Source: a virus | Virus record (IMG/VR): IMGVR_UViG_3300034063_000935 | Location: 1-32,933 of that record | DNA length: 32,933 nt | Reading direction: 5' to 3' (one strand) | In this document: positions 1 through 32,933 of the stretch, piece after piece | Layout of the letters: the number at the start of each line of letters is the position of its first letter | Position numbering within the stretch: position 1 is the first letter of the stretch | Position numbers and translations under genes: made by a program | Notes under the pieces: generated by a model | The model's input: the letters and a program-made list of their open reading frames with translations, nothing else | What the model was told of the DNA's origin: nothing | Databases searched by the model: none

Positions 1-210
1 GCCCTCGCCGCCGAACAGGCCGCCGTGGCCCGCGCTACCGAGGCCCTGCACGAAGCCCCCGCCCTGCAGGCCGCACTGGCGCAGGGTCAGGAGATCATGC
101 GCGGCCGGGTGGTTGCGCTGATTGATGCGCAGCGGGACGTGTTGCGCACCGGAGCTGCGACCACCGTGCTTGAGGCCCTGCGCCGCCAGGTGCTGGAGGT
201 GGAGGCATGA
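1..210 (+). CDS. Partial hypothetical protein, 3' end only
   Basis: The reading frame is open from the first base of the window, so the true start lies to the left. The visible 69 residues are rich in Ala, Leu, Glu and Arg and look like one long helix or coiled coil (ALRRQVLEVEA at the C terminus). No catalytic motif is visible and I do not recognise the family. The stop codon overlaps the start of the next gene in an ATGA arrangement, so it belongs to the same plus-strand operon. A GTG at position 25 could be an internal start, but nothing favours it over a frame that enters from outside. Confidence 0.6.
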   Translation, partial: ALAAEQAAVARATEALHEAPALQAALAQGQEIMRGRVVALIDAQRDVLRTGAATTVLEALRRQVLEVEA

Positions 211-530
211 GCACGATCACGATGTGGCGTCTCAATTCGTGCAGAAAGATTGAGCAAGTTGAATGCAGCAAGGTAACGGAGAAGTCCGTATTCATTGTTG
301 CCGAACCACTGTGGAATGGCGAAATGTACCGATTAAAGAAACCTCAAAGGGAGGCCATTGTTAGCGGCTGCCGCAGTTACCACAAAACCTGGGCCGACGC
401 CCACGCCGCGATGCTGCACAAGGCCGAACTGGAACTGGACGCCGCCCGTAGCCGGCTCGAGCGCGCACAGGGCGACTACGGCCGAATCAAGGGCATGAAA
501 CCACCGGCTGATGCGGAGGTGTCCTCATGA
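207..530 (+). CDS. Hypothetical protein with a C-terminal coiled coil
   Basis: This is a 107-residue protein that starts on the ATGA overlap with the upstream gene, which fixes the start. It has two parts. Residues 1 to about 65 come from visibly AT-richer DNA with codons unlike the neighbours. Residues from about 70 on (KAELELDAARSRLERAQGDY and onwards) form a GC-rich helical or coiled-coil tail typical of the small phage genes around it. No enzymatic motif is seen. The base-composition break suggests a recombination joint inside the gene. The function is unknown. It ends in an ATGA overlap with the next gene. Confidence 0.6.
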   Translation: MSTITMWRLNSCRKIEQVECSKVTEKSVFIVAEPLWNGEMYRLKKPQREAIVSGCRSYHKTWADAHAAMLHKAELELDAARSRLERAQGDYGRIKGMKPPADAEVSS

Positions 531-652
531 CCCTCTCCATCCTCGCCGGCCTACTGCAGATCATCTGCGTTGAGGCCGTGGTGGGCGCCTGCGTGCTGGC
601 CACGTCGCTCTGGTGGGCTGCCTGCCAGCGGCTTAACCGGGAGGGGGAGTGA
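527..652 (+). CDS. Small membrane protein, 41 aa
   Basis: This short reading frame runs from an ATGA overlap with the preceding stop to a TGATG overlap with the next start. The protein is almost entirely one hydrophobic segment (residues 2-32, SILAGLLQIICVEAVVGACV and onwards) followed by a short charged tail, QRLNREGE, so a single membrane-spanning helix is likely. Its function is unknown. The main support is the tight translational coupling on both sides and the clean hydrophobic segment. Confidence 0.5.
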   Translation: MTLSILAGLLQIICVEAVVGACVLATSLWWAACQRLNREGE

Positions 653-831
653 TGTTCCCACCCCTGAGTGAGCAGCACTGCTCCAGCTGCCGGTACTTCT
701 TCCCCGATCAGCACGACCTAGGCCAGTGCCGCCGCAACCCGCCGCAGATCGGCCCACGCGGTGGGCAGTGGCCCACCGTCGCCGCTGATGACTGGTGTGG
801 GGAGTGGGTGGTTAGGGAGGGGGAGCAGTGA
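652..831 (+). CDS. Small cysteine-rich (zinc-finger-like) phage protein
   Basis: This is a 59-residue protein starting at the ATG inside a TGATG overlap; a GTG one codon earlier is possible. It carries CSSCRYF near residue 10, then GQCRRNPP near 26, and ends with DDWCGEW. The pattern of two paired and two spaced cysteines resembles a small zinc-binding protein common in phage genomes, in which the CRRxPP and DWCGEW motifs recur. It is probably a Zn-stabilised accessory protein. The role is unknown. The last codons overlap the helicase start (ATG..TGA), so the two are co-translated. Confidence 0.65.
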   Translation: MFPPLSEQHCSSCRYFFPDQHDLGQCRRNPPQIGPRGGQWPTVAADDWCGEWVVREGEQ

Positions 832-2198
832 CCACCATTTACGCCGACTTCCTAGAGCGCAAGCTCCACACCGGCGCTGACCACGGCTTTGAGCCGGTGT
901 TTATGCCGCCCCAGCTGTTCGACTTCCAGCAGGCCCTCGTTCAGTGGGCCGTGCGCAAGGGCCGCGCCGCGATCTTCGCCGACTGCGGCCTGGGTAAGAC
1001 CGCCATGCAGCTCACCTGGGCTGAAAACGTGGCCCGCTACACCGACCGGCCCGTGCTGATCCTGACACCGCTAGCGGTCGCCGCGCAGACCATCCGCGAG
1101 GGCGAGAAGTTCGGCATCGAGTGCCACCGCTCCAGCGATGGCAGCGTGCCGGGGCGGATCGTGATCACGAACTATGAACGGCTGTCAGCATTCAACCCGG
1201 CCGACTTCGGCGGTGTTGTCTGCGATGAATCCAGCATCCTCAAGTCGTTTGACGGGGCACGCCGTAACGAGATCACCGACTTCATGCGCAAGGTGCCCTA
1301 CCGGCTGCTGGCCACCGCCACCGCCGCGCCCAATGACTTCATTGAGTTGGGCACCAGCTCCGAGGCCCTCGGCTACATGGGCCACATGGACATGCTGGCG
1401 CGGTTCTTCAAGAACGACCAGAACAACCTGACTAGCCGGCGGATGTATGGAGAGGCTCCTAAATGGCGCTTTAAGGGGCACGCTGAGCAGCCGTTCTGGA
1501 GATGGGTCACCAGCTGGGCCAGGGCCTGCCGCAAGCCCTCAGACCTTGGCTTTGATGATGGCCGCTTCATCCTGCCGCCACTGAATGAGATCGATCACCT
1601 GATCGAAACCAGCACGGTGCCGGAGGGGATGCTGTTTGCCATGCCTGCCACCGACCTACGGGAGCAGCGGGCAGAGAAGAAGCGCACCGTTCAGGAGCGC
1701 TGCGAACAGGTCGCGGCCATGGTCGCCACTACGGGCAAACCCGCTCTGGTGTGGTGCCACCTGAACGAGGAGGGAAACCTGTTGCAGCAGCTAGTCCCCG
1801 ACTCAATTCAGGTCTCTGGATCTGATCGGGATGATGTGAAGGAGTCAAGGCTGGTGGACTTTGCGGAAGGTCGCGCCAGGGTGCTGATCACTAAGCCCAA
1901 GATCGGCGCATGGGGCCTCAACTTCCAGCACTGCAACCACATCACGTATTTCCCATCTCACAGCTTTGAGCAGTACTACCAGTCGGTCCGCCGATGCTGG
2001 CGGTTCGGCCAAAAGCATGCCGTCAAGGTTGACATCATCCTGACGGAAGGGGAGCGGCGAATCATGGAAAACCTCAGCCGCAAACGGCAACAGGCTGAGC
2101 AGATGTTTTCCAATCTGGTGACAGAGATGAACCACTCCATCGCCATCAGCAAGCCCACCTACAACACCACCACCATCACCCTGCCGCCATGGCTGTAA
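828..2198 (+). CDS. SNF2/DEAD-like phage helicase (ATPase)
   Basis: This 456-residue superfamily 2 ATPase shows Walker A GLGKT at residues 54-58, a motif II DESS at 133-136 in place of DEAH, motif III TATAAP at 163-168, and a motif VI-like SVRRCWRFGQKH near residue 385, as in SNF2-type translocases. The start codon overlaps the upstream stop. The last 10 bases overlap the methyltransferase start, which implies translational coupling and joint function. Helicase/methyltransferase pairs of this kind are frequent in temperate phages. Their exact role (protection from host restriction, replication, or modification-linked remodelling) is not settled. Residues between the two RecA-like lobes (about 200-290) are family specific. 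Confidence 0.9.
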   Translation: MTTIYADFLERKLHTGADHGFEPVFMPPQLFDFQQALVQWAVRKGRAAIFADCGLGKTAMQLTWAENVARYTDRPVLILTPLAVAAQTIREGEKFGIECHRSSDGSVPGRIVITNYERLSAFNPADFGGVVCDESSILKSFDGARRNEITDFMRKVPYRLLATATAAPNDFIELGTSSEALGYMGHMDMLARFFKNDQNNLTSRRMYGEAPKWRFKGHAEQPFWRWVTSWARACRKPSDLGFDDGRFILPPLNEIDHLIETSTVPEGMLFAMPATDLREQRAEKKRTVQERCEQVAAMVATTGKPALVWCHLNEEGNLLQQLVPDSIQVSGSDRDDVKESRLVDFAEGRARVLITKPKIGAWGLNFQHCNHITYFPSHSFEQYYQSVRRCWRFGQKHAVKVDIILTEGERRIMENLSRKRQQAEQMFSNLVTEMNHSIAISKPTYNTTTITLPPWL

Positions 2199-3160
2199 TC
2201 ACTGACCGTTACGCGATCTATCACGGCGACTGCATCGAAGTGATGCAGGGACTGCCGAGCGAATCCGTTCACTTTTCGATCTATTCCCCACCGTTTGCCG
2301 GCCTGTACGTCTACAGCTCAAACGAGCGGGACATCAGCAACAACAACGACTATGATCAGTTCCTGCTTCACTACGGCTATGTGGTTTCACAACTGCATCG
2401 CCTGACACTGCCTGGCAGGTTGACCGCTGTTCACTGCTGCGACATTCCAACCGGCAACAGTGGACAGGATGCGCTGTTTGATTTGCCGGGCGCGATTGTG
2501 CGTTTGCATGAGCAGCACGGATGGCACTACGTGGCCCGCCACACCATCTGGAAAGAACCGCTATGGGTGCGCAATCGCACGATGGTGAAGAACCTGGCAC
2601 ATAAGACGATTGTGGATGATGCAGCTTTTGCTGGTGTTGCATCCGCTGATTATCTGTTGATTTTCCGCCGCAGCGGAGAGAACAAGATCCCCATCGCCAA
2701 TCCGACCGGGCTTGACCATTACGCTGGAGAGTGTCCCATTCCCCAAGAGCTGCACCGCTACAAGGGCTGGAAAGGCAAGCAAACCGAAAACCGTTTCAGC
2801 CACTGGATCTGGCGTCGGTATGCCTCATCTATCTGGGATGACATCAACATGGGCCGGGTTCTGCCGTTCCGTGATGGCAAGGATCCTGACGATGAAAAGC
2901 ACGTTCACCCGCTGCAACTGGATGTGATCGATCGTGCCATCTGCCTACGGTCAAACCCTGGTGAGACAGTGCTAACCCCATTCATGGGTGTGGGCAGTGA
3001 GGTCTACGGGGCGGTGTCGCTAGGCCGCCGTGGCATCGGTATCGAGTTGAAAGAGTCGTATTTCAACCAAGCAATCAAGAACATGGAGATCGCCGTAGAG
3101 GACACACGCGACCCTGACCAGGGCAGCCTGATCAATTTCGATGACCTGGAGGCCGCCTGA
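2189..3160 (+). CDS. DNA amino-methyltransferase (N4-cytosine or N6-adenine, beta-type order)
   Basis: This is a 323-residue S-adenosylmethionine-dependent DNA methylase. The catalytic motif IV is SPPF at residues 33-36. The AdoMet-binding motif I lies near the C terminus (PFMGVGSE at about 263-270, then GIGIELKESYF at about 282-292). Motif IV before motif I is the beta arrangement. SPP[FY] is more usual in N4-cytosine enzymes and DPPY in N6-adenine enzymes, so m4C is the better guess. No restriction endonuclease is seen beside it, so it is likely an orphan phage methylase working with the overlapping helicase. Long central insertions (about 120-250) may hold the target recognition region. 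Confidence 0.9.
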   Translation: MAVITDRYAIYHGDCIEVMQGLPSESVHFSIYSPPFAGLYVYSSNERDISNNNDYDQFLLHYGYVVSQLHRLTLPGRLTAVHCCDIPTGNSGQDALFDLPGAIVRLHEQHGWHYVARHTIWKEPLWVRNRTMVKNLAHKTIVDDAAFAGVASADYLLIFRRSGENKIPIANPTGLDHYAGECPIPQELHRYKGWKGKQTENRFSHWIWRRYASSIWDDINMGRVLPFRDGKDPDDEKHVHPLQLDVIDRAICLRSNPGETVLTPFMGVGSEVYGAVSLGRRGIGIELKESYFNQAIKNMEIAVEDTRDPDQGSLINFDDLEAA

Positions 3161-3300
3161 TGGAAACCCGCCGCCTAACCGTTGTCCTGCCCCTGCCTCA
3201 AGTCGAGGCGTTACGCCGTCTGCAGCGGCCAGGGGAGGGGATGAACGATCTGCTGCGGCGGATCGTGAACGACCGGATCCACAACCCCGCCCCACGATGA
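3160..3300 (+). CDS. Ribbon-helix-helix-like small protein, 46 aa
   Basis: The start overlaps the methylase stop (TGATG). The protein opens with a basic beta-strand segment (ETRRLTVVLPLPQVEALRRL) followed by a short turn and a second helix (GMNDLLRRIVNDRI). This is the strand-helix-helix layout and length of small ribbon-helix-helix DNA-binding proteins. It could be an autoregulator of the operon. The fold assignment is from pattern only, and no partner toxin is recognisable next to it. Confidence 0.55.
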   Translation: METRRLTVVLPLPQVEALRRLQRPGEGMNDLLRRIVNDRIHNPAPR

Positions 3301-3572
3301 TCACCCTCACCACCCCCACCCAGCAGGCCCTGGCCCGCATCGTCACCGCGCCCGCCACCAGTGATCAGGGCCGGCCGACGCCAACACCCTCCACCCGGTT
3401 ATCGCTGGCCGCCTGCCCCATGCCGACCCGGTGCTTTACGCCTTGCGAGACGTGCACCAACGTCGCCCGCAGCATGGCCGGTGAGCTGGGGCAGATCCTT
3501 CGGGAGCGGCACGGTGGGTCCAGTTCGGTGGCGGACTGGTTGGATGGTTTGGGGTGCAGAACCGGAACCTAA
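3297..3572 (+). CDS. Hypothetical protein, 91 aa, with cysteine pair
   Basis: The ATG lies in an ATGA overlap with the previous stop. The protein has a Thr/Pro-rich N terminus, then CPMPTRCFTPCETC around residues 40-53, a helical stretch (ARSMAGELGQILRERHGG) and a C terminus ending WLDGLGCRTGT. The CxxC-type cysteines suggest metal binding. Its last codons and TAA stop lie inside the conserved promoter-like element that begins at 3554, so transcription signals for the next unit are embedded in this gene. The function is unknown. Confidence 0.5.
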   Translation: MITLTTPTQQALARIVTAPATSDQGRPTPTPSTRLSLAACPMPTRCFTPCETCTNVARSMAGELGQILRERHGGSSSVADWLDGLGCRTGT

Positions 3573-3612
3573 GCGGTATGATTCCATCACCAGCAGCCCG
3601 AGCGCGGCGCTG
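3554..3612 (+). promoter_or_regulatory. Conserved phage promoter/leader element, copy 1
   Basis: The core TGCAGAACCGGAA (3555-3567) is followed by a TATGAT -10-like hexamer at 3577-3582. The hexamer 17 bases upstream is GTGCAG, a poor match to TTGACA. The leader at 3591-3612 is predicted to form a hairpin: 7 base pairs, one bulged A, a 7-base loop. The whole 59-base block recurs at 5410-5468. It precedes the small membrane/HTH gene at 3636. That it is a promoter is inferred from the -10 match and its recurrence. Confidence 0.65.
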
Positions 3613-3635
3613 GCCATCCACTCGCCACCATTGCC

Positions 3636-3815
3636 ATGACCACCATCTGCACCATCCTGGCCCTGTTGCTGTTTCCTGTTCTGTTCTTGCTGTGGCTCAC
3701 GGAATCCCGTCAGCAACGCGCTCGGCGGTGGCGGCGGGATGGGCTCACCTATCGGGTGATCGCCGAGAGGCTGGGCTGCAGCCAGACCACGGTTCGGCGG
3801 TTGTTGGCTGCTTGA
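3636..3815 (+). CDS. Membrane-anchored helix-turn-helix protein, 59 aa
   Basis: This short gene is the first reading frame after the conserved element. Residues 4-22 (ICTILALLLFPVLFLLWL) form a strong transmembrane segment. A basic stretch, RQQRARRWRR, follows, and the C terminus (LTYRVIAERLGCSQTTVRRL) has the spacing of a helix-turn-helix. A membrane helix joined directly to a tiny HTH is unusual. It might tether phage or host DNA to the membrane, or the HTH may be a non-functional relic. A second protein of the same layout lies in the lysis region (15316-15777). Confidence 0.6.
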   Translation: MTTICTILALLLFPVLFLLWLTESRQQRARRWRRDGLTYRVIAERLGCSQTTVRRLLAA

Positions 3816-3842
3816 TCGCTCACCCCACCACGGAGACACACC

Positions 3843-4196
3843 ATGACCACACCACACCGCGCCACGCCTGAGCAGTGGGAGCTGATTGACGACTCCAGTC
3901 GTGGGGTCGTATCAGCATCCTGCCTCCTCGAGCTCCGCGCCCGCGTCGAGGCGCTAGAGGCCGCCCAGCGCAAAACTCCCATGACCGAACTCCGCGCCGC
4001 CAGTGCTGAGGCGAGGCCTGCTGGGTTGGTGGAGAGGGTGGCGGCCCGGATTGAGTTCGGCATTGATGCCAACCAGGACCCGGAAGGCATCGCCCGCGCC
4101 GCAATCCGCGAGGCGGCGGCGGCTGCCAAGGATCTCAGGTTCACCACCGCCAAGGCCCTGATCGACTGGCTGGATCGGGAGGCCGACCGTGGCTGA
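3843..4196 (+). CDS. Cyanophage/cyanobacterial hypothetical protein (HRATPEQW family)
   Basis: This 117-residue protein begins TTPHRATPEQWELIDD, followed by a helical LELRARVEALEAAQ and a C-terminal AARAIREA-like helix ending in LIDWLDREADRG. I recognise the HRATPEQWE start from small proteins of picocyanobacterial genomes; none has a function known to me. A paralogue with the same start and the same order of segments lies at 5051-5407. The start is preceded by GGAGACACACC, a reasonable ribosome binding site. The GTG start of the next gene overlaps its end. Confidence 0.6.
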   Translation: MTTPHRATPEQWELIDDSSRGVVSASCLLELRARVEALEAAQRKTPMTELRAASAEARPAGLVERVAARIEFGIDANQDPEGIARAAIREAAAAAKDLRFTTAKALIDWLDREADRG

Positions 4197-4407
4197 ACTG
4201 TCGCCAGCGGCTCAGGCGATCGTGGCAGCATTCAACGAGCGCCACGAGTTGCGCGGCCCCTTTGATGATGACTGGGTGGAGCAGTGCCTGGCCGCCGCCC
4301 TCCGCGCTGCTGCTGCTCACCTTGGCAGCTGCAACGCATCGACGGAACTCCTCGCCATCGCCACCGAGCTGGAGCAGACCACTAACACTACGGAGACAAC
4401 ACCATGA
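4189..4407 (+). CDS. Cyanobacterial hypothetical protein, 72 aa
   Basis: This 72-residue protein starts with GTG (MAELSPAAQAIVAAFNERHE), overlapping the preceding gene by 8 bases. Features are an LSPAAQAIV helix, DDDWVEQCLAAALRAAA, and LLAIATELE near the end. The SPAAQAV...W..QCLAAALRA pattern is familiar from repeated small genes in picocyanobacteria. No catalytic residues are evident. Its end overlaps the next ATG (ATGA). Confidence 0.55.
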   Translation: MAELSPAAQAIVAAFNERHELRGPFDDDWVEQCLAAALRAAAAHLGSCNASTELLAIATELEQTTNTTETTP

Positions 4408-4715
4408 CTACTGAACACCCGATCACCCCACCGCCGGAGCTGGTGAAGGAGTTGTACGGGCTGCCCCAGATGGGGGCAATAGAAAAGGCATATCAAGCCG
4501 GCGCCGACCAGGAGCTGGAGGCGTGCCTAAGGCTGGTTGAAATTGACGGTGGTGAAGATGCTTATGACTTTGCTCGCTACATCCGTGCCGCCAGACGCCC
4601 CAAGCCACCGAGCCTGAAGGAGCAGGCGCTGGAGGCACTAGATCGCATGGATCAATTTCCTACTGCCGATGACCAACACATCATCCGCCGCGCACTGGAG
4701 CAACTCAATGACTGA
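4404..4715 (+). CDS. Hypothetical protein (TPPPELV family), paralogue 1
   Basis: This 103-residue protein shares its layout with the next gene. Both have a TPPPELV start, a central GADQELEACLRLVE-like segment (GADQELEAC is identical in both), an AARRPKP stretch, and a C terminus ending in IRRALE. It is probably soluble and helical. The function is unknown. The duplication with the neighbour must be fairly old, because only the motifs are conserved. The ends overlap neighbouring genes by 4 and 8 bases. Confidence 0.6.
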   Translation: MTTEHPITPPPELVKELYGLPQMGAIEKAYQAGADQELEACLRLVEIDGGEDAYDFARYIRAARRPKPPSLKEQALEALDRMDQFPTADDQHIIRRALEQLND

Positions 4716-5058
4716 CCCAAAACTCACCCCACCGCCGGAGCTAGTGCAGCAGTGGGGGCACAATGCCAACCTGTCAGGTGTGCCGCACAACGATGAACAC
4801 TGGGCATACGAACAACACATCGCCACCCGCGCTGCCCAATGGGGCGCCGACCAGGAGCTGGAGGCGTGTCGCAAGTTTATTTCCGAAGACTATTCTTGCA
4901 GTGCTGCCGAAAAGCTTATGGCCGCCCGTCGCCCTAAGCCGCAGCCACTGAACAGCATTGCCTTGGAAATGCTGGATACGATTGAAAAGATGGATGTGGT
5001 GATTCCAGAGATCACCGACACAATCCGCCGTGCCCTGGAGGCCCTGCCCAATGACTGA
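4708..5058 (+). CDS. Hypothetical protein (TPPPELV family), paralogue 2
   Basis: This 116-residue protein starts at the ATG at 4708 (MTDPKLTPPPELVQQWG); a longer frame from 4669 would intrude into the upstream gene. It shares TPPPELV, WGADQELEAC, AARRPKPQPL and TIRRALEAL with the preceding gene, so the two form a tandem duplication. The insert between the first two motifs (residues 15-45) differs, which may reflect different partners. The function is unknown. Confidence 0.6.
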   Translation: MTDPKLTPPPELVQQWGHNANLSGVPHNDEHWAYEQHIATRAAQWGADQELEACRKFISEDYSCSAAEKLMAARRPKPQPLNSIALEMLDTIEKMDVVIPEITDTIRRALEALPND

Positions 5059-5407
5059 CCAACAACAACACCGCGCCACGCCTGAGCAGTGGGAAAACAT
5101 AGAGGAGTATCGAGACGATGGCTACGACGACGGATACGGTTCTTACATCATCGAACTGCGCGACCGCATCGCAGCGTTGGAGGCCGCCCAGGCCAGCCAA
5201 TTTCGTGGCGCCACGGAAATGGTCGCACCGTCAGCCCTCACCGATTCGCTGATGGAGCGGGTGGCAAGGGCGATTTACGACGCTCCGAACACCCACGAAG
5301 GCTGGCGTAGCGAAGCCCGCGCCGCGATCCGTGAGGTGGCAGCTTGGCTGGATACCAAAGGTCAGCATGGCTGCTCGCTATGGCTGCGCGAGGAGGCCAG
5401 CCGCTAA
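5051..5407 (+). CDS. Cyanophage hypothetical protein (HRATPEQW family), paralogue 2
   Basis: This 118-residue protein begins TDQQQHRATPEQWENIEEY and repeats the order seen at 3843-4196: an ELRDRIAALEAAQ helix, an ERVARAIYDA segment, EARAAIREVAAWLD, and an acidic or basic C terminus. It has an additional Tyr/Asp/Gly-rich patch (DDGYDDGYGSY) near residue 22. It overlaps the previous gene by 8 bases. The stop lies just before the second copy of the promoter-like element. The function is unknown. Confidence 0.6.
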   Translation: MTDQQQHRATPEQWENIEEYRDDGYDDGYGSYIIELRDRIAALEAAQASQFRGATEMVAPSALTDSLMERVARAIYDAPNTHEGWRSEARAAIREVAAWLDTKGQHGCSLWLREEASR

Positions 5408-5409
5408 AG

Positions 5410-5468
5410 GTGCAAATCCGGAACCTATGCGGTAGGGTATGGAGGTCAGCAGGCCGAGCGCGCCGCTG
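5410..5468 (+). promoter_or_regulatory. Conserved phage promoter/leader element, copy 2
   Basis: The core TGCAAATCCGGAA (5411-5423) aligns with copy 1. The -10 position holds TAGGGT (5433-5438), weaker than TATGAT in copy 1. The hairpin-forming leader at 5447-5468 starts exactly 14 bases after the T of the -10, as in copy 1. It differs from copy 1 in only two of 22 bases, and these compensate within the stem (C-G in copy 1, G-C in copy 2). It stands before the membrane protein gene at 5505. Confidence 0.65.
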
Positions 5469-5504
5469 ACCACCTATCCCGCCCGGCACTGGCCGGTTGT
5501 ATTC

Positions 5505-5867
5505 ATGTCCATCACCACCATGGCCGGCACTGCTGGCCGCATCACTGGTACAGCTGCCAAAGGCCTGATCTGGGCTTATCGCACCATCGACTGGGCCGAG
5601 GTCGGCGCAATCGTGCTGCACGGCCTACAGGTTCTGATCGTGCTCACGCTCCTGGCTGGCAGGACCAGCCGCCAAGCATGGGACACCGTGCCAGTCCTGA
5701 GCGAACGGCTCGGCCGCTGGTACGCCGGCCTGATCGCACCAACGCCAGCACCGACCTACAAGCGCGCCGAGCTGGAGCAGCTCACCTGCCGTCAGCTCAT
5801 GGCCATTACCGGCACCCGCCGGAAACTCGCCAAGCGGCACCTCGTCGAGCTGGCGCTGGCGGCCTGA
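5505..5867 (+). CDS. Membrane protein with C-terminal SAP-like segment
   Basis: This 120-residue protein starts at the ATG at 5505. A start at 5439 falls at the expected transcription start of the upstream element and is unlikely. Residues about 36-55 (VGAIVLHGLQVLIVLTLLAG) form a transmembrane helix. The C terminus (ELEQLTCRQLMAITGTRRKL, about 87-106, and onwards) resembles SAP or Rho-N-like nucleic-acid-binding helices. The position after copy 2 mirrors the membrane/HTH gene after copy 1. The function is unknown. Confidence 0.55.
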   Translation: MSITTMAGTAGRITGTAAKGLIWAYRTIDWAEVGAIVLHGLQVLIVLTLLAGRTSRQAWDTVPVLSERLGRWYAGLIAPTPAPTYKRAELEQLTCRQLMAITGTRRKLAKRHLVELALAA

Positions 5868-5887
5868 TCACATACAACCGAGACGTC

Positions 5888-6121
5888 ATGAAAGACCACC
5901 TCCAGCCCGGTGACATCTGGCGGCACCCCGGCATGGGGCTGCTCTACGTCACCGATGAAAATCGAGATGCGTACCCCGGCTACTGGAAGTGCTACTGGGG
6001 AATGGGCGGCAACCCCAATGCGCCGTTCACGTTCCGCCATCCAAACAACACCACCAACCTGACGCTGGTGCAGCGGCTGGGTGAACAGGACGAGAACGGC
6101 GAATGGCACCTCAAGCGATGA
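5888..6121 (+). CDS. Hypothetical protein, 77 aa
   Basis: This starts at the ATG at 5888 (MKDHLQPGDIWRHPGMGLLY). It contains a beta-rich N terminus, then aromatic and Gly/Asn-rich residues (YWKCYWGMGGNPNAPF) and a C-terminal strand (LTLVQRLGEQDENGEW). It could be a small beta-barrel-like domain. I do not recognise it. It ends in an ATGA overlap with the next gene, which supports its being expressed. Confidence 0.5.
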   Translation: MKDHLQPGDIWRHPGMGLLYVTDENRDAYPGYWKCYWGMGGNPNAPFTFRHPNNTTNLTLVQRLGEQDENGEWHLKR

Positions 6122-6264
6122 TCCCACGCCTGTATCACATCCAGCTCACCACTGGCTCCATAGAGCTCTACGCCATCACACAGGCCCAGGCCATCCGCAC
6201 CGCGCTGGAGCTGGCCGGCCCTGGTGCCACGGTCCTCAGGGTGTGGCGAGAGGGCGACTGGTAG
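6118..6264 (+). CDS. Hypothetical protein, 48 aa
   Basis: This small gene opens on the ATGA overlap with the previous stop. The sequence MIPRLYHIQLTTGSIELYAI, followed by a helix (QAQAIRTALELAGPGA) and a strand (TVLRVWREGDW), gives a compact beta-alpha-beta protein. It is the last plus-strand gene of the left operon; the next gene is on the other strand and converges on it with no gap. The function is unknown. Confidence 0.5.
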   Translation: MIPRLYHIQLTTGSIELYAITQAQAIRTALELAGPGATVLRVWREGDW

Positions 6265-6471
6265 TCACACGCCCGGCTCGTCCACCTCAGACGGGCCACG
6301 TCGAGGCTGCACGCCACCACCAGGGAGCTGCAGCCCGCGGCGTTGGCACTCGTCAATGAACGCCGCCGCGGCCGTGTGTCGGTCGCTGTGCTCCACCTGC
6401 ACGCCGCCGCATTGGATCAGCCAGACCGGTTGGCCGTCCCTGATCACCAGCTCAGCGGTGGGGAGATCCAT
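6265..6471 (-). CDS. Hypothetical protein, 68 aa
   Basis: This minus-strand frame starts at 6471 and has its stop directly against the stop of the plus-strand gene. The N terminus (MDLPTAELVIRDGQPVWLIQ) looks like beta strands, and the middle (HTAAAAFIDECQRRG) is helical. This resembles the beta-alpha layout of the plus-strand gene it faces. The C terminus is Pro/Gly/Arg rich. There is no clear Shine-Dalgarno. Its function is unknown, and it may be spurious. Confidence 0.4.
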   Translation of the reverse strand: MDLPTAELVIRDGQPVWLIQCGGVQVEHSDRHTAAAAFIDECQRRGLQLPGGGVQPRRGPSEVDEPGV

Positions 6472-6492
6472 GGCTCAGGGTATGGACAGGGG

Positions 6493-6675
6493 ATGTACGT
6501 TCCCCGAGACTCCCTGCCGTTACTGGGCTCTCACTACGACATCCGGGCCATTGATGAGGATCTGTATCTGGCGGTGCTCGCCTGTCGTAGAGCGCAAAGT
6601 GGCTGCGCTGCAGGCGATCTGACCAGTACGCCAGCTCCAGCGTTAGGGACTGCAGGGGACTGCGAAGGCCCATAA
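6493..6675 (+). CDS. Possible small protein upstream of the integrase
   Basis: This 60-residue frame starts at the ATG at 6493 with AGGGG just upstream. The first half (MYVPRDSLPLLGSHYDIRAI and DEDLYLAVLACRRAQ) looks like a real protein; the second half is low-complexity. It fills most of the otherwise empty 271 bases between the minus gene and the integrase. An attachment site or integrase promoter may also lie here, but I see no convincing core repeat. Confidence 0.35.
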   Translation: MYVPRDSLPLLGSHYDIRAIDEDLYLAVLACRRAQSGCAAGDLTSTPAPALGTAGDCEGP

Positions 6676-6742
6676 TTTCGCGGAATATGTACCGGCCGTC
6701 CATCGGTGCATTGATCCCAGATTCTGCGCGTCGTATTCGCCC

Positions 6743-7738
6743 ATGGCCAGCGTGAACGTCCATCGCGACCGCCTGTACCTGCTGGCCAAGGTGCCGCGCC
6801 GCGACGGCAGCCCAGGCCTGCAGCAGTGCCGGATTGCCCTGCGGCTTGACGACACGCCAGTGAATCGCCGCACTGCCGCCAAGCAGCTGCAGACCCTGGA
6901 GCAGCAGCTGGCGACCGGGACGTTCGACTGGGCGTACTGGAACGATCAGGAGCAGGGGATCACCTGGCGGGATGCCATCGCCAGGTTGCATCGTGCTCGG
7001 GTGGTATTGGGCCGCACGTCGGAGACGACCTGGGAGATCAACTATATGGGCCGGCTGCGGCAGATCCCACCAGGGGCAGCCGTGACCACTGAATCGATAG
7101 CGCAGGCGCTGCAGCGTTACGACCGCTCGACGTGTTCGTACAAGGAGCTCTGGTATCTGCTGCGGCATATCGCCAAGCTGACAGGCGTGCCGTTTCCCGA
7201 GCTGCCAGTGCCGACCTATGGCCAGGCCCAGCTGGTGGCAGTGCCTACCGATGCGGAGATCATCAGCTGGGTCGAGGCGTCAGATGCCGCGGCCTGGTAT
7301 TTCGGGATGATGGCCACGTACGGGCTGAGGCCGCACGAAGTGGAAGGCTCGCGGCTGATCGAGAAGGATTACTGCCAAATATCAGACAGCACTAAAACCG
7401 GATTCAGGACGGTGGTGCCGGTGCCACGCGAATGGGTTGAGCGGTTCAGGCTGCGCGATCGGCGGCTGCGGCCTGGTGGCGTGCCGGGTGAACGACCTGA
7501 TGCCGTGTCGAAGTGGCTGCATAAGGAGCTACGCCGGCTGGGTTTGCCATGGCGGCCTTATGCGCTCAGGCATGCGTACGCCGGTCGGCTATGGAAGCAA
7601 GGCGGCAGCCGGCTGGATATCTACACCGCTGCCAGGCTGATGGGCCACACGCCGCAGCAGCATGCCAATACGTACCGTGCCCACATTCAGCCGCATGCGG
7701 TGGCAGAGGCGGCAGAGAGGGCGTTAAGGGGTGGGTGA
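6743..7738 (+). CDS. int: Tyrosine recombinase / phage integrase
   Basis: This 331-residue protein has the C-terminal catalytic domain of tyrosine recombinases. The first Arg is R196 in YGLRPHEVE, the Lys is near 218 (STKTGFRT), box II is YALRHAYAGR (R276), the second His is H302 in LMGHTP and the nucleophile is Tyr311 (ANTYRAH). The first His of the usual HxxR is replaced by Tyr273. The N-terminal 110 residues include an arm-type start (RDRLYLLAKVPRRDG) and a core-binding region. It would insert the phage genome into the host chromosome. It converges on the minus-strand operon containing an excisionase-like gene. Confidence 0.88.
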   Translation: MASVNVHRDRLYLLAKVPRRDGSPGLQQCRIALRLDDTPVNRRTAAKQLQTLEQQLATGTFDWAYWNDQEQGITWRDAIARLHRARVVLGRTSETTWEINYMGRLRQIPPGAAVTTESIAQALQRYDRSTCSYKELWYLLRHIAKLTGVPFPELPVPTYGQAQLVAVPTDAEIISWVEASDAAAWYFGMMATYGLRPHEVEGSRLIEKDYCQISDSTKTGFRTVVPVPREWVERFRLRDRRLRPGGVPGERPDAVSKWLHKELRRLGLPWRPYALRHAYAGRLWKQGGSRLDIYTAARLMGHTPQQHANTYRAHIQPHAVAEAAERALRGG

Positions 7739-7769
7739 CTGCGTGGCGCCTAGCTCTTCGCCCCCTTAA
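7724..7769. repeat. Inverted repeat between convergent genes
   Basis: TTAAGGGG (7724-7731) and CCCCTTAA (7762-7769) are perfect 8-base inverted arms that span the stop codons of the integrase and the convergent minus-strand gene. The loop of 30 bases includes GGCGCC. It might act as a weak bidirectional terminator, but there is no T-run and the arms lie in coding sequence. Confidence 0.25.
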
Positions 7770-8091
7770 GCACCGCCAATACTTCCTCAACAGTTACGGA
7801 ATCTTCCGGGTCTCTGCTCTGGGCTTCTTCGACAAGAAATCGAATGCACCCGGTAAACGTTATGTCGCTTGGGCTGCACGCCCACCTAAGCCAGCGCCAT
7901 TTCGTCCACTCAATCCGCTCACGCCGCGAGGCGATCTTTTCATCTGGCGTGCAGACAACTTCATCACAGCCCATAATCAGGAATCCGCCGTAGTCCAAGC
8001 TGCTATCCAGTTCCGCTGCGTAGACCTTGGCTGCTTGATTGATTGTGCTTTCGCAGGCAATCCGCCTGAGCTGATCTTCAATGTTGCTCAT
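7750..8091 (-). CDS. Hypothetical protein, 113 aa, last gene of the minus operon
   Basis: The start at 8091 (MSNIEDQLRRIACESTINQA) is chosen over a longer frame because GGAGAA lies at the right distance and the ATG overlaps the previous stop (ATGA). The protein is mixed helical, with GGFLIMGCDEVVC near residue 34 and a Trp-rich basic segment (EWTKWRWLRWACS) near residue 62. No known domain is recognised. It converges on the integrase. Confidence 0.55.
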   Translation of the reverse strand: MSNIEDQLRRIACESTINQAAKVYAAELDSSLDYGGFLIMGCDEVVCTPDEKIASRRERIEWTKWRWLRWACSPSDITFTGCIRFLVEEAQSRDPEDSVTVEEVLAVLKGAKS

Positions 8092-8318
8092 CGTTGTTCT
8101 CCAGTGTGTGAAGGCACCACCGCCCCAACATTCACCCGCACCATGCGCCGCTGAGCACCCACTGGCGCCAGATCGATCAGCTCGCGGCCCCACCGCCAGC
8201 GGGATTTCCGATTGCAGTCGGCTTCGTGGATCAGGCGCTTGATATGCCGCTCACTGCAGCCGAGGGCCTCGGCAGCTTCGGCCACGGTGAGCAACAGTCT
8301 TGGGCTGCACTTCCGCAT
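8088..8318 (-). CDS. Excisionase-like helix-turn-helix protein
   Basis: The protein is 76 residues from the ATG at 8318, which has GGGAGG about 7 bases upstream; the GTG at 8324 is too close to that site. Residues 10-35 (LLTVAEAAEALGCSERHIKR) form a MerR/excisionase-type winged helix start, followed by a basic strand with RELIDL as in the wing. Its small size, position near the integrase and fold type suggest a recombination directionality factor. A small transcriptional regulator is the alternative. Confidence 0.6.
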   Translation of the reverse strand: MRKCSPRLLLTVAEAAEALGCSERHIKRLIHEADCNRKSRWRWGRELIDLAPVGAQRRMVRVNVGAVVPSHTGEQR

Positions 8319-8620
8319 CAGCACCCCTCCCTGCCAAACAGGGAGCAGTCACTGGCAAACACTGGCCCCTCCAGCGCAGGGTCTGGAAACCCCAGCCCGC
8401 ACTCGCCGTGATACCAGTGCATGCACCGCTCGCAGCTTGGATCGTTTGGTCCTGGTGGTGGCCGGTAACCATCAGGCAACGCGTCGCGGTAGATCTTGCC
8501 GATCCGTATCTGGCGGATCGTTTCACGGCTGACGCCATACACCTGCCCTAGAGCACGGTGCGTTTCAGGTGATGCAATGATCGCCGCGATCTGCTCAGCG
8601 GTGAACTTCCGGGTGGTCAT
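8318..8620 (-). CDS. HTH plus cysteine-motif protein, 100 aa
   Basis: The N-terminal half has a helix-turn-helix (HRALGQVYGVSRETIRQIRI, about residues 21-40) with a basic follow-up. The C-terminal half has CERCMHWYHGECGLG near 63-77 and a later Cys (SDCSLFGREGC), a pattern suggesting zinc binding similar to the small Cys protein at 652-831. It is likely a DNA-binding phage protein. Both ends overlap neighbours by 3-4 bases. Confidence 0.6.
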   Translation of the reverse strand: MTTRKFTAEQIAAIIASPETHRALGQVYGVSRETIRQIRIGKIYRDALPDGYRPPPGPNDPSCERCMHWYHGECGLGFPDPALEGPVFASDCSLFGREGC

Positions 8621-9129
8621 CCCTTGCTGCCCGTAACGGTGGTGTCGCCGTTGTAGCGGCCACTGACGGCGTAGGACCGCAGGGGCCGTTCAGCCATCAG
8701 ATGGAATACAACTTGGCCGATCTTCATGCCAGGCCAGAGCAGCTGCGGCCAGAGCTGGCGGGAGTTATGGAGCTCAAGTGTGAGCACGCTGCCATGCCAT
8801 CCGGGATCGCAGTATCCGGCCATCAGATGCTCAAGGCCTTCACGTGCGCGGCTGGACTTCAGCATGAATTGAGCCGCCACATCATCCGGCAGGTTGAACA
8901 CCTCCACCGTCTGGGCCAGGCAGAACTGACCCGGCTTCAGCTCATACGGATCATCTTGGCTATGCCGGTGCAGCGGGTATGGCACCAGCTCCGGCGACTG
9001 CGCCGATTCGATTAACAGCAGGTCACCCAGCCGCACATCCAGGCTGGCCGGGTTGACCAGCGCCGGATCCCAGCCCACCACCATGCCACCTTCGCAGCGG
9101 CTGCGGATCTGCCAATCGGCGAGAATCAT
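8617..9129 (-). CDS. dcd: dCTP deaminase / dUTPase-like protein
   Basis: Starting at the ATG at 9129 the protein is 170 residues, close to dCTP deaminases. Family motifs are KSSRAREG (91-98), which supplies the conserved Ser and Arg, and DPGWHGSVLTLELHN (108-122), with the catalytic Glu expected at E119. These enzymes deaminate dCTP to dUTP and so supply dTTP precursors for phage DNA synthesis; some also hydrolyse dUTP. A start further upstream (9216) would overlap the previous gene by 90 bases and is rejected because 9129 gives an ATGA overlap. Confidence 0.85.
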   Translation of the reverse strand: MILADWQIRSRCEGGMVVGWDPALVNPASLDVRLGDLLLIESAQSPELVPYPLHRHSQDDPYELKPGQFCLAQTVEVFNLPDDVAAQFMLKSSRAREGLEHLMAGYCDPGWHGSVLTLELHNSRQLWPQLLWPGMKIGQVVFHLMAERPLRSYAVSGRYNGDTTVTGSKG

Positions 9130-9395
9130 TTCAGAGTCTCCAAAACATGTTTCGCAAACGCCGTGTGCGTCATCACGGCATGGGTGCCCGGCGGCCGGCC
9201 GTAGCTGTCTTGCCACCAGGCTGAGAATGCAGCGCTGATCAGCTCATCGCGCTGCTGCTGGCGCTCAGCCTCTGCCAGACCGGTGTATGTGCCGTGCATC
9301 GGATGCGCCGGATCATGCCGGCCATCGGCGGTGTAGAGCTCCTCAAGTCGATCTTGCCGAGCGGTTTGCTCGACCGGGTTGCAATCGTGGCTCAT
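9126..9395 (-). CDS. Hypothetical protein, 89 aa
   Basis: The start at 9395 (MSHDCNPVEQTARQDRLEEL) is set by the ATGA overlap with the upstream gene. It contains DPAHPMHGTYTGL and a helical AERQQQRDELISAAFSAWW, then a C-terminal segment (THAVMTHTAFAKHVLETLK). The stop overlaps the dcd start. The layout suggests a small soluble helical protein. I do not recognise a function. Confidence 0.55.
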   Translation of the reverse strand: MSHDCNPVEQTARQDRLEELYTADGRHDPAHPMHGTYTGLAEAERQQQRDELISAAFSAWWQDSYGRPPGTHAVMTHTAFAKHVLETLK

Positions 9396-9604
9396 GACGT
9401 GATGGGTGAGCTGGACAGTTGGACTTGGCAGATCCGCCATTCGTAGCCATCGGCATCGACCACGAAGTAGTGGGGCCAGCTGGCGGGCCCGCAGCCCAGG
9501 GCGGCGGTGACGATGGCGGCCTGCTGCGGGTGGCCGGCGATGTAGACGCGATCACCAGCCTTGAACCGCCACGGGTTAGCGGTGCGCGTTGCGGTCAGAG
9601 CCAT
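9392..9604 (-). CDS. Small beta-rich hypothetical protein, 70 aa
   Basis: The protein begins at the ATG at 9604 (MALTATRTANPWRFKAGDRV), with a GGAG about 9 bases upstream. The strands FKAGDRVYIAGHPQ, AAIVTAALG and HYFVVDADGYEWRICQV suggest a small SH3-like beta-barrel. It lies in a run of overlapping minus-strand genes upstream of dcd. The function is unknown. Confidence 0.5.
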   Translation of the reverse strand: MALTATRTANPWRFKAGDRVYIAGHPQQAAIVTAALGCGPASWPHYFVVDADGYEWRICQVQLSSSPITS

Positions 9605-9828
9605 GTGCAGGATCTCCGGCTGTGAACAGTGATGGAACTGGCGTCCGGGTGGCGAGCACTGGCGAACTGATGCGCTTGCTGTTTGCTCGTGGCGCGGATC
9701 GTGCAACGCATCGGCCGCTTACAGGCGAACGTCACCTCCACAGGCCAGAACTGCGCACCCGGTTCGCTGGTGCGGGTGATGCCCTCGCCAGCGGACTGGC
9801 AGGGGTCGTCGTCGGGGAGGAAGGTCAC
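9595..9828 (-). CDS. Hypothetical protein, 77 aa
   Basis: The GTG at 9828 is chosen because it forms a GTGA overlap with the upstream stop. The protein has an acidic N terminus (TFLPDDDPCQSAGEG), a beta segment (FWPVEVTFACKRPMRC) and a basic Ser/Arg-rich C terminus. It overlaps the next start by 10 bases. There is no recognisable domain. Confidence 0.4.
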   Translation of the reverse strand: MTFLPDDDPCQSAGEGITRTSEPGAQFWPVEVTFACKRPMRCTIRATSKQQAHQFASARHPDASSITVHSRRSCTWL

Positions 9829-9986
9829 TGGATCGCCTCCACTCCCTGGATCAGGGCCTCGCGCTGGAGCACCACGGCAGTGGCCACCATGCCCAGCAGG
9901 CACAGCAGCAGGGCGGCTACGGCTCGGCGACCGGCAGCGGCCTGGGCAGCAGCCTCAGCTCGCCGCGCCTGGTTCTGACGGAGCAC
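9825..9986 (-). CDS. Small single-pass membrane protein, 53 aa
   Basis: From the GTG at 9986, an N-terminal polar/charged helix (QNQARRAEAAAQAAAG) is followed by one transmembrane segment (AVAALLLCLLGMVATAVVLQ) and a short tail. A larger reading frame up to 10133 exists, but its first part lies over a better-looking gene in another frame (10003-10164). No clear ribosome binding site supports the start, so it is approximate. Confidence 0.4.
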   Translation of the reverse strand: MLRQNQARRAEAAAQAAAGRRAVAALLLCLLGMVATAVVLQREALIQGVEAIQ

Positions 9987-10002
9987 AGCAGCCAAGCGGC
10001 GA

Positions 10003-10164
10003 TCACAGGGAGCAGCATGGCCGTTCGTGGATAGAGAGAATCTGCGCCTGCGGGAACCGGCTCTGGAAACATTCCCGAATCGAGTCCTTAGTCCAGCCGT
10101 TACCGGCAATCCATTCAAGGTCGTGTCGTTCATTGTCTTTGATGTAGGAAATGAAGTAGGCCAT
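10003..10164 (-). CDS. Hypothetical protein, 53 aa
   Basis: This minus-strand frame starts at 10164, three bases after the stop of the upstream gene. The sequence MAYFISYIKDNERHDLEWIA has an opening strand followed by a helix (WTKDSIRECFQSRFPQAQIL) and a final strand with Cys (HERPCCSL). It looks like a compact alpha/beta protein. The function is unknown. It conflicts with an alternative frame that I consider a shadow. Confidence 0.45.
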   Translation of the reverse strand: MAYFISYIKDNERHDLEWIAGNGWTKDSIRECFQSRFPQAQILSIHERPCCSL

Positions 10165-10167
10165 TGG

Positions 10168-10476
10168 TCAGAAAGAGTCCAGTGATCGGCGCAACGCTGA
10201 GGCGGAATGCTCTAGCTCAATGAGCAAGCCAACGATCAGATCAGTCGGTGGTGGTTGGCCGGCATCCCAGGCGTTGTCCGCGATGGCCGTGGCCGTGACC
10301 TTCGCCGCATCGATCAGCCCCACCAGTAGGGGCATGAGGGGCTGGTTGCGCTCGCCGCAGTCGGGCAGCTGAACCAGTGAATCGACGTGGGCCGGCAGCG
10401 CTTGGCGGGCGGCCTGAAGGATCAGGTCGGAGAGTGCGCCATCGCACTCCAAGGGGGTGGGGTTGTGGGTTTGCAT
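10168..10476 (-). CDS. Helical hypothetical protein, 102 aa
   Basis: The protein MQTHNPTPLECDGALSDLIL is predicted to be helical throughout, with repeated Ala/Leu-rich stretches (QAARQALPAHVDSLVQL, VGLIDAAKVTATAIADNAWD, LIVGLLIELEHSASAL). No membrane segment or enzyme motif is clear. It sits in the middle of the minus operon and is likely a phage accessory protein of unknown role. Confidence 0.5.
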   Translation of the reverse strand: MQTHNPTPLECDGALSDLILQAARQALPAHVDSLVQLPDCGERNQPLMPLLVGLIDAAKVTATAIADNAWDAGQPPPTDLIVGLLIELEHSASALRRSLDSF

Positions 10477-10488
10477 GGGTGCAGAGTG

Positions 10489-10650
10489 TTAATGGTGGTC
10501 ACTTGTGGGTGGCAGCGGGTTCGGATGTGCCTTGCCGCAGTGCTGGCAAGTCGTGCCAGTTGGCCATCCTTTTAATGGCACATAGCCAACTTCGCTCAGC
10601 CTGTAGTGCCAAGCATGTGCGCCGATGAAGCAAAAAAAGCGATTCAACAT
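10489..10650 (-). CDS. Small zinc-ribbon-like protein, 53 aa
   Basis: The start at 10650 (MLNRFFCFIGAHAWHYRLSE) has GAGG upstream at good spacing; the longer frame to 10845 lies over the Gp157-like gene. There is a Cys near residue 7, His residues at 12-15, then a CxxC (CQHCGKAHPN) near 35. Its spacing fits a small zinc-ribbon. A similar domain layout occurs in many phage-encoded small zinc proteins; the role is unknown. Confidence 0.5.
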   Translation of the reverse strand: MLNRFFCFIGAHAWHYRLSEVGYVPLKGWPTGTTCQHCGKAHPNPLPPTSDHH

Positions 10651-10678
10651 TAGTGTGTTCCTCTTGTAGTGATAGCGC

Positions 10679-11287
10679 TCATTTGATACTCCAGCTGCGG
10701 CGCTCGACCAGGGTGCAGCCGGGCACGGTTTTGACCGTGGCGACGGCAGCGGCCTTGGCAGCGGCTTCGTCGCTCGGCGCGACCGCCACGGCTGCGGCCA
10801 CGGCGGTTTTGATTGCGTCCTTGATCGCGGTCTTGTCAGCCTCAACTTTCACCCGCTGGAACATCTCCGGCAGATCCTCCGGCTCGCAGTCCACCACGGC
10901 CACCGTGGACTTCCGGCTGGTGATCTTGTGCTCGGGCAACTGATAGGAGGTCTCATCAGGGATGGCCTTCTGCAGGGCATCCACCAGCCGATCCTGCAGC
11001 GCATCCGCCTGCTGCTCATCAGCAGCGGCCAGCTCTGCCAGCGCCTGAGCGCGAGCCTTGCGGGCATCACGCCGGGCCCTGAGCGAGTCGATCACCCAGC
11101 ACCAGGCATCGGCCTTGGCGAGGATCGCCTGCTTGTTGTCGGACTCGGCGGAGATCAGGCCTTCCAGCGTGGCGGTGGCCGCGGCCACCACGGCAGGATC
11201 GTCACTGAACAGGTCGGCGGCGGCCTCGTCGATCTGCTGCTGCAGCCGGAGGGCGTCGCCGGTGAGGGCGTAGAGGGTGGCAGGCAT
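10679..11287 (-). CDS. Sipho_Gp157-family protein
   Basis: The protein is 202 residues from the ATG at 11287 (MPATLYALTGDALRLQQQID). The longer frame from 11311 would begin within the -10 region of the promoter-like element. The N-terminal helix, the central helical region with coiled-coil pattern and the DRLVDALQKAIPDETSYQLP segment, followed by KSTVAVVDCEPEDLPE, match the Gp157 family of siphoviruses. Its role is not firmly established, though it is linked with replication modules. The C terminus is Ala-rich (TAVAAAVAVAP). It is the first gene of the minus operon, with copy 3 just upstream. Confidence 0.75.
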   Translation of the reverse strand: MPATLYALTGDALRLQQQIDEAAADLFSDDPAVVAAATATLEGLISAESDNKQAILAKADAWCWVIDSLRARRDARKARAQALAELAAADEQQADALQDRLVDALQKAIPDETSYQLPEHKITSRKSTVAVVDCEPEDLPEMFQRVKVEADKTAIKDAIKTAVAAAVAVAPSDEAAAKAAAVATVKTVPGCTLVERRSWSIK

Positions 11288-11288
11288 A

Positions 11289-11309
11289 GGCGAGTGGTGC
11301 AGACCCGCC
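11289..11309 (-). promoter_or_regulatory. Leader hairpin between copy 3 and the Gp157 gene
   Basis: On the minus strand, GGCGGGT (11309-11303) pairs with ACTCGCC (11295-11289), a 7-base-pair stem with one G-T wobble and a 7-base loop, directly before the ATG at 11287. Copies 1 and 2 carry hairpins with the same 7-pair stem and 7-base loop, though 7 bases further downstream and with different sequence. It may be a 5' stabilising or regulatory structure, or chance. Confidence 0.4.
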
Positions 11310-11310
11310 A

Positions 11311-11340
11311 ATCGTACCGCTTAGGTTCCGGATCTGCACC
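11311..11340 (-). promoter_or_regulatory. Conserved phage promoter-like element, copy 3
   Basis: The minus strand carries the core TGCAGATCCGGAA, continuing CCTAAGCGGTA as in copy 1, with a TACGAT -10-like hexamer at 11316-11311. It lies just upstream of the Gp157 gene and the whole minus operon. The sigma factor gene diverges from it on the plus strand, so one element could serve both directions. Confidence 0.65.
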
Positions 11341-11346
11341 TATGAT
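11341..11346 (+). promoter_or_regulatory. Possible -10 of the sigma factor promoter
   Basis: A TATGAT hexamer lies 26 bases upstream of the sigma GTG start, directly abutting the conserved element on the other strand. There is no good -35, so an activator or the element itself would be needed. Confidence 0.35.
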
Positions 11347-11372
11347 GAGGCAGATTCGTCACACTCGCCCCG

Positions 11373-12329
11373 GTGCCCGCCAGCTCTAGCCAGTCCTGGT
11401 GGCTCGACTCAATCGGTCGGATTCCCCTGCTCACGCCCGCCGAAGAGATCGAGCTGGGCACGGCAATTCAGCGGTGGCAGACCCACCCCGACCCGTGCCC
11501 ACCAGGGATCAGACGCCGCGGCCAGCGGGCCCGTGATCGGTTCGTCTCGGCGAACCTGCGGCTAGTGGTGGCGTACATCTCCCGCCGCTGCCACCGGCTG
11601 GCCAAGGCCCACGACCGGGAGGATCTGATCCAGGCGGGGAACCTGGGCCTGATCACGGCGGCGGAGCGGTTCGACCCCAGCAAGGGATACCGGTTCAGCA
11701 CTTATGCGTATTGGTGGATCCGGCAGGCGATCAACCGCTGGGTGGATCAGCACGGCCGGGCCATCGCGATTCCCGGCAGCCACTGCCAGCACCTGAGCAG
11801 GCTGGAGGCCGTGACCCAGCGGCTGGAGCGGGAGCTGAACCGCAGCCCCACGCAGGCGGAGATCGCCGCTGAGCTGGGCGTGTCGCTCAGGGTTTTTGAG
11901 CAGGTGCTGGAGAACGGCCGGGGCATCGCCAGCCTTGACCAGGTGGTGACCGATGACGGGCTGGAGCTGGGCAGCCTCTGCGCCACATGGGACCGCAGCC
12001 CTGAGGATGAGGAAGAGCAGCGGGAACGTTGGCGCCAGGCGGAGCAGCTGCGGGGGCTGATCGCCAGGTTGGCGCCGCAGGATCGCCGGCTGCTGTCGCT
12101 GGCCTGGGGCCTTGATGGGGTGGAGATCCCGAGGCCTGAGCTGGCCCAGCAGGAAGGGCTGAGCACACGTGCGCTCGACGTGCGCCTGGAGCGGCTGCAG
12201 GCATCACTGGCGTCTGAGTCGGTGCAGCTGGTGCTGGTAGCAGTTCAGCGGATACCAGTTGCAGTGGTGAAACGCTGCAGACGGCGGAAGGTGCGTGATG
12301 GCGTGCAGCTCGCGCTGGCGGTGGCGTGA
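11373..12329 (+). CDS. Phage-encoded group 2-type sigma-70 family factor
   Basis: This 318-residue sigma factor starts with GTG. Region 1.2 is SWWLDSIGRIPLLTPAEEIE (8-27), close to cyanobacterial group 2 sigmas. Region 2 runs from RFVSANLRLVVAYISRRCHR to RFSTYAYWWIRQAINRW (about 56-125). Region 3 includes RSPTQAEIAAELGVSLRVFE (about 155-175) and region 4 covers LIARLAPQDRRLLSLAWGLD and a helix-turn-helix (about 228-280). A roughly 40-residue C-terminal extension follows. It would bind host core RNA polymerase and redirect it to phage promoters. It sits alone on the plus strand, divergent from the Gp157 gene over copy 3 of the element. Confidence 0.88.
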   Translation: MPASSSQSWWLDSIGRIPLLTPAEEIELGTAIQRWQTHPDPCPPGIRRRGQRARDRFVSANLRLVVAYISRRCHRLAKAHDREDLIQAGNLGLITAAERFDPSKGYRFSTYAYWWIRQAINRWVDQHGRAIAIPGSHCQHLSRLEAVTQRLERELNRSPTQAEIAAELGVSLRVFEQVLENGRGIASLDQVVTDDGLELGSLCATWDRSPEDEEEQRERWRQAEQLRGLIARLAPQDRRLLSLAWGLDGVEIPRPELAQQEGLSTRALDVRLERLQASLASESVQLVLVAVQRIPVAVVKRCRRRKVRDGVQLALAVA

Positions 12330-12383
12330 ATAGTGACCCCCAGGGTTGCGCATCGTTGAGAGGCGTAGGGGGTGTTGATGGCA

Positions 12384-12593
12384 TCAGTCTGCAGACCTGC
12401 GCTTCGCCATCCGCAGCCGGTTCATCTCACGTCCGGCTGGTGATCGTTTCCAGCACCGTGAACACAACGGCGCGGTGCGCTCAGATCTCACCAGTCGGCC
12501 GCATTCAGGGCACGGTTGTGGTGCGTCCGGGTCGGGCAGTCCTGCAAGACGACGGCGCCACCGGGCCGTGCGTGCCCTGCTGGTGTTGGCCAT
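12384..12593 (-). CDS. Small basic zinc-finger-like protein, 69 aa
   Basis: The basic N terminus (ANTSRARTARWRRRLAG) is followed by CPECGR (about 28-33) and LCSRCWKRS (about 43-51), two CxxC pairs that could bind one zinc ion, then a basic tail (MNRLRMAKRRSAD). It is probably a nucleic-acid-binding protein. It starts two bases after the stop of the upstream gene, so it is co-transcribed with it. Confidence 0.6.
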   Translation of the reverse strand: MANTSRARTARWRRRLAGLPDPDAPQPCPECGRLVRSERTAPLCSRCWKRSPAGREMNRLRMAKRRSAD

Positions 12594-12595
12594 GG

Positions 12596-12844
12596 TCAGT
12601 CCCCCATGGCGTCGAGCTGGGCGGCCAGCGCCTGCTGCTGGCGCTCCACCAGATCCGACAGCCGGGCGGCATGCCGGGCAGTGCGCTGGAGCCGGCGCAT
12701 GGCCGCTCCGGTATCAGCCACCGGCTGTGGCGTCCAGCCGTCCAGCAGGGCGTCCACCCGTGCGTCGGTGTCGTCCACCTCAGCCAGCAGGGCGTCCACC
12801 TCGGCCAGCAGGGCGTCGGTGTCGGTGGTGGGGGTGTGGTCCAT
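12596..12844 (-). CDS. Hypothetical coiled-coil protein with heptad repeat, 82 aa
   Basis: The N-terminal 30 residues contain DALLAEVDALLAEVDDTDAR, a tandem heptad suggesting a coiled coil, followed by ARVDALLDGW. The C-terminal part (MRRLQRTARHAARLSDLVER) is also helical. It probably oligomerises. No known function. It lies between two other short minus genes. Confidence 0.5.
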   Translation of the reverse strand: MDHTPTTDTDALLAEVDALLAEVDDTDARVDALLDGWTPQPVADTGAAMRRLQRTARHAARLSDLVERQQQALAAQLDAMGD

Positions 12845-12898
12845 GGCGTGGCGTGTGGCCGGTGTGAGGGGTCAGTGGGCCCCGCAGGGCCCCGTGGG

Positions 12899-12922
12899 GG
12901 TCACCCCCGTGGAGGGGTGACC
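12899..12922. repeat. GC-rich hairpin overlapping a stop codon
   Basis: GGTCACCCC (12899-12907) and GGGGTGACC (12914-12922) form a perfect 9-base-pair stem with a 6-base loop. It covers the end of the 12901-13095 gene. Nearby on the minus strand the heptamer GGGGCCC occurs twice. There is no T-run, so a normal intrinsic terminator is unlikely; it may affect mRNA stability or coupling between genes. Confidence 0.4.
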
Positions 12923-13095
12923 GTGTAGCCCGCTGCCTCCAGCAGGGCGATGGCGGCGGCAATGTCGTCCGCCGGTAGTGCCGGCCGGCTGGCCGGTGTG
13001 TCGGCCAGCTCGGTGGCCAGCCCCCGGTAGAGCCGGGCATCGCTCTCGGCCAGATCCCGGAGGGTGGCGCGGAGCGTGTCGGTGATGACGCCCAT
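12901..13095 (-). CDS. Hypothetical helical protein, 64 aa
   Basis: The start at 13095 is the first ATG in a frame that remains open to 13299 (MGVITDTLRATLRDLAESDA). The upstream part of the frame has no plausible start near a ribosome binding site. A GAGGAG lies about 20 bases before the ATG, too far to be convincing. The protein is helical (LRDLAESDARLYRGLATELA and AAAIALLEAAGY). It is the first gene downstream of the control region on the minus strand and could be regulated by it. The function is unknown. Confidence 0.5.
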   Translation of the reverse strand: MGVITDTLRATLRDLAESDARLYRGLATELADTPASRPALPADDIAAAIALLEAAGYTVTPPRG

Positions 13096-13162
13096 GAGTG
13101 GTGGTGCGTGGGACTCCTCAAGTGTGCACCAGATCGTCACCACGTAGCACACACGCCCAGCC

Positions 13163-13176
13163 GGTACAGCTGTACT
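13163..13176. promoter_or_regulatory. LexA-type palindrome
   Basis: GGTACAGCTGTACT contains the perfect 12-base palindrome GTACAGCTGTAC. It agrees at every position with the cyanobacterial SOS-box consensus RGTACNNNDGTWCB. A second site, AGTACGCCCGTACC at 13388-13401, misses the D position. Such a site could link phage induction to DNA damage. Confidence 0.5.
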
Positions 13177-13207
13177 AAAATCAGCCAGACCCGTTGCGCC
13201 GCAATGG
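13171..13207. repeat. Threefold control module, copy C
   Basis: TGTACTA (13171-13177) is followed 16 bases later by TTGCGCCGCA (13194-13203), a looser version of the modules at 13341-13372 and 13474-13506. Its TGTACTA is the right half of the LexA-type palindrome. Confidence 0.4.
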
Positions 13208-13230
13208 ATCTGGCCAGCGTGTACCGGTGA

Positions 13231-13287
13231 CGAAGTGGCACACATAAGAACGAAGTGGCACACGACTGGCACACAAAAGCGGCACAC
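13231..13287. repeat. TGGCACAC repeats
   Basis: The 13-mer CGAAGTGGCACAC occurs at 13231 and 13251 (20-base period), and TGGCACAC or CGGCACAC occurs again at 13267 and 13280. A partial AAGTGGCACG lies at 13520. These look like iterons or operator sites in a control region. Confidence 0.5.
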
Positions 13288-13340
13288 TGACGCCGCCACT
13301 CGGTATCACCCCAGCACAAAACAGGGCCGCTGCAAACAGT

Positions 13341-13372
13341 TGTACTACCGCTGAGATACATTGCAGCGCAGG
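13341..13372. repeat. Threefold control module, copy A
   Basis: TGTACTA (13341-13347), 13 bases, then TTGCAGCGCAGG (13361-13372). The preceding CAAAACAGG at 13316 is also shared with the copy at 13474. Confidence 0.5.
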
Positions 13373-13399
13373 GGGTCTGCCCGAAACAGTACGCCCGTA

Positions 13400-13426
13400 C
13401 CTGTGGAATAGTTCAGTTTCCACAGG
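13400..13426. promoter_or_regulatory. Inverted pair of DnaA-like boxes (9-base stem)
   Basis: CCTGTGGAA (13400-13408) and TTCCACAGG (13418-13426) form a perfect inverted repeat around 9 bases. Extended by one to three bases they read TATTCCACA on the minus strand and GTTTCCACA on the plus strand. Each differs by one base from TTTTCCACA, the DnaA box reported in cyanobacteria. This suggests a DnaA-dependent origin, although a plain protein-binding palindrome or RNA hairpin fits too. Confidence 0.45.
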
Positions 13427-13473
13427 GGTGTGACAGTTGCCGTTACATCCCGTTGCAAAACAGGCGGAGCGGA

Positions 13474-13506
13474 TGTACTAGCGGGTCAGATCAGTTGCAG
13501 CGCAGG
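13474..13506. repeat. Threefold control module, copy B
   Basis: TGTACTA (13474-13480), 14 bases, then TTGCAGCGCAGG (13495-13506), with CAAAACAGG at 13456. It matches copy A over about 55 bases with one 5-base gap. Confidence 0.5.
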
Positions 13507-13539
13507 CACTCTCATTGATAAGTGGCACGTCTGTACCAC

Positions 13540-13764
13540 TCACCGCCCGAGCACCTCACGCGCCCACTGGTGGTGTTGATCGTTCGGCTCGCCCAACGGT
13601 GGTGCGTCCTTCAACGCCAGCTGGACCATGAGGTTCGCCGCGGCCTTCTGCAGCTCCATGATCAGGTGCTCCTGATGATGCGCCCGTTGAATCAGCTCAT
13701 CCGCCAACTGGGCCAGCTCGTCGCGGCTCATCTGCGCCGCACGCTGGCGGTGGTGGGCCATCAT
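13540..13764 (-). CDS. Hypothetical helical protein, 74 aa; last gene of the structural/lysis operon
   Basis: The start at 13764 is chosen because GAGGG lies 5 bases upstream; a longer frame from 13806 adds an unlikely Leu/Ser repeat. The protein is helical (RAAQMSRDELAQLADELIQR, then HHQEHLIMELQKAAANLMVQ), with no catalytic motif. It ends next to the control region at 13539, and a 3' end terminator is not evident. The role is unknown. Confidence 0.5.
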   Translation of the reverse strand: MMAHHRQRAAQMSRDELAQLADELIQRAHHQEHLIMELQKAAANLMVQLALKDAPPLGEPNDQHHQWAREVLGR

Positions 13765-13804
13765 CGCTTCCCTCGACAGGCTGAGTGAGAGGTTCAGGCC
13801 CAGC

Positions 13805-13999
13805 ATGGTCGCAGCGCAGTTGGCTCAGTCTGGGGACGCCGAAACGGTGCCCTACATCACAGTCGCCACCGACGCGCGGCAGGGCACCTGCTGGGTCGTG
13901 GTCGGGCTGGGTACTGAGGTTCGCTGTTACTGCGGACAGAGGGCCCTGGGGATCCTACGGATGATGTGCACCAGCCGGGGGATCAGCGTTCCGCAGTGA
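13805..13999 (+). CDS. Possible small plus-strand gene opposing the lysis operon
   Basis: This 64-residue frame fills the 218-base gap between the endolysin stop and the next minus-strand start. It shows coding-like composition, with beta-strand patterns (VPYITVATDARQGTCWVVVG) and Cys-x-Cys (RCYCGQ). No ribosome binding site is clear, and the end overlaps the endolysin gene by 17 bases. It may be a real small protein or a chance frame. Confidence 0.4.
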   Translation: MVAAQLAQSGDAETVPYITVATDARQGTCWVVVGLGTEVRCYCGQRALGILRMMCTSRGISVPQ

Positions 14000-15176
14000 T
14001 CGCCCAGCCGGTATTGGCGCCCTCCACCATCCACCGGGGCCCAAAATTCCGCCGGCTGTATCTGGCGAACCGTGCCACACCGCCCAACGTGGTGCCGTTT
14101 ACCATGTCAGCTTCGCCGAAGGGGTCGTGCACGATCAGGCGATCCCGGTCGTAGCCCACCACGATCAGCCAATGGCCACCGCCGGTCGGAGCCGTGACCG
14201 GTCCCCTGTGCAGGAATCCGCAGGGCACGGGCACGCCGCGGTTGATCTGCTGCTCCAGCGTGGCGAACCCGGCGACCTTGGTGAACTTCGCCCGGACGCC
14301 AAAGCTCGACAGCGCCCGGATCTGCGCGGTCGGGTCAACCGTGTCCCCGTACTGCAGCACCCGCTTGAGATATTGATCGTCGCCATTGGCGCCCTTGAGG
14401 GTGCCGGGCCGCAGATACTGCAGCAGCATGGCGCAGGAGCTGCTGAAACACATCCGCGCCGCCTGGCTCCGATCGGCGCTGTCCATCTGCGCGAACCAGG
14501 GCACCTGCAGCGGGTTGCCGTAGCCCGTGGATTGCTGCAGCTCCTGTCCCACGAACAGCGCCACCTCTGCAGCCCGGCGACGGGTCAGGCCGGGCAGTTC
14601 CTTGCCGTCGGCCTTGTTCCACCGGGGCAGCTCCTCCGTCACCACCTTGGCCGGATCCTCCCCCGACAGGATGCGGCGCCGCAGGGTGCTGTCCTCCACT
14701 GCCCCGAGGCCGATGTTGTAGGCCCAGCTCAGCAGCGCAGCGACCCTGTTCGGCTGCCAGCTGGCGGCCGCCGGCAGCAGGGAGATCAGCCCCGGCCCCC
14801 GCAGGTTGAGCAGGTCGAGCCGGAGCAGCTCAACGGCCCTGGCTTGGGTGATGCTGTCGCCCTGCCGCACGGGCCCGCCAGGCGCTGGGTATCGGGTCGC
14901 GCCGTAGCCGATCGCCCATGCGTTGCCAGTGTCCCGGTAGGCCTGCAGCCGGCAACCCTCAAACTCCTTGATGATCTCCTCAGCCGTTGCCAGCCATGCC
15001 GGCTCGGGCGCGGGCGCTGCCGGACTGCCCTGGGCCCGCCACAGCTCGGTGAATTCCTGGCGCTGCTCATTGCTCAGCGACTCATCGAGGGCCTGCAGGG
15101 CGGCCAGCTGGTGCGGAGTGATCGTGCCCACGCGGGCGACGTGCTCAGCAGCGGAGCGGACTGTGGCGAGGCTCAT
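13983..15176 (-). CDS. Two-domain endolysin: GH24 muramidase plus C39-like cysteine peptidase
   Basis: The 397-residue protein has a GH24 lysozyme-like domain (about 61-215) with the expected Glu in EFEG (E73) and Asp in YRDTGNAW (D82), nine residues apart as in T4 lysozyme. The position of T4 Thr26 holds Ala (WAIGYG). A second domain (about 225-385) has MCFSSSCAMLL (Cys near 242), GGGHWLIVVGYD (His near 336) and VHDPFGEAD, the Cys/His/Asp arrangement of C39-like papain-fold peptidases. It would cut both glycan and peptide bonds of peptidoglycan at lysis. Neighbouring small membrane genes support a lysis role. The start overlaps the upstream stop. Confidence 0.85.
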   Translation of the reverse strand: MSLATVRSAAEHVARVGTITPHQLAALQALDESLSNEQRQEFTELWRAQGSPAAPAPEPAWLATAEEIIKEFEGCRLQAYRDTGNAWAIGYGATRYPAPGGPVRQGDSITQARAVELLRLDLLNLRGPGLISLLPAAASWQPNRVAALLSWAYNIGLGAVEDSTLRRRILSGEDPAKVVTEELPRWNKADGKELPGLTRRRAAEVALFVGQELQQSTGYGNPLQVPWFAQMDSADRSQAARMCFSSSCAMLLQYLRPGTLKGANGDDQYLKRVLQYGDTVDPTAQIRALSSFGVRAKFTKVAGFATLEQQINRGVPVPCGFLHRGPVTAPTGGGHWLIVVGYDRDRLIVHDPFGEADMVNGTTLGGVARFARYSRRNFGPRWMVEGANTGWAITAER

Positions 15177-15319
15177 TCCAGGTCAGGCGGTCGGTCGTTC
15201 AGTGATTGGTCGAGCCGGTTGTATTTCCGCCGCAGGAACGGCTTAACAACCAGCTCTTCACCGGCCAGCCAGGCCAGTCGTGCCAGCAGCAGATCCAGCA
15301 CCAGGCGGAGATCGCTCAT
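15173..15319 (-). CDS. Hypothetical small protein, 48 aa, in the lysis cassette
   Basis: The protein MSDLRLVLDLLLARLAWLAG has an amphipathic N-terminal helix, then a charged tail (VKPFLRRKYNRLDQSLNDRP). It starts and stops in ATGA overlaps with its neighbours, so it is translated with them. It may help holin or spanin function, but no family is recognised. Confidence 0.5.
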   Translation of the reverse strand: MSDLRLVLDLLLARLAWLAGEELVVKPFLRRKYNRLDQSLNDRPPDLE

Positions 15320-15777
15320 GCCTTGAGAATCCGGCTCACGGTGGAGCGGCTCACGTTGAGCCGATCGGCGATCTCCTGCTGCGTCAGGCCCTCAGCCCGC
15401 ATGGCACGGGCGGCATCGGCTCGCAGGTCTTCCTCGTTCTCATCCGGCGGGTCGGGTGTGGGTAGCGGCTCGGGCCCATCGATCACGACCGGCAACGGCT
15501 CAGGTTCCGGCGCCTCATCCCAGCGGCGCCGCCGGCCGGCTGCCAGCGACGAATCCAGATCTGGGTTCAGCGTGAAAAACCCCGCCAGTGGGCCCGCGAT
15601 GGCGGCGATGCCGGCCACCAGCGGCAGTGCGTTGCCCTCAATCACCTCGCTGCACTCGCCAGGCTTGGACTGGAACCGGAGGCAGTCGGCGATCTTGTAT
15701 CCGCTGATCAGGGCAGCAGCGACACCAGCGACGATGGCGCCGCCGAACGTTGGTGCGGCCCAGGTGGGTTGCCTCAT
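15316..15777 (-). CDS. Holin-like membrane protein with C-terminal helix-turn-helix
   Basis: This 153-residue protein starts at 15777 in an ATGA overlap. Residues about 11-28 (GGAIVAGVAAALISGYKI) and 50-68 (ALPLVAGIAAIAGPLAGFF) are two membrane helices, as in small holins. A Pro/acidic linker (EPEPLPVVIDGPEPLPTP) follows, and the C terminus (EGLTQQEIADRLNVSRSTVS) is a clear helix-turn-helix. A membrane holin fused to an HTH is unusual. The HTH may sense or regulate, or the membrane part may simply anchor DNA. Confidence 0.65.
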   Translation of the reverse strand: MRQPTWAAPTFGGAIVAGVAAALISGYKIADCLRFQSKPGECSEVIEGNALPLVAGIAAIAGPLAGFFTLNPDLDSSLAAGRRRRWDEAPEPEPLPVVIDGPEPLPTPDPPDENEEDLRADAARAMRAEGLTQQEIADRLNVSRSTVSRILKA

Positions 15778-16040
15778 CGATTCAGCTCCAGGCGAATGGT
15801 GCGGCGGTCCAGCTCGGTTACCTGTTTTTCCAGCTCCTGAAACCTCAGCCCGAACTGGGTCTGATTGCTCAGGATCTGGGTAATTTGCGTTTCCAGCTGC
15901 TGCAGTCGGTTGGGCAGACTCACCACCAACCAACCCATGCCGCCGGCAGTGGCCAGGATCGCCGCGGCCATCAGGCTGGCGGCAGTGGCCTCCAACACCT
16001 GGACCCGTGAAAACTTGCGGCGATCTGGCGTCGGGCCCAC
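15774..16040 (-). CDS. Membrane plus coiled-coil protein of the lysis cassette
   Basis: The 88-residue protein starts with GTG at 16040. A basic N terminus (DRRKFSRVQVLEAT) precedes one transmembrane helix (ASLMAAAILATAGGMGWLVV), then a coiled coil (NRLQQLETQITQILSN, RFQELEKQVTELDRRTIRLE). Single-pass proteins with a periplasmic coiled coil beside an endolysin often are i-spanins or holin partners. The spanin call is an inference from shape and position; no lipoprotein partner is seen. Confidence 0.6.
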   Translation of the reverse strand: MGPTPDRRKFSRVQVLEATAASLMAAAILATAGGMGWLVVSLPNRLQQLETQITQILSNQTQFGLRFQELEKQVTELDRRTIRLELNR

Positions 16041-16077
16041 AGCTGGGAGGTTGCTACCTCAGTCTGTGGAGGGCCGG

Positions 16078-16449
16078 CTAGATGACCTGCAGCAAGCGCA
16101 CCGAAACATCAAACAGCAGGCCGCTGCGGTGGTTCTCGCTGGGTTGCTCGGCGTAGACCCAGAACGTCCCCAGTGGCACGATGTTGCCGGCGCTGCTGTG
16201 CCCGGTCCAGATTGCATTGGGCAGCATGAATGAGCGGTGCCCGCCATCCTGACCCCGGTAGTGATCGCGGATCTGCTGGGCCTCAGCTTCGATGAGCAGT
16301 TCGTAGCCCAGCTCCAGATTGACGCCGTAGCGGGTGGTGCCATGGCGGAATCGGGTGGTGGCGCCAGCGAAACCAGCCTCAACGGTGAGTGGGAACAGGC
16401 CGAACCCGTACCGGCGGCGCGATGGTCGTATTGCGGGAAATGCTGCCAT
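16078..16449 (-). CDS. Minor tail protein, paralogue 2
   Basis: The 123-residue protein (AAFPAIRPSRRRYGFGLFPL) shares an FPxIxPSxR start, a TRxRHG-type strand, a long central helix (GYELLIEAEAQQIRDHYRGQ) and a WVYAEQPS-like C-terminal part with the gene immediately upstream, so the two are diverged duplicates. Neighbouring tail-tip genes suggest they form part of the tail tip or distal tail. No known family assignment is certain. Confidence 0.6.
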   Translation of the reverse strand: MAAFPAIRPSRRRYGFGLFPLTVEAGFAGATTRFRHGTTRYGVNLELGYELLIEAEAQQIRDHYRGQDGGHRSFMLPNAIWTGHSSAGNIVPLGTFWVYAEQPSENHRSGLLFDVSVRLLQVI

Positions 16450-16829
16450 CAGTCCGGCGGTGGTGGCACTGTCTCCAGTGTGAGCTGAACATCGTGGCCG
16501 CCGCAGGGCAGGTCATCCACCGAGCCCTCGCCGGCGTAGATCCAGCGGTATTCGCTCGGCACGTAGTCGGCGAGGCTGCTGTCGCTCACCACCTCATCAG
16601 GCAGGTCGAACGATTCATACTGCCCCTGTTGGCCGGCGTAGTGGTTCCAGATCTGGAGCATCTCCGACTCGCTCAACCGCAGGAACGACAGCCGCAGCTG
16701 CGAGGCGACAAACACGTTGCTGCCCCTGACCCGGTTCTGTGCGCCGCTGTAGGCGTCGATGACCGTGGCGGGATACTCGCCAGGGGTGAACGTGCGGGAG
16801 CTGGGGATCAGGGCGGGGAATGTGGTCAC
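16449..16829 (-). CDS. Minor tail protein, paralogue 1
   Basis: The 126-residue protein (TTFPALIPSSRTFTPGEYPA) has SEMLQIWNHYAGQQGQYESF as the central helix/strand and a C-terminal RWIYAGEGSVDDLPCGGHDV. I recognise the TFPALxPSSRxFTPGxYP type start from cyanobacterial phage tail genes. It overlaps the giant tail-tip gene upstream and its own paralogue downstream. It probably sits at the tail tip. Confidence 0.6.
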   Translation of the reverse strand: MTTFPALIPSSRTFTPGEYPATVIDAYSGAQNRVRGSNVFVASQLRLSFLRLSESEMLQIWNHYAGQQGQYESFDLPDEVVSDSSLADYVPSEYRWIYAGEGSVDDLPCGGHDVQLTLETVPPPPD

Positions 16830-19800
16830 GATGGCGGCATGTAGAACGCTGTGGAGGGCGGGGTGAAGCTGCCGGTACCGTAGAGGGCGGAGTTGGAGAG
16901 GCGGATTTGGCTTATGGCGGCGCCGTTGACATTCTCAGATTCCAGGAGAACGCCAATACTTTTATTAGAAAACAAAAGGCTTTCAGCGGTAAACGACGTT
17001 AAAAGAATTCCTTTGTAGTGCAGAGTGTAGCTTGTGGTGCTGTGCTTTTGTATGGCAACATGGTTTAGCGATGTAGCATCTGATGTGCTAATTATTTCTT
17101 CATGGGTCTCGAAAATGCTTTCATCTTCGCTGGCAAGCTGCAAATTGATCTTTGGAGTGCCATCTTCAAACTCAACATTTTCTATGACGTATCTGCTTGA
17201 CAGTTGCACAACAAAGCCATCAAGGGGGGCAAGGCCCTCGGGATCGTTTCTAAAATCAACTTGAACAAAAGTAGTGAAATTATCTCCACCCGTCGCCAAG
17301 GATGTTCCAGCCCTCCACCAGAACTCAAGCGTAAACGGCCCCGAGGCCACATCAAAAGCGCTATTGATGTTGTCAAATCTCCAGCTTGGCCCTTCTAGCA
17401 ATTCTGCATACGGTGCCTGCAGCGCATTGACTCCTTGGAAAACTACAGTTTCGTAAGGATCGGCCAACTCAGAAACCGTAACGCCTTCAATCGTTACCTC
17501 CGGCGGCGGCTCATCGGGATACCAGATCACCAGCTCTTCTGGCGGTGTCGACGGCACAAAATCAACCGTCAACGTATTCAAGAACGAAACATCCGTGAAC
17601 CCACCTTCCCAGTCTGTGAACTCCACCGTCGCCCGGTAGGTGAGCTGCTCAGCCGGATCCTCAGCCGCTGGCGGGAAGTCGCCTTCGCCAAACGAGATCA
17701 CGAATTGCCCCTCAAAGATCCGGTTGCCCGGCGGCACGGGCACACCCTCGGCCTCCGCGTCCCATGGCTCAGCGATCTCGCCAGTAAATGAAACGGTCGG
17801 CAGGCTTTCAGGCTGCGGGTTTGCCAGCTGGCCGCCGGGCAGCAGGGCCACCACGGACGTGCTGGCGATGGTCACATCTAGCGGGCCCAGGTCTTCCCGT
17901 GGCGCCCGCCCGGTCGGCGCCAGGCGCATCGCAACCGTGAGCGTGGTCTCATCCCACGTCGCGCTGTGGAAGTAAATCCCGGCCTCGTACTCAGCCAGCG
18001 GGTCCACCTGGTCATCGGCCTCCTGTTCTTCCTTCGCTTCCTTCACCTTGATGATCAGCTCCTCCACCAGCTCCGGATCGAAGTCCAGGTCCAGGTCTTC
18101 CTTGATCACCTCCTTCACCGGGTCATCAAGCAACTTGATCAGCTCCTCATCCTCTAGGTCACGGACAATATCCGCCAGCTCTTCATCGGTGAGATCTCGG
18201 GCCTCATCCGCCAGCTCTTCATCGGTGAGATCTCGGACTTCCTCAGGGGTCAGCTCCTCAAACAGCTCCTCCAGCTCCTCATCGGTCAGGTCTCGGATCA
18301 GGTCGGCCAGATCCTCATCGTCCAGCTCGCGAACGAGATCAGCTAATTCTTCATCGGTGAGCTCCCTAAGTTCATCTGCTACGTCATCCTCTAGGTCGTC
18401 GATGATCTCAATAAGCTCGTCATCGGTGAGATCATCAATGAACTCATCCAGCTCCGCATCGTCAATCAGGTTGTCGTCTGCTGGCTCATCAATCGGATAA
18501 TCCTCCTGGTCGATCTCAACATCACCGCCGCCCTCGATCGCCGGATCCTCGGGGCCGGGGGTGATCGTGTCATCCTCGCCATCCTCGGGAACGGTGGTGT
18601 CGCTGGCGGAGTTCAGGTCGCAGCCTTCACCTGTCAGGCCTGAGGGGAACAGCACGCCGGACACCGTGGCGCTCATCACGTCCAGCGCGATCAGGCTGCG
18701 CAGCTGGTTGTCCATCGGCAGATGGTTGGCCTCATACACCACCTCCCCAGCCAGCGTCCGCTGTATCCGCTCGACTTCATAGATCCGGTCGTGCAGCGTG
18801 CTGCCGCCGTCTTCCGTGGCGTGCAGCAGCCGAACCCGGATGATGCTGCCCTGCTCCAGCGTTGAGGTGTGCAGGCCAGGCCGCGCCCTGAACCGGATCG
18901 AATGGCTGCTCCTGACCCGCTGGGCCAGGATGTAGGCGCCGATCCTGACGGCGTGCTCTTCCCTGGTGCAGAACTCGGAAAGGTCGTGCGACTCGTAGGG
19001 GCCATTCGCCGCCGTGCCGTCGTAGCGAACCTCAGAGGTTCGCACCACCCCAATGTCGGACTCGTTCTGCTGCCGCCAGATCACCTGGCATACAAAGGGC
19101 TGGCGACTTGTCCAGTCCACGTACTGAATATCTACAGAGCCGGGAATGATCGTGTCGTAGTCGAAGACGTAATCAATCGCCAGCGCTGTTGTCTTGATTG
19201 TGTAGTCCTCGTTAATCGGCAGCAGTGGCTTAAGCCCTACCTTGCCTTTGCTGGTAACGGGCCTTAGCAGGTGATACCGTCCCCATGCTGTTACCAGCTC
19301 GTCATAATTGACGGGCTTGGTAATCCAGCAATTGGTAGTGATGTTGTTGGCGTTGAGAAATCGACTTGCCGTCTGAATCGAGGCAGTGTCAATCAGTGCC
19401 GCCGGAATCCTGGCGCTGTTGACCATCATCCAGTAAGCCAGGTCAGCGAAGCTGTCGCTCGACACATTCGACTGCGCGTCGGCCCATCTGTACACCTCGA
19501 TGCCATCACGAATGAAGGCGTGAACCTGGCGATTCCAAACGTCAAACCCATTGGGAATCGTCACCTCAAACGACATCGTGGTCATGCCGTCATAGGTGCC
19601 GACTGACCCGCAGAAGTTGGACGCCTCGGGTTTGTTGAATCCCGTTTGAGGAACGATCGCGTTTTCGGGAATCCAGCTGCCGGCGCGGCGATCGTAGGTC
19701 TGCTGGAAGCTGCCAACCCGGCACTGGCGTTGGAATACATCCCGCACCTGGATGTCGCCGATCCGCCCTTCACTCAGAACCAGGTGGTAATACGCCGTTA

Positions 19801-20050
19801 CCGCGTTGTTGACGTCGTTCTCAAACCGGCATTCAGTGGCCCGTGGGCTGATCAGGATTCCACCTGCGCCCGATCGCCTGCGGGCGAACACGATGGGCAC
19901 CGGATCGCCGATGGCGTGCGCCTGCTGGGGAACATTCAGCGGGCTGCTGCTGTCGGCCCCAGCGCTGTATTTCCGGCGGGCGGCCAGCCTGGCCTGGGTG
20001 CGCCGGTTGACTTCCCATACGGCATCATCGAAGAACACACCCCCGCTCAT
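16826..20050 (-). CDS. Tail-tip / host-specificity protein with acidic repeat domain and LamG-like C terminus
   Basis: This is a 1074-residue protein. Residues 1 to about 460 form the conserved tail-hub-like part, with a beta-rich start (AIGDPVPIVFARRRSGAGGI) and EGSIIRVRLLHATEDGG-type segments. Residues about 485-690 are highly acidic and include about nine units of a 12-residue repeat (RDLTDEELADIV type, about 534-644). Beta domains follow, and the last 170 residues (GPFTLEFWWRAGTS and onwards) look like a LamG/concanavalin-like carbohydrate-binding domain. That terminal part is encoded by markedly AT-richer DNA. It probably contacts the host surface. The repeats may form a flexible or calcium-binding stalk. 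Confidence 0.75.
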   Translation of the reverse strand: MSGGVFFDDAVWEVNRRTQARLAARRKYSAGADSSSPLNVPQQAHAIGDPVPIVFARRRSGAGGILISPRATECRFENDVNNAVTAYYHLVLSEGRIGDIQVRDVFQRQCRVGSFQQTYDRRAGSWIPENAIVPQTGFNKPEASNFCGSVGTYDGMTTMSFEVTIPNGFDVWNRQVHAFIRDGIEVYRWADAQSNVSSDSFADLAYWMMVNSARIPAALIDTASIQTASRFLNANNITTNCWITKPVNYDELVTAWGRYHLLRPVTSKGKVGLKPLLPINEDYTIKTTALAIDYVFDYDTIIPGSVDIQYVDWTSRQPFVCQVIWRQQNESDIGVVRTSEVRYDGTAANGPYESHDLSEFCTREEHAVRIGAYILAQRVRSSHSIRFRARPGLHTSTLEQGSIIRVRLLHATEDGGSTLHDRIYEVERIQRTLAGEVVYEANHLPMDNQLRSLIALDVMSATVSGVLFPSGLTGEGCDLNSASDTTVPEDGEDDTITPGPEDPAIEGGGDVEIDQEDYPIDEPADDNLIDDAELDEFIDDLTDDELIEIIDDLEDDVADELRELTDEELADLVRELDDEDLADLIRDLTDEELEELFEELTPEEVRDLTDEELADEARDLTDEELADIVRDLEDEELIKLLDDPVKEVIKEDLDLDFDPELVEELIIKVKEAKEEQEADDQVDPLAEYEAGIYFHSATWDETTLTVAMRLAPTGRAPREDLGPLDVTIASTSVVALLPGGQLANPQPESLPTVSFTGEIAEPWDAEAEGVPVPPGNRIFEGQFVISFGEGDFPPAAEDPAEQLTYRATVEFTDWEGGFTDVSFLNTLTVDFVPSTPPEELVIWYPDEPPPEVTIEGVTVSELADPYETVVFQGVNALQAPYAELLEGPSWRFDNINSAFDVASGPFTLEFWWRAGTSLATGGDNFTTFVQVDFRNDPEGLAPLDGFVVQLSSRYVIENVEFEDGTPKINLQLASEDESIFETHEEIISTSDATSLNHVAIQKHSTTSYTLHYKGILLTSFTAESLLFSNKSIGVLLESENVNGAAISQIRLSNSALYGTGSFTPPSTAFYMPPS
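18171..18236 (-). repeat. Exact 30-base direct repeat within the acidic domain
   Basis: The 30 bases at 18171-18200 recur exactly at 18207-18236, offset by 36 bases (12 codons). They encode the adjacent units RDLTDEELADEA and RDLTDEELADIV. Less perfect copies continue over about 18120-18450. The exact repeat implies recent duplication or gene conversion, and unit number could vary. Confidence 0.8.
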
Positions 20051-20505
20051 AACCTGGCCCCCACTCCCATCAGTCTCGTTGTCAGTATCCGGGGCGGTAC
20101 GGTTGCGCCAACCGGCGCCAGGGCAGTCCCCAGGCTCAGCGTGATCGAGGTGCCCGTAGACCGTGCGCTGACCGCTTGGCCATCGAACTGAGCGATCAGC
20201 GTCATTCCCACAGGTGGGCCGCTTGCCCCGGCCACCGAGTCAAACTCGTACATCCGCAGCTGGGCCAGCCAGCCGGCGGCGAGGGCCTGGTCCACGGCAT
20301 CGGAGACGGTGGACGTGGCCGGCATGACGATCGCGATGTTGCGCTCAGCGCCCGGGTCGCCGTCGCTGATTCCCGGTACATCGAACTGGACGTGATCCCA
20401 TTGGAAGGTCTCAAACGAAACCGTCCCAGACCAGTACATCTGCCACCGCGCACGGACGACGTTCCCCAGATCAGAGAACCGCAGCAGCTGCGCCTGTGCC
20501 CTCAT
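20047..20505 (-). CDS. Tail assembly/minor tail protein
   Basis: This 152-residue protein (MRAQAQLLRFSDLGNVVRAR) sits between the tape measure and the tail-tip genes, with 4-base overlaps on both sides. It is beta-rich (GTVSFETFQWDHVQFDVPGI, then AERNIAIVMPATSTV and LRMYEFDSVAG). The position equals that of lambda L/K-type or DUF1833-like tail proteins. It is likely a component of the distal tail; the exact family is uncertain. Confidence 0.6.
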   Translation of the reverse strand: MRAQAQLLRFSDLGNVVRARWQMYWSGTVSFETFQWDHVQFDVPGISDGDPGAERNIAIVMPATSTVSDAVDQALAAGWLAQLRMYEFDSVAGASGPPVGMTLIAQFDGQAVSARSTGTSITLSLGTALAPVGATVPPRILTTRLMGVGARL

Positions 20506-23500
20506 AGTCCCCCCAGCGCCAGCCTGGCCTCAGGTCTGCGCAGGTCGTCAAACACCCGCTCAGCCACCCGCTGCAGGCCGCGTTCAAAGTCATCCACCGA
20601 GACCCAGCGGGAGCCGTCCGCCTGCTGCAGCACCGGGCCGGTGGTGATGTTGATCTGAGCTCGCCGGGTTGTGGTGGAGCCCGCGTCGCTGGCGGCGGTG
20701 GAGGGGATCACGTCCGCGCCGCGCTGCCCCGCCAGGAACCGGGAGCTGGCGGCCTGCATCTTGGATTCGGGAATGATGTACTCGCGCTCCCCGCCCTCGC
20801 CCACCATGGCCAGTGTGGGGCGGCTGACGATGCCGCCTTCGGCGAAGGCGGGAACAGTGATGGTGGGGATCAGCGGAATGTCAGAGCCGGGCAGTGCATT
20901 GAACGCCTTGATTAACCGGTTGATCAGCCCCGCCACGGTGTTGATCCGGCTGGCGACGTACTGCAGCATCCCGCGCACCGCGCTCTGGATGCTCTCGATC
21001 ATTCCAGTCCAGATCCCCTGCACGAAATCGGCCACGCTGCGCATGGCGCGGGGCATGAACTCGATCACGGTTTGCCATGCGCTGGCGATCGGTTCAGCGA
21101 CGTACTGCCTGAACCCCTGCCCCAGGCTGTTCCATGCGCCAACGATCGCGTTGCTTGCGCCAACCATCAGATCGCCGATCGAGTTCATCAGCGCCACCCA
21201 TGCGTTGCTCACGGGCCCAACCAGGTAGGTATTGAACGCCTGGGCCAGCGAGTTCCACGCCGAGTTGATCAGCTGCACCACCGACCGGATGGCCGCATCC
21301 AACCCCTGGGCCAGGGCGGTCCACGCCCGCTGAATCGGTGCCACGACGTAGGTACTGAAACTGTCCGTGATCGCGTCCCAGCTGGTGCGCAGCAGGCCCG
21401 CAGCAGCGCTGAGCAGACGGGGCAGCGCCTGCACCAAGGTGGCCCACCCGGCTTGAATCGGTTTCACCACCAGCTCGCCGAACGACTGGGTCAGCGGCTG
21501 GAACACGTTGGAGCGCAGCCAGTCAACCGCTGCCGACGCCGGCCGCCGAATTAGGATTTCCCACAGCGCCATCCATGGCCGGATCAGCAAGGTGTCAACC
21601 ACAGCCCAGGCGACCTTGAGGCCTACATCAAAGGCGGTGCGCACGAAGCCGAAGTAGGCAGTCACCGCACCCCTCAATCCATCCCAGACGCCAGCCCAGA
21701 ATTCACGGATGGGCTCACCCCACTGCCACAGCGCCTGTAGACCCTGGCCAATGGCGGGCCCCAGCCAGGCGAAGAATCCGGTTACCACCTCTTTCACTGC
21801 ATCCCATGCACCGACCCAGAACTCACGGATCGGCTCGCCCAGATCCCAGAGCACCTTGATGCCGTCAACCAAGGCACCTGCGAACCATGCGAAGAACGAA
21901 CGGATGGCGTCCCGCGCTGCGGTCCAAGCGCTGACCATGAACTGTGGGATCTGCAGTGCCCATGCGCCGATGGTCTTGGCGCCCTCCGCCAGCTTGCCGG
22001 CGAGCCAGCCGAGGAACTCCATGATCGGTTTGCGGAACGCGATTGCCATGGCCACCACGGCGGCGATGGCCAGCACGGTCCAGCCAACAGGGCCCAAGAA
22101 GGCCAGCAAGCCAGGAATGAACACGCTGCCGACCCAGCCGATGAATCCCAGCAGGGCGCCTTTCATTGCGGCTACCGCAACGATCACCACGGTCTGCAGG
22201 CCGGCCCAGCCCACCGCTAGGGATGAGATCGCGAGCATTGCCTTGAGGCTGCCCAGCAGAGTGATGAGCGACACGATCGCTGGCGCCAAGATCACCAGCC
22301 CGGCCAGCGCCGCAGTCAGGGTCACCACTACGGCAGTTAGCAGCGGGAACCGCCCGGCGAGATCCGCCACGACGGACAGCACTGGCGCCAAGGTGCCGAG
22401 CATCAGATTCAGAGCAGGCAGAAGGCCCTCGCCAATGGCGATCTGGAGCGCCTTGATGTTGTTCTGCAGCAGCTGGAAATTGTTGGCCGATGTGCCAGCC
22501 CTTGCCTCAAACTCGGCCAGCATCGATCCGGCGTATTGGCTCTTGTCGCCAACCAGTCCGATTGCCTGATCAAACAGCTGCATGTTGGTGATCAGGGGTG
22601 TTATCGCTCGCGCCTCATCACCGAACACCTCGCTGATTGTGGACACCCGCATTTCAGCGGGCATCTGCGAAATGCGCTGGAACACATCGCGGATCGTTCC
22701 GACTGCATCGGTCTGCATGTCTTTGGCCACTTGGTTCACATCCAGGCCCAGCGTCTTGAACGCTGCCGCCTGTTTCGCCGTGGCGGATTCGCCCTTGGTG
22801 AGCGCCTTGATTAGGTTGCGGAAGCTGGTGGCTGCCACTTCAGGTTCAGCACCGGCCGCGATCATTGCGGAGCCCAGTGCGGCGGTCTGCTCGGTGGTCA
22901 TCGCCACTTGCTTGCCCACCGCGCCAGCCCGCAGCATGAAGTTGCTCACCTCAGCGGCCGAGCTGGCCATGTTGTTGCTGAGGAAGTTCATGGCGTCGGC
23001 CAGGTCCACCACCTCCGGCTGGCTCAGCCCCAGGCTGGTGCGCAGTTTGGCCATTGCCGTGCCGGCCTCATCTGCCGTGATGTCAAAGGCCACTCCCATC
23101 TGTGCCGCCTGCCTGGTGAACTCCGCCAGCTCCTCACGGGGGATGCCTGACTGACCGGCTGCGGCCATGATCGCGGCCAACCCCTCGGCGCTCACCGGCA
23201 GCTCTTTGCTCAGGCCGATGATCTCCTGCTTCATTTCCTTCAGGCCCTCGGCTGACTCCAGGCCGGGCACCACCTTGCGCACGTCGGCCATGGCGCTCTC
23301 AAAATCAATCGCAGCCCGAACGCTGGTGCCCAGCGCAACGCCGATGCCTGCGGCGCCAGCTGCGGCGGCCTGCCAGGTGGCTGAGTTCACAACTGCGGCG
23401 AAGGATGTTTTGGCGCTGCTGGCCGCCTTCTCCGCCCCACCGATCGCCTTCTCCAGCTTGGTGATCTCTTCCAGTCCTACCGTCTTCGCCGCGATCCTCA

Positions 23501-23525
23501 GGACCGCTTCCATGTTCATCGCCAT
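20502..23525 (-). CDS. Phage tail tape measure protein (TP901-type)
   Basis: This 1007-residue protein has the TP901 core from about residue 60 to 340 (AIDFESAMADVRKVVPGLES, then SAEGLAAIMAAAGQSGI and FGDEARAITPLITNMQLFD). Hydrophobic helices lie at about 370-500. Next come long WP/IREFW-containing repeats (LGEPIREFWVGAWDAVKEVV, then WGEPIREFWAGVWDGLRGAV) and further similar helical units. Near the C terminus are AFAEGGIVSRPTLAMVGEGG and EREYIIPESKM, typical of tape measures. Tape measure length sets tail length; the protein's size fits a siphovirus tail. The downstream gene and the chaperone upstream overlap it by a few bases. Confidence 0.9.
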   Translation of the reverse strand: MAMNMEAVLRIAAKTVGLEEITKLEKAIGGAEKAASSAKTSFAAVVNSATWQAAAAGAAGIGVALGTSVRAAIDFESAMADVRKVVPGLESAEGLKEMKQEIIGLSKELPVSAEGLAAIMAAAGQSGIPREELAEFTRQAAQMGVAFDITADEAGTAMAKLRTSLGLSQPEVVDLADAMNFLSNNMASSAAEVSNFMLRAGAVGKQVAMTTEQTAALGSAMIAAGAEPEVAATSFRNLIKALTKGESATAKQAAAFKTLGLDVNQVAKDMQTDAVGTIRDVFQRISQMPAEMRVSTISEVFGDEARAITPLITNMQLFDQAIGLVGDKSQYAGSMLAEFEARAGTSANNFQLLQNNIKALQIAIGEGLLPALNLMLGTLAPVLSVVADLAGRFPLLTAVVVTLTAALAGLVILAPAIVSLITLLGSLKAMLAISSLAVGWAGLQTVVIVAVAAMKGALLGFIGWVGSVFIPGLLAFLGPVGWTVLAIAAVVAMAIAFRKPIMEFLGWLAGKLAEGAKTIGAWALQIPQFMVSAWTAARDAIRSFFAWFAGALVDGIKVLWDLGEPIREFWVGAWDAVKEVVTGFFAWLGPAIGQGLQALWQWGEPIREFWAGVWDGLRGAVTAYFGFVRTAFDVGLKVAWAVVDTLLIRPWMALWEILIRRPASAAVDWLRSNVFQPLTQSFGELVVKPIQAGWATLVQALPRLLSAAAGLLRTSWDAITDSFSTYVVAPIQRAWTALAQGLDAAIRSVVQLINSAWNSLAQAFNTYLVGPVSNAWVALMNSIGDLMVGASNAIVGAWNSLGQGFRQYVAEPIASAWQTVIEFMPRAMRSVADFVQGIWTGMIESIQSAVRGMLQYVASRINTVAGLINRLIKAFNALPGSDIPLIPTITVPAFAEGGIVSRPTLAMVGEGGEREYIIPESKMQAASSRFLAGQRGADVIPSTAASDAGSTTTRRAQINITTGPVLQQADGSRWVSVDDFERGLQRVAERVFDDLRRPEARLALGGL

Positions 23526-24261
23526 TACCGCTTCCCTCCCTTCTTCGGCTGCTTCGGCTCAGCCGCCTTGTTGATCAGTTCCTTGGCGCGGCTCTCCATG
23601 ATCTGCAGATCCTCCAGAGCCTGGCGCCGGTTACCCACAGCGTAAAGATCCATCATCTGTAGAACGACGCCATAGTCGAGGCCCACCACGCCGGAGCCGC
23701 CAACACGCCACTGGGTCTGGCACTGCAGGAACAGCATCACAGCGTCTTCATGCTCAGGCCACACCTCAAATGTCTTGGGCTGTAGGACACTCTCCGGCAG
23801 GCAACTGGCATCAGCTCCGTAGGCCTTCAGGTCTGCCAGCAGGTCATCATTGGCGCCGCCATCACCGTGCCACCAGTGATCGACAGCGCCCGTCAGTTTC
23901 CCTTCTTGGCCACCTCCATGGAGTTGAACCAGGCGCGGATGATCTGGCCTGCGATGGTGGGGATCTCCAGCAGCTGATCCAGTGCAGCCTCACTGAATGG
24001 CACATCCTTGCCGCTGTCGTCGGTGATGCCGGCCCAGCCGATCAGGATCTCCTTCGCGGCGGTCTTGTCGTCCAGTGATTCCTCATCGGCGCGGCCGAGC
24101 TCAAGGGCCCGAGCCAGCTTGATGATCTCGTTGATCCGGCTCTGCGGCAGCCGCTTGAACTCAGCATCGAAGGAATGTTTCTCCCGCCGGCCGCCATCGA
24201 CCGGGATGAGCAGGGGCACCGGCCAGGTGTAGCTGGCCGACTGCTTGAGAACGAATGCCAT
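23525..24261 (-). CDS. Tail assembly chaperone GT fusion by -1 frameshift
   Basis: The upstream chaperone (23893-24261) stops directly after GGGAAAC. The -1 frame is open from there to 23525, with no stop, and encodes LTGAVDHWWHGDGGANDDLL, a linker, then EVWPEHEDAVMLFLQCQTQW and a DUF1799-like tail. A fusion of about 245 residues (122 + 123) results. This equals the lambda gpG/gpGT arrangement, where the fusion binds the tape measure. The downstream half could also start at an internal codon at 23764, but frameshifting explains the missing ribosome binding site. Confidence 0.85.
23893..24261 (-). CDS. Tail assembly chaperone, G-type (zero frame)
   Basis: This 122-residue protein (MAFVLKQSASYTWPVPLLIP) has an N-terminal beta segment with HSFDAEFKRLPQSRINEIIK, then a helical domain (EILIGWAGITDDSGKDVPFS, LDQLLEIPTIAGQIIRAWFN). 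The sequence and position between tail tube and tape measure match gpG-like tail chaperones. It ends KKGN, the decoding of the slippery site. It escorts the tape measure before tail tube polymerisation. Confidence 0.8.
   Translation of the reverse strand: MAFVLKQSASYTWPVPLLIPVDGGRREKHSFDAEFKRLPQSRINEIIKLARALELGRADEESLDDKTAAKEILIGWAGITDDSGKDVPFSEAALDQLLEIPTIAGQIIRAWFNSMEVAKKGN
23896..23902 (-). other. Slippery heptamer GGGAAAC
   Basis: On the minus strand the zero-frame reads AAG GGA AAC TGA, so the heptamer follows the XXXYYYZ rule with the stop one codon later. Lambda uses GGGAAAG in the same place of its G/T pair. Confidence 0.85.
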
Positions 24262-24294
24262 GGGTTAGCTGTGAGTGGTGAACAGTGCCCTGGA

Positions 24295-25251
24295 TCAGGT
24301 GAGCACCAGGGTGAACTCGTCGTTGCCTGCGCTGGTGGGCACCGGCATGAATGGCAGGTTGAGCATCATCACGCCATCGGAATCGGCATAGCTGGGGCCG
24401 TCCAGATTGCAGGTGGGGGCGTTGAAGGTGACAATGTTCCCAGCGGTCTGGCCGTGCTGCCAGCCGATCGCGCCAAGGGTCTGCGCCGACACTGCGGCGA
24501 AGAAATCCTTTTGGCCGGAGCTGCTGCCAACAATCGGGGACTCGATCACCAGCTCACCGCTGGGGGCCCGATCGACGATCGGGATGCTCTGGCTGCAGCC
24601 GGCCAGCTGCCGGAATGGGGTCTCGTTGTTCAGCGCCAGGGAGAAACTCTCCATGCAGGCGCTGAAGCTGAACGCCGTCACTCCGGTGGTGTTGGTGGAG
24701 TTCACCACCACCGGAGCGGCCTGGTTGGCGAAGGTGGGCGCCGTCGCTGCTGCAGCGGTCACGGCGTTGTAGATCCCCATGAACTCAAAGCTGATTCGAG
24801 GGATCTCGCCCACCGCCAGGTTCAGGGTGGCGGTGCCGCGGCAGCCGGTGAGCAGGTGGCGGTTGCCGTCGGCGTTGAAGTCGAGCGACAGTCCGACGAT
24901 GCTGCTGCTGGCCGGAGCGTAGGTGACACTGGCCGGGCCGGGGCTGGCTCCTACCACCGTCTCGCCAAACCCGCAGGCCCTCAGGCAGCGGCCCCAGCGG
25001 GGTGCGGTACCGGCAGTGCCGGATCCGGCGATCTCAACGTCGAAGGTCACCGAGCCCATCCGCTGGCTGACCACCCTCTCGCGGTTGCCGAAGAACGGCA
25101 GCACCAGCTCGCGGTCGAGCAGGGACACGTCCAGCGGGGTGATATCGAGGTTGCTCACCAGCAGGGCATCGGTGCCGGCGAAGGTGGCGGCAGTGCCATA
25201 GGTGGATTCAACGGCCGCCATGAGCAGCCGCTTACGAGTCAGCAGGGTCAT
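24295..25251 (-). CDS. Major tail tube protein
   Basis: This 318-residue protein (MTLLTRKRLLMAAVESTYGT) has the N-terminal start with VESTYGTAATF common to tail tube proteins, and beta-rich repeats (VTFDVEIAGSGTAGTAPRWG, SIVGLSLDFNADGNRHLLTG, GTATLNLAVGEIPRISFEFM). Placement just before the G/GT chaperones is canonical. It forms the tube of the phage tail. The 3' end leaves a 33-base gap before the chaperone start. Confidence 0.8.
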   Translation of the reverse strand: MTLLTRKRLLMAAVESTYGTAATFAGTDALLVSNLDITPLDVSLLDRELVLPFFGNRERVVSQRMGSVTFDVEIAGSGTAGTAPRWGRCLRACGFGETVVGASPGPASVTYAPASSSIVGLSLDFNADGNRHLLTGCRGTATLNLAVGEIPRISFEFMGIYNAVTAAAATAPTFANQAAPVVVNSTNTTGVTAFSFSACMESFSLALNNETPFRQLAGCSQSIPIVDRAPSGELVIESPIVGSSSGQKDFFAAVSAQTLGAIGWQHGQTAGNIVTFNAPTCNLDGPSYADSDGVMMLNLPFMPVPTSAGNDEFTLVLT

Positions 25252-25396
25252 CGCTCAGGGCGTCGATGGGGGCAATGGGAGCGGGTGCCACGGGTGCCGG
25301 CGCTTCCTGGTCGATCCACTTGCCGGTATCCGGGCACAGCAGGTAGCTGCCGCCATCGGTGGGCCGGGGATCTGGCTCAGGTTTGGTTCGGGGCAT
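25232..25396 (-). CDS. Small Pro/acidic hypothetical protein, 54 aa
   Basis: The start at 25396 gives MPRTKPEPDPRPTDGGSYLL. The protein has a Pro-rich N terminus, CPDTGKWIDQEAPAP and a Pro/Ala C terminus. It overlaps the tail tube start by 20 bases. Small proteins with a YLLCPDTGKW type strand occur near tail genes; the role is unknown. A 7-base-pair hairpin lies just upstream. Confidence 0.5.
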   Translation of the reverse strand: MPRTKPEPDPRPTDGGSYLLCPDTGKWIDQEAPAPVAPAPIAPIDALSDDPADS

Positions 25397-25402
25397 ACCC
25401 AG

Positions 25403-25426
25403 GGCTGAGATTCCGCATCCTCAGCC
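25403..25426. repeat. Hairpin before the small gene upstream of the tail tube
   Basis: GGCTGAG (25403-25409) and CTCAGCC (25420-25426) form a perfect 7-base-pair stem with a 10-base loop, ending 7 bases before the ATG at 25396. There is no T-run. It could modulate translation or processing between head-tail and tail tube genes. Confidence 0.5.
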
Positions 25427-25438
25427 TATGGAGCTCGC

Positions 25439-25867
25439 CTAAGTGCCCAGGTCGGTGACGCTGGTGCGGTAGCGGACCTGGTAGGTGAGTACTTCCCACA
25501 CAGCGGCCAAGTCGGCCTCAGAGAATTGCGGATCGCGAGCCAGGGGCCAGATGTCCATCACCCGCCCGCCCAGGGTGCGGTCTGCCATCAGCAGGCTGTG
25601 AACGGACTTCACCACCGGATCGGCCACCTGGTCGGGGATTGCGCCCCGGGCGTAGACGGCCACCACCAGGGTGAGGGTGTGGTCGATCTTGCAGGTGCTG
25701 ACCGGCTCGGGAGACTTCGGCTCCGGGCCTGGCTGGATCACCACCGCTGGCGATTCGTTGCGGCTGAGGGGTTCCTGCCTGGAGCGGTACACCCTGCCCG
25801 TGGCGCCGCTGGTTGATGCCAGGGCGGTGGCGACAGCGGCCAAGATCTGCTCCCGTTTGGTGGTCAT
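25439..25867 (-). CDS. Tail terminator / minor tail protein U-like
   Basis: This 142-residue protein (MTTKREQILAAVATALASTS) starts with helices, then a strand (PAVVIQPGPEPKSPEPVSTC) and LTLVVAVYARGAIPDQVADP, a pattern of gpU-like tail terminator proteins. C-terminal SEADLAAVWEVLTYQVRYRT is also typical. The order head-tail joining, terminator, tail tube supports the call. It stops tail tube growth and connects tail to head. Confidence 0.65.
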   Translation of the reverse strand: MTTKREQILAAVATALASTSGATGRVYRSRQEPLSRNESPAVVIQPGPEPKSPEPVSTCKIDHTLTLVVAVYARGAIPDQVADPVVKSVHSLLMADRTLGGRVMDIWPLARDPQFSEADLAAVWEVLTYQVRYRTSVTDLGT

Positions 25868-26163
25868 GCTTTCTCCAGTGAGATCACGCAGAGCAGGCCA
25901 TCGGCCATCCGCATCGGCTCGTGGCGTACCCGGTAAGCCACGCCATTGACGGTGATACTGGCTCCGTAGCGCAGGTGGCCTAGCTCGCTGGTGCGGACGG
26001 TCAGAGCGTTCTCCACGCTCACCACCTGCTCATCGAGCACGAGCTCGGACTTCTCATCAAAGATTCCGGTTGTGCTTACGGCGCCGGCCACCACAGGCAC
26101 GCGGCCGAGTCGGCGGGAGGTTGCCTCCCACATCCGGGTATGTAGGCGGGTCCAGGAAGTCAT
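25864..26163 (-). CDS. Head-tail joining protein (gpFII-like)
   Basis: The 99-residue protein (MTSWTRLHTRMWEATSRRLG) has a basic helical N terminus, then beta strands (VVAGAVSTTGIFDEKSELVL, SITVNGVAYRVRHEPMRMAD) of the fold seen in small head-tail joining proteins. The stop overlaps the U-like gene by 4 bases. It would connect the head completion complex with the tail. Confidence 0.6.
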   Translation of the reverse strand: MTSWTRLHTRMWEATSRRLGRVPVVAGAVSTTGIFDEKSELVLDEQVVSVENALTVRTSELGHLRYGASITVNGVAYRVRHEPMRMADGLLCVISLEKA

Positions 26164-26172
26164 GGGAACAGG

Positions 26173-26310
26173 CTATGGCTGGATCCGGTCAACCAACAGC
26201 ACCAGCACCGGCAGGATCAGCAGCAGGAGCAGCGGCAGGGGGATCGTGGTGGATGTCGCCAGCCATGGGATGAGGATCCAACAGGCGACAATGAACAGGA
26301 TGGAAAACAT
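26173..26310 (-). CDS. Small two-helix membrane protein, 45 aa
   Basis: The sequence MFSILFIVACWILIPWLATS and PLPLLLLLILPVLVLLVDR gives two transmembrane segments with few charges. It starts in a TGATG overlap with the lyase-like gene. Tiny membrane proteins like this can be holins or superinfection-exclusion proteins, but nothing decides between them here. Confidence 0.5.
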   Translation of the reverse strand: MFSILFIVACWILIPWLATSTTIPLPLLLLLILPVLVLLVDRIQP

Positions 26311-28133
26311 CAGGAGAACACCGGCAGGCTGCCGCGCCAGTCCACCGACAGGCTGCCAGCGGGAGTCTTCACCTTGAGCACGCGGCCGGCAAGGCTGATG
26401 GGGCCCGACTGGATGACAGCAGCGGAACGGCCGGACTGGGCCTGGCCGTTCACCGCCAGACGCGGGAACGATTCGATGATCTGGCTGGCCGGGTTGAATG
26501 GCCCCCAGGTGGCGGTGATGGTTCGGCCGCGAACGTTCCTGTAGGTGACGGACGGCCCTGCCAGATTCACCGACAGCGGAGCAGCCAGCACAGCAGCGCG
26601 GAACGCAGCGAAGGAGGCGAACTCAGCCGTCGAGGCCACGTCCATCACCACGACGTTCTGAGCGCCGCTGCTGCGGAGCACGAGCATGTCGGGGAACTCG
26701 CCGGAGATCAGCTCCGACGGGCCCCAGGCGCGGATGGCGACGTAGGTGGAGCCCTCGCGCAGGAAGTGCCAGCCGCTTGCCGTGGCGTATTCGTCGAGGC
26801 CCTTGGGCCAGCGAATCCAGGCCTGCTGGATTATCGGGCCCCGGTAGGTCTCCCACGTGCTGTCTGCGCGGCCCTTGAACGGATCGGCTGGCGGGATATT
26901 GAACAGCGAGATCAGCGTGGATTCGTGCTGGGCGTTCTGCTGAAACGGTGAGCTGCGGCTGAGCCAGGCGTACTGGCTAGGGGCAGTGCGCCAATAGGGG
27001 TGAGTGCAGGTGATCTCGGCCAGCGGTTTGCTGGTCTTGAGCAGAATCTGATGGCCGATGCGTTCGCTCAGGCCACGGCCACGGGCTGGCACTGGGCTGT
27101 TGATGTTGGTGGTGTAGTTCCCTGAGCCGATGGCGTACTCCTGATGGCGGTAAACGGTGCGCTCGGTGTAGGCAGCATCACCACGGGCGAACTCTCCGAA
27201 CCCTGCGGCAGACCCGCGCAGGGTGAACGGCACGCCAGCACCAGCGGCCAGATCAGTCAGCACCGCAGGCGGGCGCCAGGCGGAGATGGCAGCGCACACG
27301 GCGAAGTGGCGGGCCTCCTCAAACGAGTTCAGCGACGGGAACCGCATCGGCGGGGTGTCGCTCACGGGCATCAGCTCAGCCCAATACAGCCAGTACAGCG
27401 CCTTGAGGTGGGTGTTGAGGATCGTGTTGCGCTGCGGGTCGATGTTCCGGTAGGGGCCAGGCCGGTTGAATGGCGCGATGGTGTTGCCGTGAAAGAAGTT
27501 AGCCGCCATGTCTGCGGCGTGATAGGTGAGCACGGCATCAGCGGCAGCCTTGAGCTCGGGATCGGTGGAGCAGTTGTAGAGCGCGTGCAGCGGGTAGAGA
27601 TGGACCGGCAGGTAGTTCGGGGAGAGGTGTTCGTTGTATGCCTTGTCGAAATAGCTGCTCAGCGTCACCAGCAGGCGTTGTTTCACGACAGCGCCAAACT
27701 CAGCGCTTGACATGCGCCGTTTGGTAATCGCGTCATACCAACCCGTTTCGCTGGGCCAGAGCTGGGCGAATAGCGAGGCGCCGACGTACTTGATCAGGAA
27801 ATGGTTTTCAGTGCCATGACTGAGCAGGCCGCTGATTGTTTTCAGCTTGGCCACCAGCGTGGCCCGTTGCTCCGGCGTGAAGCGGTCCCAGTGCTTGCAG
27901 AGGATCCAGCCCGCGCCAGCAGGCATGAACGACTCATTGAACCGATACTGCGTGCTGGTCAGCAGCGCCATGAATCGGGCAATCGGCGCGGGATCAGCAG
28001 GGTTCAGCGCGAGCCGGGCTAGAACATCAGCCCAGCCGAACTTCTGCGCAGTCGGGCCATTTGGTGGACTCGGCGCGAGGACGACGTTGCGATAGGTGCC
28101 GATCATCCATGCTGCGCGGGTTTCAACAGCCAT
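26310..28133 (-). CDS. Predicted glycan lyase-like protein (alpha/alpha-toroid plus beta domain)
   Basis: The 607-residue protein has an N-terminal helical half (to about 320) with GTENHFLIKY (107-116), NEHLSPNYLPVHLYPLHALY (167-186) and repeated helices (TDPELKAAADAVLTYHAADM). These resemble the Asn/His and Tyr of alpha/alpha-toroid polysaccharide lyases such as heparinase II/III-like enzymes. The C-terminal half is beta-rich (YRHQEYAIGSGNYTTNINSP near 333 and later strands). It may cut a host capsule or sheath polysaccharide. It lies in the fibre cassette between head and tail genes. The lyase call is by motif resemblance only. Confidence 0.55.
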   Translation of the reverse strand: MAVETRAAWMIGTYRNVVLAPSPPNGPTAQKFGWADVLARLALNPADPAPIARFMALLTSTQYRFNESFMPAGAGWILCKHWDRFTPEQRATLVAKLKTISGLLSHGTENHFLIKYVGASLFAQLWPSETGWYDAITKRRMSSAEFGAVVKQRLLVTLSSYFDKAYNEHLSPNYLPVHLYPLHALYNCSTDPELKAAADAVLTYHAADMAANFFHGNTIAPFNRPGPYRNIDPQRNTILNTHLKALYWLYWAELMPVSDTPPMRFPSLNSFEEARHFAVCAAISAWRPPAVLTDLAAGAGVPFTLRGSAAGFGEFARGDAAYTERTVYRHQEYAIGSGNYTTNINSPVPARGRGLSERIGHQILLKTSKPLAEITCTHPYWRTAPSQYAWLSRSSPFQQNAQHESTLISLFNIPPADPFKGRADSTWETYRGPIIQQAWIRWPKGLDEYATASGWHFLREGSTYVAIRAWGPSELISGEFPDMLVLRSSGAQNVVVMDVASTAEFASFAAFRAAVLAAPLSVNLAGPSVTYRNVRGRTITATWGPFNPASQIIESFPRLAVNGQAQSGRSAAVIQSGPISLAGRVLKVKTPAGSLSVDWRGSLPVFS

Positions 28134-28172
28134 GGCGTGATCGGCGGTGTTGTCTATAGTTTACCGGCGTTT

Positions 28173-28295
28173 TTACGGCTGGATGAACTCAGCCAGCACG
28201 GCATAGGCCGGTAGTAGTGCAATCGCTGCAACCCAGACTGGAGCTTGCAGCGCCGCAGCAAATCCCGACACCACTATCGGCGCGGTGACGATCAT
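28173..28295 (-). CDS. Small hydrophobic protein, 40 aa
   Basis: MIVTAPIVVSGFAAALQAPV followed by WVAAIALLPAYAVLAEFIQP is a short membrane protein of one or two helices. A TTG at 28307 would give a 4-base overlap with the upstream stop and add four residues. Between this gene and the lyase-like start (28134-28172) lies a 39-base AT-richer gap with TATAGA on the minus strand, a weak promoter candidate. Confidence 0.4.
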   Translation of the reverse strand: MIVTAPIVVSGFAAALQAPVWVAAIALLPAYAVLAEFIQP

Positions 28296-28303
28296 CAGCG
28301 AGG

Positions 28304-28573
28304 TCAAGACAGCTCTTCCCATGCCTCATCCTCAGGAGTGCGGGGATCGTCCGCTATGAACCGGCCTTTGCGGTCCTTGGCTCGGCGCACTATCACGGCA
28401 TCCTGCGCGGGCTCGGGCTTCCTGCCAAGCGCTGCTGGCTTGCCGGGGCGATCCTCGACCACCTCGGGGATGATCGGGCGACCTGCGTGGCCGGGGCGCT
28501 TGCCGAGGCGCTCGGCGGCCTGCTGGCGGAGGGCGGGGAATTTTTGGGCTGCGCGGAGATATGGATTGGTCAT
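28304..28573 (-). CDS. Basic hypothetical protein, 89 aa
   Basis: The protein MTNPYLRAAQKFPALRQQAA is strongly basic and Pro-rich in the middle (PGHAGRPIIPEVVEDRPGKP), with an acidic C terminus (TPEDEAWEELS). There is no membrane segment. It lies between the small fibre-associated gene and the small hydrophobic gene, with a 4-base overlap upstream. The function is unknown. Confidence 0.5.
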   Translation of the reverse strand: MTNPYLRAAQKFPALRQQAAERLGKRPGHAGRPIIPEVVEDRPGKPAALGRKPEPAQDAVIVRRAKDRKGRFIADDPRTPEDEAWEELS

Positions 28574-28905
28574 TGATTCATGGCCTCCAGGGTTGCGGAA
28601 TCAGGAGCCTGGGCGGCACCGCCGAGGAAGATTCGGGCGGGGGAGTTCACCACCACCAGATACTGGTCCCATGCCTCAGGGGCTAGGCCGATGGTGTTGA
28701 CGTGCCAGCCGGAGAGCGCGGTGGGCGGGGTGATCACTTCACCTTCGGTGGTGTAGGTGCCGCCTTCGTGGATGGTGCCAACCTCATCGAGGGCATGGGT
28801 GTGACTGCTGGTGATCAGGTTGCCGTCAGCATCAATCAGGCCCTGCGCTGCAGCTAGGGTGCGGAACTGTTGGCGGGTGGGGAAGCGGAAACAGTAGAAG
28901 CTCAT
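28570..28905 (-). CDS. Small fibre-associated phage protein, 111 aa
   Basis: The protein MSFYCFRFPTRQQFRTLAAA includes LITSSHTHALDEVGTIHEGG and PTALSGWHVNTIGLAPEAWD, a pattern frequent in small proteins encoded next to phage fibre genes. It overlaps the fibre gene (28902) by 4 bases, suggesting a chaperone or fibre accessory role. No specific domain is recognised. Confidence 0.55.
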   Translation of the reverse strand: MSFYCFRFPTRQQFRTLAAAQGLIDADGNLITSSHTHALDEVGTIHEGGTYTTEGEVITPPTALSGWHVNTIGLAPEAWDQYLVVVNSPARIFLGGAAQAPDSATLEAMNQ

Positions 28906-30188
28906 CGGGCCAGCTCCTGCAGTGTTGAATCCGGCAACAACTGGGTCCAGCCGGTCACTCGGGCCAGCGGGGCATTGAGATACTCACCGGCCTGCGTGCG
29001 GCCCAGCATCAAACGATCAACGGTGGGCAGTGTGCCGCTGGTGTCAGTCACCACCGTGCCGCCATTGATGCTGATGGCAAAATCATTGGCGTTGATTCGC
29101 ACTGCGATGCGTGTGCGCTGATTGGCCGTCACTGTGCCGCCGTTGATGTTGGCCTGCTCTACACCACCGTCATGCACCACCAGTCGCGGGTCGGTGCCGC
29201 TGGTGATCACCGCTGCGCGTTCGTTTGCGGTGTTGTCGTTCAAGCTGACAACGCCTCTGGTACCGCTGGCAGGACTGCGGAACTCCAGGAACAGCGTGCG
29301 GATATTATTGGCAATGGCTTGGTTTATAACGTCCGCGAGGCTGGCCGTGCGCGTCGCGGCGGTGCCGGTGGTGGGGATGTACGACGTGGGGAAGGAGCCG
29401 GCTTCTAGTTGGGCGCCCCAGAGGAAGAGGCCGGAGGCGCCGTCTCCGGTATAAGACTGGCCACCATCTCCGGTGGCAGGTCTTACCTGCAAACCAGCAG
29501 AACCGCTTGAACCTGCTGTAAGAGTCATTGAAACCCTATACCAGCCATTAGCTCGTGCCTGTACTGTGACGTTACTAGGTGTACCAGTTACTGACCCCAG
29601 TGCTCCAGTGGCAAGGTTGACGTAAAAACCATTTGTACCAAATGGGGTGCCAGAGCCCAACACAAATACCCATGAGCGCTCCGCTGCTTTCAGGAAGACT
29701 GAGAGAGTGTATGCCGTTCCACTTACAACTGAAGCAGTCTCATTGGCTGCAATATGAACGACATTGGCGGCAGTGTTCTCAACAATTTTGTCAGCAGTAG
29801 TCAGGCCATCTGGGGCCGTGGTGGCATTAGCACTTGCTGAGGCGTTGATTTTTACCCAGCTCGCATTATCAAACTCCTCACTCCTTACCAACAAATTCTG
29901 CCTCTGCTCCTCGGGCAGCAACCCCAGGCACTCGCCCGTCGTTGGGTGATGCTCGAAACTCGCCACGTCATTCCCGGCGCTGCGGATCACCCCATCAGAA
30001 TCAACAAACGTCCCAGTGCTCGCCCTGGTGAACGTGATCAGGTTCTGGCCGCTGACCGCATCAACCAGCGACTTCGACTCAGCGAAGCGCTGGTCCAGTG
30101 ACGCCGGCACACCAGCCAGGTCCCACAGCGGATTGCCCAGCCCGCGACCCTGCGCAATCGCCGCTCGCCGTGTCGCGTGGAGCCTCAT
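28902..30188 (-). CDS. Head/tail fibre protein with carbohydrate-binding-like domain
   Basis: This 428-residue protein contains TFTRASTGTFVDSDGVIRSA (about 53-72) and a lectin-like beta sandwich (TADKIVENTAANVVHIAANE through YTGDGASGLFLWGAQLEAGS and FPTSYIPTTGTAATRTAS), the pattern of phage head spike/fibre proteins. The central region around 29,470-29,900 is AT-richer than the flanks. It probably makes a surface fibre that binds host glycan. It overlaps or abuts its neighbours directly, so the cassette is one transcription unit. Confidence 0.7.
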   Translation of the reverse strand: MRLHATRRAAIAQGRGLGNPLWDLAGVPASLDQRFAESKSLVDAVSGQNLITFTRASTGTFVDSDGVIRSAGNDVASFEHHPTTGECLGLLPEEQRQNLLVRSEEFDNASWVKINASASANATTAPDGLTTADKIVENTAANVVHIAANETASVVSGTAYTLSVFLKAAERSWVFVLGSGTPFGTNGFYVNLATGALGSVTGTPSNVTVQARANGWYRVSMTLTAGSSGSAGLQVRPATGDGGQSYTGDGASGLFLWGAQLEAGSFPTSYIPTTGTAATRTASLADVINQAIANNIRTLFLEFRSPASGTRGVVSLNDNTANERAAVITSGTDPRLVVHDGGVEQANINGGTVTANQRTRIAVRINANDFAISINGGTVVTDTSGTLPTVDRLMLGRTQAGEYLNAPLARVTGWTQLLPDSTLQELAR

Positions 30189-30538
30189 CAGAGCAGCTCC
30201 GTCAGCTCCAGCGTGCCGTTCGTCGTCCCGCCCCTGATCACCGCGATGTTTGGCGTGGCAGGCACCGCCACATCCAGCCGCTCGCCGATGCCGATCAGGT
30301 GCGACGTGGCGCTGGCCGTCTGGCTGCTGCTGCCGATGGCGTAGCGAATGTCAGCGCCCACGGCGCGAATCGAGATCCGCCGGCAGGTGCTGGTCAGCGC
30401 CGTGTTCGCGCTGGAGGCCCCAGCCGCCAGCTGACGGGCTACGCCGGGGATGCCCAGGGGTTCGGTGGGCAGCGGATCGACCGCTCCAACAGTCCGGCCC
30501 TGGCCGTCCCTGCCGATGAATCCAACTGCCGCGCCCAT
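30188..30538 (-). CDS. Fibre-cassette structural protein, 116 aa
   Basis: The protein MGAAVGFIGRDGQGRTVGAV includes ASSANTALTSTCRRISIRAV, IRYAIGSSSQTASATSHLIG and VAVPATPNIAVIRGGTTNGT. I recognise this small beta-sandwich protein from phage loci beside capsid or fibre genes. Its role is likely structural (capsid or fibre decoration). Its last base is shared with the fibre gene start. Confidence 0.6.
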   Translation of the reverse strand: MGAAVGFIGRDGQGRTVGAVDPLPTEPLGIPGVARQLAAGASSANTALTSTCRRISIRAVGADIRYAIGSSSQTASATSHLIGIGERLDVAVPATPNIAVIRGGTTNGTLELTELL

Positions 30539-30588
30539 GGTGTCCTCAATGGAAAGATTGAAGCCCCGGCGTACCGGGGCCGTTGTGA

Positions 30589-30921
30589 TCAGTTGTCAAG
30601 CAACACCCGCACTGTCGTCGCCGCCTGAGCAGCGACAGCCAGCGCATAGCCCACCTTCTTGCGGGTGCCGGAGCTGTCAGTACCGGACACGCTGCCGGAG
30701 CTGAAATACACCGGGCCGCCGGCGGTGGTGGCATCGCCAGACGCGGCGGTGAGCTTGGGCAGGGTGAACACACCCTCCAGGGCCAGGATGCCGGTGGCGC
30801 CATTGGCCACGTCGGTCACGGCCACGCCGTGGAGATCACCCACCTGCACCAGCTGGCCGCTGGTGATGGTGGCGCCGGCGGTGAACTCGATGTACTTGCC
30901 GTCTTGGACGTAGTTCTTCAT
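30589..30921 (-). CDS. DUF2190-family capsid decoration protein
   Basis: This 110-residue protein (MKNYVQDGKYIEFTAGATIT) matches the DUF2190 family, whose members follow the major capsid gene. Recognisable features are KYIEFTAGATITSGQLVQVG, AVTDVANGATGILALEGVFT and the C-terminal VGYALAVAAQAATTVRVLLD. It probably stabilises or decorates the capsid. The gap to the capsid gene is 30 bases. Confidence 0.75.
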   Translation of the reverse strand: MKNYVQDGKYIEFTAGATITSGQLVQVGDLHGVAVTDVANGATGILALEGVFTLPKLTAASGDATTAGGPVYFSSGSVSGTDSSGTRKKVGYALAVAAQAATTVRVLLDN

Positions 30922-30951
30922 GGGATCAATGCGAAGGGGTCAGGGTTGGGA

Positions 30952-32886
30952 TCAGACGTTCTTGGAGCGGTAGAACCCGCGGAAGTCCTTCACCGCAGCG
31001 CCGAAGTCAAATCGGGCCAGCAGTTCCACACCATCGGGGTCGCGCTTCTCGTTCGTCGTCACAGTCGGCCCTTCTTCGCCGGCCAGGTAACCGAACACAA
31101 TGCCCTCGACAGAACCGGGGCTGGCGGCCAGATACCACACATCGGCGGCACCGTCGAGGCGAGGCTCAACGATCAGTTCGATGCCGTTCATCTGGGCGTT
31201 CACCGCCGGGCCGTTGTCGCCGGTGCGAGCGGCCGGGGCGTAACCGGTCGGGAACAGGAACTGGATGGCGGTGGCCTCCAAGTCCGTGGGCACCATCAGA
31301 TACGAAGGCGTGAGATTGATGGTGTTACCGGCCAGGTCGGTCTGCTTGCGCATCGCCTTCTTGGCGGTGTTCATCCCCGTGGTGGAGATGGTCAGGCCGC
31401 CAGCGCCGCCCATGTTGTTGTGGGCTGCATTGAACAGCGCCACATTGTCCACGCTGGTGACAGCGTTGCCGGTGATCAGGCCCCAGATGATGTTGCTCTC
31501 CAGCCGGCGGAAACCGCGGCCGAGCATCTCAGGAACCCGCTCCAGGGCGCTCAGGTCATCGTTGATGATCGCCTGGCGGGTCACCGTCACCTTGCGGGCG
31601 TAGGTGGCCAGCTTCCAGGTGTGCTGACCTTCAACCAGGGTGCCGGCCTTGTACTCGCCACCTTCAAGAAGTGCCTCAGGAGTGAGTGCACCGGCCACGA
31701 TCAGGTCGTTGGCGTTCTTGAAGTCGGGCAGGTTCCGCTGCCGTGCGATCGGCCGCCAGGTGTGGGGCTCCTCGGCATAGGCGGCGTCCAAGGTCTTGCC
31801 GGCCAGGTTGGAGAACAGCAGCGGGAAATCGCTGGTGCTGTGGAAACCACGCTGCACCAGTTCGCTCTTGCTCATGCCGCGGGTATTGGTACCGCGGGAC
31901 TCCAGATACTGGCGGGCCAGCTCCAGAAGGGTGTAGGAGCGATACTCCCGGCCCAGCTCGGCATCCTCACCCTTGAGGGCGCCGGGGCGTACGCGGGCCT
32001 CCAGGCCCAGGCTGATGCCGCGCAGCAGGGTGTCACCAGCGTCGCGGGTAACGGCGATCTGGGCGGGGTGGCCCAGGGGGGTAGGTCCGTCAGTGGAGCG
32101 GGTGTCGCCGCCCTCCAGCCGGATGCGCATCATGCGCACGGCCTCGCGGCTGCACTCGGTAACGGTCTTGCCGGAGCGAATCAGTTCGTCAGTCTGCTCG
32201 GCGGTCAGGCCGGCGTCCTGGCCGAGGCGGAGCAGATCGCGCTCGCGGCGGAGTTCGGAGGCGGTGCGCTGCAGTTCGGTATCTGCGGCGGCCACGGGGG
32301 CGGGTTGGGGGGAGGGATCGGCGCTGCGCTGAGCGTCGATAGGCGCCGGGTCACCCCCGGCCTGGATGAGGTCTTCGGTCATGGGGTGATCAGCGGAATT
32401 GATCGTGTGCTGTTGGTCGCCGCGCATCACGGCATGCGTGTCCTGCCCGATCGGCACCAGAGAAACCAGATTCGGCTCCCAGTCGGTGGCGATCAGCAGG
32501 TTGCTGGCGCGGTCTTCGCGGTGCCGGTAGATCCGGGCATCCACAGAGAACCGAGCCGAGCCGGTCCGCAGCCGCGGCAGAGCGATGTCCATCGCAGCGG
32601 CGGGGCCGTCCACTACCACCTCACCGATCAGCTCGGTAATGCCTTCGTCGTTCCGCTGCAGAGACAGGTTGGTGACCGCGCCCCAGATCGTGTCTGAGCT
32701 GCGCTTGTGGTCGTAGTCCGTCGGCAGCGGCCGCTTGGGCCACCGGATCGCTTCGTTGGTGTGGAGCAGCTGGAACCCATCGCCAACGTCGGCGTCCGTG
32801 CTGATCACGATCGTCGCGGTCCGAGTTTCCTCGTTCCACGAGTTCGGCGCCAGCAGCGCCATCCGTTGGATCTGTTGATGGTCCAT
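30952..32886 (-). CDS. Prohead protease-major capsid protein fusion (HK97 type)
   Basis: This 644-residue protein joins an N-terminal prohead protease (about 1-165: PTDYDHKRSS with the catalytic His, TGSARFSVDARI with the catalytic Ser) to a charged scaffold-like segment (ELQRTASELRRERDLLRLGQ) and the capsid domain (from about 300: VTVTRQAIINDDLSALERVP, ALFNAAHNNMGGAGGLTIST, PAVNAQMNGIELIVEPRLDG). Such fusions occur in many temperate phages. It makes the procapsid and cleaves its own linker. Portal and terminase genes should lie upstream, beyond the window. Copy 4 of the conserved element lies just before the start. Confidence 0.85.
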   Translation of the reverse strand: MDHQQIQRMALLAPNSWNEETRTATIVISTDADVGDGFQLLHTNEAIRWPKRPLPTDYDHKRSSDTIWGAVTNLSLQRNDEGITELIGEVVVDGPAAAMDIALPRLRTGSARFSVDARIYRHREDRASNLLIATDWEPNLVSLVPIGQDTHAVMRGDQQHTINSADHPMTEDLIQAGGDPAPIDAQRSADPSPQPAPVAAADTELQRTASELRRERDLLRLGQDAGLTAEQTDELIRSGKTVTECSREAVRMMRIRLEGGDTRSTDGPTPLGHPAQIAVTRDAGDTLLRGISLGLEARVRPGALKGEDAELGREYRSYTLLELARQYLESRGTNTRGMSKSELVQRGFHSTSDFPLLFSNLAGKTLDAAYAEEPHTWRPIARQRNLPDFKNANDLIVAGALTPEALLEGGEYKAGTLVEGQHTWKLATYARKVTVTRQAIINDDLSALERVPEMLGRGFRRLESNIIWGLITGNAVTSVDNVALFNAAHNNMGGAGGLTISTTGMNTAKKAMRKQTDLAGNTINLTPSYLMVPTDLEATAIQFLFPTGYAPAARTGDNGPAVNAQMNGIELIVEPRLDGAADVWYLAASPGSVEGIVFGYLAGEEGPTVTTNEKRDPDGVELLARFDFGAAVKDFRGFYRSKNV

Positions 32887-32903
32887 GCCTCAGGCTACGG
32901 AGT

Positions 32904-32927
32904 TACTCCTGAGCTTCCGGTTCTGCA
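32904..32927 (-). promoter_or_regulatory. Conserved element, copy 4
   Basis: The minus-strand core TGCAGAACCGGAA is identical to copy 1, with CT.AG..GTA following, but there is no good -10 and the capsid ATG at 32886 is only 18 bases beyond. An overlapping inverted repeat (CTCAGG...CCTGAG) lies in the gap. It may be a binding site rather than a complete promoter. Confidence 0.5.
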
Positions 32928-32933
32928 GTATCA

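Follow-up and report, generated by a model that had tools for sequence, protein, structure and literature searches.

A predicted helical repeat array at the linker position of a phage tail-tip protein

Introduction

What does a run of acidic 12-residue repeats do in the middle of a phage tail-tip protein? The repeats are encoded within a minus-strand gene (16826..20050) for a protein of 1074 residues, in a 32,933-nucleotide stretch of viral DNA, which is referred to here as the window. The first-pass annotation, made from the letters alone, pointed to structure prediction and to the repeat number in related phages as ways to find out. The modularity of tail tips is already known, and the joints between the modules have seldom been studied.

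Results

The tail-tip gene and its virus

The earlier assignment of the protein to the tail tip is borne out by a match of residues 19-493 to the phrog_27845 'tail protein' profile (E = 1e-166), by the PHROG matches of the neighbouring genes, and by gene order, as the tape-measure gene (20502-23525) precedes a minor tail gene of 152 residues (20047-20505) and then the tip gene. Residues 1-480 (18611..20050, minus strand) form a conserved core common to the Synechococcus siphophages S-LBS1, S-CBS1 and S-CBS3 and to many IMG/VR contigs. The first ~490 residues are 42-46% identical to the tail proteins of these three phages, and their gene order is that of the window (tape measure, minor tail protein of ~154 residues, tip); their tip proteins, however, have neither the helical array nor the lectin described below and carry other C-terminal domains. 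The core had no credible sequence match among solved tail tips and none in NCBIfam, and the window matched no deposited phage at the DNA level. Because of the core matches and the shared gene order, we assign the window to an uncultured cyanosiphovirus akin to S-LBS1; the host, presumably a freshwater cyanobacterium, is judged from these relatives. The window also encodes a sigma-70 factor with regions 1.2, 2 and 3 (11373-12329, plus strand) and a fusion of a lysozyme with a C39-like peptidase domain (13983-15176, minus strand), which is overlapped on the opposite strand by a 399-residue open frame that has no family match. The gene at 6743-7738 (plus strand) is probably an integrase, since it contains an Arm DNA-binding domain, and this suggests a temperate phage; S-LBS1 has been reported to be temperate.

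Units, composition and DNA of the array

The array occupies residues 541-643 (18122..18430, minus strand), as delimited by unit and periodicity analysis and by the one helix predicted for each unit. About nine units, two of them irregular, had been noted before, and nine are indeed counted, with lengths of 12, 11, 12, 12, 12, 8, 12, 12 and 12 residues and the consensus LTDEELADIVRD. Units 1 to 5 read LTDDELIEIIDD, LEDDVADELRE (irregular, 11 residues), LTDEELADLVRE, LDDEDLADLIRD and LTDEELEELFEE, and units 6 to 9 read LTPEEVRD (irregular, 8 residues), LTDEELADEARD, LTDEELADIVRD and LEDEELIKLLDD. The array is 40% identical to itself at an offset of 12, a value that drops to 15% when its residues are shuffled (z = 9.3); at an offset of 24, z is 5.2. 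Asp and Glu make up 48% of the residues, basic residues number just 7 in the 102 counted, and the helical hydrophobic moment is high in every unit (0.42-0.55); together with the predicted helices, these values agree with the earlier description of an acidic, amphipathic helical repeat.

At the DNA level, the longest exact repeat in the array has copies at 18170-18200 and 18206-18236 (span 18170..18236, no strand assigned) and is confined to the surroundings of units 7 and 8. The offset of 36 had been given correctly; the length is 31 bp rather than 30. It marks the recent duplication of a single unit. Between units pS is 0.61 and pN is 0.30, a greater divergence at synonymous than at amino-acid-changing sites, and because the remaining units have diverged chiefly in this way, the array is old save for the one duplication. 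At the repeat positions shared with a related contig, L014, pN/pS is 0.17 (56 codons, with synonymous sites near saturation), as compared with 0.18 in the core, and the units are under purifying selection. A tblastn search with the repeat alone found nothing in 50,697 phage records.

Predicted structure

AlphaFold2, supplied with ten aligned relatives, predicted one helix of ~9 residues for each 12-residue unit and a short one for the unit of 8 (model residues 52-60, 64-72, 76-82, 88-92, 96-104, 108-116 and onward), with a block pLDDT of 74-89 covering about residues 565-634; in this ten-sequence model, the repeat region is supported by three related sequences. A single-sequence model was poor (pLDDT 55) and had the same helix pattern, and a Foldseek search with it gave no significant match. 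Predicted helices extend past the array on both sides, at residues ~531-540 and ~659-680. The former are preceded by an acidic lead-in linker that contains Gly and Pro (residues 481-524; 18479..18610, minus strand) and has low predicted order where it was modelled (residues 515-531), and the latter belong to a conserved, non-repeat helical flank (PVKEVIKEDLDLDFDPELVEELIIKVKEAKEEQ..., residues 644-685; 17996..18121, minus strand) with a long helix at its end. In length and number, the predicted helices are such as a right-handed superhelix of about ten short helices, as in the MgtE_N family, would require; among the Foldseek matches listed for the larger model, those to the lectin dominated. 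With three sequences behind the repeat model, and a single-sequence model of low quality that had no Foldseek match, we go no further than to infer superhelical packing.

What stands at this place in relatives

An all-beta Ig-like domain follows (residues 686-837; 17540..17995, minus strand), which is common to relatives with a different preceding linker. The comparison set consisted of contigs from a profile search with this domain in which homologues of both the core and the Ig-like domain flank the joint. The spacing from core to Ig-like domain is 205 residues in the window and near-identical contigs, 158 residues in two closer relatives, L014 and L015 (also designated L114 and L110), where four unit starts are recognizable, and 36-63 residues in 17 further contigs, which include several near-duplicates and hold about eight distinct linker types, mostly rich in Gly, Pro or Asp and with no unit. 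Loci found by the core alone have runs of 8-23 glycines where the array stands. In uncultured relatives (L019, L024, L025-L052 and others), Gly-rich linkers lie at the same place, between the core and the C-terminal domains, but they are flexible and short, whereas the array is helical and long. Because the homologous core and Ig-like domain are elsewhere joined by short linkers, it is simplest to suppose that the linker role has passed to the helical array.

The length of the array can be compared in two ways. Between the conserved flanks there are 108 residues in the window and 61 in L014 and L015, which is 47 less. Three contigs with a complete repeat from other metagenomes (L003, L004 and L005) have exactly nine units, as does the window, from which they differ by 2, 4 and 0 bases, respectively, over 2.8-3.2 kb. 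Array length therefore differs from one species to another, and these contigs and the window showed no variation inside a species, although short-read assembly could mask minority repeat lengths. The idea of a phase-variable length element, raised in the first-pass annotation, is unsupported because the copy number is identical in all four. The poly-Gly runs vary among otherwise near-identical tip proteins (L025-L052; for example, 16, 18 and 19 glycines in L032, L030 and L028), and they would be the better candidate for rapid length variation than the helical repeat.

The C-terminal module

The protein ends in a LamG/ConA-like jelly-roll module (residues ~836-1074; 16829..17545, minus strand), identified by an all-beta prediction and by Foldseek matches to LamG/ConA-like and L-type lectin folds (E about 1e-7, low identity); Pfam gave no match to it. 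The same module ends a different, unrelated tip-like protein (L008, L009 and L098-L100), in which it is attached by the proline-rich linker PPLPPEPPEPEPE; the lectin is thus exchanged among tip proteins that differ in their joints. The tip protein of L015 (4411-8214) combines the short helical array with two lectin modules in tandem. The top PDB fold matches include the receptor-binding domains of clostridial neurotoxins; we claim no toxin relationship, because the similarity is confined to the lectin jelly roll, a common fold, and identity is just 10-16%. In L004 and L006, population differences are few; they concentrate in the lectin at residues 928-953 (17192-17269) and are mostly amino-acid changing, with L940F and V947F common to both. 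Contact of the lectin with the host would be expected to give such clustering, and residues 928-953 are possibly a receptor-contact loop.

The MgtE_N match

The first-pass annotation knew of no named family with this repeat, but Pfam provides one. MgtE_N (PF03448) matches residues 530-608 (18227..18466, minus strand) over profile positions 13-93 of 102, with 28.2 bits for the whole protein (E = 2.9e-6) and 31.6 bits for the repeat alone (E = 2.5e-7; range 28.2-31.9), above the curated cut-off of 25.9. None of four composition shuffles or three within-12-mer position permutations matched the family, and the reversed sequence reached 17 bits, under the cut-off. An idealised LTDEELADIVRD array scored 43 bits (profile positions 4-93); idealised consensus repeats also matched several unrelated short Pfam models, so scores obtained with repeats may be inflated and call for caution. 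The short form in L014 had no match to MgtE_N up to E = 1, that is, a homologue is not recognized. For these two reasons, convergence on the MgtE_N helix-turn geometry is as possible as common descent. FliG_N and FliG_C matched the repeat weakly, below the cut-off; RasGAP, DUF445 and Band_7 also fell below it and were judged to be chance matches. A PDB sequence search with the repeat returned only designed helical repeats and weak MgtE and FliG matches. The designed proteins (DHR14 and others) are the nearest solved-structure matches and share repeated amphipathic helices, but the likeness is compositional only, single stretches having E-values >1.

MgtE_N is the N domain of the magnesium channel MgtE; through carboxylates of this domain, Mg2+ is bridged to the other domains of the channel (PMC5882242). 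The array resembles it in having consecutive short helices of ~12 residues with L-x-x-E/D-E-L-type units; it differs in being far more acidic, in the closer likeness of its units to one another, and in its variable length. Pfam found in the tip protein none of the CBS or transmembrane channel domains of MgtE that would speak for a Mg2+ role. A match to a known, fixed-length domain with a defined function was what the first-pass annotation had set against its own reading; MgtE_N does match, but the array varies in length and lacks the setting of a magnesium channel. The ARM-like domains of FliG and FlgY belong to the same superhelix class and act as scaffolds outside transport, FlgY of Campylobacter flagella being an MgtE/FliG-like right-handed superhelix that serves as a scaffold and assembly interface (PMC11870540), but here there is no flagellar context.

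Discussion

We consider it likely that the array is a semi-rigid alpha-solenoid spacer on which the tail tip carries its receptor-binding end. Each 12-residue unit would form one short helix (a T/D cap, then E-E-L-A-D-I-V) followed by a three-residue turn, with the Leu/Ile/Val side packed on neighbouring units and the Asp/Glu side facing water, and the units would probably build a superhelix of the MgtE_N/FliG kind. The tip core would plug onto the tail, and the array would fix the distance and orientation between this core and the Ig-like and lectin-like end, which probably binds the cyanobacterial surface, perhaps through its sugars. Length would change in evolution through gain or loss of units. 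Of the flexible spacer suggested at first reading, the spacer role is thus supported, but not the flexibility, as the predicted structure consists of ordered helices.

The most attractive rival is a putative stalk that responds to divalent cations, its acidic face binding Mg2+ or Ca2+ so that the array stiffens or compacts. The abundance of Asp and Glu, the scarcity of basic residues and a best family match to a domain with Mg2+-bridging carboxylates (PMC5882242) are consistent with this idea, under which the water chemistry would have to be suitable for the lectin end to be presented. In MgtE, however, the partners that the ions connect to the N domain are CBS and plug-helix residues, and those domains are absent here; no specific ion site was identified, and acidic solvent faces are common among helical repeats. 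We regard such a stalk as unlikely. Alternatively, the superhelix itself might be a surface for binding a protein or receptor, the lectin then adding a second contact. ARM-like domains of the MgtE_N/FliG type do act as assembly interfaces, for example in FlgY (PMC11870540), and the units are under purifying selection, but unit number varies among relatives although both flanks are conserved, and the majority of relatives have no array, which makes a binding platform quite improbable. It is very improbable that the array is a tandem element, variable by phase or within populations, in which slippage between 36-bp units tunes adsorption. The 31-bp exact repeat would permit recombination, and the length difference of 47 residues from L014 and L015 is in line with this; however, near-identical contigs from three other metagenomes share the same copy number, and a single pair of units is near-identical in DNA.

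The semi-rigid spacer accordingly remains our preferred reading, and the array seems an unusual building choice in an otherwise ordinary type of modular tip protein. In the literature library searched, no paper combines 'phage', 'MgtE_N' and 'tail protein', and a helical repeat with MgtE_N/FliG likeness is now placed in a virion protein. A bolder proposal, which we think has little chance of being right, is that phages exchange the mechanical class of the joint itself, from a flexible Gly-rich tether to a stackable, ion-sensitive solenoid of adjustable unit number; if this is true, then how far the receptor-binding end reaches and how stiff it is would evolve apart from its specificity. With the same two neighbours joined either by a Gly-rich chain or by a helical array of two lengths, these tip proteins offer a natural set for relating the stiffness and reach of the joint to adsorption.

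Follow-up and report, generated by a model that had tools for sequence, protein, structure and literature searches.

Frameshifted tail chaperones are a classic and widespread kind of programmed frameshifting. In lambda, whose heptamer and frames we read from NC_001416, the gpG/gpGT pair lies before the tape measure gene, with a slippery heptamer (G_GGA_AAG) at the end of the first open reading frame (ORF) and a second ORF in the -1 frame that forms a C-terminal extension; for the functions of G and GT we follow excerpts of a review (PMC5009743). The haloarchaeal tailed viruses HCTV-1, HCTV-2 and HCTV-5, likened here by their description in literature excerpts, have a G/T frameshift with the same two main heptamers as the phages considered below, in archaeal hosts. 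The -1 frameshifts of bacterial dnaX and cso2 likewise combine a slippery site with a 3' stem-loop, although these are cellular genes (PMC5009743, excerpts). The group described here is a further case of the tail chaperone kind, with a probable added hairpin.

The locus comes from IMG/VR virus record IMGVR_UViG_3300034063_000935, of which 32,933 bases were analysed (the window). Its features are as follows.

23893..24261, minus strand: G-type tail assembly chaperone ORF (122 aa), 0 frame, with matches to PHROG 569 and PHROG 313
23896..23902, minus strand: slippery heptamer G_GGA_AAC, in phase with the G ORF
23893..23895, minus strand: 0-frame stop TGA, directly behind the heptamer
23525..23896, minus strand: T part, -1 frame, 123 aa after the predicted slip, with DUF1799 and without a start of its own near its beginning
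23525..24261, minus strand: predicted G-T fusion, 245 aa (24261-23896 joined to 23896-23525)
23852..23890, minus strand: predicted RNA hairpin 5 nt past the heptamer, a probable stimulator
20502..23525, minus strand: tape measure protein gene, directly downstream (PF10145, E 1.7e-39), the expected chaperone partner
24295..25251, minus strand: tail tube protein gene, directly upstream (PF18906, E 1.5e-18), the expected partner of the T domain

A sequence-only reading had placed a canonical -1 frameshift site in a tail chaperone pair at 23525-24261, and these coordinates are exact, the minus strand having been left unstated. The G ORF ends AAG GGA AAC TGA as it reported, with the heptamer (23902-23896) in phase and 0 nt before the stop, and base 23896 would be read twice in the case of a -1 slip. 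The -1 frame is open from just past a stop at 23992 to the TAA ending at 23525, running as claimed into a DUF1799 part (PF08809; 67.4 bits against a Pfam cut-off of 26, residues 164-228 of the fusion), and translating the joined frames returns the 245 residues given for the fusion. The T stop overlaps the tape measure ATG (TAATG), and the pair sits between the tail tube and tape measure genes, as in lambda-type G/GT. GGGAAAC occurs three times in the 32,933 bases, counting both strands, and G alone among the 15 minus-strand ORFs checked (14 others and G) has an in-frame X_XXY_YYZ with Y = A or T. Pooled codon usage predicts the heptamer in ~6% of cases for the peptide Lys-Gly-Asn and in about 3-11%, by residue, over the peptides seen; it was observed in every relative.

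We put a probability of about 0.93 on the reading that this G/T pair uses a lambda-like -1 programmed frameshift, with a slip, predicted from sequence, that yields both G and the 245-aa G-T. Ribosomes on the G ORF would meet G_GGA_AAC adjoining UGA, and most would terminate to give G, whereas a minority would slip back one base, as both tRNAs shift to pair with GGG AAA, and continue in the -1 frame to G-T, slippage competing with termination at the adjoining UGA. Excerpts of the GeneTack work (PMC3711429) report 6-7%, measured for two tail chaperone genes of phages. The hairpin would probably pause the ribosome on the slippery site and so raise or set the frequency. On the lambda model, the tape measure protein would be covered with G, and tail tube protein would be brought in by the T (DUF1799) domain carried by the small number of fusion molecules; G and G-T would both have left by the time the tail is complete.

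The chaperone function of G and G-T is one that we infer. G matches PHROG 569 (residues 1-122, E 5.7e-19) and PHROG 313, ‘Tail assembly chaperone’ (58-109, E 1.6e-6), and T is placed in phrog_680 of PHROGs; phrog_569 and phrog_680 are both labelled ‘tail length tape measure protein’, a label probably carried over from the neighbouring gene. Sequence comparison linked neither half to the G or T family of lambda (Pfam gave only DUF1799, NCBIfam nothing). A search of solved-structure sequences gave no credible match (best E 0.082, a ribosomal protein), and Foldseek comparison of the AlphaFold models (pLDDT 74.2 for G and 85.2 for T) with solved structures gave none at E 0.001 or better. In this phage group, DUF1799 would be explained as the frameshifted T half; we found no literature on DUF1799 with frameshifting.

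Relatives were examined in two sets. The first comprised 209 loci (IMG/VR loci, two MAG contigs, named phages and the window), of which 201 have a G match and the 8 without one were left out. The wider set, with three more scans, held 333 loci, and 324 remained after leaving out 8 without a G match and 1 whose G ORF is cut by the contig end. Three loci (L001, L156 and L210) were taken out beforehand, and many loci are one contig fetched twice, hence the counts of distinct sequences given here. Every one of the 201 first-set loci carries an in-frame slippery heptamer (GGGAAAC in 107, AAAAAAC in 85, AAAAAAG in 8, AAAAAAT in 1), and T lies in the -1 frame in all but one of them (200), whose contig has no T match. 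The distance from heptamer to stop is 0 nt in 92 of 98 distinct sequences. No complete G ORF of the wider set lacks a heptamer (324 of 324), although that of L325 is atypical, and the 120 distinct sequences divide into AAAAAAC (77), GGGAAAC (35), AAAAAAG (6), AAAAAAT (1) and AAAAAAA (1). T is matched in the -1 frame in 117 of the 120, the exceptions being L160 (no T match), L307 (the contig ends soon after) and L325, a weak relative without a T match whose only heptamer is AAAAAAA, 42 nt before the stop, and is probably a chance match. Klebsiella phage KOX1 (L156) is a counter-case, with DUF1799 in an annotated joined gene (1597-2237) yet no in-frame classic heptamer in the stretch searched; it may use a shorter slip site.

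The G tree implies 7 or more changes of heptamer type; it was built from 79 of the 98 distinct sequences with the heptamer codons excluded and has few columns and many unresolved forks. The X_XXY_YYZ phase and identity rule persist through these changes, and the preceding codon matches the type. Among distinct sequences, the codon before GGA AAC is AAG (32) or CGG (4), and that before AAA AAC always ends in A (AGA 29, CGA 16, GCA 5, ACA 3, AAA 2, GAA 1, CTA 1; n = 57). Arginine codons track the type, with CGG in 4 of 4 distinct sequences before GGA AAC and CGA or AGA in 45 of 45 before AAA AAC, where CGA and AGA together make up 13% of arginine codons in these genes. At the level of sequence comparison, the heptamer conservation, the type switches and the matching codon choice are a mark of selection for slipping.

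Five named phage records have more than 80% of the fusion covered (S-LBS1, and two each of S-CBS1 and S-CBS3), all with Synechococcus hosts. With Synechococcus siphophages as the closest isolated kin of the window, it is plausible that this virus infects a cyanobacterium. Megablast of positions 8000-32933 against named phages gave no match. Relatives of the module also occur in contigs binned as Planctomycetota and Phenylobacterium MAGs (L157, L158), as prophages or through binning errors.

How T is translated bears directly on the alternatives. Over the first 18 codons past the slip, in 64 distinct segments chosen to contain no ATG, GTG or TTG, the -1 frame shows a mean pN of 0.28 and a mean pS of 0.55, and the 0 frame contains a stop in all 64. 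Since the protein is conserved ahead of any possible start, its translation must come from upstream. This makes it very improbable that T is a separate protein, either begun at an internal start such as GTG 23764 or ATG 23737 or re-initiated at the CUG overlapping the stop. GTG and ATG codons are indeed present in T from 44 codons on, and several GenBank records give the second half as its own gene. However, the first ATG, GTG or TTG past the heptamer in the window is that far in and has no Shine-Dalgarno match ahead of it, in agreement with the sequence-only reading, which had described the downstream half as lacking a start signal. Nine such codons are listed in T, four with a partial Shine-Dalgarno match; the first two candidates match 0 and 3 bases, and the one match of 5 bases belongs to ATG 23599, which lies 99 codons in, within DUF1799. 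A conserved internal start, which that reading had named as the observation against it, was looked for in 98 distinct sequences and none is conserved: the distance from the heptamer to the first possible start varies between 4 and 52 codons, one sequence has no such codon, and there is therefore no single conserved start site. Re-initiation fares no better, as CUG becomes CUA in relatives with a TAA or TAG stop (for example L032, L068, L075 and L078).

Formation of the fusion by RNA polymerase slippage on the mRNA, rather than by ribosomes, would suit the AAAAAAC and AAAAAAG relatives, with their stretches of at least six A. In the window, however, the only runs at the site are GGG and AAA, and it is the X_XXY_YYZ phase, not a homopolymer, that is conserved across the switches, which leaves this explanation even less probable than an internal start. 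A sequencing indel can put two gene halves in different frames, and the two ORFs could on such general grounds be a decayed or mis-sequenced single gene, although no tool result suggests so; some 117 distinct sequences drawn from numerous metagenomes share the arrangement, as do five phage isolates, and we regard this as the least probable account of all. Gene order, the heptamers, their type switches and the lack of a conserved internal start all support the comparison with lambda gpG/gpGT that the sequence-only reading had drawn, and programmed ribosomal frameshifting is the reading we carry forward.

The sequence-only reading did not mention the RNA hairpin downstream of the heptamer. Its arms are 23890-23874 and 23867-23852, with the loop at 23873-23868, and the 16-bp stem of the window begins 5 nt past the heptamer. 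Stimulator stems in bacterial -1 frameshifts begin 5-9 nt past the heptamer. Folding was compared with codon-preserving redraws that keep the T-frame peptide and codon usage. The window hairpin has a z of -2.41, with 31 of 2000 redraws folding as well, and by heptamer type the mean z is -2.38 for GGGAAAC (22 distinct sequences), -1.60 for AAAAAAC (49) and -0.27 for AAAAAAG (3). In a positional control with 51 representatives under 85% identity, covering places along G and T other than the stretch overlapping the heptamer itself, mean z is -1.64 (s.e. 0.15) at the place of the hairpin and -0.65 to +0.12 at 18 others. In the wider set, 58 of 63 representatives have a stem or domain of at least 8 pairs starting within 12 nt, 5 have none, and z is negative in 56 of the 63 (mean -1.61).

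A 55-nt fold gives a z of -4.30, but it was excised after the larger 100-nt fold had been viewed, for which z is -1.66 and 10 of 200 shuffles are as good; because this choice was post hoc, we rely on the codon-preserving tests. Among windows along the window's own G and T, 1 of 40 is more extreme than the hairpin. This fold, at 24246-24184 (minus strand) near the G start, has a z of -3.42, was seen in the window only, and may be a regulatory structure or chance.

The structure alignment (A3) holds 54 of 69 distinct segments; it omits 15, with an AAAAAAG heptamer (3) or a peptide not aligning without gaps (12), after 25 had been dropped at first and 10 restored by eye. Of the 9 lower pairs, these 54 ungapped sequences form a mean of 7.76, against 6.06 in synonymous redraws, and of the upper 7 pairs a mean of 5.33, against 4.70; in each case 0 of 1000 redraws reach the observed value. 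Columns 18-46 are C-G in 33, U-G in 11 and U-A in 7, and columns 15-49 are C-G in 38 and G-C in 9. Covariation is mixed: three of five measures beat all 500 shuffles and two do not, changes on both sides of a pair number 5 versus 4.3 in shuffles, and relatedness of the sequences inflates such counts. With partners slid by one codon (-3 columns), 74.4% of cells are still paired, and the score is 0.182 versus 0.207, nearly equal in part owing to lineages whose upper stem is displaced by one codon (L061-type folds). The RNAalifold consensus is weak (-3.39 kcal/mol).

The 5-nt spacer and folding beyond coding constraint fit a bacterial -1 frameshift with a 3' stem-loop. From these comparisons the hairpin looks selected beyond coding and at this place specifically, and we consider it likely to stimulate frameshifting. 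The frameshift could instead be real and the hairpin a by-product of coding and base composition. The mixed covariation, the position of the stem in a well conserved peptide and the example of lambda, which manages without a hairpin (z +0.97), speak for this. Redraws that keep the peptide and usage nevertheless fold worse, and the effect is confined to this place along G and T, so we judge a by-product unlikely, if far from negligible. An upstream Shine-Dalgarno stimulator was also considered, as GGAGGTGG lies shortly before the heptamer, and was rejected as an element under selection (median p 0.56 versus synonymous redraws in 66 distinct sequences); dnaX, which has such a 5' stimulator as well as its stem-loop, differs in this respect.

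If the hairpin is a stimulator, these aquatic siphophages may use a two-part signal, a heptamer and a selected hairpin 5 nt downstream in T, unlike heptamer-only lambda. Somewhat doubtfully, the hairpin could offset the weaker AAC-type heptamers, and AAAAAAG lineages may lose it. AAAAAAG has been reported as far more shift-prone in E. coli. The hairpin signal is absent in the AAAAAAG lineages L052, L138 and L329 and kept in L160, L161 and L330. A trade-off between heptamer strength and hairpin is not established from these 6 distinct AAAAAAG sequences, whose z runs from +0.9 to -3.19.

Several other features of the window were noted. A 607-aa ORF within the head-tail gene run (26310-28133, minus strand) has no PHROG match. 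A 1074-aa tail protein (16826-20050, minus strand) carries acidic repeats like LTDEELADL and a weak MgtE_N match, probably due to composition. Major capsid protein and protease are encoded in a single ORF (30952-32886, minus strand), with full-length matches in Rhodobacter phages at ~30% identity. There is a sigma-factor-like ORF at 11373-12329 and a helicase-like ORF at 828-2198. As an integrase-like ORF is present (6743-7738, plus strand), the phage may be temperate.

The slippery site will not surprise specialists; the hairpin, which looks selected, and the naturally occurring series of switches between heptamers hold moderate interest. Together, they offer material for studying how the G to G-T ratio is set outside E. 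coli, and the joined 245-aa gene is an exact and testable annotation for a large group of uncultured phages that are kin of Synechococcus siphophages. In the titles and abstract openings searched, a set that key papers lie outside of, we found no downstream hairpin in a tail chaperone frameshift and no report of this group's frameshift, for which a database note on phage RcapMu does exist. The word ‘frameshift’ is absent from the S-LBS1 paper.

How, then, does the pair compare with its nearest counterparts? Against lambda, the second codon of the heptamer is AAC here and AAG there, and the heptamer here abuts the stop. A hairpin at the lambda site is unsupported by the codon-preserving test (253 of 300 redraws as good), and a hairpin is therefore not required for the G/GT kind. 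The closest isolates by G-T protein, Synechococcus phages S-LBS1, S-CBS1 and S-CBS3 (38-46% identity), have A_AAA_AAC then TGA where the window has GGGAAAC, with T in the -1 frame. Their records enter the pair as two separate genes, T being shortened and a joined CDS absent, and the isolated relatives L151, L152, L153 and L155 all show this form. In the S-LBS1 record (L151, MG271909.1, SLBS1_A18-A20), G bears the name of an ABC-transporter ATPase component, at odds with the G-T relationship. RcapMu genes 49/50 (JN190960) and RcWaterboi 47/48, at ~32% identical protein, share with the window the same G_GGA_AAC then TGA and DUF1799 in the -1 frame, and have a hairpin in a similar place with another sequence (z -1.4 and -1.65). 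RcapMu is a looser match, and its record itself annotates a ‘potential -1 frameshift’ exactly where GGGAAAC begins (locus position 2360).
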